Assembly (NCBI GenBank): GCA_029975165.1
Contig: JARKPR010000049.1
Coordinates: 1 to 64,000, forward strand
DNA: 64,000 nt
Direction of reading: 5' to 3'
Source: Selenomonadales bacterium
GTDB lineage: Bacteria; Bacillota; Negativicutes; Sporomusales; UBA7701
Part shown: positions 1-64,000 of the stretch, in pieces
How positions within the stretch are numbered: the first letter of the stretch is position 1
How the letters are laid out: each line of letters opens with the position of its first letter
Translations under genes and position numbers: made by a program
The notes under the pieces: model-generated
The model's database searches: none
What the model saw: the letters and a program-made list of their open reading frames with translations, nothing else
Told to the model about the DNA's origin: nothing

Positions 1-129
1 GAATGCCGCGTGATGGCCTTTCGACCTCCTCACTCCCAGCATGTACAGTAGGATAAAGAGCGGAATGGCGGCGATGAGCGCCGATAGCCCGATACTCCCC
101 AGCGGATCGTAGATTTGCGTCCACTTCAT
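1..129 (-). CDS. lctP: L-lactate permease, N-terminal part (runs off window)
   Basis: The 43 codons visible begin MKWTQIYDPLGSIGLSALIA, the characteristic opening of LctP/LldP-family permeases, which are large polytopic membrane proteins that import lactate or glycolate with protons. The start is supported by an AAGGAGGGG ribosome-binding site just upstream. A hydrophobic first membrane segment (about residues 14-32) is visible. The rest of the gene lies left of the window. It is followed upstream by a two-component system and a chemoreceptor with organic-acid-type sensor domains, which suggests, by inference, regulation by a carboxylic acid. Confidence 0.85.
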   Translation of the reverse strand, partial: MKWTQIYDPLGSIGLSALIAAIPLFILLYMLGVRRSKGHHAAF

Positions 130-311
130 CTGTTACACCCCTCCTTGAAAATTCTCACCCGGAAAAAAGTCCGCGGAATTTTTACACGCATCCCCCCTTT
201 CTTCGCTATGGTCGGGGTAGACGACGAGGGCAACAGGACCTGACTATACTATTTCACTACTCTAATTGTCCTGGGAAACCTAGTTTCTGTAAATCAGGCA
301 TAACCAGTAAA

Positions 312-359
312 AAATCGTAAGAATAATCTTACGGTGATGTAAGAAAATTCTTACGATTT
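312..359. promoter_or_regulatory. Tandem palindromic operator between lctP and the response regulator
   Basis: Positions 312-332 and 339-359 are 21-base arms that match as an inverted repeat at 19 of 21 positions around a 6-base centre. Each arm is itself palindromic: CGTAAGA-ATAA-TCTTACG at 316-333 and GTAAGAA-AA-TTCTTAC at 339-354. This gives two adjacent operator-like sites with the shared half-site GTAAGA. The location between two divergent genes suggests a regulator site, most simply for the NarL-type response regulator next door (inference). The 130-443 stretch holds no gene. Confidence 0.55.
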
Positions 360-443
360 GTGAAAAAATTCGCGAAATTTACTGCTAAGCAAAAACGTGA
401 TATATTTTGGGAAGGAGAAGGGTGCCGCGCGAGGTGGGAAGCA

Positions 444-1100
444 ATGGAAAAAATTCGCATCACCGTAGCCGACGACCATGCAGTTTTGCGCTCCGGCCTT
501 AAAGCCATGCTCAATTATCACCCGCAGTTCGAGGTGATCGCCGAGGCCGCCAATGGCTTGGAAACGCTGGCGAGCCTTGAGCAGTGCTGCCCCGACGTCC
601 TCATTCTCGATCTGGCGATGCCGGGAATGAGCGGCGTGGAATGTATCAAGGAGATCCGCCATCGCCGGATTCCCTGCCGGATACTCGTCCTCACGATGTA
701 CGACGAGGAAGAATACGTAAAGGAAGTGCTGCGGGCCGGCGCCGACGGCTATGTCCTGAAGAAGTCGGCCGACACTGACCTTATCGAAGGCATCATCAAG
801 GTCCACGCCGGCAAGAAATACCTGAACGACATGCTGTCGGAGAGCCTCCTCGACAATTTGCTGCGGTCCCCGGCCACGGCCGACAGCCAGTGCAACCCCT
901 ACAACATCCTGAGCGCCCGCGAGCGCGAGGTGCTGCGGTTCCTCGCCCAGGGCTACACCAATAGCGAGATCGGCAAGCGGCTTTCCCTCAGCGGCAAAAC
1001 CATCGACACCTACCGGTCGCGGATAATGCAAAAACTCAACCTGCACCGCAAATCCGAGCTTGTCAACTTTGCCATCCAGCACAAGCTTGTGCAGCTTTAG
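444..1100 (+). CDS. NarL/FixJ-family response regulator
   Basis: A 218-residue DNA-binding response regulator. The N-terminal receiver domain (residues 1-120) has the acidic pair at 10-11, the phospho-acceptor D56 in ILDLAMPGMSG and the conserved Lys of YVLKKS. The C-terminal LuxR-type helix-turn-helix begins at LSAREREVLRFLAQGYTNSE (about 154-173) and ends with the KTIDTYRSRIMQKL recognition region. The ATG at 444 is chosen because the MEKIRITVADDH start matches the family; an in-frame TTG start at 360 would add 28 unlikely residues. It converges on the sensor kinase, sharing the four stop-codon bases TTAG. The two are very likely cognate despite opposite strands. Confidence 0.9.
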   Translation: MEKIRITVADDHAVLRSGLKAMLNYHPQFEVIAEAANGLETLASLEQCCPDVLILDLAMPGMSGVECIKEIRHRRIPCRILVLTMYDEEEYVKEVLRAGADGYVLKKSADTDLIEGIIKVHAGKKYLNDMLSESLLDNLLRSPATADSQCNPYNILSAREREVLRFLAQGYTNSEIGKRLSLSGKTIDTYRSRIMQKLNLHRKSELVNFAIQHKLVQL

Positions 1101-2239
1101 CCTCTTTTCTCCTGCTTGGGCCGCCGCCGGCCGGATCCACTCCGGCTGCCGGCCTCTTCTTTTTTTTTCGGCCAGGGTATTTCCACCGTCACCGCCGTGC
1201 CCGTGCCCTTGGTCGAACGGATCTTGAACTCGCCGGCCAGCAGGGAGATGCGTTCGCGCATGCCGTGGATACCGAGGGAGTTGGTGGCCGCCAGGTAGCT
1301 CAAAGCCTCGGTGTTGAAGCCGATGCCGTTGTCGGCGACGGTGAGCTTGATCTTGCCGCGGCCGCTTTGCAGCGCCACCCGGATGTGGGTGGCCTTGGCG
1401 TGTTTGACGATGTTGGTCAGCGTCTCTTGGAGAATGCGGTAAAGAGTTATCTCGACCTCCGGCTTGAAGCGCACCTGTGACAGGCTGGCGAAATCGGCGT
1501 CGATCTTGATGCCGTACTGGCGGGAATAATTCTCCACATATCTTTCCGCCGCCGCCACCAGCCCGAGGTCGTCCAGCAGTACCGGCCGCAGCTCCAGGGC
1601 CAGGCAGTGGACGTCGTCAAGCGTTTTCGCCACCAGATTGCGCATCACGACGATCTTCTCCTTTTTGGCCGGGTCGTCCATCTGCTCGGCCAGCATCCAC
1701 AACCCGACAATTATCGAGGTGAGGGACTGGCTGGTTTCGTCGTGGAGCTCACGGGAGATTTTCCGCCGCTCCTCCTCCTGGACCTCGATCATCTTGTTGA
1801 GCAGGGTCGATTGCAATTTCCGTTTTTCCTGCAGGGCGTGCATCAGTTTTTCTTTGCGCAGGTTGGATTCCAGGGCCGCCTGCACGAAGTGGGCCGCCAG
1901 CCTGGCGTACGGGGCCGCCCGGTCGGGTTCGCCGGTGACGCCGAAGCCGCCCACGCAGTAGCCCTCGATGAGGACCGGCACGTTGAACCCCTTGCGGACG
2001 CCGCGGTACCGCTTTTCGTCCTCGTCGGTGACGGCGAACTCCTGGATCTTGCCCGATTTGAGCATGAGCACGGAGCACTCGTGCAGCGAGGAAATCCGCT
2101 CGCGGATATAGGCTGCTATGATTACGCCGTGATTGTCCCAGATGATAACGTTCTGGTTCAGCTCGGCGGCGATGATGTCCACAAGGGATTGCGCGAATTT
2201 GGCGTCGAGCTTGAAGTACTTTTTTACTTTATAAGCCAT
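1097..2239 (-). CDS. Cytoplasmic sensor histidine kinase with diacid-recognition domain (HisKA_3)
   Basis: A 380-residue kinase with no membrane segment. Residues about 12-125 resemble the putative sugar-diacid recognition domain of CdaR-type regulators. The HisKA_3 dimerisation domain follows, with phospho-acceptor H166 in KISRELHDETSQSL. The C-terminal HATPase domain has the N box ETLTNIVKHA and the G boxes DNGIGF and GIHGMRERI. This class of kinase pairs with NarL-type regulators, and one lies tail-to-tail with it. The sensor is shared with the divergent chemoreceptor-like gene, so both probably bind the same kind of small organic acid (inference). Confidence 0.85.
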   Translation of the reverse strand: MAYKVKKYFKLDAKFAQSLVDIIAAELNQNVIIWDNHGVIIAAYIRERISSLHECSVLMLKSGKIQEFAVTDEDEKRYRGVRKGFNVPVLIEGYCVGGFGVTGEPDRAAPYARLAAHFVQAALESNLRKEKLMHALQEKRKLQSTLLNKMIEVQEEERRKISRELHDETSQSLTSIIVGLWMLAEQMDDPAKKEKIVVMRNLVAKTLDDVHCLALELRPVLLDDLGLVAAAERYVENYSRQYGIKIDADFASLSQVRFKPEVEITLYRILQETLTNIVKHAKATHIRVALQSGRGKIKLTVADNGIGFNTEALSYLAATNSLGIHGMRERISLLAGEFKIRSTKGTGTAVTVEIPWPKKKEEAGSRSGSGRRRPKQEKRG

Positions 2240-2472
2240 ACAGCCTCCTTGTCGCGTCTTCTTCTTCTATCACTATCCGATAAATACGCGCCGCTGTCAA
2301 TATCGCGATTATTTTCACTCATTGTAGTGCAAAACCTTACATCGTCTTACAGTATATACCTTATTTACAAAAAAACTTTTCCGGGTAAAAATGGAAATAG
2401 GACCAACAATTACCTCTTTTTTATTTTGATGGGACTTTGGCTGTCACCGCATCTGAAAAGGGGGAAAGAAAG

Positions 2473-3327
2473 GTGCTCCTGACCGAAGAGATTGCCGAAA
2501 AGATAATCGCTTTCATCTACGAGCGTACTGCGCTGACGACGATCGTCTGCGATACGACCGGCACGATCATTGCCGCCAAGGACAGGGCGAGAATCGGCGT
2601 GACCCATAATGGCTCGCGGCGGATAATTAACGAAAAGCTGCCGGAGATCGTCATCACGGCGGAGGACGCCGACCGCTCGGGCGGGACGATGAGGGCCGGC
2701 GTCAATCTGCCGATCTATTTCGGCGCCGAACTGATCGGCACGTTCGGAATAACCGGCGATCCTCACGTGGTGGGACCGGTGGCGAGAATCGCCGCCGGCC
2801 TGGTAGCCAACACGCTGAAGGAACATATAACGCGGACCAAAACCGTCAGCCAGGCCGAGCGCATCAACGATTCGGTCGCCAGCCTGGCGGCCACCGTGGA
2901 GCAAATGAATGCCGCCCAGGAGGAGCTTTCGGCGACCATGCAGGAAGTGGCGCGACTGTCCGAGCGGGCGGCGGTCGATGTCGGCAATACTCATCTGATA
3001 ATCGAGACCATCCGCCAGATCGCGTCACAAACCAACCTGCTGGGGCTGAATGCGGCCATCGAGGCGGCCCGCGCCGGCGAAAACGGCCGCGGGTTCGCCG
3101 TCGTCGCCGAGGAGGTCAGAAAGCTTTCCGAGCAGAGCAACGCTTCCGCCAAAAACATTGACGGCATGCTGCGGCAGCTCAAAGCGTCGATGGAGAAAGT
3201 GATCGGCAACATGCAGGCTACCGCCGCCCACACCCGGGAACAGGCCAATGCGACACAGTCGATCAGCCTGATGATCGGCGAACTGCAGCTTGTGGCCGAA
3301 GAGATGGTCACGCTGGCGCAGTCTTGA
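2473..3327 (+). CDS. Soluble methyl-accepting chemotaxis-type signalling protein with diacid sensor
   Basis: About 284 residues without membrane segments. The N-terminal ~115 residues repeat the CdaR-like sensor seen in the neighbouring kinase (for example [11 protein letters not shown] here and CVGGFGVTGEP there). The C-terminal half is a short MCP signalling hairpin, with the conserved tip [18 protein letters not shown] followed by [15 protein letters not shown], which contacts CheA/CheW. The GTG at 2473 is preferred because AAGGGGGAAAG lies just upstream; a TTG at 2437 is an in-frame alternative. The 2240-2472 gap shared with the divergent kinase contains CTTACATCGTCTTAC-like half-sites related to the operator at 312-359. 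Confidence 0.85.
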
Positions 3328-3380
3328 CCGGCCGCGCTGACCGCACCCGCTCTGTAAGAGCAAATGTACGAAAATGTACG

Positions 3381-3418
3381 AAAAAGACAGAGACGCCTGG
3401 CGGCGTCTCTGTCTTTTT
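3381..3418. terminator. Bidirectional rho-independent terminator
   Basis: AAAAAGACAGAGACGCC, a 3-base loop, then the complementary arm ending in TTTTT. It serves the chemoreceptor gene on the left and the dehydrogenase operon converging from the right. A 10-base direct repeat (aaatgtacga) precedes it. Confidence 0.9.
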
Positions 3419-3431
3419 CCGGCATATCGGC

Positions 3432-4469
3432 CTATTCATTGGGCAGGATTACCACCTTGGCGGCGTCTTTTCCCTCGGCGGCGGCGAAAGCCTGCCGCCA
3501 GTCGTCGATCGGAAAGACATGACGGATCAAGGGCCGGAAACGTTCCTGGTCCCTGGTGGTGAAGCGGACGACGTCGTCCCAGTCCAGCCTGGTATGGCCG
3601 ATGCTGCCGGTGACGACGATTTCCTTGTAGGCGATCCGCATGAAGTCCACGGTCACCTGGGCGCTCTGCGTGCCGATCTGGACGTAGCGGCCGCCGCAGC
3701 GGCAGAGGTTGAGGCCGTAGGTGATGCCGCCCCCCGTGCCGGAACATTCCAGCACCACGTCGGGACCGAGGCCGCCGGTGGCGGCCATGAGCTCTTTAAG
3801 GCCGGGATCGGCGTCGTCGCCGCCGATGATGGTGATGTCGGCGCCCATTTCCCTGGCGATGGCCAGCCGGGGGCCGTCGGCCGGCAGGCCGGATACGGCG
3901 ACGGCGGCGCCTTCGGCTTTGGCCAGGAAGGCGGCGGCCAGGCCGATGGGGCCGGGGCCGACGACGAGGACGGTGTGGGCCGGCTTGATGGCGACCGGCT
4001 TTAAGGCGTGGATGACGACGGCGAACATTTCGGTCACCACCGCGGCCGTCAGGTCGGCGCCATCCGGCAGCCGGTGAACCTGGTCGCGGCGCACCTTGAT
4101 GAACTGGGCGAACGCGCCGTCATGCTGGAAGCCGATACGGGTCTTTTCGCGGCAGAGGTTCTCCCGGCCGCTCAGACACATGGGGCAGCGGCCGCACTGG
4201 CCGAAGATGGTCCGCGACGTTACCGGGGTGCCGACCGGCAGGTCGTCGACCCCGGCGCCGACGGCGGCGATGCGCCCGGTCAGCTCGTGGCCCATGACGA
4301 CCGGCGTCATGTACGGTCTGTACTGCCCGTGGTAGATCTTCATGTCGGTGCCGCAGATGCCCGCCGCGTGGACCTTGATGACCACTTCCCCCGGACCGGG
4401 GACAGGATCGGGAATCTGGCGAAGCTCCGCGTCATACGGGTCGTAGCTCAGTTTCACGAGTGCTTTCAT
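3432..4469 (-). CDS. Zinc-dependent medium-chain alcohol/polyol dehydrogenase
   Basis: A 345-residue MDR-superfamily enzyme of the threonine/sorbitol/butanediol dehydrogenase type. The catalytic zinc region is GICGTDMKIYHG with GHE. The structural zinc loop is CGRCPMCLSGRENLC. The NAD(P)-binding Rossmann motif is VLVVGPGPIGLAAA. The start has an AAAGGGAGG ribosome-binding site. It is the last gene of the operon that carries a TctABC transporter and a 2-oxo acid dehydrogenase complex, so it probably oxidises or reduces an alcohol related to that pathway. The substrate cannot be read from sequence. Confidence 0.85.
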   Translation of the reverse strand: MKALVKLSYDPYDAELRQIPDPVPGPGEVVIKVHAAGICGTDMKIYHGQYRPYMTPVVMGHELTGRIAAVGAGVDDLPVGTPVTSRTIFGQCGRCPMCLSGRENLCREKTRIGFQHDGAFAQFIKVRRDQVHRLPDGADLTAAVVTEMFAVVIHALKPVAIKPAHTVLVVGPGPIGLAAAFLAKAEGAAVAVSGLPADGPRLAIAREMGADITIIGGDDADPGLKELMAATGGLGPDVVLECSGTGGGITYGLNLCRCGGRYVQIGTQSAQVTVDFMRIAYKEIVVTGSIGHTRLDWDDVVRFTTRDQERFRPLIRHVFPIDDWRQAFAAAEGKDAAKVVILPNE

Positions 4470-4505
4470 TGCTAAAGCCTCCCTTTCGCCGCCGCCGGCC
4501 GAAGG

Positions 4506-4590
4506 TCAGAGCATGGCTTGGCCGCCGTTGATGCCGATGGCCGCGCCGACGATATAGCCGTTGGCTTGTTGGCCTTCGTCAGCGGCGCGG
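4506..4590 (-). pseudogene. C-terminal relic of a short-chain dehydrogenase/reductase
   Basis: Downstream of the E3 stop codon and in the same frame, the minus strand encodes about 27 codons ending GYIVGAAIGINGGQAML and a stop. The (I/V)TG..I.(V/I).GG pattern is the extreme C-terminus of short-chain dehydrogenases, as in diacetyl reductases or acetoacetyl-CoA reductases. No catalytic Ser-Tyr-Lys or start codon remains. It looks like the tail of a deleted gene that once stood between the E3 and alcohol dehydrogenase genes. Too short for most gene callers. Confidence 0.6.
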
Positions 4591-4604
4591 CACGGCGGCC
4601 CGGA

Positions 4605-5999
4605 TCAACAGTGGAGCTGCCTGCCCAGGGCGAGCAGGGCCGCTTCTTTTATTGCCTCGGCCACGGTCGGGTGGGCGTGGATGGTATCCACGACATCCTC
4701 CAGTCTGGCCTCGGTATTTATCGCCAGGGCGGCTTCGCCGGTCAGTTCGGTGGCATGGGGGCCGACGATGTGGATGCCGAGAATCTCGTGGTATTTCTTC
4801 TCGGCCACCACTTTTACGAAGCCGCCCGCCTCGCCGTCGATGAGGGCCTTGCCGTTGCCCTGGAGGGGGAATTTCGCCGCCAGGACGTCATAGCCCTGCT
4901 GCCGCGCTTCGGCCTCGGTCAGCCCGACGGAGCCGATCTCGGGGATGGTGAAAATGGCTTTGGGCACGGCGCGATAGTTGACTTCCCGCCGTTTGCCCAT
5001 CGCTCCCTCGGCGGCGGTCAGCGCTTCTTCGTAGGCGGCGTGGGCGAACAGCTGCTCGCCGGTAATGTCGCCGATGGCGTAGATGCCGGCGACCGAGGTC
5101 TCCATGAATTTGTTGACCTTAACCCAGCCCTTGTTCGTCGCCACGCCGGCCGCCTCCAGGGCGAGGCCGCCGCTGTTGGGCTTTCTGCCGATGGCCACGA
5201 GGACGGTTTCGGCGGTAACTTCGCCAGCGACGCCGCCGGCGGTGTAGCTGACCTTTTTTTTGCCGGCCGCGCCGCCGATGGTCTCGACCCGGCAAGCGAG
5301 GCGCAGGTCGATGCCCTGGTCCTGCATGGCCTTCGCCAGATACGCCTGGCAGTCGGCGTCGACGCCGGCGACGAGGTGGGGCAGCATCTCGATGACGGTT
5401 ACGTTGGCGCCGAGGGCGCTAAAAATGGTGGCGAATTCGCAGCCGATGACCCCGCCGCCGATGACGGCCAGCGAGGCCGGTATTTTCGCGAGGCTCAGCG
5501 CCTGCGTGCTGTCGATCACGTTGGCGCCGTCGATGCCGGCGATCTTCGGCACGGCGTTGGCCGAGCCGGCGGCGATGATGATCTTTTGGGCGCTGACCTG
5601 CTTGTCGCCGCCTGCGCCGCCGATGCGGAGCGTATTCTTGTCCACGAAGGCGGCCTTTCCCGCCATGACGGCAACATTGCTTTTTTTCAGGAGATGGGCA
5701 ACGCCCTGGACAAGCTGGCGGACGACGCCGTTTTTATAGGCCATCAGCTTCGCCGCATCGACGGCCGTTTTTTCAGCGACGACCCCGAAGGCCGCGGCGC
5801 CTCTTATTTCTTTCAGCAGATGGGCGGCTTTGTACAGCGTCTTGGTGGGTATGCAGCCGACGTTCAGGCAGGTCCCGCCCAATTCTTTCTCCTCGACCAG
5901 ACAAACCTTGGCCCCCAGCTGCGCAGCCCTGAGGGCGGCGACATAACCGCCGGGACCGCCGCCTATCACCGCGATGTCGTATGTTTCGGCCTTTGCCAC
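4605..5999 (-). CDS. lpdA: Dihydrolipoyl dehydrogenase (E3)
   Basis: A 464-residue flavoprotein that reoxidises the E2 lipoyl group with NAD+. FAD-binding GGGPGGYVAA is at the N-terminus. The redox disulfide is GGTCLNVGCIPTK (C44/C49). The NAD domain is VIGGGVIGCEFA. The catalytic His-Glu is in HAHPTVAE near the C-terminus. The GTG at 5999 is chosen because AGGAGAAGGAG precedes it and the protein then has the usual length; upstream in-frame starts would add unrelated residues. It belongs to the E1-E2-E3 operon, separated from the ABM-type gene by about 170 bases containing a strong hairpin. Confidence 0.93.
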   Translation of the reverse strand: MAKAETYDIAVIGGGPGGYVAALRAAQLGAKVCLVEEKELGGTCLNVGCIPTKTLYKAAHLLKEIRGAAAFGVVAEKTAVDAAKLMAYKNGVVRQLVQGVAHLLKKSNVAVMAGKAAFVDKNTLRIGGAGGDKQVSAQKIIIAAGSANAVPKIAGIDGANVIDSTQALSLAKIPASLAVIGGGVIGCEFATIFSALGANVTVIEMLPHLVAGVDADCQAYLAKAMQDQGIDLRLACRVETIGGAAGKKKVSYTAGGVAGEVTAETVLVAIGRKPNSGGLALEAAGVATNKGWVKVNKFMETSVAGIYAIGDITGEQLFAHAAYEEALTAAEGAMGKRREVNYRAVPKAIFTIPEIGSVGLTEAEARQQGYDVLAAKFPLQGNGKALIDGEAGGFVKVVAEKKYHEILGIHIVGPHATELTGEAALAINTEARLEDVVDTIHAHPTVAEAIKEAALLALGRQLHC

Positions 6000-6045
6000 G
6001 TCAGCACTCTCCTTCTCCTGGGTCATGTTCCGAAAAAAGGCGATG

Positions 6046-6077
6046 GCGGCCCAGCCGCATATTGACGGCTGGGCCGC
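6046..6077. repeat. GC-rich perfect hairpin between ABM-type gene and lpdA
   Basis: GCGGCCCAGCCG and its exact complement flank an 8-base loop (CATATTGA). There is no U-tract, so it is more likely an mRNA-processing or stability structure, or partial attenuator, than a terminator. A second run of GCCGGCGGC repeats follows it. Confidence 0.5.
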
Positions 6078-6169
6078 TGCCGGCGGCGCCATGCGGCGCA
6101 CTGCCGGCGGCGGCTTTGCCGTCTGGTGGAGGGGGCGAGGGAAACTGGAGCCGCCGGAGACCGAAACTC

Positions 6170-6463
6170 TTACACGTCGATCTCCTGGGCGTCATATCTT
6201 TTGATGATTCGTTCCGCTACCATCGGGGCGCTTTTTTCGCGCCACTTGATGAAATGGGCCTCGTTGCGATGGGCCTTCAGCGCTTCCGTGTCCCGCCAGG
6301 CCTCGACGAAGCAGAATTCGCAGGCATCGTAGGCGTCCTGGAAGAAGCGGTACGAAAGGCAGCCGCTTTCTTGCCGCGTAGCCGCCACGGCTTCCCTGGC
6401 GAGCAGTTTGATCTCGGCCTCGCAGCCCGGTTTAACGCGTAAACTTGAAACTACCACGATCAT
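6170..6463 (-). CDS. ABM-fold (antibiotic biosynthesis monooxygenase-like) protein
   Basis: A 97-residue protein with the ABM ferredoxin-like fold pattern: MIVVVSSLRVKPGCEAEIKL, then ESGCLSYRFFQDAYDACEFC, FVEAWRDTEALKAH and a terminal helix. Proteins of this family include quinol monooxygenases, heme-degrading enzymes and many of unknown role. It starts with an AAAGGAG ribosome-binding site and lies between E2 and E3 in an operon for 2-oxo acid oxidation. A detoxifying or accessory role in that pathway is only inference. Confidence 0.75.
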   Translation of the reverse strand: MIVVVSSLRVKPGCEAEIKLLAREAVAATRQESGCLSYRFFQDAYDACEFCFVEAWRDTEALKAHRNEAHFIKWREKSAPMVAERIIKRYDAQEIDV

Positions 6464-6487
6464 TTTGCAGCGCTCCTTTCGCCGGTC

Positions 6488-7711
6488 TCAGCCGAGCAGC
6501 GACAGCGGCCGTTCGAGCAGCTCCTTGAGGCTCTTGCGGAAAGCGGCCGCCGGCACCCCGTCGATGACCCGGTGGTCGTACGTCAGGGAGAAGTAGCACA
6601 GGTGCCGCTTGACGATGGCGTCGCCCGCAAACACGGGCCGTTCGTTGACCTTGCCGATGCCGAGGATGCCGACCTGGGGATAGGCGATGACCGGCGTCGA
6701 GAACTGGACGTCGAAGGGGCCGACGTTGGTGATGGTGAAGGTGCCGTCGCTCATGTCGGCGACGGTCAGCTTGTTGTCCTTGATCTTGCCGACGTACGCG
6801 GCGACGCCGGCGGCGATTTCCCGCACGCTCAAAGCGTCGGCGTTGCGGATGACCGGCACGAACAGCTGGTCGTTGTGGTTCATGGCCAGGCCGACGTTGA
6901 CGCTGCCGCGGACGACTATTTCGTCGCCGGCCAGGGTCGAGTTGAGCAGGTCGTGCTTGCGCAGGCAGACGGCGACCGCCTTGATGAAAAAGGCGTTGAG
7001 GGTGACGTTGACGTCGTAGACTTCCTGCCAGACGCCCTTGGCGCTCTTGTAGAGGTCGAGAAGGTCGGTGAGGTCGATCTCGGTCACGGATGTGACCGGG
7101 ATGGTATTTTCCTTGCTGAGCCGCAGTCTGTTGGTCGTTTCCCGCCGCATGACGGTGAGCGGGATGCGCCTGTCCGGCAGGGACGGAACGGCGGCAAGCC
7201 GCCCGCCCTTGACGGCGGCGCCCGCAGCCAGGAAGGCGAGCACATCTTTTTTGATTATCCGACCGTCCGGGCCGCTGCCGCCGCCGACGAGGGCCAGGTC
7301 GACGCCTTCGGCGGCGGCGATTCTTCTGGCCAAGGGCGACGCTTTGATCTTGCCGTCGAGGATGTCCGCCGGCCCGGCGGCGGGGATAACTACTTCCACC
7401 GTCTTGCCGTCGACGACGATGGCCGGATTGGGCTTGGCGACGTTGAACTTCGCCAGCTCCTCGGGCGTATCGCCGGCCAGGCTGATGATGGCCAGGGGTT
7501 TATTAACGGGGATGACATCTCCGGGGTTGGCCAATATCCTATGGAGGATGCCGTCGGCCTGGGCCTCCACGTCGCATGAGGCTTTCTCCGACGTGATCTC
7601 GACCACTATCTCGCCTTTTTGGACCTTGTCGCCTTCGTTTTTCAGCCACTTGACAACCATTCCGTCCTGCATCGCCGGCGCTACCCGGGGCATGAGCAAT
7701 TCAGCAGGCAC
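6488..7711 (-). CDS. Dihydrolipoamide acyltransferase (E2) of a 2-oxo acid/acetoin dehydrogenase complex
   Basis: A 407-residue E2. One lipoyl domain (residues 1-75) carries the attachment lysine K43 in ITSEKASCDVEA. A linker follows, then a peripheral-subunit-binding domain (about 125-163, ASPLARRIAAAEGVDL...GPDGRIIKKDV). The catalytic domain ends with DHRVIDG, H380 and D384 being the active-site pair. The complex transfers the acyl group from E1 to CoA. The order E1alpha-E1beta-E2-(ABM)-E3 fits the acetoin or branched-chain 2-oxo acid class rather than the pyruvate class; the substrate is unproven. Confidence 0.9.
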   Translation of the reverse strand: MPAELLMPRVAPAMQDGMVVKWLKNEGDKVQKGEIVVEITSEKASCDVEAQADGILHRILANPGDVIPVNKPLAIISLAGDTPEELAKFNVAKPNPAIVVDGKTVEVVIPAAGPADILDGKIKASPLARRIAAAEGVDLALVGGGSGPDGRIIKKDVLAFLAAGAAVKGGRLAAVPSLPDRRIPLTVMRRETTNRLRLSKENTIPVTSVTEIDLTDLLDLYKSAKGVWQEVYDVNVTLNAFFIKAVAVCLRKHDLLNSTLAGDEIVVRGSVNVGLAMNHNDQLFVPVIRNADALSVREIAAGVAAYVGKIKDNKLTVADMSDGTFTITNVGPFDVQFSTPVIAYPQVGILGIGKVNERPVFAGDAIVKRHLCYFSLTYDHRVIDGVPAAAFRKSLKELLERPLSLLG

Positions 7712-7725
7712 TATACGTCACCTCC

Positions 7726-8703
7726 TCACCGCGTGACCAGTTGTTTGACTTTGTCGACGATTTTCTGCGTGTTCGGCAGGTATGCCTGCTCCAGGGTGTA
7801 GCTGTATGGCACGGGAGTTTCGAGGGCGCCGACGCGGCCGATGGGGGCGTCGAGGTAATCGAAGGCCGCTTCTTGCAGCACCGCGGCGATTTCGCCCCCG
7901 GCGCCGCCGGTGACAGGCGCTTCGTGCACAATGACCGCCTTTTCCGTCTTGCGCACCGATTCGGCCAGGGTCTCCACATCCAGCGGCCGCAGGGTCCGGA
8001 CGTCGACGACTTCGGCGTCTATGCCCTCCTTGGCGAGGATATCGGCCGCTTCGAGGGACTTTTTCACCATGTAGGAATAGGAGATTATCGAGATGTCCTT
8101 GCCTTCCCTGACGACCTTCGCCTTGCCGATAGGCACGGTGTATTCGCCTTCCGGCACCTCGCCCTTCTCGTTGTAGAGCAGCTTGTGCTCGATAAAGACG
8201 ACCGGGTTGTCGTCCCGCACGGCGCTCTTGAGCAGGCCTTTGGCGTCATGGGCGTTCGAGGGCAGGACGATCTTCAGGCCGGGAATGTTGAGAATCCACG
8301 ACTCGACGCACTGGGAATGATGCGGGCCCATGGTGGCCCCGCCGCCTTCGGGCATCCTGAGAACCAGGGGCAGCGGCAGCGCGCCGTCGTGGAGATAAAT
8401 CATCTTGGCGGCGTTGTTCACCAGCTGGTCCATGCCGATGGTCACGAAGTCGGCGAACATCAGCTCGGCGATCGGCCGGAAGCCCATCATGGCCGCGCCG
8501 ACGCTGCAGCCCACGATCGCCGATTCTGACAGCGGCGTGTCCATTATTTTCTCCGGGCCGAATTCCGCCAGCAGGCCCTCGGTCAGCTTGAAGCTGCCGC
8601 CGTACGGCCCCAGGCTTTCCCCGATGAGGAAGACCTTGTCGTCGCGCAGGAGTTCCTCGCGCATCGCTTCTCTGATCGCCTGCCGCACAGATAATATAGT
8701 CAT
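7726..8703 (-). CDS. 2-oxo acid/acetoin dehydrogenase E1 component, beta subunit
   Basis: A 325-residue transketolase-like E1beta. It opens MTILSVRQAIREAMREEL. Conserved segments include the TPP-site region ESLGPYGGSFKLTEGL, ELMFADFVTIGMDQLVNNAA, MPEGGGATMGPHHSQ and the C-terminal transketolase domain ending VIVHEAPVTGGAGGEIAA. The ATG at 8703 is favoured because AGAGGTG lies 6 bases upstream; a GTG at 8712 is possible. It works as alpha2beta2 with the adjacent E1alpha. Confidence 0.92.
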   Translation of the reverse strand: MTILSVRQAIREAMREELLRDDKVFLIGESLGPYGGSFKLTEGLLAEFGPEKIMDTPLSESAIVGCSVGAAMMGFRPIAELMFADFVTIGMDQLVNNAAKMIYLHDGALPLPLVLRMPEGGGATMGPHHSQCVESWILNIPGLKIVLPSNAHDAKGLLKSAVRDDNPVVFIEHKLLYNEKGEVPEGEYTVPIGKAKVVREGKDISIISYSYMVKKSLEAADILAKEGIDAEVVDVRTLRPLDVETLAESVRKTEKAVIVHEAPVTGGAGGEIAAVLQEAAFDYLDAPIGRVGALETPVPYSYTLEQAYLPNTQKIVDKVKQLVTR

Positions 8704-8730
8704 TGTTTTCACCTCTATCTCAATTTAGGC

Positions 8731-9699
8731 TCAGACGTATACGTTGGTGGCGACAATGTCTACCGGCGGATGATCGCTCTGTACGGCATATTCGACGGCG
8801 TCGTCCACTTCCTTCATGGCTGCCTTCTCGATGCGGTCGAGGTCGCGTTTCTTCAGGATGCCTTTTGCGAGGAGGACTTTGCGGAAGTTGTCCAGCGGGC
8901 AGTCTTGCTTGTAGCTTTCGACTACCGCCCGGTCGCGGTAGGCGTCGGCGTCCTTGACGCCGTGCCCGGTCCAGCGGTGGGTGGTGAATTCGAGGAGGGT
9001 CGGCCCGCCGCCTTTGCGGGCCCGTTCGATGGCGGCGGCGGTGGCTTCGTACACGGCGAGCACGTCGTTGCCGTTGGCGGTGACGCCCGGCATGCCGTAA
9101 GCATCGGCTCTGATGGCCACCCGGTCGATGGCCATTTCGCCCTCGATGGTGTTGCCCATCGCCATGCGGTTGTTTTCGCATACGAACAGGACCGGCAGCT
9201 TCCAGACGGCTGCCAGGTTCATGGCTTCGTGGAAATCGCCGCGGCTGGTGCTGCCGTCGCCGAAGGAGACGAGCACCACGCCTTTGCTGCCCCGCTTCTT
9301 GATGCCGAGGCCGACGCCGACGGCCACCGGCAGGGCGCCGCCGATGATGCCGCTGCCGCAGACGATGCCGCGGTCCATGTCCCCCATATGATGGGAGGTG
9401 TTCTTGCCCCTGGAGGGACCGGTCACCTTGCCGTACATGCCGGCCATCATTTCCTTCAGCGTCGCGCCTTTGAGGTAGAAATAACCCCTGGCCCTGAGCG
9501 ACGGGCAGACATAGTCGTCCTTGCCCAGCAGGATGCCGCTGCCAACGGCGATGGCCTCCTCCCCCTGGCAGGAATGGTGGCTCTCCTGCAGCATCCCCTG
9601 TTTGTAATTCTTGCAGATGAGTTCATCGGCGTACCGGGTCAGGTACAAGTAGTAATACAGCTTTTCGTAGTCCTTGGGGTTGAGTTTTTCCACATACAT
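8731..9699 (-). CDS. 2-oxo acid/acetoin dehydrogenase E1 component, alpha subunit
   Basis: A 322-residue TPP-binding E1alpha. The TPP motif starts at GDGSTSRGDFHEAMNLAA and ends in CENN. The upstream SRGKNTSHHMGD and GGALPVAVGVGLG segments are typical of acetoin dehydrogenase-type E1alpha. The ATG at 9699 (MYVEKLNPKDYEKLYYY) follows TATGGAGG; the longer frame reaching 9804 overlaps tctA and does not resemble the family. It is directly downstream of tctA, so uptake and oxidation are likely cotranscribed. Confidence 0.92.
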   Translation of the reverse strand: MYVEKLNPKDYEKLYYYLYLTRYADELICKNYKQGMLQESHHSCQGEEAIAVGSGILLGKDDYVCPSLRARGYFYLKGATLKEMMAGMYGKVTGPSRGKNTSHHMGDMDRGIVCGSGIIGGALPVAVGVGLGIKKRGSKGVVLVSFGDGSTSRGDFHEAMNLAAVWKLPVLFVCENNRMAMGNTIEGEMAIDRVAIRADAYGMPGVTANGNDVLAVYEATAAAIERARKGGGPTLLEFTTHRWTGHGVKDADAYRDRAVVESYKQDCPLDNFRKVLLAKGILKKRDLDRIEKAAMKEVDDAVEYAVQSDHPPVDIVATNVYV

Positions 9700-9761
9700 A
9701 GCGCTGACCAGCCTCCATACCGTATTTGGGTTGCCGGAGGACAACCGCCGGGTCGTTTCCG

Positions 9762-11270
9762 TCAGGCGGGTTGCCTCCTGGCCCGCCGCACGCCCTGCAG
9801 CCATCTATAACCCACCCAGGCGATAATCAGGGCGGAGATCGCGAAAAGGGTCGCCGTTATCGGCCTTGTGGCAATGTTCATCAGACTACCCTGGGACATC
9901 AGCAGCGTCTTGCGCAGCCCTTCTTCGAAAGCCGGCCCCAGCACAAGGCCGACGACCAGCGGCGCCGGGTCGTAGTCGGCGTATTTCATCACGAAGCCGA
10001 CGACGCCGAAGATAATCATCATCCAGATATCGAACAAGCTGTTGTTCAGGCTATACGCCCCCACGATCATGATGCCGACGACCACCGGCATGAGCACCTT
10101 CGGCTGGACCTTGGTGAGGGAGGCGAATACACCTACGAGCGGCAGGTTGAGCACCAGCAGCATTACGTTGCCGAGGTACATGCTGGCGACGACCAGCCAG
10201 AACATGTCGGCGTGTTGGGTGATGAACAACGGTCCGGGATTGACGCCGTGGATAATGAGGCCGCCGAGCAGCAGCGCCGTGGGCGGAGCGAACGGCAGGC
10301 CCAGCGCCAGGAGCGGGATCATCGCCGCCGAGGACGCCGCGTTGTTGGCCGACTCCGGCCCGGCCACGCCCTCGATGGCCCCCTTGCCGAATTCCTCGGG
10401 GTGCTTGGAAAACTGCTTTTCGGCCTTGTAGGACAGCAACGAGGACAGGAACGCCGCCGGCCCCGGGATCAGCCCCATCGGGAAGCCGATGAGCGAGCCG
10501 CGTAAAATCGGCCAGACCGAGCGCTTCATTTCTTCCTTTTTCAAGTAAAGCTCGCGGAATTTGACCTTGGCGGCGTCGCTGACCGCATAGGGCGTTAAGG
10601 CCACGGCCAGCACCTCCGCCAGGCCGAACAACCCCATGATGGCCGGCAGGAGTTCGACGCCGGACGACAAATCGGTGATCCCGAAGGTGAACCGGTCGGT
10701 GCCGGTGATGATATCGGTGCCCATCATGCTCAGGAGGACGCCGGTCAGGACCATGAGGAGGGCCCTGCTGAACGAGGCGCCCGTCAGGTTGCTGAGCAGC
10801 AGCAGCATACACACGCCCAGGGCGAAATATTCCGGCGGGCCGAAGCTGAGGGCCATTTCGGCGAGAGGCGGGGCGAAGAGCATCAGACCCACGATCCCCA
10901 GCGTGCCGGCGAACCACGACCCGATGGCGGCGACCGACAGGGCGGCGCCCGCCCGGCCTTTCTTGGCCATCTGGTAGCCGTCGAGGCAAGTTACCATCGA
11001 GGCGGCCTCGCCCGGCACGTTGACGAGGATCGACGTGGTCGAGCCGCCGTACATCGAGCCGTAGTAGATGCCGGCCAGCAGGATGAGGCCGGTGCCCGAA
11101 TCCATACCGAAAGTGAGGGGCAATAGCAGCGCTATTGCCCCTGTCGGCCCGATCCCGGGCAGTACGCCCGTGATCGTGCCGATGACCACGCCGATGAAGC
11201 AGGCTATGAGGTTATTAGCCGATAAGGCGGCGGCAAACCCCTGCAGGAGACTACCTAAAGTACCCTCCAC
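9762..11270 (-). CDS. tctA: Tripartite tricarboxylate transporter, large membrane subunit TctA
   Basis: About 502 residues with around ten or more membrane segments. The family signature GVLPGIGPTGAIALLLPLTF is near the N-terminus, with GIYYGSMYGGSTTSILVNVP a little further on. This is the main translocation subunit of a binding-protein-dependent secondary carboxylate importer. The GTG at 11270 follows the tctB stop by one base (TAATGTG), implying translational coupling; a TTG at 11291 inside tctB is the other possibility. Confidence 0.93.
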   Translation of the reverse strand: MEGTLGSLLQGFAAALSANNLIACFIGVVIGTITGVLPGIGPTGAIALLLPLTFGMDSGTGLILLAGIYYGSMYGGSTTSILVNVPGEAASMVTCLDGYQMAKKGRAGAALSVAAIGSWFAGTLGIVGLMLFAPPLAEMALSFGPPEYFALGVCMLLLLSNLTGASFSRALLMVLTGVLLSMMGTDIITGTDRFTFGITDLSSGVELLPAIMGLFGLAEVLAVALTPYAVSDAAKVKFRELYLKKEEMKRSVWPILRGSLIGFPMGLIPGPAAFLSSLLSYKAEKQFSKHPEEFGKGAIEGVAGPESANNAASSAAMIPLLALGLPFAPPTALLLGGLIIHGVNPGPLFITQHADMFWLVVASMYLGNVMLLVLNLPLVGVFASLTKVQPKVLMPVVVGIMIVGAYSLNNSLFDIWMMIIFGVVGFVMKYADYDPAPLVVGLVLGPAFEEGLRKTLLMSQGSLMNIATRPITATLFAISALIIAWVGYRWLQGVRRARRQPA

Positions 11271-11271
11271 A

Positions 11272-11736
11272 TTACCACCACATTTCCTCAAAAATACCCA
11301 GGGGCAGGGGTATGAGGAGCAGATTGAAGAACGTCATGTAAGTAATGACCGTGAATATCGCCGCAAGCAGTACGGGATATCCCCACCCCTGGAAACCGGA
11401 AGTCTTGGCGAGAATAACCAGCAGCAGGAAAAAGGCCGCTGGCCCGAGCGTTGTAAACCCGAGGGCAAACAGGATGATGGTGGCGATGTAGACGAACAGT
11501 CTTTTCAGACCGTCGCGGGTGAAGTCGCTGATTTTTTCCTTTACGCCGCGGGAGAACGAACCGGCCAGTTGTAGCGCGCAGACGGCGAAGGTCAGGCCGC
11601 CCAGCACGAGCGGCAGATAACCCGGTCCCGGTTCCCACATCGTGCCGATCCGTAGTCCCATGGCGGTCACGGTGTAAATCCCTAAACAGGCCAGCAACCC
11701 GCCGAGGAAAATCTTTTCCACAGCACTCTTTGTCAT
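11272..11736 (-). CDS. tctB: Tripartite tricarboxylate transporter, small membrane subunit TctB
   Basis: A 154-residue hydrophobic protein with four predicted membrane segments (about 10-27, 40-57, 84-115, 125-145), the standard size and layout of TctB. The GTMWEPGPGYLPLVLGGL segment after the first helix is typical. GAGAGGATAA precedes the ATG. It lies between tctC and tctA. Confidence 0.9.
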   Translation of the reverse strand: MTKSAVEKIFLGGLLACLGIYTVTAMGLRIGTMWEPGPGYLPLVLGGLTFAVCALQLAGSFSRGVKEKISDFTRDGLKRLFVYIATIILFALGFTTLGPAAFFLLLVILAKTSGFQGWGYPVLLAAIFTVITYMTFFNLLLIPLPLGIFEEMWW

Positions 11737-11763
11737 CGCGATTATCCTCTCATATCCGGCGGG

Positions 11764-12783
11764 TTAGTTGCCTTTCTTCCCGGTCTCGGCGATGATCTGC
11801 CCGTAGGCGGTGTCGATATCCTTGACCGCGGCGGCGATCTGATCGGGTTCGAGCAGCTTGATAACCATGTTCATCGCTTTGGCCTTGTCGCGGAAGGCCT
11901 GATCGTTGACAGCGGCTTTTATCTTTTCGGCCAGGAATTTGTAGACGTCGTCCGGGGTGTCTTTGGGGACGGCCAGGTAATACCAGGCGGAGAAGTCGGT
12001 GTTTTTGTATTTGAAGTCAATGCCGGCTTCCTTAAAGCCTTCGGCAATCGTCGGCACGTTGGGGTAGAAATCGACTCGCTCGGGTTTGAAAACGCCGAGG
12101 ATCTTCAATTTGCCGGCGCTGACGAATTCCTTGGCTTCCATCGGATGGAAGGCGCCGCAATCCACGTGCCCGCCGATGATGGCGGCAATGGTCTCGCCGT
12201 TGGACTTGAAGGGGACTTCGGTCGTTTTAAGTTGGGCAGCCTGGAAGAAGGCGGTGGAGCCCATGTCGTTGGCCGAGCCTACGCCAGGATGGCCCACCTT
12301 GATGATTTTGTTGTTTTTCTTCGCGTCTTCGATCAGGTCTTTGACACTGTTCCAGGGGCTGTCGCCTTTGACGAACAGGAACAGGGGGTTCTGGACGATA
12401 TTGGCGATTATCCGGAAATCGGCGGCCGTATATTTGGTGCTTTTGAGCTTGGGCTGAACGGTCAGCACGGTGGCAGAGGTAAGGCAGACAGTGTAGCCGT
12501 CGGCGCCGGCCTTGAGCGTTTCTTCCATCGCCAGCGAGCCGCTGCCGCCGGCCTTGTTGATGGCCACCATCGACTGGCCGAGGTGTTTGCCCGCGGCGTC
12601 GGCCACGGCCCGGCCGACCGTATCGGTGGCGCCGCCCGGGGCCCAGGGGATTATCAGGTTAATCGGCTTTTTAGGAAAATCAAACTTTTTTTGCGCTTGC
12701 TTGTCGGAGCCGCAGCCCGCCGCCAGAACAGCAACCATGGCCAGTACCAGAAGTAACGCAATCATCCGTTTTAAGTTTGTCAT
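11764..12783 (-). CDS. tctC: Tripartite tricarboxylate transporter substrate-binding lipoprotein TctC
   Basis: A 339-residue exported binding protein of the Bug/TctC family. The signal peptide ends in a lipobox (VLAAGC), so it is probably a lipoprotein facing the periplasm. The mature part begins with the family motif PINLIIPWAPGGATDTVGR and contains the second binding loop NKAGGSGSLAMEE. The ATG at 12783 follows GGGAGGGG; the longer frame to 12882 lacks such a site. As the first gene of the operon it faces the LysR gene across about 410 bases. Confidence 0.93.
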   Translation of the reverse strand: MTNLKRMIALLLVLAMVAVLAAGCGSDKQAQKKFDFPKKPINLIIPWAPGGATDTVGRAVADAAGKHLGQSMVAINKAGGSGSLAMEETLKAGADGYTVCLTSATVLTVQPKLKSTKYTAADFRIIANIVQNPLFLFVKGDSPWNSVKDLIEDAKKNNKIIKVGHPGVGSANDMGSTAFFQAAQLKTTEVPFKSNGETIAAIIGGHVDCGAFHPMEAKEFVSAGKLKILGVFKPERVDFYPNVPTIAEGFKEAGIDFKYKNTDFSAWYYLAVPKDTPDDVYKFLAEKIKAAVNDQAFRDKAKAMNMVIKLLEPDQIAAAVKDIDTAYGQIIAETGKKGN

Positions 12784-13048
12784 TTTTTCCCCTCCCGCTA
12801 GATCTTTCTCTCTAGAGTTAGCCGTTGGACACCTGGGGCTTGTTATGCCTTCTCCCCGCCCTCCTTTCCGCAACCGCTCCACAATTGCGACGGGTTGACG
12901 TCATCAAAGCGAAATATTCTACGTTAAGCTTATCATTTGCCAGACAATATCGATAATACAAAAAATATATATGATTAACCGACGCGATTTCGGCAATTTT
13001 ACCGAACATTCTCCTTTTGCCTCATTCGAGCGGAGCAATATACATAGA

Positions 13049-13075
13049 AAATACGTATGTTATCCATACGTATTT
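13049..13075. promoter_or_regulatory. Perfect 11-bp inverted repeat, candidate LysR operator
   Basis: AAATACGTATG and CATACGTATTT flank a 5-base spacer (TTATC). It lies in the 410-base AT-rich divergent region (12784-13193) between tctC and the LysR-type gene, about 120 bases before the regulator start. No coding sequence is seen in this region. LysR-type proteins usually bind such interrupted dyads; the assignment is inference. Confidence 0.6.
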
Positions 13076-13193
13076 CATATAAAACCCGTCCATTGTGTGA
13101 TTATTCACAAACTTTTTGCAGGTTTATCGGCCTTAGTCAATGAAGTATACTCTATCACCAGATGCGGCCAATTCTCGCGCAGGAGGAGTAAAC

Positions 13194-14105
13194 ATGGAAT
13201 TCAGGCGCATCAAGTACTTCGAAATGGTCGCCCGTACGGGCAACATCACCAAAGCGGCCGAGAAACTCAAAATGGCCCAACCGCCGCTCAGCCAGCAGAT
13301 CCATATCCTCGAAAAGAGACTGGGCGTCAAGTTGTTTGAACGGCACAAACAAGGCATGTTCCTGACCAGCGAAGGCTATCTCTTCCTCGAGCAGGTAACG
13401 CCGCTGATCAAGCAGTTCGACGGCCTGACGACGTTCATGTCGGGCATGAACAACAAGTCCGGGGGAGGCAAACTGACCGTCGCCACCCTCACCGGCTATT
13501 CCGGCATCCTGGGCGAGGCCCTGTTTCATTTCTGGCGCGCCCACCCCGACATATGCCTGTACATCCGCGAAGGGGTTTCGGAACGCATCCTCAGATATAT
13601 GGAGGACAAAGAAGTTCAGATCGGCATCACCCGCCTGCCGATAATGAATACGGCCCTCAATTACACCATGATCGGCAACGATACCATCCGGGCTTTTTTG
13701 CGGGATGACGATCCCTTAGCCCACAAGGAGATTATTTTGCCGAAGGACCTTAAAAACCGGCTGCTGCTTTTGATTCAGACCAACACCGAGCATAGCGGCT
13801 TCACGCGCATCGCCCAAATACTGGAGGAGGCGGGCACGCGGCCGCGGATCGTCTGTTACGCCGACACCGTGGCGACGCAGTTGCAGCTTATCCGCCGCAA
13901 GATGGGCATCGGACTGCTGCCGAACTCCGGCGTGGCTTTCATGCAGCCGGGAGTCAAGATGATTCCTTTCTGCGAGACCGAAATTAACATTCCCACGGCC
14001 GTGGTCTGGCAAAAAAATGAGGCCAACCCCCTCGTAATCGAAGCCAAAAATATGATTGTAAAGTATTGTTCCGGCGAGGGGGCGACCAAGTCGTCTACCG
14101 TATAA
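13194..14105 (+). CDS. LysR-family transcriptional regulator
   Basis: A 303-residue regulator. The N-terminal winged HTH is MEFRRIKYFEMVARTGNITK followed by AAEKLKMAQPPLSQQIHILE. The C-terminal co-inducer-binding domain begins near GKLTVATLTGYSG. The ATG at 13194 follows GCAGGAGGAG. Divergent transcription from the tctCBA-E1-E2-E3 operon makes it the likely activator, with the transported acid or a product as ligand (inference). The gene ends 33 bases before the convergent arsM-like gene. Confidence 0.92.
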   Translation: MEFRRIKYFEMVARTGNITKAAEKLKMAQPPLSQQIHILEKRLGVKLFERHKQGMFLTSEGYLFLEQVTPLIKQFDGLTTFMSGMNNKSGGGKLTVATLTGYSGILGEALFHFWRAHPDICLYIREGVSERILRYMEDKEVQIGITRLPIMNTALNYTMIGNDTIRAFLRDDDPLAHKEIILPKDLKNRLLLLIQTNTEHSGFTRIAQILEEAGTRPRIVCYADTVATQLQLIRRKMGIGLLPNSGVAFMQPGVKMIPFCETEINIPTAVVWQKNEANPLVIEAKNMIVKYCSGEGATKSSTV

Positions 14106-14137
14106 AAAGAGGACTGCGAAGAAAAGGTTCCCCGATT

Positions 14138-15388
14138 TTACAGCGCCTGTCGCATGGCGACTGCCGACGAGCAGCAGGCGCTCACGGCCGGGCTGGCGAG
14201 GAACGCTGCCGGCACTTCCGCCCGCTCGACGGGTACGAAGCCGCGCCTGGCGAAGTAGCCGGCCGCGGTGTCGGTGAACAGGTAGGCGGCGGACCCGCCG
14301 GCCGCCCTGGCCCTGGCGAGGACTTCGTCCATGAGGGCCGCGGCCACGCCGGCCTTGCGGACCGCGGGCGCGACGGCCAGCGAGCGGATGAGCGCGGCCC
14401 CGGGTGTGTATTCGCTGCCGACGACGCCGGCAACGCCGCCCCGGTCGACCACCAGAAACCGCTCCAGGCCGGCGGCGACCGCCATTGCCGCGAGGCCGCA
14501 GGCGGCAAGCAGGGCTTCGATGGCCGGCACATCCTCGGGCCGCGCGGGACGGATGGCGTAGTCCCTGCCCGGCGCGAGGGGGCTGGCCGCTTTCTTGGCC
14601 CGGATGAAGGCACTGACCACGCTGCCGTTGATTGCGGCCAGTTCGCCGGGCGACGCCCCGGGGACGGTTTTGGCGGCCGTGGGACCGGTCAGGTCGTATA
14701 CCCTGGTGACGACGATCTCGATGTCCTGAAACCCCGCCTTGGCCAGTTTGGCCTTGTATTCTTCGTCGGTGAGCGCCCCGGCGACGCATCCCGCCCATGC
14801 GAGGAGGTTTTTGCGGATTCCTGCGGGCAGCGGCTTGGTGGTGACGATGTCGGAAACGGCTATCCTGCCTCCCGGCCGCAGGACGCGGAATATTTCGCGG
14901 AAAACCTGGTCCTTGTCGGCCGACAGGTTGATGACGCAGTTGGAGATGACGACGTCGACCGCGGCCGCCGGCAGGGGGATGTCCTCGATGTGGCCCTTGA
15001 GGAACCCGACGTTCGTCAGGCCCGACTTGGCCTTGTTGGCATTGGCCGCGGCCAGCATCTCGTCCGTCATGTCGAGCCCGAACGCCTTGCCGGACGGCCC
15101 CACCCTCCTGGCGGACAGCAGCACGTCCAGCCCGGCGCCGCTGCCGAGGTCGAGGACAGTCTCGCCGGCGTGCAGGTTGCCCAGGGCCGTCGGGTTGCCG
15201 CAGCCGAGGGAGGTGGCGAGGAGGTTTTCCGGCAGGCCTTCGATTTCGGCGCCATAGAGGCCGCCGGTTATCGCCTCGGTGGCCTTGCTGCCGGCGCCGC
15301 AGCAACCCGCAGAGCCGCCACACTCTGTTTTCGCCGTGATCGCCTGGGCGTATTTCCGGCGCACCTGCTCGCGGATGTCGTCACTCAT
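14138..15388 (-). CDS. arsM: ArsM arsenite methyltransferase fused to a GNAT (ArsN2-like) domain
   Basis: A 416-residue two-domain protein. Residues 1-235 are an ArsM-type SAM-dependent As(III) methyltransferase: SAM motif [20 protein letters not shown], and the three As-binding cysteines expected of ArsM at C63 (SLGCGNP), C151 (SNCVINL) and C201 (AGCVAGAL). An extra Cys cluster sits near the N-terminus (C23, C29, C30). Residues about 278-416 are a GNAT acyltransferase domain ([20 protein letters not shown] ... [20 protein letters not shown]) that ends in a Cys-containing tail, [12 protein letters not shown], resembling ArsN2-type proteins of arsenic operons. The ribosome-binding site is AAAAGGAGG. 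It is downstream of a MarR gene in the same direction. Confidence 0.82.
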
Positions 15389-15456
15389 GATTTGGCCTCC
15401 TTTTTTATATGACCCTGTTGAAAAGGTACCTGTGAAGAATATTCGAACATGACCGC

Positions 15457-15942
15457 CTACCTCTTTTCACGGCCGCAACCGCCGCCATCGAGTCTGATGT
15501 CGCAGCAGTCCGGGCTTGTTATCGCCCCGGCCAGCAGCACGAGGCTGTCGAGGACCTGTTCGCGCTTATCGGCCGGCAGCAGGGCGACGATATCGGCGAA
15601 GTACGCCTCCATCCGCTGTTCGAGATCGGCGAACACTTCCCGGCCGTTGTCGCTCAGCGCCAGCGTCACGTAGCGCCTGTCGGCGGCGTCGGTCTCGCGC
15701 AGCACGAGCCCCGCGCTCACCAGGTTGTCGACCGACCTGCTGACAGTGCTCTTGTCGAGCCGCAGCAGTTCGGCCAGGTCGTTGAGCGACATCCTCTCGG
15801 CCCGGCCGAGCTCCACGACCACGTGGCACTGGGCAATGGTGATCCCGCAGCAGGACGCCTCGCCCCGCTCCAGGATGCCGAGCCGCCTCACGAGCGTACG
15901 CAGCGTTTCCCGCAACCGCCTTGCCTGCTTTGCGTCAGCCAA
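15457..15942 (-). CDS. MarR-family regulator with cysteine-rich ends
   Basis: A 161-residue winged-helix regulator. The MarR core is [20 protein letters not shown], then [20 protein letters not shown] with the wing [18 protein letters not shown] pairs occur in ASCCGIT near the N-terminus and SPDCCDIRL with GGGCG near the C-terminus. Paired cysteines could bind arsenite or a metal, which would suit its position upstream of arsM (inference). The start is a TTG with AGGAGGTG 11 bases upstream. Its promoter (15964-15991) is well formed. Confidence 0.85.
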
Positions 15943-15963
15943 ATTCTAGCACCTCCTGCGATT

Positions 15964-15991
15964 ATTATAGCATATTAATTGTATATTGCAA
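15964..15991 (-). promoter_or_regulatory. SigmaA promoter of the marR-arsM unit
   Basis: TTGCAA, 16-base spacer, TATAAT on the minus strand, ending about 20 bases before the marR translation start. Confidence 0.7.
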
Positions 15992-16001
15992 CTGTTCCTT
16001 A

Positions 16002-16022
16002 TGCAAATACTTGTATTTTGCA
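16002..16022. promoter_or_regulatory. Near-palindrome upstream of the marR promoter
   Basis: TGCAAATAC-TTG-TATTTTGCA is a dyad with one inserted base, about 10 bases upstream of the marR -35 box, which itself contains TTGCAA. It could be the autoregulatory MarR site; this is a weak inference. Confidence 0.35.
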
Positions 16023-16177
16023 TCGCTGCCGGCAAAGATAAGCGGCCCGATGACGATGGCAACGCCTGCCCGGAATTGATGCCGAAGATGGCGTTGGGCG
16101 CGACGGGGACGGCGGCGTACTCGGTGCCGCCGGTGGCCTATGCAATATACCCCCTGTCCTGCGGGAAGTAAAAAGAA

Positions 16178-16226
16178 ACTGCCGATACTGCGGCAGTCTT
16201 TGTCTTTATTGCCGTCTTACGGCAAT
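16178..16226. terminator. Two consecutive hairpins in the marR/CAP-protein intergenic region
   Basis: ACTGCCG-6-CGGCAGT at 16178-16197 followed by CTTTGTCTTT, and ATTGCCGT-3-ACGGCAAT at 16208-16226. The first looks like a rightward rho-independent terminator, though no rightward gene ends here. The 15992-16417 stretch otherwise shows no convincing gene. A 61-codon open frame at 15986-16171 matches no family known to me. Confidence 0.45.
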
Positions 16227-16417
16227 CCGGGCAGGCGAAAACCGGCCGCAGCCTTATTTACGATTTTTGGCTATTACCCGCCAGACGGCCAGAATCCTCG
16301 GTTGACGGCCGTACCATAACCTTCCTCGCCGCAGGCGACAGGAACAGTCACCGAAAACGCGAATATTTACAGGCATGATTCGAGTTTACATAAAATACGT
16401 GAACGAGGTGCATACAC

Positions 16418-17131
16418 ATGACAATCGGTCTAACGAAGAACAAACTGCTCGTAGCCCTACTCTCCTTTTCCCTGCTGGCCACATCCTGCGGCGGCGTTTT
16501 CGCCGTCCCCGCAGCCGCGGCCGCTCCTAACGAAGCCGACGGCGACACCGTCAAGGACGGTGCGAACACCGGCTTGCTGGCAGCCATCGCCGCTGTCGGC
16601 CTGATCGCCGCCTTGTCGCGCGGCGGTTCGTCCGGCGACAGCGCAGCCCCCTCCAAATCCCCCAGCACCGGCGCGGGGCAGTCCTCCGGTTCCGGTTCTT
16701 CAGGGTCCGGGACGTCATCCGGAACAGGCCAGACCGGCGGCACCAGCTCGACGAGCGAGGAACAGCAGGCGCTCGCCCTCCTGAACAAGGACCGGGTCGC
16801 ATACGGCTTGCCGGCGCTGAAGGGCAACACCCAACTGGCCCAGTTGGCGCGCAACTATGCCGCCGACATGATCAATCGCGGCTACTTCGCCCATAACAAT
16901 CCCGAGGGTCTCACGCCGTTCGACCGCATGAGACAGGCCGGGATAAGCTACAAGTACGCCGGCGAGAACCTGGCGATCAATACGAGCGTCACCAGCGCCG
17001 AAGCGGCGTTCATGAACAGCTCCGGGCATCGCGCCAACATCCTGAGCGCCAACTATACCGATGTAGGCATCGGCGTGGCCCGTAACGCCAGGGGCCAGGT
17101 GTACGTCGTGCAGGAGTTCATCGGCCGCTAG
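16418..17131 (+). CDS. Secreted CAP/SCP-domain protein (YkwD family)
   Basis: A 237-residue exported protein. The N-terminus has a hydrophobic signal (residues 8-25), with SCGGVFAV as a possible lipobox-like or signal-peptidase region. A low-complexity Ser/Gly linker follows at about 75-110. The CAP domain comprises LLNKDRVAYGLPAL, YFAHNNPEGLTPFDRM, YAGENLAINT, NSSGHRANILSANYTDVGIG and VYVVQEFIG. The His/Glu residues of the CAP cavity are present. GAGGTG precedes the ATG. The biological role of bacterial CAP proteins is largely unknown; cell-envelope or spore-coat roles are known for relatives. Confidence 0.88.
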   Translation: MTIGLTKNKLLVALLSFSLLATSCGGVFAVPAAAAAPNEADGDTVKDGANTGLLAAIAAVGLIAALSRGGSSGDSAAPSKSPSTGAGQSSGSGSSGSGTSSGTGQTGGTSSTSEEQQALALLNKDRVAYGLPALKGNTQLAQLARNYAADMINRGYFAHNNPEGLTPFDRMRQAGISYKYAGENLAINTSVTSAEAAFMNSSGHRANILSANYTDVGIGVARNARGQVYVVQEFIGR

Positions 17132-17153
17132 CCGCCCAAACAACAACAGCAAC

Positions 17154-17181
17154 AAACCCTGCAGCGCCTTGTGCAGGGTTT
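17154..17181. terminator. Terminator between CAP gene and convergent glycosyltransferase
   Basis: AAACCCTGCA, 8-base loop, TGCAGGGTTT, then GCTTTC. It abuts the glycosyltransferase stop codon at 17186. Confidence 0.75.
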
Positions 17182-17185
17182 GCTT

Positions 17186-18145
17186 TCATCTATCCGGGGC
17201 TTCCCGGCTGTCGCGCTGCGGCCGGTTGAATTCTTCCTTCACCAGATACAGCGGCCGCCGCTTGACCTCCTCGAATATGCGGCCGACGTATTCGCCGATG
17301 ATGCCCATGAAAACGAGCTGCAGGCCGCCGAGGAGCAAGATGCTGGCCGAGAGGGTCGCCCAGCCGGGCACCGCCTCTTCGGTGAAATATTTGATATATA
17401 AGACATGCAGAGTGAGGGCGACGCTGCCCGCGCCGCAGATGATCCCCGTGTAGAAGGCGAAGCGGAGAGGCAGCTTGGAATAGGCGGTGATGCCGTCGAG
17501 GGCGAAGGTCATCATCTTGCGGAGGGAAAACTTCGACACCCCGGCGTGACGGGGCGGGGCGACGAATTCGAGCGTCGTCTGCCGGTAGCCGATGGCGCTG
17601 ATCATGCCGCGGATGAAACGGGCCGTCTCCCGGAAACGGCGGAAGCTATCCACCACCCGCTTGTCGAGCAGCCGGAAGTCGGAGCCGCCCTCCTTGACAT
17701 GGATCTTGGACATGGCGTTCATCAGCCAATAGAAAGCGCTGGATGTAAACTTTTTGAACCAGGAGACGCCTTCGGTCGACAGCCGGACGGTCTGGACGAC
17801 GTCGAAGCCCTCTTCCCACAGGGCGAGCAGTCGCGGCAGCATCTCGGGCGGGTGCTGCATGTCGCCGTCCATGGTTATGACGGCGTCGCCGCCGGCATGG
17901 TCGAGGCCGCAGGAGAGCGCCACCTGATGGCCGTAATTGCGGGCGAGGATAAGGGCCTGCACCCGCGCGTCCTCGCCGGCGAGGCGGTGGAGGATGGCCG
18001 GCGTGGCATCCTGGGACCCGTCGTCCACGAAGATGATCTCGAAGCGGTACGGCAGGCTTTCCATGTGCCGGCATACTTCCTGCTTGAATATATCGATGTT
18101 GTCCTGCTCGTTGAATACGGGCACGACGATGGATATGAGCTTCAT
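17186..18145 (-). CDS. Family 2 glycosyltransferase, polyprenyl-phosphate sugar transferase (GtrB/DPM1 type)
   Basis: A 319-residue membrane-anchored GT2 enzyme. The GT-A domain starts MKLISIVVPVFNEQDNI, has the FVDDGSQD and ITMDGDMQHPPEML (DxD) motifs, and the conserved AR.YGHQ region. Two C-terminal hydrophobic helices (about 230-252 and 265-287) are typical of bactoprenol glucosyl/dolichol-phosphate mannosyl-type synthases. It should load a sugar from a nucleotide donor onto undecaprenyl phosphate. Two ATGs are possible (18151, 18145); the second has proper spacing from GGAGGGGG. Confidence 0.88.
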   Translation of the reverse strand: MKLISIVVPVFNEQDNIDIFKQEVCRHMESLPYRFEIIFVDDGSQDATPAILHRLAGEDARVQALILARNYGHQVALSCGLDHAGGDAVITMDGDMQHPPEMLPRLLALWEEGFDVVQTVRLSTEGVSWFKKFTSSAFYWLMNAMSKIHVKEGGSDFRLLDKRVVDSFRRFRETARFIRGMISAIGYRQTTLEFVAPPRHAGVSKFSLRKMMTFALDGITAYSKLPLRFAFYTGIICGAGSVALTLHVLYIKYFTEEAVPGWATLSASILLLGGLQLVFMGIIGEYVGRIFEEVKRRPLYLVKEEFNRPQRDSREAPDR

Positions 18146-18194
18146 CCTCATCCCCCTCCGTCAGATAAGCTTCCCGGTGCCGCAACGGTACCGG

Positions 18195-18572
18195 CTACGG
18201 CCGCTTCTCCCGGCTTTGGGCCAAATCGGGGCGCAGAACGGCCGCGCCGTGAAGATAAATATGCCTGATGTCTTTCTGCTCCCTGGAGGTATTCCAGAGG
18301 ACGAGGACGCGGATGCAACGGGCCGGCCCGGCGGGGCTGTCGAGCTCCTGCGTGCCGAACAGCGGCACATCCGCCCAGCCCATCGCCCGGGCGGCGGCGG
18401 CCGGAAAGGCCGCGTCCAAATCGGCGGTGGAGCTGAAGATGACGGCGCCGATATCCTCGCATGCTATGCCATTTTTCGCCGTCAGCGTCTCGATAAGCTC
18501 TGTGGTGCGGCCCAATATCCCGTCACGGTCGTTGGTCTCGACGGTCGTGGCGCCGCGTACGCCGCGCAACAT
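18195..18572 (-). CDS. aroH: Chorismate mutase, AroH type
   Basis: A 125-residue monofunctional chorismate mutase. It shows the AroH-fold signatures MLRGVRGATTVETNDRDGIL, SSTADLDAAFPAAAARAMGW, VPLFGTQELD and RCIRVLVLWNT. These supply the Arg, Glu and Cys active-site residues that convert chorismate to prephenate for Phe/Tyr synthesis. The ATG at 18572 follows a GGGAAGGGGGGAGG tract. The tail after RHIYLHGAAVLRPDL is normal for the family. Confidence 0.88.
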   Translation of the reverse strand: MLRGVRGATTVETNDRDGILGRTTELIETLTAKNGIACEDIGAVIFSSTADLDAAFPAAAARAMGWADVPLFGTQELDSPAGPARCIRVLVLWNTSREQKDIRHIYLHGAAVLRPDLAQSREKRP

Positions 18573-18658
18573 CTTCCTCCCCCCCTTCCCATAAACCATT
18601 ATCTAGTTCGCTGCCTGGCGCCTTTTTCCTGCCTGGCTCCGGATCGAAAACGCGCCGC

Positions 18659-18699
18659 GGGAAGAGAAGACCCGGCTATACGCCGGGTTCTCTCTTCCC
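18659..18699. terminator. Long hairpin terminator
   Basis: An 18-base stem GGGAAGAGA-A-GACCCGGC with its complement around TATAC, followed by TTTTAATT on the plus side. It lies immediately after the DUF1540 stop on the minus strand. Confidence 0.7.
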
Positions 18700-18705
18700 T
18701 TTTAA

Positions 18706-18864
18706 TTATTTGGGGGCGAAGGTGCGACAGTTGGTCTGCTCGCTCTGGCTGGCCCGATTGCCGCCGCCGTCGACGTTGACCTCGATGCCGGAAGCATCGC
18801 AGTGCTCGCCTTGCTTCCAGAACTTACAGCTCTGGACGGTGCATTTAACACTCGACGGAGTCAT
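18706..18864 (-). CDS. DUF1540 small cysteine-containing protein
   Basis: A 52-residue protein too short for common ORF cut-offs. It starts MTPSSVKCTVQSCKFWKQ and has the DUF1540 pattern: two closely spaced Cys, a third Cys in HCDASGIEVN, then a C-terminal NCRTF. The four Cys (residues 8, 13, 22, 46) probably bind a metal. AAGGAGGTG is a near-perfect ribosome-binding site. The function is not known. It lies downstream of the hydrogenase operon but is separated from it by a terminator. Confidence 0.85.
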   Translation of the reverse strand: MTPSSVKCTVQSCKFWKQGEHCDASGIEVNVDGGGNRASQSEQTNCRTFAPK

Positions 18865-18934
18865 GGTTGTCACCTCCTTGGAATTACGCCCCTAGTATGA
18901 ACGGCGCCCCGGCCGTTTATGCCGGAAAAATGGT

Positions 18935-18962
18935 AAAACCGGGAGAAATATCTCCCGGTTTT
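18935..18962. terminator. Terminator of the hydrogenase operon
   Basis: AAAACCGGGAGA, 4-base loop, TCTCCCGGTTTT: a perfect 12-bp stem overlapping the last base of the selenoprotein stop codon. It supports the stop at 18962 as the real end of the operon. Confidence 0.9.
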
Positions 18963-19249
18963 TATACGAGTTTCCAGCCTTCAAGATGCAATGACCTGAA
19001 CCCGAAAAAATTCTGCAGCTTGATGACAAGCGGGTACGGCGAGTCGAGGTCGTACGGCAGATGCAGTTCAACGCCGTCGACCGTCAGCCGGCGGTACTCG
19101 CCGGGTTGTTTCGGCAGCCCCAGTCCCACGGACGGGGTAAGTTTGATCCGCCCTCAGCAGAGGCTCATGCCCTGAAAAGAGGCGAGATGGGCGACGCCGC
19201 CGCGGGCGAGGATATAGTCGCGGGCCTTGGCGTCGACAGCCAGGTTCAT
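18962..19249 (-). CDS. CC/Se-motif selenoprotein with in-frame TGA (selenocysteine) at codon 32
   Basis: Reading from ATG 19249 (ribosome-binding site AGGGGGAGGTG, 18 bases after the hupH-like stop), codons 1-31 encode MNLAVDAKARDYILARGGVA through MSLC. Codon 32 is TGA (19154-19156). The same frame then runs 63 codons more to TAA at 18962-18964, just at a strong terminator. The second part (GRIKLTPSVGLGLPKQPGEY, VDGVELHLPYDL, FFGFRSLHLEGWKLV) has the P-S-V..G.P..Y..VDG...L..EGW layout of the small CC/Se-motif (seleno)protein family, where Cys is followed by Cys or selenocysteine. Total 95 residues with Cys31-Sec32. A SECIS-like hairpin lies at the expected distance. The function is unknown. 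Being last in a hydrogenase operon suggests a redox or metal-handling role in maturation (inference). The alternative is a disrupted gene. Confidence 0.8.
19118..19156 (-). promoter_or_regulatory. UGA codon plus bacterial SECIS-like stem-loop
   Basis: After the UGA (19156-19154) come 16 bases, then CCCCGUCC-GUG-GGAC-U-GGGG (19137-19118). This is an 8-bp stem with one bulged U and a GUG apical loop. The loop begins 24 bases after the UGA, with G in its first position. Bacterial SECIS elements recognised by SelB usually have a loop 16-37 bases from UGA with an early G and a short upper stem, so this fits. It is part of the coding sequence. Confidence 0.6.
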
Positions 19250-19267
19250 GCCGGTCACCTCCCCCTG

Positions 19268-19651
19268 TTAGAGTTCCGCCAGCCGCTCTTGCAGCGCGGC
19301 CAGGCCGCTTTGCGTATCCTCCGGCTGAGCGGCGGCGATGGCCGGGAAAGCGCCGACCTCGATCGTCTCGAGGAGCGGTCGGCGGGCCTGGTCGTAGAAT
19401 ACGCCGTACCATACGCCGGCCACGCCGCTTTCCAGCCATTCGGCGGGCTCGGCGCTGTTTTCGATGGCGATGCGGACCCCGCCCTGGCCGAGGCAGTCGC
19501 GGATGGCTTGGCGCTCGTCCTGGGTGAGGCCTATCTTGTCGATGTAGATGGTCCAGCTCTCGCCGCCGGCCAGGAATCGCTCCACGGCTGCGGCAATTTC
19601 GGCCAGCACCGCCTTTGCCTTGTCGGTCGCCCCGTTCCCGGCCGTCAGCAT
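19268..19651 (-). CDS. Stand-alone HupH/HyaF C-terminal-domain hydrogenase maturation protein
   Basis: A 127-residue protein matching only the conserved C-terminal region of HupH/HyaF: WTIYIDKIGLTQDERQAIRD, VRIAIENSAEPAEWLESGVA, then GVWYGVFYDQ and LLETIEVGAFPAI. Proteins of this family assist maturation of the small or large subunit of uptake [NiFe] hydrogenases. Typical members are about twice as long, so this is a short form. The ATG overlaps the protease gene stop by 7 bases, so the two are translationally coupled. Confidence 0.75.
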   Translation of the reverse strand: MLTAGNGATDKAKAVLAEIAAAVERFLAGGESWTIYIDKIGLTQDERQAIRDCLGQGGVRIAIENSAEPAEWLESGVAGVWYGVFYDQARRPLLETIEVGAFPAIAAAQPEDTQSGLAALQERLAEL

Positions 19652-20142
19652 GCGCTCACCGCCACCTGCCAGGCGGCCAGTTCGGCCACCACCGCCGCTA
19701 CCGTTCCATCCACGGCCGCGGCGACGACGGGGGTAAGCTCAAGGCCCACGTCCAGCGACGCCGGCTGGACGCCGAGGATGACCACTTCCGCCACCGGCCG
19801 GCCGGTGGCGGCCAGCACGGCCAACACATCCTTGATGCCGAGCTCGTGCAGCGACACCTTTTCCCGGAAATACGCCTGGACCTCGTCGCCGGCCAGGCGG
19901 TAGAACGTCCCCGGCGGGCCGTCGCCGGCGATGGCGTCGACGACGATCAGGCGCCGCGTGCCGGCGAGGAAGCGCAGCAGATCCATGCCCAGCGTTCCGC
20001 CGTCCAGCACCTGGACGGCGGCCGGGAAGCGGTAGCGGCGGAGGAGTTCCTCCACCACTCTCACGCCGAAGCCCTCATCCTTGAGCAGTATGTTGCCGAT
20101 GCCCAGCACGGTCAGCGGCGGGGCATGTTGTTCCGTTGTCAT
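19645..20142 (-). CDS. hyaD: Hydrogenase maturation protease (HyaD/HybD family)
   Basis: A 165-residue nickel-dependent endopeptidase. The N-terminal LTVLGIGNILLKDEGFGVRV contains the Ni-binding Glu; VLDGGTLGMDLL and VVDAI follow, and a conserved His lies in KVSLHELGIKDVL. It removes the C-terminal extension of the large subunit after nickel insertion. AGGAG precedes the ATG. Its first 68 bases overlap the 3' end of the cytochrome b gene in another frame. Confidence 0.9.
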   Translation of the reverse strand: MTTEQHAPPLTVLGIGNILLKDEGFGVRVVEELLRRYRFPAAVQVLDGGTLGMDLLRFLAGTRRLIVVDAIAGDGPPGTFYRLAGDEVQAYFREKVSLHELGIKDVLAVLAATGRPVAEVVILGVQPASLDVGLELTPVVAAAVDGTVAAVVAELAAWQVAVSAC

Positions 20143-20830
20143 CGGCGATGTCTCCTATATCCGCAGGCTCGTGGGCGTAAAACTTGACGCCGGAAAACAT
20201 GCTCGACACCTCACCTTCGCGCTCCATGAAATCGGCGCGGATGGCCATGTAAACATGGACGATGGCGAACAGGACGATCAGCCAGGCCACGCAATGGTGG
20301 ACGATGTGGACGGTGTATTCGCCGCCGAGCAGGCTGTTGACCGGGCCGAAAAATTTCGCGCCCAGGCCGTTGGGGTTGACCATGGTGTACATGGCGAAGC
20401 CGGTTATCGCCTCGACGGCCAGGAGGACGTACACGGCCAGGTACGAGCTGCGGGCGAGGGAATTGCGCAGGTACGGCTCATGGGCGGACCGCAGGAAGAG
20501 GTAATGGAGCGTCGTGTCGACCAGCCCCCGCCAGTAGAGCGCCGTCCAGAACTTCGGCAGCAGGCGGTCGCCCTTGTTGACGGCGAAGCCGTAGACCCGC
20601 AGGATGAAGGCGAATACGAGCACATACGCGGCCGCGAAATGGACGTAGCGGATGTTGTTCATCGCCAGCGGCCCGAAGGCCGGCTCGCTGCCCCGCGAGG
20701 CGGCGAAGAACGGGTTGCCGATGTACAGGCCGGTGGCGAAGAGGATGACGACCGACCCGACCATCAGCCAGTGGAAAATCCTCAACCACGGGCTGTAGAC
20801 GTAGTATTCCTTCGACTGACCCTCATGCAT
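20075..20830 (-). CDS. hyaC: Ni/Fe-hydrogenase b-type cytochrome subunit
   Basis: A 251-residue integral membrane diheme cytochrome b. It begins MHEGQSKEYYVYSPWLRIFH and has the His-containing helices RIFHWLMVGSVVILFATGLY, NNIRYVHFAAAYVLVFAFIL, a middle helix pair and VHIVHHCVAWLIVLFAIVHV. It passes electrons from the periplasmic hydrogenase to quinone. GGGGGGAG precedes the ATG at 20830. The last ~25 residues, read across the start of hyaD, look like a non-conserved extension. Confidence 0.92.
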   Translation of the reverse strand: MHEGQSKEYYVYSPWLRIFHWLMVGSVVILFATGLYIGNPFFAASRGSEPAFGPLAMNNIRYVHFAAAYVLVFAFILRVYGFAVNKGDRLLPKFWTALYWRGLVDTTLHYLFLRSAHEPYLRNSLARSSYLAVYVLLAVEAITGFAMYTMVNPNGLGAKFFGPVNSLLGGEYTVHIVHHCVAWLIVLFAIVHVYMAIRADFMEREGEVSSMFSGVKFYAHEPADIGDIADDNGTTCPAADRAGHRQHTAQG

Positions 20831-20841
20831 GCTTCTCCCCC

Positions 20842-22737
20842 CTATACCTTGAAATAGGGATCGGTATGGACGACGCCCACTTCCTTGCCGGCGACGTCGT
20901 AGAGATGGGTGGCGCAGGCGATGCAGGGGTCGAAAGAGTGGATGGTCTTGAGAATCTCGAGCGGCTTGTCGGCGACCTTGACCTTGGTGTCGATCATGCT
21001 GGCCTCGTATGCGCCGTGGCCGGCCTTGTCGTCGCGCGGGCAGCCGTTCCAGGTCGTGGGCACGACGGCCTGATAGTTGGCGATCTTGCCGCCCTTGATG
21101 TTCACCCAGTGGCCGAGCGCGCCGCGCGGCGCCTCGTGCAGGCCGACGCCCTTGGCGTCCTTCGGCCAGGCGGCCGGGTCCCACTTGGCGGTGTTGGCGA
21201 CGGTGGTGTCGCCGGCGCGGATGTTCTTGATCAGCTTATCGAAGTAGTACTTGTTGATGTAGGCGTTGAGCTGGGCCTCCAGGCCGCGGACGGCCGTGCG
21301 GCCGACCATGGTGGGCATCCACACCGCGGGCGGCAGGCCGAGGACCTTGGAGACGGCCTCGATCTGGTCGACGACCATCTTTTCGGCCCAGGTCGGCTGG
21401 ATGACGCCCTTCTTGACCTTGGTGTAGACGATGATGTAGCGGGCCAGCGGGCCGACCTCGGCCATCTTGCCCCGCCATTTCGGGGTCTTGAGCCACGAGT
21501 ACTTGCCGGCCTCGTCGAGGTACTTCCAGGCCGTCTTGGTGCCTTCCTTGGGGCCGGTGTACTTCTGATCGGTCACGCCCTCGAAGGGGTGGAGGTCCTT
21601 GCCGGCCTGCGGGTAGGTGTACCAGGAATGCTCGACGCCCTCGGCGATGATCGCCGGGTCGGCGTAGTCCTTGCCGGACAGGTCGTGGTAAACGGCCGCG
21701 TCCAGGCCCTTGCCGAAGTTCTCGACGACGCCGTTGCAGCGCAGGAGCAGCTTCTTATGGAAGTCGCCGTTCGAAGTGCCGCTGTAGGGCTCGTCGGGGA
21801 AGTCGCCATAACCGAGCACGCGTTCTTTCGCCAGGCCGCCGCCGTCCACATAGCCCTTCTGGACGTACAGGTGGCCGATGGCCAGGAGGTCGGGCAGGTA
21901 AAAGTAGTTGACGAGGTTGATGGCCAGCATGATCGACTGGTCGACGACCGCCAGACGCTCGCTGTTGACCGGGGCGTTCATGTCGTTCATCGAAATCGCG
22001 CAGGGCATGCCGCCGACGATGTAGTGCGGGTGCGGGTTCTTGCCGCCGAACACGACATGGGAGCCGACCAGCTCGCGCTGCCTGTCGAGCATGTTGAGGT
22101 AGTGGCCGACAGCCATGAGATGGACTTCCGGCGGCAGCAGCTGATAATCGGGGTGATCCCACCAGTGGGCGGCGAAAATGCCGAGCTGGCCGCTGTCGAC
22201 GATCTGTTTGACTTTGGCCTGCACTGCTTTATAATATGCGGTCGTGGCCTTGGGGAAATCCTTCGGGTAGGCGTCGAAGCTGAAATCCATCGGCCCCGCC
22301 AGCGGCAGGGCGTATTTGTCGAGGACGGTGTTCTGCAACGCCGCGGTGGCGGCCGGGTCGGCCTTGAGGGCCTCGACCGGGCTGACCCAGTCGAGGGCGT
22401 GGAGATGATAGAAGTGGACGAGGTGGTCCTGGGCGATCTGGGTGGCGTTCATGATGTTGCGCATGTAGTTGGCGTTCTTGGGAATTTCGATGCCCAGGGC
22501 GTCCTCGACCGAGCGCAGCGAGGCGAGGGCGTGGACGGTGGTGCAGACGCCGCAGATGCGCTGCACGAATGCCCAGGCGTCGCGCGGGTCGCGGTCCTTG
22601 AGGATGAGCTCGATGCCCCGCCAGGCGGTGCCGCTCGACAGCGCGTCCTCCACCTTGCCGGTGGCTTCGTCTATTTTGAGTTCGACCCGCAGGTGGCCTT
22701 CAATGCGGGTTACGGGATCGACGACGATTCGTTTCAT
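20842..22737 (-). CDS. hyaB: [NiFe]-hydrogenase large subunit
   Basis: A 631-residue catalytic subunit. The N-terminal nickel ligands are in RICGVC (C62, C65), after VVDPVTRIEGHLRVEL. The C-terminal ligands are in DPCIACATH (C605, C608), and the HyaD-type protease would cut after H611 to remove a 20-residue tail. All four ligands are cysteine; there is no selenocysteine. The start overlaps the small-subunit stop as ATGA. The Tat signal on the partner indicates that the dimer is exported and oxidises periplasmic H2. Confidence 0.96.
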   Translation of the reverse strand: MKRIVVDPVTRIEGHLRVELKIDEATGKVEDALSSGTAWRGIELILKDRDPRDAWAFVQRICGVCTTVHALASLRSVEDALGIEIPKNANYMRNIMNATQIAQDHLVHFYHLHALDWVSPVEALKADPAATAALQNTVLDKYALPLAGPMDFSFDAYPKDFPKATTAYYKAVQAKVKQIVDSGQLGIFAAHWWDHPDYQLLPPEVHLMAVGHYLNMLDRQRELVGSHVVFGGKNPHPHYIVGGMPCAISMNDMNAPVNSERLAVVDQSIMLAINLVNYFYLPDLLAIGHLYVQKGYVDGGGLAKERVLGYGDFPDEPYSGTSNGDFHKKLLLRCNGVVENFGKGLDAAVYHDLSGKDYADPAIIAEGVEHSWYTYPQAGKDLHPFEGVTDQKYTGPKEGTKTAWKYLDEAGKYSWLKTPKWRGKMAEVGPLARYIIVYTKVKKGVIQPTWAEKMVVDQIEAVSKVLGLPPAVWMPTMVGRTAVRGLEAQLNAYINKYYFDKLIKNIRAGDTTVANTAKWDPAAWPKDAKGVGLHEAPRGALGHWVNIKGGKIANYQAVVPTTWNGCPRDDKAGHGAYEASMIDTKVKVADKPLEILKTIHSFDPCIACATHLYDVAGKEVGVVHTDPYFKV

Positions 22738-23834
22738 GCCTCAGGCCCCCTCACGATAGTGTCTTGCTGCTTGGACTGCTTATTTTTTTGCACCGCCGAC
22801 AGCGCCCCGTGGACGACGACCCCGGCGGCGGCAACGCCGGCCGCGACCATGCCGACCTTGTCGGCGTCGGCGATCGTGCCGGGCAGCGGGACGTCGGGCA
22901 GCCGTTCGTAGAACGGGCCGTTGTCCCAGAAGTTCGGGCTGCCGCAGGCAAAGCAGGGCGCCCCCGACTGGATGGGATACGACAGGCCGTTCCACCAGCG
23001 CATGTTGCCGCAGGAGTTGTAGGCCACCGGCCCGCGGCAGCCGACCTTGTACAGGCACCAGCCGGCCTTGGCCCCGGCGTCGTCGAATTTCTCGACGAAC
23101 ATGCCGGCGTCGAAAAACGGACGGCGGTAGCATGTGTCGTGGATGCGGTTGCCGTAGAACTGCTTGGGCCGGCCCTGGCCGTCCAAGGGCGGCAGCTGGC
23201 CGAACAGGGCGAAATGCATGACGACCGCCGTCATGACTTCGGGAATGGGCGGACAGCCCGGCACCTTGACGATCGGCTTGCCGGAAATGACGTCGCTGAC
23301 CGCCACCGACTTGGTGGGATTGGGCTTGGCGGCCTGGATGCCGCCCCAGGCGGCGCAGGAGCCGTACTCGACGATCGCCGCCGCGCCTGCGGCCGCTTCC
23401 TTCAGCGCCGCCAGGAACGTCCGGCCGCCCACCATGCAGTGGACGCCTTCATCGGCCAGGGGGACGCCGCCTTCGACGGCGAGGATGTACTGGCCGGCGT
23501 ACTTCTTCATCAATTCTTGCAGGTGATGTTCCAACGGTTCGCCGGCCGCGGCCGACAAGGTGTCGCTGTACTCGAGGGAAATCATCGTCAGCACTACGTC
23601 GGACGCCAGCGGCGACTGCGACCGGATGAAAGACTCGTCGCAGCCGGTGCACTCATGGCCGTGCAGCCAGATGACCGGCGGCAGCGTCTTCTTCTCGGCC
23701 GCGGCCACGACCTCCGGCAGCATGGCCGGCGGCAAGCCCAGCAGGCCGGCCACGGCCGCGCACGTTTTCAAAAAGGAACGCCGGCTGAGCCCCCGGGACT
23801 GGAATAACCCCCACAACGAATGGCAATGGTCCAT
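22734..23834 (-). CDS. hyaA: [NiFe]-hydrogenase small subunit, Tat-exported
   Basis: A 366-residue iron-sulfur subunit. The twin-arginine signal is LSRRSFLKTCAAVAGLLGLP (RR at 18-19). The proximal cluster region is HGHECTGCDESFIR, with EYGSCAAWGGI and VPGCPP. Medial/distal cluster ligands occur in HDTCYRRPFFDAG, YKVGCRGPVAYNSCGNMRWW and CFACGSPNFWDNGPFYERLP. A C-terminal hydrophobic helix anchors it to the membrane. The ribosome-binding site is GGGAGGGG. The 194 bases upstream (23835-24028) hold no gene and probably contain a promoter or processing region. Confidence 0.96.
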   Translation of the reverse strand: MDHCHSLWGLFQSRGLSRRSFLKTCAAVAGLLGLPPAMLPEVVAAAEKKTLPPVIWLHGHECTGCDESFIRSQSPLASDVVLTMISLEYSDTLSAAAGEPLEHHLQELMKKYAGQYILAVEGGVPLADEGVHCMVGGRTFLAALKEAAAGAAAIVEYGSCAAWGGIQAAKPNPTKSVAVSDVISGKPIVKVPGCPPIPEVMTAVVMHFALFGQLPPLDGQGRPKQFYGNRIHDTCYRRPFFDAGMFVEKFDDAGAKAGWCLYKVGCRGPVAYNSCGNMRWWNGLSYPIQSGAPCFACGSPNFWDNGPFYERLPDVPLPGTIADADKVGMVAAGVAAAGVVVHGALSAVQKNKQSKQQDTIVRGPEA

Positions 23835-24028
23835 GATCCACCCCTCCCAGATTTTCTCTCTGTATCGCGAACAGGCTCGCTCGGCCCCTTTCGCCTTTTA
23901 CGGCCGGGGACAAGCGGGAATTTTCGCTATATTTGTCTTAATGGTATCATGAAACCGGGTCACGATTGAACACGGCAATTTTTTATGGTGATATAGGCAG
24001 CGTTTATCCGGGGGACGAGTGCAGGCGG

Positions 24029-25012
24029 TCAGCGGCCGCACCCGCACCACGGCTCTTCGGCCAGGTAGTCGCCGCCCGAATAATAGTAGGCCCGCGCCCG
24101 GCAGCCGCCGCAGACGTCGCCGAAGCCGCAGCGCCCGCAGCCGCCTTTGAGCGGCTGATGGCGCAGGTCGTGCAGCAGGCCGCTGTCCCGCCAGATATGG
24201 TCGAACGGCGTTTCGCGCACATTTCCGGCCTTCAGCGGCAGGTAGGGGCAGGGATGCACGTCGCCGTTGGGAAGGATGACGCAGTAGGCGGTGCCGGCGA
24301 GGCAGCCTTTGGTGAACCGGAGCTTGATGCCCTTCTGCCTGGCGATGCGCATGAACTGCGGGGCGCAGGTCGGCTTCAGCTCGATCGGCACATCGGCCTG
24401 CTTGGCGAGGATGCGTTCGAGCAACGCTTCGTACTGCGCGGTTTTGAGGGTGGTTTCCTCTATGTCCCGGCCGCGGCCGGTGGGCACGAGGAAAAAGATG
24501 TGGTGGGCCACCGCCCCCAGCTCGACGGCCAGGTCGGTGATCGCCGTGACCTCGTCTTCGTTCCAGTCCATGACCGTGGTGTGGAGCTGGAAGGGCAGGC
24601 CGGCCCCGCGGCAGGCGGCGATGCCCCGCATCGTCTCCTCCCACGCCCCGGCATAGCCGCGGAACTTGTCGTGCTTTTCCCGGTCGCGGCTGTCGAGGCT
24701 GATGCCGGCGCAGGCCGTGCCCGCCTCCTTGAGCGCGGCGGCCATCGCCGGCGTTATCAGCGTGCCGTTCGTGCCGAGGACGGGCCGCAGGCCGATGCGG
24801 CGGGCATGGCCGATGAGTTCGCCGATGTCGGACCGCAGCAGCGGCTCGCCGCCGCTGAAGACCATGATTTTGAAGCCGGCGCGGGCGATCTCGTCCAGCA
24901 GTTTTTTGCCTTCCGCCGTCGTCAGCTCGCCGGCCTCGGCGGCGCCGGCGTCGCGGTAGCAGTGGACGCAGCCGAGGTTGCAGGCCCGCGTGGTGTTCCA
25001 GGAGATGATCAT
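24029..25012 (-). CDS. ahbD: Radical SAM/SPASM heme-biosynthesis protein, AhbD/NirJ2 type
   Basis: A 327-residue radical SAM enzyme. The SAM-cluster motif is CNLGCVHC near the N-terminus (TTRACNLGCVHCYRDAG), with GGEPLLR as the SAM-binding loop. A C-terminal SPASM-like cysteine cluster contains CLAGTAYC, CGRCGFGDVCGGCRA and WCGCG. The opening MIISWNTTRACNLGC is typical of NirJ2/AhbD, which in the siroheme-dependent route decarboxylates Fe-coproporphyrin III to heme b. The ribosome-binding site GGAAGGAG lies inside the end of the preceding gene. It supplies heme for the nearby cytochrome b by inference. Confidence 0.85.
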   Translation of the reverse strand: MIISWNTTRACNLGCVHCYRDAGAAEAGELTTAEGKKLLDEIARAGFKIMVFSGGEPLLRSDIGELIGHARRIGLRPVLGTNGTLITPAMAAALKEAGTACAGISLDSRDREKHDKFRGYAGAWEETMRGIAACRGAGLPFQLHTTVMDWNEDEVTAITDLAVELGAVAHHIFFLVPTGRGRDIEETTLKTAQYEALLERILAKQADVPIELKPTCAPQFMRIARQKGIKLRFTKGCLAGTAYCVILPNGDVHPCPYLPLKAGNVRETPFDHIWRDSGLLHDLRHQPLKGGCGRCGFGDVCGGCRARAYYYSGGDYLAEEPWCGCGR

Positions 25013-25018
25013 GGCGGC

Positions 25019-26191
25019 CTACTCCTTCCAGTCGGCCAGATAGCAGGCCGGGTCCTCGCCCCACAGGTCGCCGCCGGCCGCCTCGGCCCTGATGCGGCAG
25101 CCGCCGCACAGGTCGCGGTAGCGGCACTCGCCGCAGCGGCCCTTGAGCTTGGCGGCCTTGCCGCGCAGTTCGCACAGGAATTCGCCGCAGTCCTGCCGCC
25201 AGATGGCGCTGAACGGGCGCTCGCGGACATTGCCGAGCGTGGTGTGGCCCCAGAACTGGCAGGCATGGACGTTGCCGCGCGGGTCGACGTTGGCCATCTT
25301 CTCGCCGGCCGAGCAGCCGCCGTGCATCGCCAGCAGCTGCCGCACCTCCTCCACCCTCTCCGGCTGGGTGCGTTCGATGTGCTGGAGGATATACACGCCG
25401 TCGGCATGGTTGTCGGTGGTCAGGATCTCGACTTCCACGCCGCGGCGGTGGAAATCGAGCGTCTTGTCGATCAGCAGGTCGATGGTGTGGCGCTTTTCCT
25501 CGGCGGTCGTGTCGAGGGCGGCCATATCCTTGCCGCGGCCGGCGTACACCAGATGGTACATGCAGAAGCGGTCGATCTTCTCCCGCTCCACCAGGGCGAG
25601 GATGTCCGGCAGCGTGTGGCGGTTGAGCTTGTTGACGGTGAAGCGGACGCCGGTCTTGTTGCCGGCGGCGAGGGAGTTGCGGATGCCCTGCAGCGTTTCG
25701 GCGAAGCAGCCCTTGCGGCCGCGGAAGAAATCGTGGACTTCCTCGTCGCCGTCGATGCTCACGCCGACGTACTGGAAGCCGGCCTCCTTGATGCGCCGCG
25801 CCGCCTCCGGCGTGATGAGCGTGCCGTTGGTGGAGATGACGGGGCGGATGCCGCTGGCGGCGGCGTAGGCGCCAAGGTCGTACAGGTCGTCGCGCAGCAG
25901 CGGTTCGCCGCCGGAAAAGAGCAGCACCGGCACCTTCATGCCCGCCAGGTCGTCGATGAAGGCCTTGGCCTCGGCGGTCGTGAGCTCACCGCCATAGGCT
26001 TTGTCCTCGGCTTCGATATAGCAGTGGCGGCAGCGCAGGTTGCAGCGGTTGGTCATGTTCCAGACCACGATGGGGGTGGCGTCGGACGAGAATTGCAGCA
26101 TGTGGGGCGGCAGATGGCGGGAGCTCCGGCCGTACTTGACGAGGTCGGAGACGGTCGCGGTGCCGCAGAGGAGTTTGGTGCAACCAATCAT
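25019..26191 (-). CDS. ahbC: Radical SAM/SPASM heme-biosynthesis protein, AhbC/NirJ1 type
   Basis: A 390-residue radical SAM enzyme that starts MIGCTKLLCGTATVSDLVKY, as NirJ1/AhbC proteins do. Its radical SAM motif is CNLRCRHC, with FSGGEPLLRDDLY after it. The C-terminal SPASM cluster includes GGCSAGEKMANVDPRGNVHA, then CGECRYRDLCGGCRIRA. AhbC removes the acetate side chains of 12,18-didecarboxysiroheme to give Fe-coproporphyrin. The start codon overlaps the ferredoxin stop (TAATG), so the genes are coupled. Confidence 0.87.
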   Translation of the reverse strand: MIGCTKLLCGTATVSDLVKYGRSSRHLPPHMLQFSSDATPIVVWNMTNRCNLRCRHCYIEAEDKAYGGELTTAEAKAFIDDLAGMKVPVLLFSGGEPLLRDDLYDLGAYAAASGIRPVISTNGTLITPEAARRIKEAGFQYVGVSIDGDEEVHDFFRGRKGCFAETLQGIRNSLAAGNKTGVRFTVNKLNRHTLPDILALVEREKIDRFCMYHLVYAGRGKDMAALDTTAEEKRHTIDLLIDKTLDFHRRGVEVEILTTDNHADGVYILQHIERTQPERVEEVRQLLAMHGGCSAGEKMANVDPRGNVHACQFWGHTTLGNVRERPFSAIWRQDCGEFLCELRGKAAKLKGRCGECRYRDLCGGCRIRAEAAGGDLWGEDPACYLADWKE

Positions 26192-27210
26192 TAAAGCTTA
26201 TCCTCCGTATCGTTCGGCAATATATTTCGGCCGGTGTTCTTAAGCAGGCATTCTATGCATACGGGCTGGCTGCCGACCGGCTGGAATACCTGGCCGCAGC
26301 TCCGGCAGCGCGGCAGCTCCCGCCAGGCGACATGATACGTGTCCGGCCGCCCGGGATGCGCCACCGTCAACGCCTGTTGGGGGCAGTGGGCGGCGCATAG
26401 GCCGCAGCCGCTGCAGCGCGCCGGGTGGTGGTAGAAGTCGAGGGCGGTGCCGTGGTCTTCGGCCGTGAGAGCGCCGTGCGGACAGATGCGGATGCACAGG
26501 CCGCAGCCGAGGCAGGTGTCGCCGATGGCCAGGGATGCGAAAAACGGCGACGGCGTTTCGCCGGCGAAGACGGCGGCGCCGACATGGCGGCCGAACCATT
26601 CGTGGCGCGGCAGGCGATCGGCGCCGGCCGTCCCGGCGGCCGCGACCTCGCGGACAGTGTCGACGGCGGCGCCGAAAAGGGCGGAAAAGAAGGCCCGGCG
26701 CGAGATGGGGGGTTCCTTGGCCGTCTGTCCCATATCCCCGTCCCGCCCGATGGGCGGCCTGCCGGCCAGCAGCAGCAGGCGGTTGGCCTCGACGACGATT
26801 TCCTCCAGGCGGGCGGCCACCTCGGGCCGGCAGGCGGCGCAGGCCGTGTCGTCCACGGCCACCCGGCGCCGGCCGTCTCCGCCGCTGACGGCCAGCGCCA
26901 GCAGCAGGCGGCCGTCGAGGAAACCCAGGCACGGCCAGGGGCTGTCCGCCTGCCGCCGCCGGCAGGCGAGAGCCAGCGGCGCGGCCTGGTCGGCAAACAC
27001 CTTATCGAGGGGGGCGCGGGGGAAAGCCTCGCCCGCGACCGCGTCGGCCGGGCAGGCGGCCAGGCACAGGCCGCAGTCGGTACAGCGGCCGGCGTCGACC
27101 GCGAGGTTGGCGGCGAAGCAGTCGTGCGGACAGGCGGCGGCGCAGCGCCGGCATGCCATGCGCTTATAGTTGTCGTTCAGGCACAGGTGGCGGTCCACGA
27201 CCACCGGCAT
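26191..27210 (-). CDS. Polyferredoxin with NapF-like second half
   Basis: A 339-residue iron-sulfur protein. Two 4Fe-4S motifs lie near the N-terminus (CRRCAAACPHDC and CTDCGLCLAACP). Two more lie in the C-terminal part (CLGCGLCIRICP and CSGCGLCAAHCP). A last CRSCG...CIECL pair may be a zinc ribbon. An internal SRRAFFSALFG segment resembles the pseudo-Tat motif at the start of NapF ferredoxins, suggesting fusion of two ferredoxin units. It probably carries electrons for the heme or hydrogenase steps of the cluster, but the partner is not known. Confidence 0.82.
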   Translation of the reverse strand: MPVVVDRHLCLNDNYKRMACRRCAAACPHDCFAANLAVDAGRCTDCGLCLAACPADAVAGEAFPRAPLDKVFADQAAPLALACRRRQADSPWPCLGFLDGRLLLALAVSGGDGRRRVAVDDTACAACRPEVAARLEEIVVEANRLLLLAGRPPIGRDGDMGQTAKEPPISRRAFFSALFGAAVDTVREVAAAGTAGADRLPRHEWFGRHVGAAVFAGETPSPFFASLAIGDTCLGCGLCIRICPHGALTAEDHGTALDFYHHPARCSGCGLCAAHCPQQALTVAHPGRPDTYHVAWRELPRCRSCGQVFQPVGSQPVCIECLLKNTGRNILPNDTEDKL

Positions 27211-27374
27211 TGGCTATTCCTCCCCGCCGCAGAGTAAAACCTAGTCGCTACGGCCCGGAAAGTTTTATCCGTAGGGCAAAAAGGCGGCTTCCGGTCACGA
27301 AAGCAGCCTGGTGATGATGCCTGCAAGCGTCGCTGCCGGCGGCCGCTCTCTTCCCGGCGGCCGGCCGGCCCCAA

Positions 27375-27581
27375 TCAGGATGTTTTCTCCCGGTCCTTGG
27401 CAGGAGGGGCTTCGAGGGCGGTAGCCTTGTGGATTTCCTCCTTGACGCCGTCGGTCTCGTCTTTGAAGCCGCGGATGCTCTTGCCGATGGCCCGGCCGAC
27501 TTCCGGCAGCTTGGCCGGGCCGAACACCACCAGGACGATCACCAGCACCAGTATCAGTTCGGGCATGCCGATATTGAACAT
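27375..27581 (-). CDS. tatA: Sec-independent translocase component TatA
   Basis: A 68-residue TatA/Hcf106 protein: one N-terminal membrane helix ([14 protein letters not shown]), the [20 protein letters not shown] hinge and amphipathic helix, and a charged tail. It forms the Tat export channel. Its position first in the hydrogenase region matches the Tat signal of HyaA; no tatC is in the window. The 27211-27374 gap shows only GC-rich sequence with weak hairpins. Confidence 0.92.
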
Positions 27582-27647
27582 GATACGCCTCCTCTCCGGT
27601 TAGTTTCATTATCGCAAACAGGACGGGTTTGGGCAATGAGTTTTTTC

Positions 27648-29198
27648 TTATGCCGCGATAAGAGCGGCGGAAACGGCGCTCACCTCGCGCAGCCGCCCGT
27701 CGTCCTTGAAGCGGATGGCGCCGGCTTTCCGCACCGCTTCGGCCAGCACGTCGCGCAATGAGCGGTAAGTATTGGCATGACCGGCCGCTGCCTTGATCAT
27801 GCCGTACTCGTCGCCGCCGGCGACGAGGAAATCGCTGACCGCGACCTGATAGACCGCGTCAGGCAGCAGCGGGCTGCCGTCGGCCAGCGTCGCCGAAACC
27901 ACCCGGCTGCCGGGCGGCGCGGCGGCGCTATACGCGACCCGCAGGCCGGAGAACTGGAGCGTCCCGAACCTCTCGTTGGCGATGCCGTGTTCGAGGGCTG
28001 CGCGCACCTGGGCGCCGGTCATCGCGGCGATGAACAGTTCGTTGTCGAACGGCATGACGGTGTACAGGTCGCCAAGGGTGACGGGGCCGGCCGCCAGCCC
28101 GGCCCGCAGGCCGCCGCCGTTGCACAGGGCGATGTCGGCCCCGGCGGCGGCGCGCATCGCGTCGGTCGCCCACTGGCCGAGCGGCGAAAGCCGGTAGCGA
28201 TCATGGGGCAGCGGGTCGGCCGCGCGGCCGAGGACAAGGCTCTTGACCGGCGCGATGTCGCGCTGGGCGGCGGCGACGATCGCGGCCGTCTGCGGGTCGG
28301 GAGCCAGGCCGGGCGGCACGTCGGCCGTCTCGAACGTCGCGCCGAGAACCTCGCCGCCAGGCGTGACGGCGAGATGGACGGCGGCGACCGCGCGGCCGTT
28401 GTAGTGAGCCTGGACGACCGGTACGCCGGCCACCTTGCCGGCGACCTTCAGATGGGAGTGGCCGCTGAGGACGGCGGCGATGTCGCCGGCCGCCGCCCGC
28501 GCCAGGTCGGCCGCCTCGCCGCTGGGCTCCGCGCCCGGGTAGCTGGCCAGGTGGCAGAGGGCGACGACGACAGCCGCGCCCTGCGCCTTGAGCTCGGGAA
28601 GAAGGGCTTTCAGCGCCGTGGCCGGGTCGGCGAACCGGAAGTTTGCCACGTTCCGCGGGTTGGTGGTCACGGCCGTGTCGGGGGTGATGAGGCCGACGAC
28701 GGCGATTTTGAGCCCCTGCCTTTCGATGATGGCGTACGGTGGAAACAGGGCCGTCCGCCGGCCGGTATCCTTGTCGACGATGTTGGCGGCCAGCAGCGGG
28801 AAGGCGGCCTGGGCCATGCGCTCCTTGAGCACATCCAGACCCCAGTCGAATTCGTGGTTGCCGAGAGCCATGGCGTCGAAACCGACGGCGTTCATGAACG
28901 CCACCACCGTTTGCCCGCGCAGGAGATTGGAGTCGGGGCTGCCCTGGAACATGTCGCCGGCGCTGAGCACGAGCGTGCCGGCGGGGTTCTTGGCCCGCTC
29001 GGCCTTGAGGTAGGCGGCCAGCGCGGCGGCGCCGGGGTTCTTGCCGTCGGCGGCCAGGGCGCCGTGGAAGTCGTTGACCGCCAGGATGTCGAGGCGCACC
29101 ACGCCGGGTTGGGGCGCCGCGGCGGCGCCGGCCAGCAAGGCGGCCAGCAGCAGGACGAGGACGAGGGCGGCGGCCAGGCGGCGGAAACGGTTGTGCAT
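27648..29198 (-). CDS. Secreted 5'-nucleotidase/2',3'-cyclic phosphodiesterase family metallophosphatase
   Basis: A 516-residue exported enzyme. The signal peptide is residues 1-28 (hydrophobic, ending GAAAAP). The metallophosphatase domain contains ILAVNDFHGAL, SAGDMFQGSPDSNLLRG, LGNHEFDWGLD and SGHSHLKVAG. The C-terminal 5'-nucleotidase domain has ALCNGGGLRAGLAAGPVTLG, then DLYTVMPFDNELF. It would hydrolyse extracellular nucleotides or UDP-sugars in the periplasm. The ATG at 29198 follows TTAAGGAGG; the frame to 29282 is an upstream extension without a signal sequence. Confidence 0.9.
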   Translation of the reverse strand: MHNRFRRLAAALVLVLLLAALLAGAAAAPQPGVVRLDILAVNDFHGALAADGKNPGAAALAAYLKAERAKNPAGTLVLSAGDMFQGSPDSNLLRGQTVVAFMNAVGFDAMALGNHEFDWGLDVLKERMAQAAFPLLAANIVDKDTGRRTALFPPYAIIERQGLKIAVVGLITPDTAVTTNPRNVANFRFADPATALKALLPELKAQGAAVVVALCHLASYPGAEPSGEAADLARAAAGDIAAVLSGHSHLKVAGKVAGVPVVQAHYNGRAVAAVHLAVTPGGEVLGATFETADVPPGLAPDPQTAAIVAAAQRDIAPVKSLVLGRAADPLPHDRYRLSPLGQWATDAMRAAAGADIALCNGGGLRAGLAAGPVTLGDLYTVMPFDNELFIAAMTGAQVRAALEHGIANERFGTLQFSGLRVAYSAAAPPGSRVVSATLADGSPLLPDAVYQVAVSDFLVAGGDEYGMIKAAAGHANTYRSLRDVLAEAVRKAGAIRFKDDGRLREVSAVSAALIAA

Positions 29199-29238
29199 AC
29201 AGCGTTGCCTCCTTAAGGTTTCATTAAACCGGCGGCTG

Positions 29239-30780
29239 TTATACGGCCGGGAAGTAAATCGTGAACGTGCTCCCCTTGCCAAGCTCGCTGGCTACCTCGA
29301 CGCGTCCGCCGTGGCGGGCGACGATCTCGCGGGCGATGGCCAGGCCGAGGCCGGTGCCGGCGGCGCTCCGGCCGTGGGACTTGTCGGCCTTGTAGAACCG
29401 CTCCCAGATGAACGGCAAATCCTCGCGGGCGATGCCGCGGCCGGTGTCGGCCACCTGTAGCCGCACCTCGCCGCCGCAGCGGCCGACGCTGGCCGTTACC
29501 CGGCCGCCGGCGGGGGTGAACTTGAGGGCGTTGTCGAGGAAGATGAGCACCAGTTGGGTGAGGCGGTCGCCGTTGCCGTCGACGGCCGCCTCGCCGTCCG
29601 TCGCCAGCGTCAGGGCCACCCCGGCCTGGTCGGCCCGGGGCTTCAGCAGCGCCGCTACGCTCTCGGCGATCGCCGCCAGGGGGATTCTCTCCATCGGCAG
29701 CGCGGCGCCGTCGGCCTGCAGGCGGCTGAGGTCGAGCAGCTCGTTTATCAGCCCTTCCAGCCTGACCGTCTCGTCGCGCATCAGGCGGTGGTACCGGTCG
29801 GCCTCCTGCGGCTCCTGGACGGTGCCGTCGAGGAGCGCCTCGGTGTAGCCGCGGATGACGGTCAGCGGCGTCCGCAGCTCGTGGGAGATATTGGCCACGA
29901 AGTCGCGGCGCAGCTTCTCCATCCTGGCCGTGCCGGCGACGAAGCGGCCCAGCTCCTGGGCCAGCGCATTGAGCGAGCCGCCGAGCTCGCCCACCTCGTC
30001 GCCGCCGTCGGCCTTCACCCTGATGGCGTAATCGCCGCGGGCCATGGCCGCCGCCGCTTCCTGCATGTCGCGGAGCGGGCGGGTTATGCCGGTGGCCAGC
30101 CGGCGCACGAGGAAGAAGGTCAGCAGCAGGGCGGCGAGACCGAGGCCGCCGATGTAGAAGTAAATGCGCCGCAGGAATTCGTCCACGCCGCGGACGGGGG
30201 AATTGAGGAGGACGGCGCCGTTCACCGTTCCGTCGGCCTTATACAGCGGCACGCCGACGATCAGCATGTTCTCGTCGTATACGGGATGATAAAAGCTTCT
30301 CGCCAGCACCTGGCCGGCGAACACCGGCTCCAGGCGGTCGGCCAGCGCCCTCGCCAGCACGCCGCCCTGGCCCATGCCGTGGCGACCCTGGCCCATGCCA
30401 TGGCCTCCCGGGCCCATGTCGTGACCGCCCGGCCCCATGCCGCGGCGGCCCTGGCCCATGCCCGGGGCGCGCCCGTCGCCGCGGGGCGGCGTCGAGACGG
30501 CGACCACCCGCCGCGAGGCGTCGACAACCCACACGCGGGCGTCGAGGAAAGCGTCGACGCTGTCGATGAGCCTGACGAACCCGTCCTGGTCGAGGCGGCC
30601 CTCGTTGTAGCTTTCCACCAGGCGGCCGAGCTCGTAGCCCTTGCTGACCAGCTCCTTTTGCTTGTTGGCGAGGAAGTACTCCCGCAACAGGAGGGAGATG
30701 CCGACCGACACGCCGGCCAGCACGAGGACGACGACCATTATGTAGCTGTACAGCAGCCGGCGCTGCAGCGAAAGCCTCAT
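29239..30780 (-). CDS. Membrane sensor histidine kinase with Gly/Met/His-rich sensor insert
   Basis: A 513-residue OmpR-partner kinase. There is a TM helix at about 12-33, an extracytoplasmic sensor at about 34-195, a second TM helix, and HAMP (RRLATGITRPLRDMQEAAAA). HisKA contains the phospho-acceptor in FVANISHELRTPLTVIRGY, and HATPase contains DNALKFTPAGG, DTGRGI and GTGLGLAI. The sensor carries residues about 106-140 made of repeated MG(Q/P)G(G/R)(H/R) units, unusual for the family. The ATG at 30780 overlaps the response-regulator stop (ATGA); the upstream extension is spurious. Confidence 0.9.
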   Translation of the reverse strand: MRLSLQRRLLYSYIMVVVLVLAGVSVGISLLLREYFLANKQKELVSKGYELGRLVESYNEGRLDQDGFVRLIDSVDAFLDARVWVVDASRRVVAVSTPPRGDGRAPGMGQGRRGMGPGGHDMGPGGHGMGQGRHGMGQGGVLARALADRLEPVFAGQVLARSFYHPVYDENMLIVGVPLYKADGTVNGAVLLNSPVRGVDEFLRRIYFYIGGLGLAALLLTFFLVRRLATGITRPLRDMQEAAAAMARGDYAIRVKADGGDEVGELGGSLNALAQELGRFVAGTARMEKLRRDFVANISHELRTPLTVIRGYTEALLDGTVQEPQEADRYHRLMRDETVRLEGLINELLDLSRLQADGAALPMERIPLAAIAESVAALLKPRADQAGVALTLATDGEAAVDGNGDRLTQLVLIFLDNALKFTPAGGRVTASVGRCGGEVRLQVADTGRGIAREDLPFIWERFYKADKSHGRSAAGTGLGLAIAREIVARHGGRVEVASELGKGSTFTIYFPAV

Positions 30781-31469
30781 GCCTTCACCTCGAACTTGTA
30801 CCCGACCCCCCAGACGGTTTTGATGTCCCAGGGAGTGCTGTCCTGGGCGCCGATCTTCTGGCGGATACGCTTGATGTGGGTGTCGACCGTCCGGGTGTCG
30901 CCGCAGTATGTATAGCCCCACACCGATTCCAGCAGTTGCTCGCGGGAAAAGACGCGGCCGGGATGGGCAGCCAGGTGCCACAGCAGCTCCATCTCCTTGG
31001 CGGTCAGGGGCTCGGTGCGGCCGAAAGCGGTCACCGTGTACTCGCCGCGGTTGATGTCCAACTGAGGGAACCGCAGCGTGTCGCCCGCAGCGGCCTCCGT
31101 GCCCGGCGAACGCCGCAGCACCGCCTTGACCCTCGCCACCACCTCGCGGGGGTTGAAGGGCTTGGCGATGTAGTCGTCGGCCCCGGTGTCGAGACCGAGG
31201 ATGCGGTCGTCATCGTCGGCGCTGGCGGTGAGCATGATGATCGGCACGCGGGAAAACTTGCGGATCTGGCGGCAGGCCTCGAAGCCGTCGAGGATGGGCA
31301 TCATGATGTCGAGGATGACGAGGCTGGGCGCCAGCTGCTGCACCTTGACGATCGTCTCCGCGCCGTCGGCCGCCTCGGCCACCGCGAAGCCCTCCTTGGC
31401 GAAATACAGTTTGAGCAGTTCCCTGATCTGGGCGTCGTCGTCGGCCACGAGGACCAGCGGTCCGGACAT
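30777..31469 (-). CDS. OmpR/PhoB-family response regulator
   Basis: A 230-residue regulator. The receiver domain has VLVADDDAQIRELLKLYF and the phospho-acceptor Asp of LVILDIMMPILDGFE; the Lys is in DYIAKPFNPREVVARVKAVL. The winged-helix output domain ends with VDTHIKRIRQKIG and VWGVGYKFEV. It is encoded just before its kinase with a 4-base overlap. The ligand is unknown; the repeat in the sensor suggests a metal (inference). Confidence 0.93.
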   Translation of the reverse strand: MSGPLVLVADDDAQIRELLKLYFAKEGFAVAEAADGAETIVKVQQLAPSLVILDIMMPILDGFEACRQIRKFSRVPIIMLTASADDDDRILGLDTGADDYIAKPFNPREVVARVKAVLRRSPGTEAAAGDTLRFPQLDINRGEYTVTAFGRTEPLTAKEMELLWHLAAHPGRVFSREQLLESVWGYTYCGDTRTVDTHIKRIRQKIGAQDSTPWDIKTVWGVGYKFEVKA

Positions 31470-31493
31470 ATGCGCACCTTCTTAAGAAAAAAT

Positions 31494-31521
31494 AAAGGAG
31501 GCGGGTTGTTCCGCCTCCTTT
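31494..31521 (-). terminator. trxA terminator
   Basis: AAAGGAGGCGG, 6-base loop, CCGCCTCCTTT. On the minus strand it is followed by ATTTTTTC, 14 bases after the trxA stop. Confidence 0.9.
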
Positions 31522-31534
31522 GCCTGCCGTCGTC

Positions 31535-31858
31535 TCAAACGGCTCCGTCGATAGCCGCCGCGATGTCGCGGCGGGGGCGGAAGCCGACAATGCGGTTGAC
31601 TTCCGCGCCGTTCTTGAAGAGCACCATGGTCGGGATGCCCATGACCTTGAATTGGCCGGCCAGCTCCGGCTGCTCGTCGACGTTCACCTTGGCGACCGTC
31701 GCCTTGCCGTCATATTCGGCGGCCACCGCCTCAAGCTCGGGGGCCACCATTTTGCATGGGCCGCACCACGGTGCCCAGAAATCGACCAGCACAGGCTGAG
31801 AGGCTTTCAACACCTTGTCGGCAAACTCGGCTTGATTGGCAATCGTCACTATCGACAT
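31535..31858 (-). CDS. trxA: Thioredoxin
   Basis: A 107-residue thioredoxin with the active site FWAPWCGPCKM (C32, C35), the buried Asp of VLVDFWA and the cis-Pro of GIPTMVLF. The ATG follows GGAAGGAG. It is a single-gene transcript with its own promoter (31925-31953) and terminator. The longer open frame upstream is non-coding leader. Confidence 0.96.
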   Translation of the reverse strand: MSIVTIANQAEFADKVLKASQPVLVDFWAPWCGPCKMVAPELEAVAAEYDGKATVAKVNVDEQPELAGQFKVMGIPTMVLFKNGAEVNRIVGFRPRRDIAAAIDGAV

Positions 31859-31897
31859 AGAAAATTCTCCTTCCTGTGTTCGGGTTCCTGCTGTTTC

Positions 31898-31915
31898 ACC
31901 CCCCCTCGGGGGGGT
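31898..31915 (-). promoter_or_regulatory. GC hairpin at the 5' end of the trxA leader
   Basis: Seven C and seven G residues with flanking A/T form a tight stem immediately after the predicted transcription start. Such 5' stem-loops protect mRNA from degradation in Gram-positive relatives. On the plus strand it would look like a terminator followed by TTTTTT, but no plus-strand gene ends here. Confidence 0.5.
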
Positions 31916-31924
31916 CTGTTTTTT

Positions 31925-31953
31925 ATTGTAAAATATTCCCCCGCCAAAGTCAA
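31925..31953 (-). promoter_or_regulatory. SigmaA promoter of trxA
   Basis: TTGACT, 17-base spacer, TACAAT on the minus strand, about 67 bases upstream of the trxA ATG. Confidence 0.8.
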
Positions 31954-31974
31954 GATACCTTATCCTGTTCCCCG

Positions 31975-32640
31975 TCAGCCCCGGTCGTCCGGCAGGCGCC
32001 CGCCCTCCCGCCGGGCCAGGAAATAGCCGACCAGCAGCACCAGCGCCAGCCCGAGCGCCGCCGCCGCCGGGGAAATCAGGCCGCGCGGCAGGTATTCGTA
32101 CAGGCCGGTCACCCCGAAGGCGATGAATATCAGGGCCGCGCCCCACTTGACGAGCCGCTCGGGGATCCGCCTGCCCATGACCACGCCCACGATTATGCCC
32201 AAGCCGTCGGCCACCATCATCCCGGCGGTCGTCCCCAGCCACACCGGTACGACCGTCTGGTAGCGGGCGGCCAGCGCCAGGGTGGCCAACTGGGTCTTGT
32301 CGCCCATCTCGGCGAAGAAAAACGCGATCGCCACCGTCCAGAACGGGCTGCGGCGGACGGCGTCGGCCTCGCCCGCTAGCTTGTCGCCGTGCAGCGTCCA
32401 GAGGCCGAAAACGATGAACGAGGCGGCGGCGGCCACCTGGATATACTGGAGCGGCACCACCCTTGTCAGATAGTTACCGGCTTCTACCGCCAGCAGGTGG
32501 TTGACGATCGTGGCGGCGAAGACCCCGGCCAGAACGGTCGGCCACGGGTAACGGACAGCGAACGCCATGGCGAGCAGTTGCGTCTTGTCGCCCATCTCGG
32601 CCAGGACCACGAGGAGGAACGAAGCCAGCAAGGCGGTCAT
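31975..32640 (-). CDS. TMEM165/GDT1 (UPF0016) family cation transporter
   Basis: A 221-residue membrane protein with six hydrophobic helices in two repeats. Each repeat has the family signature E-x-G-D-K-T-Q: LAEMGDKTQLLAMAF near the N-terminus and FAEMGDKTQLATLAL in the middle. Bacterial relatives export Mn2+ or exchange Ca2+/H+. No yybP-ykoY manganese riboswitch is evident upstream. The C-terminal ~12 residues are charged and cytoplasmic. Confidence 0.9.
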   Translation of the reverse strand: MTALLASFLLVVLAEMGDKTQLLAMAFAVRYPWPTVLAGVFAATIVNHLLAVEAGNYLTRVVPLQYIQVAAAASFIVFGLWTLHGDKLAGEADAVRRSPFWTVAIAFFFAEMGDKTQLATLALAARYQTVVPVWLGTTAGMMVADGLGIIVGVVMGRRIPERLVKWGAALIFIAFGVTGLYEYLPRGLISPAAAALGLALVLLVGYFLARREGGRLPDDRG

Positions 32641-32727
32641 GCAATCCCCCCATTTTATCGGCTGTCTGTAGTATGGCCGATAAGCGTCCGCCCGAAACCG
32701 GCGGCCGGCGTCCGTGACAGGCGGGCT

Positions 32728-32756
32728 TTGACAGCCGGGCGGCGTTTTGTTATCAT
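32728..32756 (+). promoter_or_regulatory. SigmaA promoter of the nitroreductase gene
   Basis: TTGACA, 17-base spacer, TATCAT, 28 bases before the ATG at 32784. Confidence 0.8.
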
Positions 32757-32783
32757 ACTAGTAACAATTTCCGCCTGGAGGGG

Positions 32784-33353
32784 ATGCACTTGAACCTGAT
32801 GGACGCCATCGAAAACCGTCGCTCGGTGAGAACCTATACGGACAAGAAAGTGGACCGCGCCGCGCTCGAAAAACTGTTCGCCGCCGCGGTCATGGCCCCC
32901 AGCGCCTCGAACTCCCAGCCCTGGGCCTTTGCAGTCATCCAGGACGCCGCGCTGCTCAAGGAATACTCCGACCGCGCCAAAAGCCACCTGCTCGCCGGCA
33001 TCGGCCCGGACTCGCCGCTGGCCAAATACCGGGCCATGCTGGCCAATCCCGGCTTCAACATCTTCTACAACGCCGGCACGCTGGTAATCGTCTATGCCAA
33101 GCCCGGAGGGCCGGAAAGCCGCGGCGACTGCTGCCTGGCCGCCCAGAACCTGATGCTCGCCGCCCACGGCCACGGCCTCGGCACCTGCTGGATCGGCTTC
33201 GCCCGCCCGTTCCTCGACCTGCCGGAGACGAAAAGCGCGCTGGGTGTCCCGGCGGAATACGCCGTCGTCGCCCCCATCATCGTCGGCTACCCGCAGGGCC
33301 GGATACCGCAGCTTACGCGGGACGAACCGCAAATCCTGTTTTGGAAAGGGTGA
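32784..33353 (+). CDS. Nitroreductase-family flavoprotein
   Basis: A 189-residue FMN-dependent oxidoreductase. It has the FMN-binding RRSVRTY, APSASNSQPWAFAVI and LAAHGHGLGTCWIGFARPF segments. Substrates of the family are nitroaromatics, quinones or enals and cannot be predicted here. The ATG at 32784 is very close to TGGAGGGG, so a TTG at 32790 (giving MNLMDAIENRRS) may be the true start. A single gene with its own promoter and terminator. Confidence 0.88.
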   Translation: MHLNLMDAIENRRSVRTYTDKKVDRAALEKLFAAAVMAPSASNSQPWAFAVIQDAALLKEYSDRAKSHLLAGIGPDSPLAKYRAMLANPGFNIFYNAGTLVIVYAKPGGPESRGDCCLAAQNLMLAAHGHGLGTCWIGFARPFLDLPETKSALGVPAEYAVVAPIIVGYPQGRIPQLTRDEPQILFWKG

Positions 33354-33356
33354 GCG

Positions 33357-33382
33357 AAAACGGCCGCAACCGCGGCCGTTTT
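33357..33382. terminator. Bidirectional terminator
   Basis: AAAACGGCCGC, short loop, GCGGCCGTTTT plus two more T, between the convergent nitroreductase and hypothetical genes. Confidence 0.9.
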
Positions 33383-33383
33383 T

Positions 33384-33839
33384 TCATAGACGCACAAATT
33401 TGATATTGCTGACGTTCGCCAGTATGAACCCTTTATACACCGCATAATAATCCTCCGGCGTGCAGCCCGCGGGCAGGCCGGGACCGTCGGCGAAGCCGGC
33501 CCACAGGTCGACCCAGAAGGCGGGCGTCGGCCGGAAGAGATAGGTGTCGGTGACGAGGTGCAGGTCGTGGGCGAAGCGCAGGCCGGAATAGGCGGCGATC
33601 CGCGCGGTCACGGCGTTGCCGGGCGCGCCCGCCGGCTCGTCGGCGATGTCGTAGTCCACCCGCTTCTTCAGCGAGGCATACGGCCGGTGGCCGTTGTCCA
33701 GCTTGATATCCCAGGCCCGCTCCACCAGGCCGGCGTCGCTCAGGCGCCGGATATCGGCACGGCGGCCGACGACGAATACCTCCTCGTCGTCGATCACCAC
33801 CATGGCCACCGCCAGTTCGTCGGTCTTTATCATCGTCAT
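33384..33839 (-). CDS. Hypothetical protein, unrecognised
   Basis: A 151-residue cytoplasmic-looking protein with no membrane segment or known motif. It begins MTMIKTDELAVAMVVIDDEE and has aromatic-rich stretches such as LFRPTPAFWVDLWAGF and PEDYYAVYKGFILANV near the C-terminus. AAAGGTGG precedes the ATG, and codon use and GC bias resemble neighbours, so it is likely real. It stands alone between the nitroreductase terminator and rnpB. I do not recognise a family. Confidence 0.6.
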   Translation of the reverse strand: MTMIKTDELAVAMVVIDDEEVFVVGRRADIRRLSDAGLVERAWDIKLDNGHRPYASLKKRVDYDIADEPAGAPGNAVTARIAAYSGLRFAHDLHLVTDTYLFRPTPAFWVDLWAGFADGPGLPAGCTPEDYYAVYKGFILANVSNIKFVRL

Positions 33840-33917
33840 CCGTTTATGCCACCTTTGAAATAATTAACGAGATATTATCTTTCGTTATTGTGCCGCAAAG
33901 TCCCTGTCGAAAAACAC

Positions 33918-33949
33918 AAAAAACCCGCCGCGAAATCGCAGCGGGTTTT
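33918..33949 (-). terminator. rnpB terminator
   Basis: AAAACCCGC ... GCGGGTTTT hairpin. On the minus strand it ends in TTTTTTG, immediately 3' of the RNase P RNA. Confidence 0.9.
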
Positions 33950-33954
33950 GCCGA

Positions 33955-34325
33955 CCAGGTCCGGTGAGCAGTCGATAAGCCGAGTTCTGTCCCGCTTGCG
34001 CGGTGATGATCATTTATCTCGGCCGGCAGTTGCCTGCCGGCTCTAGCGACACTACCCGGAAGGATCAGCGGGCAACTTCATCTCTTCCCTATTCGGTCTT
34101 GCTCCAGGTGGGGTTTACCTAGCCAGCCAGTCGCCTGGCTGCTGGTGCGCTCTTACCGCACCGTTCCATCCTTACCCGGCGTCGCCGGGCGGTCTACATT
34201 TCTGCGGCACTGTCCCTGAGGTCGCCCTCGCTGGCCGTTAACCAGCACCCTGCCCTATGGAGCTCGGACTTTCCTCGCAGGCCTTGCGGCCTGCGCGATC
34301 ATCTTTCATACTCACGGACCTGTTC
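33955..34325 (-). ncRNA. rnpB: RNase P RNA, bacterial class A
   Basis: On the minus strand the conserved 5' core GAGGAAAGTCCGAGCTCC and GGGCAGGGTGCTGG, the GAAATGTAGACC region, the AGGTAAACCCC and AAGACCGAATAGGG joints and the 3' ATAAATGATCATC are all present. P1 is formed by CAGGTCCGTGAG (near 34311-34323) with CTCACCGGACCTG (33957-33969). Length about 370 nt. It processes tRNA 5' ends. It has its own promoter overlapping the end of thiE. Confidence 0.95.
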
Positions 34326-34341
34326 AATTGTCTGGACTAAT

Positions 34342-34370
34342 AATATACCACACCGCAGACCGGCCGTCAA
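34342..34370 (-). promoter_or_regulatory. SigmaA promoter of rnpB
   Basis: TTGACG, 17-base spacer, TATATT. The -35 box overlaps the last codons of thiE. Confidence 0.85.
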
Positions 34371-35041
34371 GACTTCGGTCCGGCGGTATTTTCCGCCATT
34401 TTGGCGCGCAGGGAGGCCACCATGGCGGGGATATCGGCCGCGCCGACGATTTCCGACACCAGGGCGATCATCCTCGCCCCCCGCCGGCTCACCTCGCCGA
34501 TGTTGTCCCCTTTAACGCCGCCGATGGCGACGAACGGCAGGCCGATATGCCCGGCCGCATACTCCACGAGGACGAGGCCGACAGGCGCGGCGGCGTCCTT
34601 TTTCGTGCCGGTCGCAAACACGGGGCCGACGCCGATATAGTCGATCACCCCGGCCAGCTTTTCGGCGGCCCGGGCCTGCTCCGCCGAATGGGTGGAGAAG
34701 CCGATGACCATATCCGGGCCGACCAGCTCGCGCACCTTGGCGGGCGGCAGGTCGTCCTGGCCGATGTGGACGCCATCGGCGCCAACCGCCATCCCCAGGT
34801 CGACGTGGTCGTTGACGATGAAGGTCGCCCCCGCCTCGCGGGTCAGGGCGGCGATGGCCAGGCACTCCTCGTACATCTGGCGGGCGGACTTGTTTTTCTC
34901 GCGGTACTGGATGACCTTGAGGCCGGCGGCCAGCATCTGCCGCACCGATTCTACGCTGCCGCGGCCGCGGGCGAATTCGTCGGCGGTGATGCCGTAAATG
35001 CCGCCGGCGAGGAAATTGGCCATACCGGAACGATGCTCCAT
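34367..35041 (-). CDS. thiE: Thiamine phosphate synthase
   Basis: A 224-residue TIM-barrel enzyme that couples HMP-pyrophosphate and thiazole phosphate. Motifs: VIQYREKNKSARQMYEECLA, FIVNDHVDLGMAVGADGVHI, GQDDLPPAKVREL, the phosphate loop YIGVGPVFATGTKKD and VAIGGVKGDN. ATG 35041 follows GGGAGG with 8-base spacing; ATG 35023 is an alternative. No other thi gene and no TPP riboswitch are next to it. A well-formed promoter (35092-35120) and a leader hairpin lie upstream. Confidence 0.93.
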   Translation of the reverse strand: MEHRSGMANFLAGGIYGITADEFARGRGSVESVRQMLAAGLKVIQYREKNKSARQMYEECLAIAALTREAGATFIVNDHVDLGMAVGADGVHIGQDDLPPAKVRELVGPDMVIGFSTHSAEQARAAEKLAGVIDYIGVGPVFATGTKKDAAAPVGLVLVEYAAGHIGLPFVAIGGVKGDNIGEVSRRGARMIALVSEIVGAADIPAMVASLRAKMAENTAGPKS

Positions 35042-35057
35042 TGTTCCCGCCTCCCTC

Positions 35058-35078
35058 AGTGCCCGTTGGGCGGGCACT
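35058..35078 (-). promoter_or_regulatory. Leader hairpin upstream of the thiE ribosome-binding site
   Basis: AGTGCCCG-5-CGGGCACT, an 8-bp perfect stem ending 2-3 bases before GAGGGAGG. It lies within the thiE 5' leader and could modulate translation or stability. Confidence 0.45.
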
Positions 35079-35091
35079 TGCAAACACAAAT

Positions 35092-35120
35092 ATTCTACCG
35101 CGTATCAGAAAAACCGTCAA
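35092..35120 (-). promoter_or_regulatory. SigmaA promoter of thiE
   Basis: TTGACG, 17-base spacer, TAGAAT on the minus strand, about 50 bases before the start codon. Confidence 0.8.
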
Positions 35121-35129
35121 CCTTATACG

Positions 35130-35251
35130 CAGGGGTCTAGGAAGCTCCAGATACAAGGCGCACCGGAGGCTGACACCGGAAGCGTACACGGGACGTACGC
35201 TGAGGATGGCAGCCGAGGAGCAACGCAGTAGATGGACTTCCTAGGCCCCTG
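35130..35251. repeat. Intergenic inverted-repeat element, copy A (full length)
   Basis: Outer arms CAGGGG-TCTAGGAAG and CTTCCTAGG-CCCCTG enclose about 90 bases that include CAAGGCGCACCGGAG, AGCGTAC/GTACGCT and GAGGAGCAACGC. The same internal blocks occur in opposite orientation in the 62.1-62.3 kb element. It fills the space between the thiE promoter and the end of the zinc-ribbon gene and could fold as one long hairpin. No coding capacity is seen. Confidence 0.7.
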
Positions 35252-35256
35252 CCCCC

Positions 35257-35958
35257 TTATTCAAACAAAAGCATACGGCCGCAGTTGTCGCAATGGACGA
35301 TCTTCGTCTGCGCCTTGCCCGCCTGGCTGGTGGGCAGGCTCCGCCGGCAGCCGCCGCAAATGCCGCCCGTCACTTTGGCCACCGGCTGGGGCAGCCGGCG
35401 GGCGAGGTCCCGGAACTGGCCGAGCAGCGGCGGGGCGATGCGGGCGGCCAAATCCCGGCAACCCTCCTCCAGGGCGGCGATCTCGGCATCGCTGCGGGCC
35501 GCTACCTGGGCCGCGTGCTGCTGTTTTTCGGCGTGGAGGCGCTTCTTGTTCTGCAGCCCGGCCTCCGCGCCGGCCACCCTGGCGGCCAGCCGCTCGCACT
35601 CCTCGAGGCCGGCGACGGCGTCGTTCTCGCGCTGGCCGATCTCGCGGCGGAGAGACTCGCACCGCGCCCGCACCTGTTCGATCTCCTTGATGTTGGTGAT
35701 TTCGCCGCCGTAAAGCTTCTTCTCCAGGTCCTGGCACTGCCCGGTAAGCGCGGCCAGGTCCCGCTCCCGCGCCGCGCACGCCCGCTCCAGGCCGGCCAGC
35801 TGCTCGCGGTCGGCGGCCAGCCCCTGCATGAGCAGGCGAATCTCCTGCCACAGCAGGCGCACCTCCTCGACGTCGATCTTCGCCTTGCGGGCCGCCGCCA
35901 CCCGCTTCTGCTGTTCCATGCCCTGCAGTTCGACGAGCATGCGCAGCTGGTCCTTCAT
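35257..35958 (-). CDS. Coiled-coil protein with C-terminal C4 zinc ribbon
   Basis: A 233-residue protein. Residues 1-170 are an almost continuous coiled coil (Glu/Arg/Ala/Leu-rich, for example LRREIGQRENDAVAGLEECE). A C4 zinc ribbon follows, GGICGGCRRSLP ... IVHCDNCGRMLLFE (CxxC-x(n)-CxxC). This architecture is widespread next to nif3-like genes in Firmicutes, and the same arrangement is seen here. It is thought to bind nucleic acid or partner proteins; the exact function is uncertain. ATG 35958 follows AAAAAGGAGGG. Confidence 0.82.
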   Translation of the reverse strand: MKDQLRMLVELQGMEQQKRVAAARKAKIDVEEVRLLWQEIRLLMQGLAADREQLAGLERACAARERDLAALTGQCQDLEKKLYGGEITNIKEIEQVRARCESLRREIGQRENDAVAGLEECERLAARVAGAEAGLQNKKRLHAEKQQHAAQVAARSDAEIAALEEGCRDLAARIAPPLLGQFRDLARRLPQPVAKVTGGICGGCRRSLPTSQAGKAQTKIVHCDNCGRMLLFE

Positions 35959-36014
35959 CGCCTTCCCTCCTTTTTCCGGTGCCGCCGACAGAAAAGACAG
36001 GCCCCCGGCCTGTC

Positions 36015-37133
36015 TCACCAAAAGCGGAAAATATCCCGCGATATAGCATCGGTCTTCACGGTTACGTCCCAGCCTTCCGCAACGACGCAGGCCGTGAGGT
36101 GGCCCGCCACCGCTTCGACGGCCGGGCGCTCGGTCGCGTAGTGGCCGGCGTCGACCATCGTTAAACCTACGGCCGCCGCTTCCAGCGCCTCGTGGTATTT
36201 GACGTCGCCGGTCACGAGCACGTCGGCCCCGGCGGCGGCCGCCGCCTTAAACAGGTCGCCGCCGCTGCCGCCGCATACCGCCACCGTCGCCACCGGCCGC
36301 TGCTCGGGTCCGCATACCCTTACATGCCGGAGGGCCAGCGCCGTCTTCACCCGGCCCACGAACGCATCCAGAGGTTCGACGGCGGGCAGGCGGCCCACCC
36401 GCCCCAGCCCGATGGCCCGGCCGGGGTTTTCGAGGGCGTAGAGGTCGTAGGCCACCTCTTCGTAAGGGTGGGCCTTGAGCATGGCATCAATCACCCCGGC
36501 GGCGAGCTTTTCCGGCAGGATGGTCTCCAGCCGGCATTCGGCCGCGTACTCCAGCTTGCCCTGCTCGCCGATGAACGGCTGCGTGCCGGCCAGCGGCAGG
36601 AAGGTGCCGGTGCCGGGCGTCTGGAACGTACAGTGGCTGTAGTTGCCGATATGGCCGGCCCCGGCGGCGGCGACCGCCTGCCGCACGGCCTCGACATGGC
36701 CCTCCGGCACGAACACGGCCAGCTTGAGCAGCTTCTCCCGGCCTTCGGCCGCGAGCGGCCGCACGGCGGCCAGCCCCAGGCGGGCGGCGAGGATATCGTT
36801 CACCCCGCCGTCGGCAAGGTCGAGGTTCGTATGGGCGGCGTACACGGCGATGCCGGCCTTGAGCAGCGCGGCCAGCGTCCTGCCGGGCGGCGCGTCGGTG
36901 CGGACGGCAGTCAGCCCCTTGAAGATCGGCGGATGGTGGGCGACGATCATATCGACCCCGGCGGCTGCGGCCGCCTCCGCCACCTGCGGCGTCACGTCCA
37001 GGGCCACGAGCAGCGCGGACACCTCCTGCTCGGGGCTGCCGACCAGCAGGCCGACGTTGTCCCAGCCGGCGGCCAGGCTCGGCGGTGCCAGCCTCTCCAT
37101 AGCCGCCATTATCGTCCGGCACTTCACAGACAT
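36015..37133 (-). CDS. Nif3-like dinuclear metal-centre protein
   Basis: A 372-residue NIF3/YqfO-family protein. Metal-binding motifs: MIVAHHPPIFKGL (His pair) in the N-terminal half, YAAHTNLDLADGGVND, and GDVKYHEALEAA with VDAGHYATE in the C-terminal half. A YqfO-type insert (about 130-230) lies between the halves, giving the long form. Often annotated as a GTP cyclohydrolase I type 2 homologue; the real substrate is uncertain. The start overlaps the trmK end by 10 bases and has GGAGG within trmK. Confidence 0.9.
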   Translation of the reverse strand: MSVKCRTIMAAMERLAPPSLAAGWDNVGLLVGSPEQEVSALLVALDVTPQVAEAAAAAGVDMIVAHHPPIFKGLTAVRTDAPPGRTLAALLKAGIAVYAAHTNLDLADGGVNDILAARLGLAAVRPLAAEGREKLLKLAVFVPEGHVEAVRQAVAAAGAGHIGNYSHCTFQTPGTGTFLPLAGTQPFIGEQGKLEYAAECRLETILPEKLAAGVIDAMLKAHPYEEVAYDLYALENPGRAIGLGRVGRLPAVEPLDAFVGRVKTALALRHVRVCGPEQRPVATVAVCGGSGGDLFKAAAAAGADVLVTGDVKYHEALEAAAVGLTMVDAGHYATERPAVEAVAGHLTACVVAEGWDVTVKTDAISRDIFRFW

Positions 37134-37813
37134 GCCAGTTTATCCTCCAGTTGGGCGATTTTCGTTGCGTACTCCCGGTACTTGGGCGAACGGACCGCCT
37201 GGGGGCTGGCGGCCATCTCCGCCGCTACCCGCCTGGCCTGGGCCAGCAGCGCCGCCACGTGGCCTTTGAGCAGCGGATGGCGCCGCGCCCACAGTAGCGG
37301 ACCGATATCGTACAGGATGGGCTCGTATTCCTTTGCCGTCCCCGGCGCGGCGGCAATAACCTCGTACAGCCGGCCGTCTTCTTCAACAAGCGCCTCGGCC
37401 GCCAGCCGCCAGCCGGCCGTCGCCAGCCAGCGGCGGACGAGGCCGGCCCCCTGCATCGGCTGAAGGACGAGGCAGGACAGCGCCGCCGTCACCTCCGGCC
37501 TGGCGGCGAGAATCTCGACGATCGTCGCCCCGCCCATGCCGGCGATGACGGCCGTATCGACCTCGCCGGGAGCCAGCACGGCCAGCCCGTCGCCGAAGCG
37601 GAGGTCGATGCGGTCGGCGAGGCCGACCCCGGCCAGCGCCTCGGCCGCCGAGCGGAACGGCCCCTCGTGGACTTCGCCGGCCACTGCCGACGGCACGATG
37701 CCCTCGGTCACGAGATACACGGGCAGATAGGCGTGATCGGTGCCGATGTCGGCCAGGCGGCCGCCGGGCGGCACCAGGGCCGCGATCGTCGCCAGCCGTT
37801 TGCTGAGTTTCAC
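37124..37813 (-). CDS. trmK: tRNA (adenine(22)-N1)-methyltransferase TrmK
   Basis: A 229-residue SAM-dependent methyltransferase. It has the TrmK signature MKLSKRLATIAALVPPGGRL, motif ADIGTDHAYLPVYLV, and AVIAGMGGATIVEIL followed by LVLQPMQGAGLVRRWL. It methylates A22 of tRNAs. The start is a GTG with GGTGGAGG directly upstream. Coupled to the Nif3-like gene, as in Bacillus yqfN-yqfO. Confidence 0.9.
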   Translation of the reverse strand: MKLSKRLATIAALVPPGGRLADIGTDHAYLPVYLVTEGIVPSAVAGEVHEGPFRSAAEALAGVGLADRIDLRFGDGLAVLAPGEVDTAVIAGMGGATIVEILAARPEVTAALSCLVLQPMQGAGLVRRWLATAGWRLAAEALVEEDGRLYEVIAAAPGTAKEYEPILYDIGPLLWARRHPLLKGHVAALLAQARRVAAEMAASPQAVRSPKYREYATKIAQLEDKLACL

Positions 37814-37869
37814 GCCTCCACCCCCTTGGCGTTATTATTTCGCTTCCATGGAGAAAAATTCCTGCCCCC

Positions 37870-38418
37870 CTAACCCTTGAGGGAGAAACGGGCGAGCGGC
37901 GTGTAAACCCGCCGGCGATCGCGCTCTTCGCTGAGGATGAGGGCGCACTCGCGCACCGTGAACGGCGTCCCGTCCACGCTGTAGGCGCTCCAGGGCGGCG
38001 CGCCGGGAGCGAGCGCCACGTCCTGCGCCAGGGTGACATGCGGCCGCCACGGCCGCCCCTCCGCCGGGAAACCGAACGGGGCGAGGGCCTGCTCCACCTT
38101 GCCCTGCAACCGCTGCAGCCGCTCCAGGTCGCCGGCGACGGCCGCCCACACCGTGCGGATGGGGCTGCCGGACCCGAACTGGCCCAACCGCCCGAGGCCC
38201 AGGGCGAAAGGAGCCTCGGCGGCGGCGATCGCGGTCAGCGGCGGCGTCAGCAGCGCCACGTCGGCCGCCGGCACCTCGCCGAGGAATTTGAGCGTAAGAT
38301 GGAAATTCTCCCGCCGCTTGAAGCGGCCCCGCTGGCTGTGGCCGCGCAGCTCGGCCTGCACGGCCTCCAGGGCGGCGACAATCCTTTCCGGGAACTCGAT
38401 GCCGACGAACAGGCGCAT
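37870..38418 (-). CDS. thpR: RNA 2',3'-cyclic phosphodiesterase (2H family, ThpR/LigT)
   Basis: A 182-residue 2H phosphoesterase. The two HxTx catalytic motifs are HLTLKF (after RRENF) and HVTLAQ (after GRPWRP). It begins MRLFVGIEFPERIVAALEAV. Family members open 2',3'-cyclic phosphates on RNA ends. It precedes trmK in the same direction, consistent with a tRNA/RNA-processing group. The 38419-38541 gap holds the tRNA terminator. Confidence 0.9.
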   Translation of the reverse strand: MRLFVGIEFPERIVAALEAVQAELRGHSQRGRFKRRENFHLTLKFLGEVPAADVALLTPPLTAIAAAEAPFALGLGRLGQFGSGSPIRTVWAAVAGDLERLQRLQGKVEQALAPFGFPAEGRPWRPHVTLAQDVALAPGAPPWSAYSVDGTPFTVRECALILSEERDRRRVYTPLARFSLKG

Positions 38419-38507
38419 TTATCTCCCCCCTGAATAATTGTCGTTCCTTATTATTTTGACACCCGCCGGCTTTTTCCTATTATTGCCTCGCCACTACGCC
38501 GGCAAGC

Positions 38508-38539
38508 AAAAAACGCGAAGCGCATGCTTCGCGTTTTTT
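38508..38539 (-). terminator. Terminator of the tRNA operon
   Basis: AAAAAACGCGAAGC, GCAT loop region, GCTTCGCGTTTTTT. Just 3' of tRNA-Glu on the minus strand and symmetrical enough to act both ways. Confidence 0.9.
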
Positions 38540-38541
38540 AA

Positions 38542-38616
38542 TGGTGACCCGTAGGGGATTCGAACCCCTGTTCTCGCCGTGAAAGGGCGGTGTCTTAACC
38601 ACTTGACCAACGGGCC
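38542..38616 (-). tRNA. tRNA-Glu (TTC)
   Basis: 75 nt with encoded CCA. Acceptor arms GGCCCGT/ACGGGTC. Anticodon loop CTTTCAC gives TTC. T-arm AGGGGTTCGAATCCCCT. Confidence 0.95.
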
Positions 38617-38630
38617 AAAATGTATTGAAT

Positions 38631-38705
38631 TGGTGGGCCCACCTGGGATCGAACCAGGGACCGGCCGGTTATGAGCCGGCTGCTCTACCGCTGAGCTATA
38701 GGCCC
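38631..38705 (-). tRNA. tRNA with CAT anticodon (elongator Met or Ile2)
   Basis: 75 nt with encoded CCA. Acceptor GGGCCTA/TGGGCCC. The anticodon loop CTCATAA gives CAT. Acceptor pairing at position 1 rules out the initiator form. Met and lysidine-modified Ile2 cannot be told apart by eye. Confidence 0.9.
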
Positions 38706-38755
38706 CGAAGACATATAAAACAGGTTTTCCGAAGAAGACCTGCCTCTAGTAGAAA

Positions 38756-38830
38756 TGGCTCCTCGAGTAGGACTCGAACCTACAACCACCCGGTTAACAG
38801 CCGGGTGCTCTACCATTGAGCTATCGAGGA
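38756..38830 (-). tRNA. tRNA-Asn (GTT)
   Basis: 75 nt with encoded CCA. Acceptor TCCTCGA/TCGAGGA. Anticodon loop CTGTTAA gives GTT. T-loop GTTCGAGTC. First gene of the three-tRNA operon. Confidence 0.95.
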
Positions 38831-38849
38831 GTGTGCACCGACAAAATAT

Positions 38850-38878
38850 ATTATAAGACAGGGCTCCCTCGCCGTCAA
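38850..38878 (-). promoter_or_regulatory. SigmaA promoter of the tRNA operon
   Basis: TTGACG, 17-base spacer, TATAAT, about 20 bases upstream of the tRNA-Asn 5' end. Confidence 0.85.
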
Positions 38879-38911
38879 GCTATTATGGACAATCTTTCTC
38901 TAGTAATTAAT

Positions 38912-38933
38912 GGGGCGGCCTGACGGCCGCCCC
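38912..38933 (-). terminator. Hairpin after rpoD
   Basis: GGGGCGGCC-4-GGCCGCCCC, then ATTAATTACT on the minus strand. Strong stem, weak U-tract. Confidence 0.6.
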
Positions 38934-38947
38934 GTAAAGCCTTTATC

Positions 38948-40057
<1,110 letters not shown>

Positions 40058-40105
40058 TGTACTCCCCTCCTCCCAAGGCATTCCCCGGACAAGGCATGGC
40101 GCGTA

Positions 40106-41905
40106 TCATGCTCGATACATTTTGCTGATTTCATCTTTTATTCGCTGACTTTCGGCTAATTCCTGCCGACAGTTGCGTTCGTCCCCCAAACGTAAAAATT
40201 CCTCCGCCCGCTGGCTGTGATGCATGATTAGCGGCTCAAGGCGGGCGATCCGGATGATCCGGATATAATCGTCGACCATGCGAGAAATGTCGCTGAGCTG
40301 GATCTCCATTACCATAATATTCGACAGCTCGGTGGCTGCTGCCTCCGGCAGTTCCAGGGCCAGACCGTCGGCGGCGGGACTTTTTCCCATATTATACGCA
40401 GTAAACAGTGAATTGATTATCGTTTTCCGCTCGCCGCCCTGAATATCTTCACCGTCCAGTTGCGCCTGGACGTAAGGGATGACCGCGTTGTCCTCCAGCA
40501 TGAGGCGGATGAGCTGGCGCTCGGCGGCCACCGACCTGGGCGCCGGCCGCTGCGATAAGCCCAACATGGTACTATTCTGCCCGCGGTTGACATTTTTATC
40601 CTTTTGCTGGGTTTTGCGCACCTCCCGCCGGATATCCTCCTCATGGATGCCGAGCGTCTGGGACAGCAGGCGGATATGCTCGTTGACCTCGGCGAGGTCG
40701 GGGGCCTCGGCCAACGCCGGGATGGCCTGGGCGAGGACAGCCATCTTGCCGGAGGCGCCGCTGTGGTCGTTGGCCGCCAGCGCCTGGCTCACCTGGTAGG
40801 CGAGCAGGGCCGGCGCCTGATCGACAAGGGTGCGGAAAGCGTCGGCGCCGTGCTTCCGGATATACTCGTCGGGGTCCTTGCCGTCGGGCACGGTAACGAC
40901 CCGGACGGCGATCCCCAGGGAGCGGACGGTGGCCAGCGCTCTCAGCGTAGCGTTCTGGCCGGCGGCGTCGCTGTCGTAGGCGAAGTAGATCTCGCCGGCG
41001 TGGCGGGCCAGCTGCCTGGCCTGCTCGGGGGTGAAAGCGGTGCCCAGCGAGGCGACCGCGTTCGTGATACCGCTCTTGTGGAGGGCGATCAGGTCCATAT
41101 ACCCTTCGACAACAATCGCCCGGCCGGCCTGTTTGATGGCCTGGTAGGCGAGATCGAAGCCGTACAGGACATGGCGCTTGTTGAACAGCGGCGTCTCGGC
41201 GGTGTTGAGGTACTTGGGCTGGCTGCCGTCCGTAACCCGGCCGCCGAAGCCCACCACCCGGCCCCGGGCGTCGGCGATGGGGAACATGATCCGGTCGCGG
41301 AAGCGGTCGTACACACCGTCGCCCGACGACTTGGCCACCGCCAGGCCGGCTTTCGCCAGCGTCTCGGCGGTGAAGCCGCGGCCGGTCAACGCTGCCGTCA
41401 GCTTATCCCAGGCCCTGGGGGCGTAGCCCAGGCGGAAAGTGGCGATCGTCGCCCCGTCGATGCCCCGGGATTCGAGGTACTCCCTGGCCGCCTTGCCGTA
41501 GTTCGTCTTGGTGAGACAGGCGTGGAAAAAATCGCCCGCCATGGCGTTGGCCCTTAGGAGGCCGGCCATCTCCCGTTCCACCTGCCGGTCGTGTTCGGAC
41601 TTCTCCTTCTCCGGCACGGGGATGTTCATTTTCTCCGCCAGCTTCTTGACCGCTTCCATGAACGTGAGGTTTTCGAGCTTCATGAGGAAATTGAAAACAT
41701 TGCCGCCCGTCTGGCACCCGAAGCAATAAAAAAAACCTTTGTCCGGCGTCACAGAGAAGGACGGCGTCTTTTCATGGTGGAACGGGCAGCAGCCCCAGTA
41801 GTTCTTCCCCCGTTTCTTCAGCGGTACGTATTCGGAGATGATCCCGACTATATCGCTCTGGGAGCGCAGCTTGTCGATAAAGTCGTCGTAGCTGGCATCT
41901 TTCAT
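40106..41905 (-). CDS. dnaG: DNA primase
   Basis: A 599-residue primase. The N-terminal zinc finger is CCPFHHEKTPSFSVTPDKGF followed by FYCFGCQTGG (CHC2 type). The core has RGRVVGFGGRVTDGSQPKYL, the TOPRIM motif VVEGYMDLIALHKSG and the acidic FAYDSDAAGQNA. The C-terminal ~150 residues form the DnaB-interacting domain. AAGGTGAGG precedes the ATG. It is probably cotranscribed with rpoD from the promoter at 41971-41998. Confidence 0.97.
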   Translation of the reverse strand: MKDASYDDFIDKLRSQSDIVGIISEYVPLKKRGKNYWGCCPFHHEKTPSFSVTPDKGFFYCFGCQTGGNVFNFLMKLENLTFMEAVKKLAEKMNIPVPEKEKSEHDRQVEREMAGLLRANAMAGDFFHACLTKTNYGKAAREYLESRGIDGATIATFRLGYAPRAWDKLTAALTGRGFTAETLAKAGLAVAKSSGDGVYDRFRDRIMFPIADARGRVVGFGGRVTDGSQPKYLNTAETPLFNKRHVLYGFDLAYQAIKQAGRAIVVEGYMDLIALHKSGITNAVASLGTAFTPEQARQLARHAGEIYFAYDSDAAGQNATLRALATVRSLGIAVRVVTVPDGKDPDEYIRKHGADAFRTLVDQAPALLAYQVSQALAANDHSGASGKMAVLAQAIPALAEAPDLAEVNEHIRLLSQTLGIHEEDIRREVRKTQQKDKNVNRGQNSTMLGLSQRPAPRSVAAERQLIRLMLEDNAVIPYVQAQLDGEDIQGGERKTIINSLFTAYNMGKSPAADGLALELPEAAATELSNIMVMEIQLSDISRMVDDYIRIIRIARLEPLIMHHSQRAEEFLRLGDERNCRQELAESQRIKDEISKMYRA

Positions 41906-41970
41906 AGAACCTCACCTTCGCGCCCCTGGACCGATAAAGCGACTGCGGCCGTCCGGCCTTACGGAGACTT

Positions 41971-41998
41971 ATTATCTTTTTGCACTATTACTATTCAA
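41971..41998 (-). promoter_or_regulatory. Candidate sigmaA promoter of dnaG-rpoD
   Basis: TTGAAT, 16-base spacer, GATAAT on the minus strand in an AT-rich gap, about 65 bases before the dnaG ATG. Confidence 0.6.
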
Positions 41999-42057
41999 GA
42001 CAAAGGAGAAATATCCTCTTTTCCCCCTTGACAAAGGGAATGAATTTTGATAAGCAT

Positions 42058-42080
42058 AAAAAATCGGAGCCGAAGCTCCG
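42058..42080 (-). terminator. Terminator with UUCG tetraloop
   Basis: CGGAGC-TTCG-GCTCCG on the minus strand, followed by ATTTTTTA. It ends the HD/zinc-ribbon transcript upstream of dnaG. Confidence 0.9.
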
Positions 42081-42096
42081 GGATGTAATAACCATA

Positions 42097-42134
42097 GGCC
42101 GTCCAGAAGTGCCCAGATGCTCTTATCAACGGCC
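42097..42134. repeat. Shrunken intergenic repeat, copy B
   Basis: GGCCGTCCAGAAGTGCCCAG joined to ATGC, then TCTTATCAACGGCC. Only the outer ends of the repeat family remain, with the middle missing. It overlaps the last three codons and the stop of the zinc-ribbon gene, to which it contributes the TGA. Confidence 0.5.
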
Positions 42135-42482
42135 GGCCTTTCGCGGCGAGGCCATGATCACCGAGTCGCCGATCAGCTGGCTGCCCGGCCAGGGAACATG
42201 GCGGAAAATCTCGTCCTGGCTGTTCTCGTCGCGGTACGTCTTGTCGCTCAGCATCTTGCGGTAGTGGATGAACGCCCCCCGGCGGCCGCATTCCGGGCAG
42301 TAGGTGTTGTCGGCCCGGTGGCGGTTGGCCTTCCAGGAAAAGAGGTTGAAGTGCAGCCCGCAGTTCTGGCAGATAAACCCGTTGACAAAGACCCCTTCCC
42401 GCTGGCTCTCGCTGATCCCGGCCGGAGGATTCTTCAGCCCGGTCTTCGGTTCAGCCTCGTCATGCGGTATATCCGCTTTCAT
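42126..42482 (-). CDS. Small zinc-ribbon protein, unknown function
   Basis: A 118-residue protein with a C4 zinc ribbon: GFICQNCGLHFNLFSWKANR, then NTYCPECGRRGAF. No other domain. The ATG at 42482 follows AAGGGGGAG and overlaps the end of the HD gene by 23 bases, so the two are coupled. The final residues (KAGR) and the stop are encoded inside the copy B repeat, which suggests the original C-terminus was changed by the insertion. I do not recognise a named family. Confidence 0.7.
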   Translation of the reverse strand: MKADIPHDEAEPKTGLKNPPAGISESQREGVFVNGFICQNCGLHFNLFSWKANRHRADNTYCPECGRRGAFIHYRKMLSDKTYRDENSQDEIFRHVPWPGSQLIGDSVIMASPRKAGR

Positions 42483-43092
42483 CGTTCTCCCCCTTCGAAG
42501 TTTTTTTCGTAAGTTTGCCGGAGTCGGCCACCAGCCCGGGCAACACATTGGTGATGAAGTACTTGACGCTGACCAGGCCGCTCTCTTTGAGGCGCCCGAG
42601 GATCATGTGGTATTTTTCTTCGAACGGCCGGGTATTATTGAGCCTGACCTCGAAGATGCACTCCATCAGCGCGTCGATGTTGTCGGCGGCCCGCAGGATC
42701 TGGCCCTCCAGGCTGTCGTCCTTGCCGTCGAACAGCAGGTTGCGGTACAGCGACCGGTAGGGCTGCTCCATGCCGGCGAAAAACGTCTCTTCCGCCAACT
42801 CCTTCTCGATGATGCCGAGAGCGTCCGCCACCTCGGGGTTCTTGTACTTAGTGGTGCTGAGGATGTCGCCGGTGATCGACTCGATGACGTCGTGGTTGAT
42901 GAGCTTCTTGAACAGCCGGCCCCAGTCCACCGTGCCGCCGTTCTCCTCCTCGATGAGGGCCAGCATCTGCCCGATCTGGGCGACGAGGAACGAATGCTCG
43001 CTCACCGTCGTACGCTGGTGCATGAACTCGGTGGCCCAGCGGCCCATGTTGTTGAGCTTGCGCACGAATACGAGGTAGTTGTGAAGACCCAC
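42460..43092 (-). CDS. HD-domain phosphohydrolase (YfbR-like)
   Basis: A 210-residue HD-superfamily protein. The metal ligands are in RTTVSEHSFLVAQIGQMLAL (His), KKLINHDVIESITGDILSTT (His-Asp) and LRAADNIDALMECIFE (Asp). The arrangement resembles 5'-deoxynucleotidase YfbR and related HD hydrolases. The start is a GTG with GGAGGTC upstream (43092); the extended frame to 43143 has no site. It is divergent from lptA. Confidence 0.8.
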   Translation of the reverse strand: MGLHNYLVFVRKLNNMGRWATEFMHQRTTVSEHSFLVAQIGQMLALIEEENGGTVDWGRLFKKLINHDVIESITGDILSTTKYKNPEVADALGIIEKELAEETFFAGMEQPYRSLYRNLLFDGKDDSLEGQILRAADNIDALMECIFEVRLNNTRPFEEKYHMILGRLKESGLVSVKYFITNVLPGLVADSGKLTKKTSKGENDESGYTA

Positions 43093-43190
43093 GGTATGAC
43101 CTCCGTTCGCTTGCGGCGCCCGCCTTGGCGGCCGCCCGTACAATATTATGACCCGTTTATTTACATATATTTACATACCATTTTTCCTTG

Positions 43191-43216
43191 CTTACTGTTA
43201 TAATTTTAACAGTAAG
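43191..43216. promoter_or_regulatory. Palindrome overlapping an extended -10 of lptA
   Basis: CTTACTGTTA-6-TAACAGTAAG is a perfect 10-bp dyad. The plus-strand TGTTATAAT extended -10 box (43196-43204) sits in its left arm and loop. A -35 box is not evident. The dyad could be an operator controlling lptA. Two TTTACATA repeats lie just upstream. Confidence 0.55.
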
Positions 43217-43233
43217 ATGGAAGGTAGGGTAGC

Positions 43234-43758
43234 ATGAAAATCAGAATCTTCCTCGTCGCCCTGCTGGCTCTGTTTCTGTTTACCGGCGACGCCTGGGCCG
43301 CGCCGGCAAAACCGATCATCAAGGCCGACAAAACATATTTCGACATCAACTCCGGCCTGTACATCCTCCGCGGCAACGTCTACATCGAAGTGAGAAACCG
43401 CATCATCACCGCCGGCATGGCGAGGGTCAGCCTCACCTCGCTCGAGGTATGGGGCTCGGGCGGCGTCACCGTCACCCAGGGCGACATCACCTTCACCGGC
43501 GACAGCGTCTATGTGTACGGCACGCAGGACCGGGCCAAAATCGACGGCGGCGTCACCTTAACCCGCACCGGTCTGTCCGTGACCGCCGACTCGGCGGAGT
43601 TCAACTGGCGCAGCAAGATCGGCGTCTTCACCGGCAACGTGAAGGTGACCCAGGGCGACACCACCTGGGCGGCCGACAAGATTACCTACAACGTCGAAAC
43701 CAACGCCATCGTCGATCCGGCCTCCGGACAGACCCCGGCGGCCGGCGGCGAACAATAA
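43234..43758 (+). CDS. lptA: LptA/OstA-like lipopolysaccharide transport protein
   Basis: A 174-residue exported protein. The signal peptide is residues 1-22 (MKIRIFLVALLALFLFTGDA, cleavage near AWA). The OstA/LptA beta-jellyroll repeats follow (IIKADKTYFDINSGLYILRG, then NVYIEVRNRIITAGMARVSL; later TADSAEFNWRSKIGVFTGNV). LptA bridges inner and outer membranes in LPS transport. Its presence shows a diderm cell envelope. GGAAGG precedes the ATG. It is the only rightward gene in the 38.9-64 kb region. Confidence 0.85.
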   Translation: MKIRIFLVALLALFLFTGDAWAAPAKPIIKADKTYFDINSGLYILRGNVYIEVRNRIITAGMARVSLTSLEVWGSGGVTVTQGDITFTGDSVYVYGTQDRAKIDGGVTLTRTGLSVTADSAEFNWRSKIGVFTGNVKVTQGDTTWAADKITYNVETNAIVDPASGQTPAAGGEQ

Positions 43759-43774
43759 TCACCCTCCCGTGTTC

Positions 43775-43803
43775 AAAACCCCCGGCAAGCGCCGGGGGTT
43801 TTT
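43775..43803. terminator. Terminator between convergent lptA and lepB
   Basis: AACCCCCGGC-4-GCCGGGGGTT followed by TTTC, preceded by AA: bidirectional. Confidence 0.9.
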
Positions 43804-43812
43804 CTTGCAAGC

Positions 43813-44370
43813 CTAGAACACCATAACCCCCAGGATGTGATCGGCGGGGATGGCGCCGATGAAGCGGCTGTCGTTGGCATTGTTGCGGTTGTCGCCCATC
43901 ACGAAGACATGGCCCGCGGGCACCGTCACCTTGCCGGGCGAAGAATAGCGCATCGGCTCCTTGACGTAGCCTTCCGCCAGCAGGGCGCCGTTGCGGTATA
44001 CTCTCCCGCCCCTGAACTCCAGTTCGTCACCCGGCAGGCCGACCACCCGTTTCACCCAGATGTAGCCGGCAGGGGTGCCGCCCCGCAGCAGGGTCACGAC
44101 GTTGCCGACCGGCTCCGCCAGGTCGTCCTGCAGGCCGCGGGCGCGGTCGACCCGGCTGTCGAGCACGACGACGTCGCCGTAGCCGGGCAACCGTCCCATG
44201 GTATGAGCGATCTTGGAGAGATAAATGCGCTGGCCTTCGTGGAAGGTGGGCTCCATGGAATGCCCCATGACCTTGGTGGGCTGAAAGAGGAAAATATTGA
44301 CCACCAGAGCGATGGCCGCGGCGATAACGATGCTGTGCAGCCATTCGCCGGCTGCGCGCAGAATTCTCAT
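43813..44370 (-). CDS. lepB: Signal peptidase I
   Basis: A 185-residue membrane protease. There is an N-terminal TM helix (about 13-33) and the catalytic Ser in MGHSMEPTF. The catalytic Lys is in GYIWVKRVVGLPGDELEFRG; box E is GDNRNNANDSRFIG. It cleaves Sec and Tat signal peptides. The ATG at 44370 overlaps the upstream gene's stop (ATGA), with AGGAGGG before it. Confidence 0.95.
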   Translation of the reverse strand: MRILRAAGEWLHSIVIAAAIALVVNIFLFQPTKVMGHSMEPTFHEGQRIYLSKIAHTMGRLPGYGDVVVLDSRVDRARGLQDDLAEPVGNVVTLLRGGTPAGYIWVKRVVGLPGDELEFRGGRVYRNGALLAEGYVKEPMRYSSPGKVTVPAGHVFVMGDNRNNANDSRFIGAIPADHILGVMVF

Positions 44371-45215
44371 TTTCCCTCCTGGCATGGATGCTGTTCAGCC
44401 TTCTGGCTGCCTTTCTGGAGAATTTCCAGGACCTTGTTGGCCGTTTCCTCGATGGCCTTGTTGGAAACGTCGATGACCGGGCAGTGCAAGCGATGCATGA
44501 TGCGCTTGGCGTGCTCCAGCTCCTCGTTGATGCGGTCGATATTGGCGTAGCTGGCGTCGGGGCCCAGGCCCATCGTCCGCAACCGCTCGGCGCGGATCTC
44601 GTTGAGCTTGTAAGGGTTGATTATCAGGCCCACGACGCGGTAGGACGGCATCTGGAAAAGCTCCTGCGGCGGCGGCACCTCGGGCACCAGCGGCACGTTG
44701 GCCACCTTGAGCCGCTTGTGGGCCAGGTACATGGCGAGCGGCGTCTTGGAGGTGCGGGAGACGCCGATGAGGACGACGTCGGCCTTGGGTATGCCCCAGG
44801 GGTTCTTGCCGTCGTCGTACTTGACGGCGAACTCCACCGCCTCGACCCGGCGAAAATACTCCTGGTCGAGCTTGTGCATCAGGCCGGGCTGCAGCTTGGG
44901 GGTGAGGTCGGTGGCCTGCTGCACGGCCTGGATCATCGGCCCCATAATGTCGATGGTGGCGACATCATACTCTTTCGCCAGCTCGGCCATCGCCGCCCGC
45001 AGCTTGGTCGACACCAGAGTGTGGCAAACAACGCTGCGCGTGCTGGCGGCTGTCTTGAGCACTTCCTCGATCTGGCGCACCGAATTGATATACGGCACGC
45101 GGATGATGTCGAACCGGCTCAGGTCGAACTGGCTGGCGGTGGCGCGGGCCACCAGCTCGGCCGTTTCGCCGATCGAGTCCGACAGGGCGTAGATTATCGA
45201 CTGTTGCACAACCAT
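44367..45215 (-). CDS. Pyruvate,phosphate dikinase / PEP synthase regulatory protein (DUF299, PSRP)
   Basis: A 282-residue bifunctional ADP-dependent kinase/Pi-dependent phosphorylase that regulates PPDK or PpsA by phosphorylation. It begins YALSDSIGETAELVARA. The nucleotide site is VVLIGVSRTSKTPLAMYLAH. The C-terminal segments are GLIINPYKLNEIRAERLRTM and CPVIDVSNKAIEETAN. It lies between glyS and dnaG as yqfL does in Bacillus, supporting orthology. AGGAGG precedes the ATG. Confidence 0.92.
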   Translation of the reverse strand: MVVQQSIIYALSDSIGETAELVARATASQFDLSRFDIIRVPYINSVRQIEEVLKTAASTRSVVCHTLVSTKLRAAMAELAKEYDVATIDIMGPMIQAVQQATDLTPKLQPGLMHKLDQEYFRRVEAVEFAVKYDDGKNPWGIPKADVVLIGVSRTSKTPLAMYLAHKRLKVANVPLVPEVPPPQELFQMPSYRVVGLIINPYKLNEIRAERLRTMGLGPDASYANIDRINEELEHAKRIMHRLHCPVIDVSNKAIEETANKVLEILQKGSQKAEQHPCQEGK

Positions 45216-45228
45216 TCCTCCTGACCAA

Positions 45229-45277
45229 GGGCCGTTCAGCAGCCCCCAGATGCAAGGCGGGGGCGTATCAACGGCCC
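45229..45277. repeat. Shrunken intergenic repeat, copy C
   Basis: Outer arms GGGCCGTT and AACGGCCC enclose CAGCAGCCCCCAGATGCAAG and GCGGGGGCGTATC. It keeps the ...CAGATGCAAGGCG block of the full elements but lacks the middle. It lies between the glyS terminator and the PSRP gene start. Confidence 0.55.
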
Positions 45278-45284
45278 AAGCGAC

Positions 45285-45327
45285 AAAAAGGCCCCCGAGA
45301 GAATTATACCCTTTCCCCCGGGGGCGC
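45285..45327 (-). terminator. glyS terminator
   Basis: GCCCCCG ... CGGGGGC stem (45291-45297 with 45319-45325) with CTTTTTG on the minus strand. Confidence 0.75.
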
Positions 45328-45337
45328 GCAAGCGTTG

Positions 45338-47401
45338 CTAGACGGCGACTATTTTCGTAAGGTCGGCGATGCCGGCGGTGAGGCTTGTTATCGCCTTAAG
45401 GAGGGCGAGGCGGTTTTCGCGGACGGCGAGGTCGTCGACCATGACCATCACCTGCACGAAGAAGGCGTCGATGGGGCCGGCCAGGCCGGCCATCGTCTTC
45501 AGCACCGCGGCGTAATCCCTGGCGGCGCTTTTGGCGGCGATCTCCCGCCTAGCGCTATCCAGGGCGGCGTATAGCGCCTTCTCGCCCTCGGTCGCGAACA
45601 GGGCCGGGTCGATGGTCTCGCCGGTCGCATTCTTGGCCAGGTTGCCGGCCCTGGTCAGCGCCTCCACGGCCCGCTGCATGGCCTCGGTAGCGCCGACCTC
45701 GGCGAGGGCCTTGGCCCGCAGCCAGGCGTCGTACACGTCGTCCGTGGCCGTGGCGAGGATGGCGTCGACCATGTCGTAGCGCACCCCCTCGTCGGCGAGG
45801 ACATTCTTCAGGCGCAGGCGGAAAAATTCGCTGATATCTTCGGCCAGCTTGGCGCGGCGCTCTTCGCCGGCGATGGCCAGCAGGTCCGTGGCCGTAGCGG
45901 CCAGCTCGCGCAGCGACATGTGGTAGCGGGCGTCGATAAGGATGTTGACGATGCCCAGGGCCTGGCGGCGGAGGGCGTACGGGTCCTGGGAGCCGGTGGG
46001 GATGAGGCCGCGGCTGAAGGTGGCGACGATATTGTCCAGCTTGTCGGCGATGCTTACCATTCTCCCGGCCGGCGTCTGCGGCAGGGCGTCGCCGGCGAAC
46101 CGCGGCAGGTAGTGCTCGTACACCGCCTCGGCCACCACCGGTTTCTCGCCGCCAAGCTTGGCGTATTCGCGGCCCATGACGCCCTGCAGCTCGGTGAACT
46201 CGCACACCATGCCGGTCACGAGGTCGGCCTTGGCGAGATGGGCGCCGCGTTCGGCCGCAGCCGACTCGGCCTTCGGCAGGCCGGCCGCCGTGGCGATCTT
46301 GGCCGCCAGTTTCTCCAGGCGGACCGTTTTGTCGTACATCGTCCCCAGGCCTTCCTGGAAGACGACCGTTTTCAGCTTTTCCACCCGCTCGGCCAAAGCC
46401 ACCTTCTTATCCTCCTCGAAGAAGAAGCGGGCATCGGCGAGGCGGGCTTTCAGCACCCGCTCGTTGCCGCGGCGGACGACATCGATGTAGTCCTGGCCGC
46501 CGTTGCGGACGGTGATGAACACCGGCAGCAGGCTGCCGTCGGCGGCGAAAACGGGGAAATAGCGCTGATGCTCGCGCATCGGCGTGATGACCGCCTCGGC
46601 CGGCAGGGCGAGGTACTTGTCCTCGAACCGCCCGCACAGCGCGGTGGGGTATTCCACAAGGAAGACGACCTCTTCCAAGAGATCCTCGTCGATGACCGCC
46701 GTGCCCCCCTGCTGGACGGCCAGCTTCTCCACCTGCTCGCGGATGACCTGGCGGCGGAGATTCTGGTCGACCATCACGTGGTGGTCGGTCATCCGCACGA
46801 AATACTCCTCGGCCGCGGCCAGCTTCACCGGCCCCTTGCTGAGGAAGCGGTGGCCGTAGCTCGCGTCGCCGGCCGTCACCTCGGCGAGCGTGAACGGCAC
46901 CACCTCGCGGCCGAACAGGGCCACCAGCCAGCGGATAGGGCGGGCGAACCGCAGGTCGAGGTCGCCCCAGCGCATGCTTTTCGGAAAATTCAGGGCGGTG
47001 ATTATCTCCGGCAGCAGTTCGGGCAGGATGCCAGCCACCGGCTGGCCGGCCTCGTGGACGGCGGCGTACACGTAGCCGTCGCGGACGACGAGCTGGGCGA
47101 CGTCGATCCCCTGGCCGCGGGCGAAGCCCTGGGCCGCCTTGGTCGGCTTGCCGTCGGCGTCGAACGCGATCTTGACCGCCGGACCCTTGTTCTCGCTGTG
47201 GCGGTCGGCCTGCTGCTCGGCCATCTCCCTGACCAGCAGCGCCAGGCGGCGGGGCGTCCCGAACGTCTGCACCTCGCCGCAGGCGATGCGCCGCTCGGCC
47301 AGCTTGGCCTTGGCGATGTCGGCCAACTGGGCGAGCGCGGCCGGCATGAACTTGGCGGGGATCTCCTCGCTGCCGATTTCCAGCAGCAGATTCTTGGCCA
47401 T
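45338..47401 (-). CDS. glyS: Glycyl-tRNA synthetase beta subunit
   Basis: A 687-residue beta subunit of the bacterial alpha2beta2 GlyRS. It begins MAKNLLLEIGSEEIPAKFMP and contains WGDLDLRFARPIRWLVALFG and the HD-like HLAKADLVTGMVCEFTELQG. A C-terminal DALR-type anticodon region contains FVQVMVMVDDLAVRENRLAL. One base separates it from glyQ. Controlled by the glycine T-box upstream of glyQ. Confidence 0.97.
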   Translation of the reverse strand: MAKNLLLEIGSEEIPAKFMPAALAQLADIAKAKLAERRIACGEVQTFGTPRRLALLVREMAEQQADRHSENKGPAVKIAFDADGKPTKAAQGFARGQGIDVAQLVVRDGYVYAAVHEAGQPVAGILPELLPEIITALNFPKSMRWGDLDLRFARPIRWLVALFGREVVPFTLAEVTAGDASYGHRFLSKGPVKLAAAEEYFVRMTDHHVMVDQNLRRQVIREQVEKLAVQQGGTAVIDEDLLEEVVFLVEYPTALCGRFEDKYLALPAEAVITPMREHQRYFPVFAADGSLLPVFITVRNGGQDYIDVVRRGNERVLKARLADARFFFEEDKKVALAERVEKLKTVVFQEGLGTMYDKTVRLEKLAAKIATAAGLPKAESAAAERGAHLAKADLVTGMVCEFTELQGVMGREYAKLGGEKPVVAEAVYEHYLPRFAGDALPQTPAGRMVSIADKLDNIVATFSRGLIPTGSQDPYALRRQALGIVNILIDARYHMSLRELAATATDLLAIAGEERRAKLAEDISEFFRLRLKNVLADEGVRYDMVDAILATATDDVYDAWLRAKALAEVGATEAMQRAVEALTRAGNLAKNATGETIDPALFATEGEKALYAALDSARREIAAKSAARDYAAVLKTMAGLAGPIDAFFVQVMVMVDDLAVRENRLALLKAITSLTAGIADLTKIVAV

Positions 47402-47402
47402 A

Positions 47403-48278
47403 TTATTGACCCCCTTTCAGAAGCGGGTAACCGAGTTTCTCCCGCTGGGCCAGGTACCCCTGGGCGCACAGGCGGGCCAGGTTGCGGACCCGGCCGATGA
47501 AGGCGGTGCGCTCGCTGACGCTGATCGCGCCGCGGGCGTCCAGCAGGTTGAAAGCATGGGAGCATTTCAGCACATAATCATAGGCCGGCAGGACGTAACC
47601 GAGATCGACGACGCGGACGGCCTCCTTCTCGTACATGTCGAACAGCGTGAAGAGCATGTTCGCGTCGGACAGCTCGAAATTATAGACCGACTGCTCGACC
47701 TCGTTGCGGTGAAAGACGTCGCCGTAGGTGATGCCGCTCACCCACTCGATGTCGAAGACGTTCTCCTTGCCCTGGATGTACATCGCTAGGCGCTCCAGGC
47801 CGTAGGTGATCTCCACCGACACCGGCTTGACATCGATGCTGCCCACCTGCTGGAAATAAGTGAACTGCGTGATCTCCATGCCGTCCAGCCACACCTCCCA
47901 GCCCAGGCCCCAGGCACCGAGGGTCGGCGACTCCCAGTTGTCCTCGACGAAGCGGATGTCGTGCTCGTCGGGGTTGATGCCCAGACGGGCCAGGCTTTCC
48001 AGGTAAAGGTCCTGGATGTTGGCCGGCGACGGCTTCATAATGACCTGATATTGGTGATGCTGGAACAGGCGGTTGGGGTTGTCGCCGTAGCGGCCGTCGG
48101 CCGGGCGGCGGGAAGGCTCGACGTAGGCCACGTTCCACGGCTCGGGGCCGAGGGCGCGCAGGAAGGTGGCCGGGTTCATCGTGCCGGCGCCCTTCTCCAC
48201 GTCGTAGGGCTGCTGGATGATGCACTTCTGTTCAGCCCAGAAGTTCTCCAGGGTCAGGATTATTTCCTGAAAGGTCAT
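47403..48278 (-). CDS. glyQ: Glycyl-tRNA synthetase alpha subunit
   Basis: A 291-residue catalytic class II subunit. Motifs: [60 protein letters not shown] and the motif 3 region [20 protein letters not shown]. It activates glycine. First gene of the T-box controlled glyQS operon. Confidence 0.97.
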
Positions 48279-48315
48279 GTCATCGCCTCCTGTTGCTTGG
48301 AATCAAAAAGAAAAC

Positions 48316-48548
48316 AAAAAACTCCCGTCCCGTAACGTACGTTACAGGGACGGGAGCGTACTCCCGCGGTTCCACCCTGCTTGGCCGCAAAAAATGCGGC
48401 CCGCTTTGTATATAGCGGGATTTACTCTCCCTATCCGGGATTTCCGCCCGCGGCTCGGGAACGCCTTCGCCCGCCTGCACCGGGCTTGCACCCTCCCCGG
48501 TTCGCTTCGGTCGGCAGGTTACTTTTTTCCTTCATCGCCTTAGTTCTG
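48316..48548 (-). promoter_or_regulatory. Glycine-type T-box riboswitch leader of glyQS
   Basis: The minus-strand leader contains the T-box sequence AGGGTGGAACCGCGGG (48366-48381). A terminator hairpin CTCCCGTCCCGTAAC / GTTACAGGGACGGGAG (48322-48356), followed by TTTTTTGTTTTC, competes with it. A long stem I region lies upstream. Uncharged tRNA-Gly should stabilise the antiterminator and permit glyQS transcription. A GGC triplet near 48539 is a possible specifier, but stem I was not folded. Confidence 0.9.
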
Positions 48549-48554
48549 CCTTAA

Positions 48555-48583
48555 AATATAGCAAATTTGCCCTGCCCTGTCAA
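48555..48583 (-). promoter_or_regulatory. SigmaA promoter of the glyQS T-box transcript
   Basis: TTGACA, 17-base spacer, TATATT. The -35 box abuts the stop codon of the DUF4342 gene at 48584. Confidence 0.88.
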
Positions 48584-49027
48584 TCACAAACCGCCGTGCG
48601 GCCTCTCGCGGTCGTCGTACTCCCGCCCCTTCGCCGTCTCCTCGTCCGCGCCGTCGCCGCGCCGCACCACCTCGATAGTGCAGCGCTTGAGGACGGCCAC
48701 CAGCACGCCCAGAGCCGCCAGCTGCGGCAGGAATACCGCGCTGATTGCCCCCAGGGTCACCGGAATCTCCACCAGCACCTTGTCGTCCTGCTTGACGCGG
48801 ATCTTCGTCACATTGCCCTGATGGACGAGCTCCTTCACCTTGTCGACGACCTCGCCGGATTTTACCGAGAACTCCTCCGTCCAGCCGCTCGGCCTCTTGG
48901 TCTCCAGGTCGACCAGCGCGTCGACGACGTTGCCGCCGGCCCGTTCCAGCGCTTCCTTGGCCTCACGGTAAGATACGCCGGCGCGGTCGCGGATGGCGTC
49001 GATCTTTTCGAGCGTAATATCCTCCAT
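48584..49027 (-). CDS. DUF4342 protein with UBA-like N-terminus
   Basis: A 147-residue protein. Residues 1-45 form a UBA/EF-Ts-like helical domain (IDAIRDRAGVSYREAKEALE, then RAGGNVVDALVDLE). The DUF4342 domain follows, with VTKIRVKQDDKVLVEIPVTL and a hydrophobic helix, GAISAVFLPQLAALGVLVAV. The C-terminus is charged. Function unknown; possibly membrane-associated. It sits between recO and glyQ. Confidence 0.82.
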   Translation of the reverse strand: MEDITLEKIDAIRDRAGVSYREAKEALERAGGNVVDALVDLETKRPSGWTEEFSVKSGEVVDKVKELVHQGNVTKIRVKQDDKVLVEIPVTLGAISAVFLPQLAALGVLVAVLKRCTIEVVRRGDGADEETAKGREYDDRERPHGGL

Positions 49028-49054
49028 AGCCCTTCCTCCTGCTGCTTCTTTCTT

Positions 49055-49816
49055 CTATCGTTCCCGCCCGCCGGCGGTTTTATCCCCGGCCACGGCGGCG
49101 ATGAACGCCAGCGACTTAAGCGGCTTGTCGAGCCGCCAGGTAAGAAACTCGCCCAGCAGCCGTTCGGTCTCCATGAGAACGGCGCCCGTCACCGAGAAAC
49201 TGCCCGGCGCGGCGAAATCGAGGCCGAGCAGCCGGACGAGAAAATCCCGCCCCTCGGCGCCGAACGCGGGCAGGTGGGGTTCGGCGCAGCCGGCGCAGGC
49301 CCCGCCGCCGGCGGCCGCGTCGAAGCGGGCCGGGAAAACGAGCGGCCGGCCGCAGACGACGCACCGCCCGCACTCGGGCCGGAACCCGGCCAGGGCAAGG
49401 AGCTGCAGCGCGGCCGCCAGGGCCGTTATGCGGACATTGCGGCTGCCGAGGAGGGCGAAGGCGGCCAGCAGCAGCTCGAAGGCCGCCGGCTCAGGCTCCC
49501 GTTCGGGCCACAGCTCGGCGACCAGTTCGGCCAGCAACGCGGCGTACGCCATCCGGTCGAGGTCTTCGCGCAGCTCGCGGAAAGACTGCCTGATGGCGCA
49601 CTGCTTGACCGTTTCGCTGCCCTTGCCCGCCGCCAGCACCAGGTCGACGTGGGCGAAGGCCTGCGTGCAGCCCGCCAGCTCGCTGCGCGGCCGGCGCGCC
49701 CCGTAGGCCACCGCCGACAGCTTGCCGTACTCGCGGGAAAATAAAGTCACCATCCGGCTGGTGGCGTCGTAATCGCGCACCGCCAGCAGGATGGCCTCGC
49801 ATTTGTAAAGTCCCAC
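49055..49816 (-). CDS. recO: DNA repair protein RecO
   Basis: A 253-residue recombination mediator. It has an N-terminal OB fold (YKCEAILLAVRDYDATSRMV, then TLFSREYGKLSAVAYGARRP), a helical middle and a zinc site CGRCVVCGRPL ... CAGCAEP. RecO loads RecA on SSB-coated DNA with RecR. The GTG at 49816 has GGGAG nine bases upstream and gives the usual VGLYKCEAIL start; a TTG at 49822 is too near the site. Confidence 0.92.
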   Translation of the reverse strand: MGLYKCEAILLAVRDYDATSRMVTLFSREYGKLSAVAYGARRPRSELAGCTQAFAHVDLVLAAGKGSETVKQCAIRQSFRELREDLDRMAYAALLAELVAELWPEREPEPAAFELLLAAFALLGSRNVRITALAAALQLLALAGFRPECGRCVVCGRPLVFPARFDAAAGGGACAGCAEPHLPAFGAEGRDFLVRLLGLDFAAPGSFSVTGAVLMETERLLGEFLTWRLDKPLKSLAFIAAVAGDKTAGGRER

Positions 49817-49822
49817 CGGCAA

Positions 49823-49942
49823 CTACTCCCGGCCCGTCCGGGAGGCGCCCGGCTGATATTCGAGACACTGGCGGTAAAGCATGTACGCCCCGATATCGCC
49901 GGTGCTGAGAAAAATGTCCCACATCAGTTCCCTTAGCAACAT
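49823..49942 (-). CDS. yqzL: YqzL-family small protein
   Basis: A 39-residue protein below usual gene-calling size. Its core MWDIFLSTGDIGAYMLYRQ matches the W..F..TG.I.AYLLY pattern of YqzL, a tiny protein encoded between era and recO in Bacillus. GAAGGG precedes the ATG. The stop is 6 bases before the recO start. Function unknown. The C-terminus (YQPGASRTGRE) is variable. Confidence 0.75.
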   Translation of the reverse strand: MLLRELMWDIFLSTGDIGAYMLYRQCLEYQPGASRTGRE

Positions 49943-49984
49943 GCGCACATCCCTTCGATCGGTTTGTTTTGCGCAGCCGGCCGG

Positions 49985-51298
49985 TTACGGCAGATTGCCC
50001 CGCCCGCCGTCGTCGTCGGGCGCGTCGGCGGGCGTGAGCGGCACGGCCCGCACCCTTACGACCCGAAACCCGTTTACCTGGAGAACGGAAAAGCGGTAGT
50101 CGCCGATATCCACTTGATCGCCCAGCTCGGGGCGGCGGCCGAGAAAACCGAAAATGTAGCCGCCGAGAGTGTCCTCCTCGTGCTCTTCGAGACGGATATT
50201 GAGAAGCTCGGCCACATCGTCCAAAAGCACGCGGCCGTCGAACTCGAAGCTCCCGTCCGGGAGGCGCTCGATCTCCGCCTCGCCGACAGTATCGTGCTCA
50301 TCCTGGATGTCGCCGACGATCTCCTCCAGCACATCTTCAAGGGCGACCAGGCCGGCGGTGCCGCCGTACTCGTCGGCCACCACCGCCAGGTGGGTGCGCT
50401 TGCGGCGCATCGCCTGCAACAGCCTGGCGACCGACATGCCCTCCGGGACGACGAGAATCTCCCGCATGACGGCGCGCAGGTCCTTCTCGTCCGTACCGCA
50501 CAGGTCGAGATCCATCAGGTCGCGGATATGCACCATGCCGATGACGTGGTCCTTGTCCTCGACGCACAGCGGATAGCGGGTATGGCCGGTCTCCCGCACC
50601 ACCCGCATATTCTCCGCGAAGGGATCGTCGGTGAACAGGCAGACCATGTCCTGGCGCGGCACCATGACCTCCCGCGCCAGCCGGTCGGCAAAATCGAAAA
50701 CATTGTCCAGCAGCTCGCTCTCCATCTGGTCGAGCACACCGCCGCGATGGCTGGCGTTGACGATCATCCGCAGCTCTTCCTCGGAGTGGGCCACCTCGGC
50801 CTCGGTAGCCGGCTTGAAACCCATCATAGCCAAGATCGTCCAGGCGACTTTATTGAATAACGCGATGATGGGATAGCCCAGTTTGCTGAAGATATAAAGC
50901 GGCCAGGCAACCCGCAAGGTCATCTGTTCGGCCCGTTGGATAGCCACGGATTTCGGTATCAGCTCGCCGAGAACAATATGCAGGAAAGTAATGATCGCAA
51001 AACCGAAAGCCACACTGATGGTATGGACTAACCATGTCGCCCCGGGGAAAAAATCGTAGACCAGCGGTGCGATGAGGGCGGCAACAGCCGGTTCGCCCAG
51101 CCAGCCAAGTCCCAGCGAAGCCAGCGTTATCCCCAGCTGGGTGGCGCTAAGATACGCATCAATCGAAGATACTATCTTCAAGGCAAGTTTTGCGCTGCCC
51201 GCGCCTTGCGCGCTCAATTCCTCCAGCCGCGTGCGGCGGACCTTCACCAGGGCGAATTCGGCGACGACAAAGAAGGCGTTCAGCAGCACGAGCAACAA
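49985..51298 (-). CDS. CNNM/CorC-type membrane protein with CBS pair (hemolysin family)
   Basis: At least 437 residues. Four membrane helices (DUF21) span about 1-165, including FFVVAEFALVKVRRTRLEEL and HIVLGELIPKSVAIQRAEQM. A CBS pair follows (VMVPRQDMVCLF ... YPLCVEDKDHVIGMVHIRDL ... THLAVVADEYGGTAGLVALE). The C-terminal CorC_HlyC domain is residues about 350-430. Relatives export Mg2+/Co2+ or sodium. The annotated TTG at 51298 probably truncates the N-terminus: in-frame similarity extends to an ATC codon at 51340 (IDSSINSIVALAAALL), which is the codon correctly spaced from AGGGGGAG. Confidence 0.88.
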   Translation of the reverse strand: MLLVLLNAFFVVAEFALVKVRRTRLEELSAQGAGSAKLALKIVSSIDAYLSATQLGITLASLGLGWLGEPAVAALIAPLVYDFFPGATWLVHTISVAFGFAIITFLHIVLGELIPKSVAIQRAEQMTLRVAWPLYIFSKLGYPIIALFNKVAWTILAMMGFKPATEAEVAHSEEELRMIVNASHRGGVLDQMESELLDNVFDFADRLAREVMVPRQDMVCLFTDDPFAENMRVVRETGHTRYPLCVEDKDHVIGMVHIRDLMDLDLCGTDEKDLRAVMREILVVPEGMSVARLLQAMRRKRTHLAVVADEYGGTAGLVALEDVLEEIVGDIQDEHDTVGEAEIERLPDGSFEFDGRVLLDDVAELLNIRLEEHEEDTLGGYIFGFLGRRPELGDQVDIGDYRFSVLQVNGFRVVRVRAVPLTPADAPDDDGGRGNLP

Positions 51299-51353
51299 GG
51301 CGGCCGCGAGGGCAACGATGCTATTGATAGACGAGTCGATAGCGCATCTCCCC

Positions 51354-51941
51354 CTAGGGTTTGGTCGCTTCGTAGCCGCGCGGCATGACGGTGCCCGCGG
51401 TCAGAATGTATTGCAGCGCGCTTTCGCTGGTCACGTCTAAGGGTATTATATCCCGCTTCGGCACGATAATATTAAAGCCGGCGGTCATGTTGAGGCTCAT
51501 GGGGATGAAGACGCAGACGCACTCCTCGTCCAGATGGCCGGCGACGGCCGGCGACAGGTCGGTCATGACGAAGCCGAGCGCCTTGGCCCCGGGATGGGGG
51601 AAAGGCACCAGCACCGCATGCTTGAACATGTTATGGGACTCGAACACGGCGGTCGACAGTTGCTTGACGCTGTTGTAGACGAACTTGAGGACGGGAATCT
51701 TCGACAGCATCCGTTCGCCCAGGGCGATGAGCCGCTGCATGATCCAGTGGGACGACAGCCAGCCCACGAGGAGGATTATCGCTATTACGGCGACCAGCCC
51801 GAAGCCCGGGAACCTGACCGGCAGATGGCGGCCGAGGATCGACTCGGTGAATCCCAGTATCTGGACGACGACGAAAAAGGTAATCGCCACCGGCACGATG
51901 ACGATCAGCCCGTTGATGAAGTATCGGGACAGGGTTTTCAT
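51354..51941 (-). CDS. DUF502 membrane protein
   Basis: A 195-residue protein with two N-terminal TM helices (about 9-30 and 47-67) and a soluble C-terminal part. The latter has the DUF502 segments IPVLKFVYNSVKQLSTAVFE, ALGFVMTDLS, VCVFIPMSLNMTAGFNIIVP and PLDVTSESALQYILTAGTV. Function unknown. Its stop lies in the ribosome-binding region of the CNNM gene, so the two form an operon. Confidence 0.88.
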   Translation of the reverse strand: MKTLSRYFINGLIVIVPVAITFFVVVQILGFTESILGRHLPVRFPGFGLVAVIAIILLVGWLSSHWIMQRLIALGERMLSKIPVLKFVYNSVKQLSTAVFESHNMFKHAVLVPFPHPGAKALGFVMTDLSPAVAGHLDEECVCVFIPMSLNMTAGFNIIVPKRDIIPLDVTSESALQYILTAGTVMPRGYEATKP

Positions 51942-52021
51942 ATTGCACCTCTAAAACCAATCATAACATTAGGCCCGGTTGCGGTCAATAAATATAACGG
52001 CCTTCGCATAACGCATTAGAA

Positions 52022-52044
52022 AAGGACTGCCCGCGGCAGCCCTT
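52022..52044 (-). terminator. Terminator after the MgtE-N/CBS gene
   Basis: AAGGGCTGCC-3-GGCAGTCCTT on the minus strand, then TTCTAATG. One mismatch in the stem. Confidence 0.6.
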
Positions 52045-52045
52045 A

Positions 52046-53305
52046 TTAACTGAACTTCAGCACATTTCTCTTTCGCGGCATCACCGCGTCAATAACGTCG
52101 TCGACAGTGATGATGCCCACCAGCCTCTTGTCGGCGTCGGTCACCGGCACGGCCAGCAGGTCGTACTTGCGGATGAGGCTGATGGCGTCGTCGATCGGCG
52201 CCTCGTCGCCGACGGCGATGATGCGGGTCCGCATGATGGCGGACAGCCTGGTCTCCGGCTTGGCGATGATCAGCTCCCGCAGCGACACTACGCCGGCGAG
52301 ATGCTCCTCGGCGTCGACGACGTAGATGTAATAAATAGTCTCGGCCTCGGGAGCCAGCCGCCGCAGTTCATTGATAGTGGCGTCGGCGGTCAGGTTCTCC
52401 GGCAGGGCGATATATTCCGTGGTCATCAGGCTGCCGGCCTCGTTCTCCTCGTACTCGCGCAGCTCCTTGACCTCGGCCGCCTCCTCGTGCTCCATCAGGT
52501 CGAGCAGTTCCTCGGCCTTCTCGTCCGACAGCTCGTTGAGCACGTCGGCGGCGTCGTCGGAGGACATGATCTCCAGAATGTCGGCCGCCCGGTCCTTATC
52601 CATCCCTTCCAGTATGGAAGCCTGCATCTCCGTTTCCATCTCGGCCAGCGTCTCGGCCGCCTTCTCGTTGTCCAGCGTCTGGAAGATGGCCGACCGCTCC
52701 TGGGTGCCGAGGTCGCCGACGATCTGGGCGATGTCGTACGGATGGAGGGCGGCCAGCTTGCCCTGGGATACCGACAGCTTGATCGCCGACAGATCGGGGG
52801 TGATGAGGTCGACGTTGCCCCAGGAGATAAGCTTTTCCGGCAGGCTGCGGCCCATCATGCCGGCCACCCGCCGCAGGGTCCGCTCGGCCCCCAGCCTGCG
52901 CACCAGGCCGCGGAAGCCGATGTCCACGGCCACGAGGCGGAATTCGTCGTTGACCTGGGTGATCTTGAGGTCATTGACCCGCACGACCCTCGCCCCGTCG
53001 GTATCGACGATCTGGCGGTCGAGCAGGTCGCGGCGCAGGTAAAGCTCGTCGCCGGGCAGCATTGCCGCACGGACATCCTCGCGGACGATGTTGAGGGAGA
53101 CGATCTGTTTGTTGAGCAGGGCGACATGGGCCACACTCACGGCCACCGTCTCCCAGCGGCGCTTTACCTCCACGGCGCACACCTTGGGAAAGCCGGCCTC
53201 CGGCCTGATGAGCACGTCCTTGACCCGGCCCACCCGGTTGCCGACCTTGTCGATGCACAATTTATCGATAAGGTCGCTGACGAAGACCTCGGTAAAAGGC
53301 TGCAT
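52046..53305 (-). CDS. Soluble PRC-barrel + MgtE-N + CBS protein (no channel domain)
   Basis: A 419-residue cytoplasmic protein. Residues 1-75 and about 90-150 are PRC-barrel-like (VGNRVGRVKDVLIRPEAGFP). Residues 185-285 are a superhelical MgtE-N domain (LHPYDIAQIVGDLGTQERSA and IFQTLDNEKAAETLAEME). Residues 300-410 are two CBS domains (SLMTTEYIALPENLTADATI and YDLLAVPVTDADKRLVGIIT). It ends KFS with no MgtE transmembrane channel. Such proteins probably sense Mg2+ or nucleotide and regulate something else; the partner is unknown. ATG 53305 follows GAGGGGAG. Confidence 0.85.
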   Translation of the reverse strand: MQPFTEVFVSDLIDKLCIDKVGNRVGRVKDVLIRPEAGFPKVCAVEVKRRWETVAVSVAHVALLNKQIVSLNIVREDVRAAMLPGDELYLRRDLLDRQIVDTDGARVVRVNDLKITQVNDEFRLVAVDIGFRGLVRRLGAERTLRRVAGMMGRSLPEKLISWGNVDLITPDLSAIKLSVSQGKLAALHPYDIAQIVGDLGTQERSAIFQTLDNEKAAETLAEMETEMQASILEGMDKDRAADILEIMSSDDAADVLNELSDEKAEELLDLMEHEEAAEVKELREYEENEAGSLMTTEYIALPENLTADATINELRRLAPEAETIYYIYVVDAEEHLAGVVSLRELIIAKPETRLSAIMRTRIIAVGDEAPIDDAISLIRKYDLLAVPVTDADKRLVGIITVDDVIDAVMPRKRNVLKFS

Positions 53306-53341
53306 GACTTTTTCTCCCCTCTCCACAAGGGTTGCGCCCCA

Positions 53342-53368
53342 GGCCGTCCAGAAGCACTCCAGAACGGT
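53342..53368. repeat. Minimal intergenic repeat remnant, copy E
   Basis: GGCCGTCCAGAAGCACTCCA followed by GAACGGTC resembles the ends of copies B and C with almost nothing between. It lies between era and the MgtE-N/CBS gene. Weak match. Confidence 0.35.
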
Positions 53369-53395
53369 CGCCCGCCATTTCCGTTTTACTCATAT

Positions 53396-54298
53396 TTACT
53401 CGTAGCCGAGGGATTTCAATACCCCTTTTCTATTCCGCCAATCCTTCTTGACCTTGACCCATAAATCCAAATAAGTCCTTGAGCCGAGGAGGTTCTCGAC
53501 GTCGGCGCGGGCCAGGCGGCCGGCCTCCTTGAGCACGGCGCCGCCGGCGCCGATGACGATCCCCTTCTGCGAATCCCGCTCCACGTAGATGACCGCCCGC
53601 ACGTACAGGTCGCCGTTATAGCGCGTCGCCACCTCCTCGATATCGACGGCAATGCTGTGCGGCACCTCCTCGCGCGTGAGCTGGAGCACCTTCTCGCGGA
53701 TGAGCTCGGCGATCAGCAGCCGCTCCGGCTGGTCGGTTATCATGTCGTCGGGATAGTATTGGGGGCCGGGAGCCAGGTGTTTCTTTATCTCGCCGGTAAG
53801 GCTGTCGAGGTTGGTGCACGCCAGGGCGGAAATAGGCACGACGGCCGCGAAATCCCGTTTGGCGGCGTAGCGGCCGATAATCGGCAGCACCTGGGCGCGG
53901 GGCAGCTTGTCGATCTTGTTGATCACCAGGATGACCGGCGTGGTCACGGCCGCCAGCCGTTCGAGGATGTACTCCTCGCCGGCGCCGGGCTCCTCGGTGG
54001 CGTCGACGACAAACAGGACCGCGTCCACCTCGCGGAGGGTGTTCTCGGCCGTGCGGACCATGTATTCGCCCAGCTTGTGGCGGGGCTTGTGGATGCCCGG
54101 CGTGTCGAGGAACAGCAGCTGGGCATCGGGGAGATTCAGGATGCACAAGATCCTGTTGCGCGTGGTCTGCGGTTTGTCGGACATGATGGCGATCTTCTGG
54201 CCGATAAGGCTGTTGACCAGCGTAGACTTGCCCACGTTCGGCCGGCCGACGACCGCCACGAACCCCGACTTGAAATCCTTGTCGTCCTTCTCAGGCAA
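53396..54298 (-). CDS. era: GTPase Era
   Basis: A 300-residue ribosome-assembly GTPase. G1 GRPNVGKST, G2 region QTTRNRI, G3 DTPGIH, G4 NKID, G5 SALACTN. The C-terminal KH domain contains VIYVERDSQKGIVIGAGGAV. It binds 16S rRNA 3' ends. The start is TTG with GGGGGA (end of cdd) at 7-base spacing; the genes are coupled. Confidence 0.96.
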   Translation of the reverse strand: MPEKDDKDFKSGFVAVVGRPNVGKSTLVNSLIGQKIAIMSDKPQTTRNRILCILNLPDAQLLFLDTPGIHKPRHKLGEYMVRTAENTLREVDAVLFVVDATEEPGAGEEYILERLAAVTTPVILVINKIDKLPRAQVLPIIGRYAAKRDFAAVVPISALACTNLDSLTGEIKKHLAPGPQYYPDDMITDQPERLLIAELIREKVLQLTREEVPHSIAVDIEEVATRYNGDLYVRAVIYVERDSQKGIVIGAGGAVLKEAGRLARADVENLLGSRTYLDLWVKVKKDWRNRKGVLKSLGYE

Positions 54299-54301
54299 AG
54301 C

Positions 54302-54691
54302 TCATTCCCCCGGCAAATCTTCTTTGTCGAAGGCGTACGGCAACAGCGCGGCGAGCGTCACCGTCCGCCTTTCCCCCTTGGTATTGCACATAACGACCTC
54401 GTTTATACCGAACTCGGCCATCACCTGGCGGCAGGCGCCGCACGGCGAAGCCGGCGCCGGCGTGGCGGCCGTCACCGCCAGGGCGACGAGGCTTTTTTCC
54501 CCCGCGGAAACGGCCTTGAAAATCGCCACCCGCTCGGCGCACATCGTCAGGCCGTAAGAGGCGTTCTCGACATTGCAGCCGCTGTAGACGCGGCCGCTCG
54601 CCCCCCGCACGGCCGCGCCGACGGCGAAGCGGGAATAAGGCGCATAGGCTTTGTCTCTGGCGGCTTCCGCGGCTTTGATTAATTCTTCCAT
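54302..54691 (-). CDS. cdd: Cytidine deaminase
   Basis: A 129-residue zinc enzyme. Substrate motif NVENASYGLTMCAERVAIF with the catalytic CAE; zinc Cys in ASPCGACRQVMAEF. It deaminates cytidine and deoxycytidine for salvage. ATG 54691 follows GAGGGAG. Confidence 0.95.
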   Translation of the reverse strand: MEELIKAAEAARDKAYAPYSRFAVGAAVRGASGRVYSGCNVENASYGLTMCAERVAIFKAVSAGEKSLVALAVTAATPAPASPCGACRQVMAEFGINEVVMCNTKGERRTVTLAALLPYAFDKEDLPGE

Positions 54692-54702
54692 TTTTTCTCC
54701 CT

Positions 54703-55092
54703 CTACCCGAAGATGCGCGGTGCGAAAAGCACATAGGCCACGAACAGCGACACGACGGCGGTGACGAGCACCGCGCCGGCGGCGACATCCTTGGCCACCT
54801 TGGCCAGCGGGTGGTAATCCGGCGACACGAGATCGATCAGCGCCTCCACGGCCGTGTTGAACATCTCCGCCACGAGCACGGCGGCGATCGTCAGCGCCAG
54901 GACACCCAGCTCCGCCGGCGGCAGGCCGAGGCGGTAGCCCGCGCCCAGCGCCAGCGCGGCGGCGGCGACATGGATCTTGAGGTTGCGCTGGGTGCGGAAG
55001 CAGTACGCCACGCCGCAAACGGCGAACCCGAACGACCGCCACAGGCTCTTGGCGATGTTATCGGCCGGCCATTTTTCCTTTATGCCGTTCAT
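54703..55092 (-). CDS. dgkA: Undecaprenol/diacylglycerol kinase
   Basis: A 129-residue DgkA with three membrane helices. The signature is AEMFNTAVEALIDLVSPDYH, with LAKVAKDVAAGAVLVTAV after it. In Firmicutes it phosphorylates undecaprenol. Start by family length; only a weak GGTGGG site. Confidence 0.92.
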   Translation of the reverse strand: MNGIKEKWPADNIAKSLWRSFGFAVCGVAYCFRTQRNLKIHVAAAALALGAGYRLGLPPAELGVLALTIAAVLVAEMFNTAVEALIDLVSPDYHPLAKVAKDVAAGAVLVTAVVSLFVAYVLFAPRIFG

Positions 55093-55154
55093 ATAGTCCC
55101 ACCATTCCGCCGGCTCCCTCGTCCGCCCCTCAACAGAACGAAGGCCGAGGCCCC

Positions 55155-55238
55155 TTAGTCCTCGGCGGTTCGCGGGCCGACACCGGGAATGCGCCTGAAT
55201 GCTCTCAGGATTGTTCCGCGGACGTCTTCACTCGTCGT
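55155..55238 (-). pseudogene. Possible helix-hairpin-helix gene fragment
   Basis: Just after the ybeY stop, another minus-strand frame encodes about 27 residues ending GTILRAFRRIPGVGPRTAED and a stop. IPGVG.RTAED is a typical helix-hairpin-helix motif. No start codon or further domain is visible. It may be a relic, or chance within the 150-base gap 55093-55242. Confidence 0.25.
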
Positions 55239-55242
55239 TTCG

Positions 55243-55701
55243 CTAGCGGCCGATGCCCAAAATGCCGAGGATGCGCTCCTCCTCGCGGCGCATCGCCGCC
55301 TTGGCTTCCTCCTCCTCGTGATCGTAGCCGACGAGGTGGAGCATGCCATGGACGGCCAGGTAGGCCACCTCCCGTTCGAGGCTGTGGCCGAACTCCTCGG
55401 CCTGGCGCCCGGCCGTCTCCAGGGAGATGACGATATCGCCGAGCAGCGTCTCCTCCGGCCCGCCCTGCACCGCCGGCTCCTCTCCCTCGTCGAGGGCGAA
55501 GGACAGCACGTCGGTGGCGGCGTCGATCCCCCGGTAGTCGCGGTTGAGCCCGCGGATATATGCATCGTCGGCGAAAACCACCCCGACCTCGGCGCGGGGC
55601 GCCACGCCCAGAACCTCCGCCGCCTTAGAGAGAACCGCCGTTACCGTCGCCTTCACCTTCGGCGCCGGCGTCGTCTTTTCCTGGCTTAGGACAATTTCCA
55701 T
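55243..55701 (-). CDS. ybeY: Endoribonuclease YbeY
   Basis: A 152-residue metalloprotein for rRNA maturation. The zinc motif is HGMLHLVGYDH; RGIDAATDVLSFALDEGEE and LGDIVISLETAGRQAEEFGH are also conserved. Its first 77 bases overlap the 3' end of pgpH. Confidence 0.93.
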   Translation of the reverse strand: MEIVLSQEKTTPAPKVKATVTAVLSKAAEVLGVAPRAEVGVVFADDAYIRGLNRDYRGIDAATDVLSFALDEGEEPAVQGGPEETLLGDIVISLETAGRQAEEFGHSLEREVAYLAVHGMLHLVGYDHEEEEAKAAMRREEERILGILGIGR

Positions 55702-57805
55702 TCTTGGCCTTTCTCCTCTCCAGCTCCTTCAGCGCGTCGGGGTATTCGATCCGGGTGTGGAACATGCTCGACAGCACGCGGATGAACACATCGCCGATGA
55801 TGTTGAGGTCTTTGAGGGTAAGGTTGCAGTCGTCGAGCTGGCCGTCGTGCAGGCGCTCGCGGATGATCTTGCGGACGGTGGCCTCGATGCGGTTGACGTT
55901 CGGGCGCGACAGGGAGCGTACGGCCGCTTCGCAGGCGTCGGCCAGCATTACCAGGGCCGCCTCCTTGGACTGGGGCCGCGGCCCCTCGTAGCGGAAATCG
56001 GCCTCGATGATGCACTCGCTATGCTCGGTTTCCGTCGCCCGCCGGTAGAAATAGGAGACAAGCATCGTGCCGTGGTGCTGCTGGACGATGTCGACGATCG
56101 GCTGCGGCAGCTTGTAGTCCCGGCACAGGTCGAGGCCGTCCTTGATATGGGAAGTGACGATCAGCGTACTCAGCGACGGGGCGATCTTATCATGGGGATT
56201 CTCGCCGTCCGACTGGTTTTCGACGAAAAAGTACGGCCGCTTAATCTTGCCGATATCGTGGTAATACGCCCCTACCCGCACCGTCACCGGGTCGGCGCCG
56301 ATCAGGTCGGCGGCCGTCTCGGCGAGGTTGCCTACCAGGACGCTGTGGTGATAGGTGCCGGGGGCGTCGAGCAGCAGCCGCTGCAGCAGCGGATTGCTGG
56401 GGTTGGCGAGCTCCATCAGCTTCACGGGGGTAGTAATCTGAAAAAGATTTTCCAGAAAAGGCAGCAGGCCGATAGTGATGACCGCCGAAGCAATGCCGCC
56501 GACGGCGCCGTGCAGGCCCTGCCGCAATATCTGTTCGCCGGCGAGCTGTTCGATGAACCCGGTCGAGGCGACGGTGAGGAAATTCAAAGCCGCGATCCAC
56601 AGGCCGGTCTTGGTCAGGGTGTAGCCGTGGCTGAGCTTGGACACGCTGTAAACGCCGGTGAGGCTGCCGACAAGGGCCACCACCACCGCGCGGAGGTCGT
56701 TCTCGACGATCACCCCGAACAGCAGGGCGAGGGCGATGCTGACGAAGACTCCCAGGCGGACATCGATAAGGATGGCGGTCAGGAGGGCGCCGGCCGCGAC
56801 CGGGGCGATGAAACCGGAGAGATAAACGTGGGCCGTCTTGCCGAGCACCAGCGTAAGGAAGATTATCCCCCCCAGCAGCACCAGGTGCATGTCGTTGTCG
56901 TACACCTCGGGGGAAAATTTGTACAAATAGCCGATGATCAGGCCCATGATCGCCAGCACGAAAACCGCCAGGCCGAAGATGCGGGCCTCGCTGACGCTGC
57001 CGCGGTGCAGGCCCAGCTCCTCCATAGCGTAAATCTGCTCGGCGGTCACGACGTCGCCGCGGCGCACGAGCACCTGGCCCTTCTTCACCGTCTCCCGCAC
57101 CGGTTCGGTGCTTTTCAGGGCGGCCTGCTTGCGTTTTTCCGTCTCGCGCACGTTGAGGACAAAGTTCGGGCTGATGAGCGTCTGGACCAGCCCGCTCACC
57201 ACCGCTTCGCCGTCCTGCCCGAGGCCGAGGCCTTCGATCTCGAGGGCGATATTCTTGCGGACGGCCTCCATGTCGTCTTCACGGATGCCGCGCTGCAGGT
57301 ATTTGCGCAGGATATTCTTGGTATGCTCCTCCGCTTTGGCGAGATCGGCCTCGCGCATCGCCGCGAGGGCGTTCACCGTCGGCTCCGCCAGGGGAACAGG
57401 CAGCGTCGTCTTGAGCTTCTCGAACCTCTGGCCGGCGTCGGTCAGCGTTTTGTCGGCGGCCGCCGTCCGGGCGACGCGAAAAACGGCGCCGGCGCTGTCT
57501 TCGGCCTTGGCCGCCACCGTCACATCGAAATCGTACACGCTGGACACGCTGGCCAGTACCTCGGCCTCCAGCTTCTTCGTCTTGATCTGGTCCACGTAGG
57601 AAACCGACCGGGGGGCGATGACATCGCGATCGCTCACCTGGCCGACCTGGAGGGAAATCTTGTCCGCGATGAAGTCGGCCGACAAAATGAGCATGAACAG
57701 GGAAAAAAACGCCAGCCCAACCACGATACGCTGCGAAATCGGCCTGGCATGCACGCTGTTTGGCTGCGAGAACAACTCGCGCAGTTTATTCTTTAATGAT
57801 ACCAT
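55625..57805 (-). CDS. pgpH: Cyclic-di-AMP phosphodiesterase PgpH (7TMR-HDED, YqfF)
   Basis: A 726-residue membrane HD phosphohydrolase. TM helix 1 is near residue 30. An extracytoplasmic HDED domain spans about 55-280, followed by seven TM helices (about 285-475). The HD domain includes GTYHHSVLVGNLAETAADLI, GAYYHDIGKIKRPYFFVENQ and a later HH.G.M motif (QQHHGTMLVSYFY). It degrades c-di-AMP. The C-terminal tail (ERRKAKNGNCPKPGKD ...) is charged and overlaps ybeY. Confidence 0.94.
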   Translation of the reverse strand: MVSLKNKLRELFSQPNSVHARPISQRIVVGLAFFSLFMLILSADFIADKISLQVGQVSDRDVIAPRSVSYVDQIKTKKLEAEVLASVSSVYDFDVTVAAKAEDSAGAVFRVARTAAADKTLTDAGQRFEKLKTTLPVPLAEPTVNALAAMREADLAKAEEHTKNILRKYLQRGIREDDMEAVRKNIALEIEGLGLGQDGEAVVSGLVQTLISPNFVLNVRETEKRKQAALKSTEPVRETVKKGQVLVRRGDVVTAEQIYAMEELGLHRGSVSEARIFGLAVFVLAIMGLIIGYLYKFSPEVYDNDMHLVLLGGIIFLTLVLGKTAHVYLSGFIAPVAAGALLTAILIDVRLGVFVSIALALLFGVIVENDLRAVVVALVGSLTGVYSVSKLSHGYTLTKTGLWIAALNFLTVASTGFIEQLAGEQILRQGLHGAVGGIASAVITIGLLPFLENLFQITTPVKLMELANPSNPLLQRLLLDAPGTYHHSVLVGNLAETAADLIGADPVTVRVGAYYHDIGKIKRPYFFVENQSDGENPHDKIAPSLSTLIVTSHIKDGLDLCRDYKLPQPIVDIVQQHHGTMLVSYFYRRATETEHSECIIEADFRYEGPRPQSKEAALVMLADACEAAVRSLSRPNVNRIEATVRKIIRERLHDGQLDDCNLTLKDLNIIGDVFIRVLSSMFHTRIEYPDALKELERRKAKNGNCPKPGKDDAGAEGEGDGNGGSL

Positions 57806-57837
57806 TGTCTTTCATCTCCAACGGCCGGGGCCTGCCC

Positions 57838-58809
57838 CTAACCCGGATTTGAAGCCTCGAAACGCTCGTAGGCCTTGATGATGCGGCCGACGATCTCGTG
57901 GCGAACGACGTCGTTCTCGTTGAGGAAAACGGCGTCGATGCCGCGGATGCCGGCCAGCACCGCCTGGGCGTGCTTGAGGCCGGAAGAGTTGCCCTGCGGC
58001 AAGTCCACCTGCGTGATATCGCCGGTGACGACCATCTTCGAACCGAAGCCAAGCCTGGTGAGGAACATCTTCATCTGCTCGGGGGTGGTATTCTGGGCCT
58101 CGTCGAGAATTATGAAAGAATCGTCGAGGGTGCGGCCGCGCATATACGCCAGCGGCGCGACCTCGATGATGTTCTTGGCCATATACTTCTGGAAAGTTTC
58201 GACGCCAAGAATATCGTACATGGCGTCGTAGAGAGGGCGCAGATACGGGTCGACCTTCTCCTGGAGGTCGCCGGGCAGGAAGCCCAGCTTCTCGCCGGCT
58301 TCGACCGCCGGCCGGGTGAGGATGATCCGTTCGACCTCCTTGCTTTTCAAGGAAAATACTGCCATTGCCACGGCAAGATAAGTCTTCCCGGTTCCCGCCG
58401 GTCCTATTCCGATCGTGATGTAGTTGTTGCGGATGGCCTCGAGATAAAGGCGCTGGCCTAGCGTCTTGGGCTTGACGTGGCGGCCGCGGGCGGTCACGAT
58501 GACCGTGTCCGCGAACATCTGGTGCAGATTGTCCTCCCGGCCCTCCTTGACCATCCGCACGCTGTAGCGGACGTCGTGGGCCGTCACCATATTGCCCTGG
58601 CGGTAAAGAAAAAGCAGTTCACCGAAAAGCCTGGCCAACATTTCCCCTTCCGCCTTGTCTCCGGTGATGATGACCTCGTCGCCCCGGGAAACGATGCGGC
58701 TGGCGAAGTTTTCCTGGACGATGTGCAGATACTCGTCGCTATGGCCGAGGATGGCGACCGCCTCCTGGGCCTCGGAAAGCCTGATCCGCCTCTCTTCTTG
58801 TTCCGGCAA
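57838..58809 (-). CDS. phoH: PhoH-family ATPase
   Basis: A 323-residue PhoH protein. Walker A GIGPAGTGKTYLAVAMAV; Walker B SFIILDEAQNTTPEQMKMFL; GDITQVDLPQGNSSGL sensor. The N-terminal ~100 residues form the usual extension. The start is TTG with AGGAGG 10 bases upstream. Thought to act in RNA metabolism with YbeY; in the same operon here. Confidence 0.94.
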   Translation of the reverse strand: MPEQEERRIRLSEAQEAVAILGHSDEYLHIVQENFASRIVSRGDEVIITGDKAEGEMLARLFGELLFLYRQGNMVTAHDVRYSVRMVKEGREDNLHQMFADTVIVTARGRHVKPKTLGQRLYLEAIRNNYITIGIGPAGTGKTYLAVAMAVFSLKSKEVERIILTRPAVEAGEKLGFLPGDLQEKVDPYLRPLYDAMYDILGVETFQKYMAKNIIEVAPLAYMRGRTLDDSFIILDEAQNTTPEQMKMFLTRLGFGSKMVVTGDITQVDLPQGNSSGLKHAQAVLAGIRGIDAVFLNENDVVRHEIVGRIIKAYERFEASNPG

Positions 58810-58823
58810 AGATTGCAGTCCTC

Positions 58824-60041
58824 CTATTGCTGGTTGATGTTCACCGTCCGGCCGATGTCCTCGATGGTTTCCACCGTGACCTTGACGCGGACGATACTCG
58901 GCTCGGCCGTCTTAAGCACGGCGACTTCGCGGGCCACCACCTGGACCCCCTCGGGAATACGGTCCTGGACGGCGGCAAGCGCCCGGCCCCTGGCGAGATC
59001 GCGGGCCTGCTCGGCCGTTATCTCCCGTGTTTCGGCAATCAATTCGTGAAAGATATTTATAGTAGATTCGACAGTGAAGTCGCTATTCCTGCCCCCCGGC
59101 AGCTTTTTGTGGACCGTCTCAGCCTCGAAGCGGGCGTACGGCTGGGCCGGCGCCTTCTTCACCTGCAGCTCGCGCCCCCCCGCCCGCAGCGTCACCGCCA
59201 CCGTCTGCCGGCCGGTACGGCGGTAAACCTCCTCGGCCAGGCCGGCCTCGCCGTAGCTATCGTACCACACCCGCGCCTTGACGATCCCGCCGGCGCGGAC
59301 AAGCTGGCCGGGCAGGGTGATGATCGGCACCTGGCCCGGGGCGGCCGGCGGCGCGTCCACGAAGCCCTTGATGAGCAAATCGCCGCGTTTGACGGTATCG
59401 CCCTTCTTCACCGCCGCCTGGCCGGCGATAGCGATAACCTCGATGATCACCCCGTCCTTATCGGCCACGACGTGGGCCGGCGACCTGTCCTCCGCCTTGG
59501 GCAGCGTCTTCTCGACCACTTCGATCACCGCCCGCGTGCCGGTCAGGCTGACCCCCACCCAGGCCAGCTCCGGCAGCGCCAGCAGCATCTCCTTCTCCAC
59601 CTTCTTGAGGTCGAGGCCATCCTTGGTTATCCCCGGCTTCAGCCCTTGGTCGGCGGCCACGGCCGCGATCCGTTCGCCGGCCATCTCCTTGTTGCCGCTC
59701 ACGTCCACGAACCAGACCCGCGATGCCAGCAGGTTGAGGAGCATAAAGAACAATACCGCGCCGGCCACCAGCATCTTGCGCCGCCGGATGCGCTTGAGGG
59801 CAAAAGGAAACCCGGCGTGACCCACCGCCTCCACGCGCGTGCGGCTGCGCCGGGCGAGCGGCCTGATGCGGAAAAAATCGCCCAGACGGAGGCTCACGAA
59901 CATATCGTCGTTATGTTTGGCAATCCCCCATAAAAAAATGCCCCGCGCTAGGCACAGGTTGATGAACTTTTCCGGCATCGGGCCGCTGATTCTCGCCCGC
60001 ACCGTACCGTGCAGGTAATTCGTAAACCTGAGCGTCAACAT
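58824..60041 (-). CDS. yqfD: Sporulation protein YqfD
   Basis: A 405-residue membrane protein. A cytoplasmic N-terminal part (1-85) precedes one TM helix (about 90-110, MLVAGAVLFFMLLNLLASRV). The extracytoplasmic part is the YqfD domain, WFVDVSGNKEMAGERIAAVA ... VSLTGTRAVIEVVEKTLPK ... VKKGDTVKRGDLLIKGFV. It is related to spore-cortex stage IV genes and expressed in the mother cell in Bacillus. ATG 60041 follows GAGGTGG. Confidence 0.9.
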   Translation of the reverse strand: MLTLRFTNYLHGTVRARISGPMPEKFINLCLARGIFLWGIAKHNDDMFVSLRLGDFFRIRPLARRSRTRVEAVGHAGFPFALKRIRRRKMLVAGAVLFFMLLNLLASRVWFVDVSGNKEMAGERIAAVAADQGLKPGITKDGLDLKKVEKEMLLALPELAWVGVSLTGTRAVIEVVEKTLPKAEDRSPAHVVADKDGVIIEVIAIAGQAAVKKGDTVKRGDLLIKGFVDAPPAAPGQVPIITLPGQLVRAGGIVKARVWYDSYGEAGLAEEVYRRTGRQTVAVTLRAGGRELQVKKAPAQPYARFEAETVHKKLPGGRNSDFTVESTINIFHELIAETREITAEQARDLARGRALAAVQDRIPEGVQVVAREVAVLKTAEPSIVRVKVTVETIEDIGRTVNINQQ

Positions 60042-60052
60042 CGGACCCCACC

Positions 60053-60337
60053 TCAAACATCGTACTTGATGTCCGTCAGCGTGCCTTCCACGAGGAGCTG
60101 CTCGGCCTGGAAATTGCCGATCACCAGATCGCTGCCGGTTATCGCCAGCTCCCCCTGGCTTAGCTTGATGCGCACCAGCGTGCCGGTATATTCGATAAGC
60201 CCCTTGTGGTTTTCCACCAGGAGCTGCTTGTTGCCGAGCATGGTGATCCGCGGCATATCCAGCACGATGTCCTGCGGCAACTCCAGCAGCCCGGCCAGGC
60301 GCTGCAGGCTGGTCCTGCGGCCGCGGCGGCGTTCCAT
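60053..60337 (-). CDS. yqfC: Sporulation protein YqfC
   Basis: A 94-residue protein of the YabP/YqfC family (LELPQDIVLDMPRITMLGNK, QLLVENHKGLIEYTGTLVRI, then GSDLVIGNFQAEQLLVEG). It pairs with yqfD in all spore formers that carry it. ATG 60337 has GGGGAGGTG at good spacing; two upstream starts are too near. Confidence 0.9.
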   Translation of the reverse strand: MERRRGRRTSLQRLAGLLELPQDIVLDMPRITMLGNKQLLVENHKGLIEYTGTLVRIKLSQGELAITGSDLVIGNFQAEQLLVEGTLTDIKYDV

Positions 60338-60395
60338 GGCCATCACCTCCCCCTACAAAATCTATGGCACATTTTGGAGGTTTAGTACATTAGAA

Positions 60396-60424
60396 AAGCG
60401 ACGCAGGTTTCTGCTGCGTCGCTT
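60396..60424 (-). terminator. Terminator after the HerA-like gene
   Basis: AAGCGACGCAG-7-CTGCGTCGCTT followed by TTCTAATG on the minus strand. It separates yqfC from the gene upstream. Confidence 0.75.
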
Positions 60425-60454
60425 CGATAAGCCGCCGGGCGGCTGCCATCCTCG

Positions 60455-62005
60455 CTAAACGGGGGGTGAAGCAAACGGCTGGGGCGCCGCCATTTCCATC
60501 GCCACCCCGTGCCTTCTACCCAAAAAATCCTCGAACTTGTGCACCTTGACCGGGGCGGCGAAGCGCATGTAGTTAGTCGCCACCACCATCTCGCCGCAGT
60601 CGAGGTTTTTGATCTCGTTGCGCTGTTGGAGGATGTCCTTGCGGCACATCGCCTCCAGCTTGCCGCGGTCGGCCTTGGATGCCAGGCCGAGGATAAACAG
60701 CGTATTGAGCTGCGACAGCACCTTGTCGGCCAACAGGCGCGGCTGCTGGTCGACCACGCACAGGCCGAGGTTGAACTTGCGGGCCTCGCTCACCAGACGG
60801 GCGAAGACGTTGTTGCTGCCGTGCTCCTTCTTGCCGAGGAAGCGGTGGGCCTCCTCAAGGACGATCAGGATGGGCTTGGCCTGGCGGCGCTCGGCGTCGC
60901 TCTTGGCGGCGTAGTGCGACAGCAGCTTCTTGGACAGCAGCGTCGACAGGGCCAGCTCGCCGACCGGGGAAACGTTCTTGAGCTCGACCAGCACCACCTT
61001 GCCCTGTTCTAGCTCGCCCATCATGCCGGCCACCACCGACTCCGTCCCCTCGGCGATGTTGAGCTCGTTCTTCAGATTCCAGCAAATGCTCTTGATCTTG
61101 CTGACCGTCGGCGTCTGGAACTTCTGGCCGGTGCTCGCCTTCAGCTCGTCGATGAGATCGGCGGTGTCGTATTGCAGCACATCCCGCACCCAGTTCTCGG
61201 CCAGGACGGTCGACAGCTTGTAAATGGCGTCGAACTGCGGCTCGGTAAAGGTGGCGCAGGCGGTCACGTCCTCGGGGCCGACCTCGCCGAAATTTACGGT
61301 CAATTGGCGGGCGTAGTCGGCCTGGGGGTGGGCGTTGTAGACCGCGAGCCGTTCCCCCACCTGGGGATGGCGGGCCAGGTCGCGGTAATACTCGTTGTGG
61401 ACGTCGAATACCAACATGCCGTAGTTGCCGTTATCGATGACCGAACCGGCCAGCACCTTCACCAGGTTGCTCTTCCCCGACCCGGTCGTGCCGAAAATGC
61501 CGATATGCTCGGTGATCGCCTTGCTGCCGTAAATGCCGACCGGCAGCTCGAGAATGCCCCGGCCGCTCTTAAGAAAACCGATCTCCAAGTCGCCCTTCAT
61601 CTCGGCCAGCAGGGCGGTATCGGCGGCGCTCAGGCCGCGCACCTCGCAAAAGAAATCCGGGCAGGTCTTGGGGTTGTAAAGGTGGTTCTCGCCGTCGGCG
61701 TAGCACAGCTGCTCGGCCATGCCGATCTTGACGGTGTGGTTGCCGCCGAGGTAAAACTCCAGCTCCTCCTGCTTCTCCACCTGGCCCTCGGCGTTGAGCT
61801 TGCTCATCAGGTAGCCGACATTGTTGATTCCCGACCAGCGCGACTTCACCTTGAAATCGTAGGCCCGGATATAAAAACGGTCGCCGCTTTTCCCCTCGAC
61901 GACCAGGATGTCGCCGAAATCCACGTCCTGGCCCGGGGCGACGACAAACTCGACGTACGTGCCCTTGGCGTAAATCAGCCGGCCCTTGTAATCGCTCACC
62001 AGCAC
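60455..62005 (-). CDS. HerA-family ATP-binding protein (DUF87)
   Basis: A 516-residue hexameric-translocase-type ATPase. An N-terminal HAS barrel-like domain covers residues 1-150. Walker A is IGIFGTTGSGKSNLVKVLAG; Walker B and Glu are in PILIVLEEAHRFLG; VVDQQPRLLADKVLSQLNTL is typical of HerA/VirB4-like proteins. HerA usually works with the NurA nuclease in DNA end resection or in defence systems, but no nurA, nuclease or partner is next to it. Start GTG 62005, or GTG 61999 with better spacing from AAAGGGGG. It interrupts the conserved floA-yqfC order. Confidence 0.85.
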   Translation of the reverse strand: MLVSDYKGRLIYAKGTYVEFVVAPGQDVDFGDILVVEGKSGDRFYIRAYDFKVKSRWSGINNVGYLMSKLNAEGQVEKQEELEFYLGGNHTVKIGMAEQLCYADGENHLYNPKTCPDFFCEVRGLSAADTALLAEMKGDLEIGFLKSGRGILELPVGIYGSKAITEHIGIFGTTGSGKSNLVKVLAGSVIDNGNYGMLVFDVHNEYYRDLARHPQVGERLAVYNAHPQADYARQLTVNFGEVGPEDVTACATFTEPQFDAIYKLSTVLAENWVRDVLQYDTADLIDELKASTGQKFQTPTVSKIKSICWNLKNELNIAEGTESVVAGMMGELEQGKVVLVELKNVSPVGELALSTLLSKKLLSHYAAKSDAERRQAKPILIVLEEAHRFLGKKEHGSNNVFARLVSEARKFNLGLCVVDQQPRLLADKVLSQLNTLFILGLASKADRGKLEAMCRKDILQQRNEIKNLDCGEMVVATNYMRFAAPVKVHKFEDFLGRRHGVAMEMAAPQPFASPPV

Positions 62006-62064
62006 GCCCCCTTTCGCTCTCGCGAAATTTTTGCGGACATTTTTTAGTCTGCGCGCCGGGGTAC

Positions 62065-62094
62065 AAAAAAAAACAGGGATTGATTTCCCTGTTT
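62065..62094 (-). terminator. Leftward terminator upstream of the HerA-like gene
   Basis: AAACAGGGA-6-TCCCTGTTT. On the minus strand the stem is followed by nine T, an unusually long U-tract. It would end transcription coming from the floA side. Confidence 0.9.
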
Positions 62095-62100
62095 AATACC

Positions 62101-62287
62101 GGCCGTTGATAAGCGAAACTTGGCTCGGGCGGCTGGCCCGAGCCTTAGTTGAGCTATTCGCGCCCCCGGCGCGGGAAAGCCCCATCTGCGGCGTTGCTCC
62201 TCAGAGCGCTTGCTAGCGTATGCAACCAAGTACGCGTCGCAACGCGTTCTTCTGGTGCGCCTTGCATATAGGGCTTTCTGAACGGCC
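62101..62287. repeat. Intergenic inverted-repeat element, copy D (full length)
   Basis: Outer arms GGCCGTT and AACGGCC. On the minus strand it carries CAAGGCGCACCAGAAG, GCGTAC, ATACGCT, GAGGAGCAACGC and CAGATGGGGCTTTCC, the same blocks as copy A. A nested hairpin GGCTCGGGC-GGCT-GGCCCGAGCC occupies 62122-62143. The 62006-62316 gap contains this element and the terminator only. Confidence 0.7.
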
Positions 62288-62316
62288 TTGATTTTTTGGT
62301 GAATACGATTTAAAGC

Positions 62317-62790
62317 TTATCGCCCGAAGCCGTGGCGGAACGGCCGCTTGCAGCGCGGCGGCTGGATTATCTCGGCGAAAATGATGCCGTTGACCACCGC
62401 CGCCTGGTCGAGTTTCCCGTCCCACGGGCGGGACTCGGCGACGCTCGCGGCCACCGCCGGCACCTCCTGCGGGACGTAGTTCGACTCCACCGGCTTGGCA
62501 TGGGGAACGGGCGGCCGATGGACGGCGGCCGCGGGCCGGGGTCGTTTCTCGTCGGCCGGCGGCAACACGATATCGGGGCCGGGTATGCGGGCCGGCACCG
62601 GCGGCAGCGACCGCTCCTCCCTCGGCCGGCGCCCCGCGGGCGGCGGGACGCGGTCGGGTTCCGGCGGCAACGGTGCCTGGTCGGGAATCTCGGGGTATTT
62701 GTATTCTGCCTGGCGGCGTTTCTTTTTCAGCAGCTCCGGCACCAGGTAGAAGAGGAGCATCAAGATCAGAGGTACGATTATATCCCACAT
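62317..62790 (-). CDS. Membrane-anchored proline-rich hypothetical protein
   Basis: A 157-residue protein with one N-terminal TM helix (residues 4-19, IIVPLILMLLFYLVPELL) followed by KKKRRQ, so the rest is likely cytoplasmic. Residues 30-105 are proline/arginine-rich and disordered. The C-terminus has a more ordered stretch, DQAAVVNGIIFAEIIQPPRC. I do not recognise a family with confidence. It is 9 bases downstream of floA and probably cotranscribed with nfeD-floA. Confidence 0.65.
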   Translation of the reverse strand: MWDIIVPLILMLLFYLVPELLKKKRRQAEYKYPEIPDQAPLPPEPDRVPPPAGRRPREERSLPPVPARIPGPDIVLPPADEKRPRPAAAVHRPPVPHAKPVESNYVPQEVPAVAASVAESRPWDGKLDQAAVVNGIIFAEIIQPPRCKRPFRHGFGR

Positions 62791-62799
62791 GGCGGCCGC

Positions 62800-63804
62800 C
62801 TATTTCTTGTCGTCGGTCTTGCTCGGCGGCGCCGCCGGCCCGGCCTTGCTGATGGTCTCGCGCATCTGGGTATCGGCGAGGATGTTGTTCATATTGTAAT
62901 AATCCATCACCCCGAGGCGGCCTTCCTTGAGGGCGAAGGACAGCGCCTTGGGAACGTCGGCCTGGGCTTCGACCACCTTGGCCTGCATCTCCTGGGTGTA
63001 GGCCTTCATTTCCTGCTCCTTGGCCACGGCCATGGCGCGGCGCTCCTCGGCCTTGGCCTGGGCGACGCGTTTCTCGGCCTCGGCCTGGTCGGTCATCAGC
63101 TCGGCGCCGATGTTGCGGCCGACATCGACGTCGGCGATGTCGATCGACAGGATCTCGAACGCCGTGCCGGCGTCCAGTCCCTTGGAGAGCACAGTGCGCG
63201 AAATGTGGTCCGGGTTCTCCAGCACGTCCTTGTGGTCGGTCGCCGAACCGACGCTGGTGACGATGCCTTCGCCGACGCGGGCGATGATGGTCGCCTCGCC
63301 GGCGCCGCCCACCAGGCGATCGATGTTGGCCCGCACCGTCACGCGGGCCTTGACCTTCAGCTCGATGCCGTTCTTGGCCACCGCGGACACGAACGGCGTC
63401 TCGATAACCTTCGGATTGACGCTCATCTGCACCGCCTCCAGCACATTGCGGCCGGCGAGGTCGATGGCCGCCGAGCGCTCGAACGGCAGGGCGATCTGGG
63501 CGCGGTGGGCGGCGATGAGGGCGTCGATGACCCGGTCGACGTTGCCGCCGGCCAGGAAGTGGGCCTCAAGCTGGTTGACGTTGACATCCAGCCCGGCCTT
63601 GTTGGCCTTGATGAGCGGCAGAACGATCTGCGCCGGCGGCACGCGGCGGAGACGCATGCCGATGAGAGTGAATATCCCCACGTGGACGCCGGCGGCGATG
63701 GCCGAAATCCACAGGCCCAGGGGTACGAAATGCAGAAACAGGGCCAGACCGATGATGAAGAGAACCAGAATGAACACGCTGCTGATCAAAGGTGCCAATG
63801 CCAT
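62800..63804 (-). CDS. floA: Flotillin-like protein FloA
   Basis: A 334-residue lipid-microdomain scaffold. The N-terminal hydrophobic region (5-50) is followed by the SPFH-like core ([20 protein letters not shown]) and [20 protein letters not shown]. The C-terminal coiled coil is rich in EA repeats ([20 protein letters not shown]). The size and sequence match YqfA/FloA. GGGAGG precedes the ATG. It follows an NfeD partner gene as usual. Confidence 0.95.
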
Positions 63805-63825
63805 AACGATACATTCCTCCCGATA

Positions 63826-64000
63826 TTATTCTTGATCTGCCAAGGGGCGGACGACGATGCGGTTGCCGCTGACGCTCACCACCTTGACCTTGGTGCCGGC
63901 GTCGATGAACTGCCCCTCGGACACAACGTCGAGGTGGGCGCCGTCGATGTCGACCATCCCCGCCGGCCGCAGGATCTTCATTACGACCCCCGTCCGGCCG
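63826..64000 (-). CDS. NfeD-family protein, C-terminal part (runs off window)
   Basis: The last 57 codons of a minus-strand gene encode an OB-fold typical of NfeD (GRTGVVMKILRPAGMVDIDG, then AHLDVVSEGQFIDAGTKVKV and SGNRIVVRPL). NfeD proteins pair with flotillins. The stop is 22 bases upstream of the floA ATG. Confidence 0.85.
   Translation of the reverse strand, partial: GRTGVVMKILRPAGMVDIDGAHLDVVSEGQFIDAGTKVKVVSVSGNRIVVRPLADQE

Follow-up and report, generated by a model that had tools for sequence, protein, structure and literature searches.

A [NiFe]-hydrogenase operon that ends in the gene for a predicted selenoprotein of the CC/Se motif family

The closest described system is the CC/Se motif family of (seleno)proteins (NF041239), which a 2026 review tabulates, among selenoproteins both known and predicted, as a hypothetical protein with a predicted occurrence in Moorella; the accessible part of this review assigns the family neither a fold nor a function nor an operon (PMC13188914). 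The family being already listed, it must count as known, and the gene described here, located in a window of 64,000 nucleotides (the whole stretch of DNA analysed), is an added member. The product resembles the family in its whole-length match above the cut-off, the Cys-Sec pair, the PSVxLG motif and the alternation of Sec and Cys among relatives. It differs in genomic position: in the ten rows of its branch (CUGR), six genes follow HupH, one follows complex I-type genes and one follows radical-SAM genes. The A-type carriers IscA, SufA and ErpA (PF01521) are similar in predicted fold, tentatively in the position of Sec32 near IscA Cys35, and in offering a precedent for hydrogenase small-subunit supply: in E. 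coli, IscA and ErpA are required for the small subunits of the uptake hydrogenases (PMC3283652, accessible part). In contrast to these carriers, the window protein has neither a PF01521 match nor the C-terminal CxC, and it contains a Cys-Sec pair where they have a single Cys. The HesB-like selenoprotein model TIGR01911, which we take to be named after the same fold group, matched 2 of 84 relatives weakly (best 0.0053). Its Sec motif, according to the accessible part of the review, is UxGP (PMC13188914), as opposed to CU in the window protein. Finally, [NiFeSe]-hydrogenases likewise combine selenium and hydrogenase in one operon, but there Sec resides in a hydrogenase subunit (PMC13188914, accessible part), whereas here the large subunit uses Cys and Sec would be in a separate small protein. 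In open papers, and in the accessible part of the review, we did not find the hydrogenase-operon setting, the fold or the location of the SECIS within the motif in print for the CC/Se family. What is new is thus the operon setting, the predicted fold and the predicted SECIS inside the signature motif, the family itself being known.

The gene is located on the minus strand, with an RBS-like GGGGGAGGTGA 5' of its ATG and 18 bases between the ATG and the end of the HupH ORF (Table 1). Codon 32 is TGA and is immediately preceded by TGC; the following 63 codons (33-95) are open and end in a TAA that has one base in common with a 12-pair terminator-like stem. A preliminary description of this DNA had reported each of these elements, and all of them were recovered. 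It stated no strand, and a plus-strand reading of the same positions makes no sense. With the TGA read as Sec, the product has 95 residues with a Cys31-Sec32 pair and the C-terminus EGWKLV, while the standard code splits the frame into 31 and 63 codons. The gene had been called hidden, which is correct as far as this split is concerned, but an NCBIfam model and the listing in the review exist. The second half of the gene shows no decay: dN/dS 3' of the UGA was 0.30-0.45 when the window gene was compared with those of four congeners, probably an overestimate because the SECIS restrains synonymous sites.

Upstream of the gene and in the same direction are arranged, in this order, two radical SAM/SPASM genes, the small, large and cytochrome-like subunits of the hydrogenase, a maturation endopeptidase and HupH. 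The large subunit is encoded by a 631-codon frame without TGA and contains no Sec, in agreement with the earlier statement that the operon's own large subunit uses Cys. The cytochrome-like label rests on resemblance to such proteins and is presumptive, and the RRSFLK motif of the small subunit is one that we take to be Tat-like. Beyond the terminator are a DUF1540 gene and a chorismate mutase gene.

Table 1. Positions in the window of the selenoprotein gene, its signals and the upstream operon genes.
Feature	Positions	Strand	Basis or remark
Terminator-like stem-loop, 12 pairs, probable operon end	18935..18962	-	
CC/Se motif selenoprotein gene (predicted)	18962..19249	-	ATG at 19249; 95 codons + TAA (18964-18962); NF041239 63.4 bits, cut-off 40
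SECIS-like hairpin, 8 pairs, bulged U, loop GUG, in PSVGLG codons	19118..19137	-	
In-frame TGA, codon 32, predicted to be read as selenocysteine; Cys31 before	19154..19156	-	Cys in same alignment column in 27/28 TGA-less members
HupH C-terminal domain protein, 127 aa	19268..19651	-	PF04809 7.1e-24
HyaD/HybD-type hydrogenase maturation endopeptidase	19645..20142	-	PF01750; TIGR00140 above cut-off
b-type cytochrome-like membrane subunit (presumed), limits approximate	20075..20857	-	ORF; conserved at same place in relatives
[NiFe]-hydrogenase large subunit, C-terminal DPCIAC with Cys	20842..22737	-	PF00374 9.7e-182
[NiFe]-hydrogenase small subunit, RRSFLK motif	22734..23834	-	PF14720 + PF01058
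Radical SAM/SPASM protein, NirJ2 type	24029..25012	-	TIGR04055 536.5 bits, cut-off 500
Radical SAM/SPASM protein, NirJ1/AhbC-like, under both cut-offs	25019..26191	-	TIGR04546 492.9 bits, TIGR04054 488.5 bits, cut-offs 650

The 95-residue product matched the NF041239 profile over its entire length (1-91 of 91), and the proposed membership in the CC/Se motif family was thereby confirmed. This was the sole NCBIfam match at E up to 1, a search in which the HesB-like TIGR01911 gave no match. The features of the family, C31-U32 and PSVGLG, are present, with column 32 and Pro39 nearly invariant among 84 aligned rows. Within the order, the family was found in 24 of 28 genomes with 101 matches, five of them in the window's genome (G000), where four contain one TGA. 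Removal of six matches (fragments or the frameshifted copy) left 95, of which 61 contain TGA and 84 were aligned; the 11 unaligned rows, left out by hand, are mostly close copies of kept rows (six without TGA, four with one and L106 with two). The window gene belongs to the ten-row CUGR branch (support 98/88). A scan of contigs with a profile of these ten rows returned five loci, and a phylum-wide scan found a family match in 75 of 398 genomes, including the window's own. Some individual members are unusual. L106 (G013:C128:200-490) contains two in-frame TGAs, the second inside its PSVRLG motif; L155 (G016:C78) is a frameshifted, apparently relic copy of the CUGR branch and has the sole TAA seen inside any match; and L067 (G000:C34:130668), a further TGA member, is located near a SaoE-like efflux gene (NF040736, under cut-off).

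We analyzed the fold with AlphaFold2 models of the window protein (84 family sequences; pLDDT 81.8) and of a protein of the LIPGU branch (47 sequences; pLDDT 84.1). Foldseek placed IscA/SufA-type entries at ranks 1-7 for the window model (probability 0.77-1.00, best E 0.016, hence no match at E 0.001 or better) and at ranks 1-10 for the LIPGU model (probability 0.97-1.00, best E 6.8e-4). The leading entries were SufA, IscA, DsrR, AQ_1857, hi1723 and YneR, the last three of which we take to be HesB-like, followed by a drop to unrelated chains. VIA-align superposed IscA with the window model over 87 residues (Z 9.2, rmsd 3.3) and with the LIPGU model over 89 residues (Z 9.7, rmsd 3.2), with 4-18% identity over the structural alignments. 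At the level of sequence, PF01521 matched 8 of 84 family members (E up to 0.1, best 1.6e-5), while the window protein had no Pfam match, PF01521 included. A PDB sequence search with the family profile gave a single match (E 0.77) that was taken as chance. The hhalign comparison with E. coli IscA, SufA and ErpA was weak, with a probability of 38% for the 84 sequences and 2.6% for the ten closest, and the case for homology therefore comes mainly from the predicted fold. Judging by the models, an A-type carrier (IscA/SufA) fold is probable for this protein.

The weak full-family profile alignment (38%) sets Sec32 opposite IscA Cys35, presumably a cluster ligand. By this prediction, Cys31-Sec32 probably sits at the place of this first ligand of IscA. 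Note that pLDDT is low at the Cys-Sec loop (under 50 for residues 27-30), so the geometry of the loop is uncertain. Compared with the E. coli proteins, the window protein lacks the C-terminal CxC of A-type carriers, whereas the LIPGU branch has Cys-rich C-terminal tails, such as CGNCTSC. Perhaps the protein acts like an A-type carrier, as distinct from being one.

The genomic setting was compared among relatives. The CUGR-branch gene is directly 3' of HupH in 6 of its 10 rows (G000, G022, G023 and G025 of this genus, and G020 and G021 of another family), and likewise in L174, a Bacillota MAG. In these copies, from six genomes in two families of the order plus L174, the gene overlaps HupH or lies within ~35 bases on the same strand. 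Large subunits of [NiFe]-hydrogenase (E up to 1e-50) occur in 21 of the 28 genomes at 24 loci, some perhaps near contig ends; at six of these loci a family member lies no more than 6 kb away on the contig, and at 18 there is none in this range. Conversely, G007, G024 and G002 retain a CUGR-branch gene without a large-subunit match at this threshold, an absence that is uncertain for G007 and G024, as these genomes are 88% and 87% complete. In G007, the gene is directly 3' of the radical-SAM pair, with no hydrogenase. In G024 (L250/L078), three proton-antiporter-type (complex I-like) subunit genes directly precede it at the place where the congeners have hydrogenase, and the radical-SAM pair is kept ~10 kb upstream. 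The gene is located elsewhere, with no hydrogenase neighbor, in G019 and G002. Other branches of the family adjoin genes for metal efflux (heavy-metal P-type ATPase; SaoE-like, under cut-off), CoA-transferase/thiolase and D-amino-acid transaminase. We further examined 25 loci, 20 regions from the phylum-wide scan and five from the ten-row profile scan. Hydrogenase genes were directly upstream in two of them, L174 and L172, the latter being the G023 locus again; L175, a second occurrence of the G007 locus, has just the radical-SAM pair, and a weak match to the large subunit (36% over 125 residues) lies ~5 kb from L214.

How might such a protein function? We propose that the 95-residue CC/Se selenoprotein would be translated as the last gene of the [NiFe]-hydrogenase operon, with the SECIS in the PSVxLG codons causing UGA32 to be read as Sec. 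The Cys31-Sec32 pair, probably at the place of IscA Cys35, might then serve as a thiol/selenol helper in the supply or repair of Fe-S clusters. Its clients would be Fe-S proteins of the same operon, namely the hydrogenase small subunit here and radical-SAM or complex I-type proteins elsewhere, and the constant feature would be the presence of Fe-S clients rather than hydrogenase itself. As a whole, with decoding and fold as stated and function as the leading guess, we regard this account as likely. Taken by itself, the assignment as an Fe-S or redox helper for the products of the operon is tentative, with chances somewhat below even; the protein might plausibly take part in the assembly of hydrogenase. 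Hydrogenase maturation or redox protection, the role that the preliminary description gave to the product, is likewise conjectural: most hydrogenase loci lack a family member within 6 kb, and three genomes have the gene without a large-subunit match. A bolder form of our proposal is that the CC/Se family constitutes a selenium-using branch of A-type carriers with Sec at the place of the cluster Cys, that CUGR proteins are dedicated Fe-S carriers or repair factors for Cys-type [NiFe]-hydrogenase (or for the complex I-type or radical-SAM proteins replacing it), and that PSVRLG serves at once as protein core and SECIS. We consider this version doubtful.

About as likely as the Fe-S helper reading is that the gene encodes a true selenoprotein, co-transcribed with the operon, that has a job of its own, as a general redox protein or a soft-metal binder acting through its vicinal Cys-Sec, and whose partners vary through shared regulation rather than chemistry. 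This alternative, itself short of an even chance, would account for the 18 unaccompanied hydrogenase loci, for the radical-SAM and complex I-like neighbors in G007 and G024, and for the metal efflux, CoA-transferase/thiolase and aminotransferase genes next to other branches. The tight, same-strand junction with HupH in six genomes and L174 argues against it, as does the fact that the alternative partners are likewise Fe-S or redox systems. For a selenoprotein family so far listed but uncharacterised, these results supply a fold hypothesis, a precise candidate SECIS within the signature motif, and a genomic setting that points to candidate partners, namely HupH, the small subunit of the Cys-type hydrogenase, NirJ1/NirJ2 and proteins of complex I type. 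If Sec does stand where A-type carriers have their cluster-binding Cys, Fe-S cluster trafficking would be a process in which selenium takes part.

We next consider the Sec machinery, since sel genes had been named as something to look for elsewhere in the genome. The assembly contains two different tRNA-Sec genes with TCA anticodon, at G000:C3:114974-115066 (L001) and 52777-52868 (L002). A TniQ gene (PF06527 3.9e-17) starts ~170 bases past the first of them, an arrangement that would fit the insertion of a Tn7-like element next to selC. A genome devoid of sel genes, which the preliminary description had named as a refutation, was thus not observed; selA, selB and selD were absent above cut-off in the window's assembly (100 contigs, 96.3% complete), and likewise in the congener G024. 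The other three of the four congeners (G022, G023, G025) carry selD, selB, selA and a gene that we take to be ParB inside ~26 kb; the genes separating ParB from selA include yyaC and hydF, identified in G025 by family search. The selD genes of these three genomes (L253-L255) contain an in-frame TGA. Contig C4 of G000 was considered as ending at the sel locus and was dropped, as the AspA-like gene there is just 43% identical.

If the assembly were true to the genome, selA, selB and selD would have been lost despite the presence of tRNA-Sec, here as in G024, and the gene would be a recent relic. However, neither G000 nor G024 has a close match to the ParB of the sel block (best 31% and 30% identity, respectively), and when the DNA of G000 was searched with 19.5 kb taken from the block of G025, the matches (40 of 452 candidates scored) were scattered and either short or diverged, none of them being syntenic. 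This suggests that the ~26 kb ParB-sel block is missing as a whole from the window's assembly and that gene loss is unlikely. Moreover, four family genes with TGA are open in G000, and the window gene is under purifying selection. We therefore regard a relic as very improbable.

The predicted SECIS was analyzed both in the single sequence and by comparison. The hairpin has a folding energy of -12.1 kcal/mol. Its loop starts 24 bases past the UGA and its stem 16 bases past it, so that the earlier placement of a hairpin at 24 bases holds for the loop and not for the stem. The bacterial SECIS model, as given in the Fig. 2 legend of the review, has an apical loop of 3-9 nt with G in the first two positions, an upper stem of 4-16 bp, 16-37 nt from UGA to loop and an MFE of at most -7.5 (PMC13188914). 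By this legend, the window hairpin, with its loop GUG, 8 bp plus bulged U, spacing and energy, fits the model, while hairpin offsets of 32 and 35 in some other branches of the family are beyond the model spacing. Folding of the single sequence was unremarkable relative to shuffles (z of 0.03, -1.00 and 0.27 in the three segments folded; -1.71 for the trimmed hairpin), and so was that of the TGA relative L174 (z -0.14). The evidence above chance for the hairpin is comparative.

Within 75 bases 3' of the Sec codon, a bulged-U hairpin with G in the first two loop positions was found in 38 of 56 TGA genes as compared to 2 of 28 others (~2% in dinucleotide shuffles). With or without the bulge, the counts were 53/56 and 4/28 (shuffles, 12% and 8%), three TGA genes having no hairpin of the kinds searched. 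With the Pro codon of PSVxLG used to fix the register, the complete set of six pairs was present in 51/56 TGA genes versus 4/28 others (p 2.7e-12, uncorrected for kinship); the five exceptions belong to a single branch (GGUACS) with a different, earlier hairpin. A T at the bulge position (44/56 TGA genes, 26/28 others) is not specific, since a codon of Leu/Phe/Val type has T in its middle position. Where the amino acid is fixed, codon choice is biased toward the hairpin. Val is encoded by GTG in 48/51 TGA genes and in 7/21 others, compared to 101/456 elsewhere in the TGA genes; the third base of Leu is G in 40/40 versus 9/15, and Arg is CGA in 34/46 versus 3/16. The base just before the Pro codon is C in 51/56 TGA genes versus 13/28 others. 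No difference was seen for G as the third base of Pro (47/55 and 19/26; p 0.22).

Because the rows are related, we also counted on the tree. Among 10 independent TGA/no-TGA pairs, the hairpin went with TGA in 6-7, against it in none, and was equal in 3-4 (median p 0.031); Val-GTG alone was not significant after this correction (median p 0.25). In the CCID branch, the TGA genes of G011, G015 and G017 have other hairpin letters, CCCGGCTGTACGCCTGGG, with the pairing kept (one was folded), while all five members of the genus share the same letters. L176, a Cys relative of the CUGR branch (LCCGNVDFGPSV), has no such hairpin in its DNA. In a synonymous-shuffle test of folding energy, the mean z was -0.78 for 56 TGA genes versus -0.12 for 27 others (p 0.001); we prefer the pairing and codon tests, as some Cys genes also fold strongly and the difference is modest. 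A set of 31 hairpins chosen by the hairpin itself was kept out of the evidence. Thus, comparison supports the prediction, made from sequence, that the hairpin in the PSVxLG codons is the SECIS for UGA32.

The alignment column of the UGA agrees with this prediction. An in-frame TGA is present in 56 of 84 aligned members, 51 in the column of window residue 32 and five two residues earlier; the 28 TGA-less rows have Cys in the residue-32 column, except for one with a gap. Homologues with Cys or Sec at this position, the comparison suggested at the outset, were thus found. Given this column, the hairpin that accompanies TGA and the two tRNA-Sec genes, UGA32 is very probably decoded as selenocysteine, as had been proposed. 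If it were instead an ordinary stop, the gene would encode a 31-residue peptide or be a pseudogene; the standard-code frame does end at codon 32, but the conserved second half, the Cys counterparts, the codon bias of the SECIS and the absence of TAG or TAA from all 84 aligned rows, the lone TAA being that of the frameshifted G016 copy, leave this reading next to no probability. A changed code or a suppressor tRNA inserting another amino acid would open the frame too, but this is equally remote, as TGA is the first stop after the domain in 21 of 101 family matches by our own extraction (the G025 orthologue among them), the counterpart in the column is Cys, and the predicted SECIS is found in the UGA genes.

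Two Cys members, L101 (G006:C6:46144) and L077 (G022:C1:498776), retain a bulged-U hairpin; perhaps Cys has recently replaced Sec in these genes and left a fossil SECIS behind.
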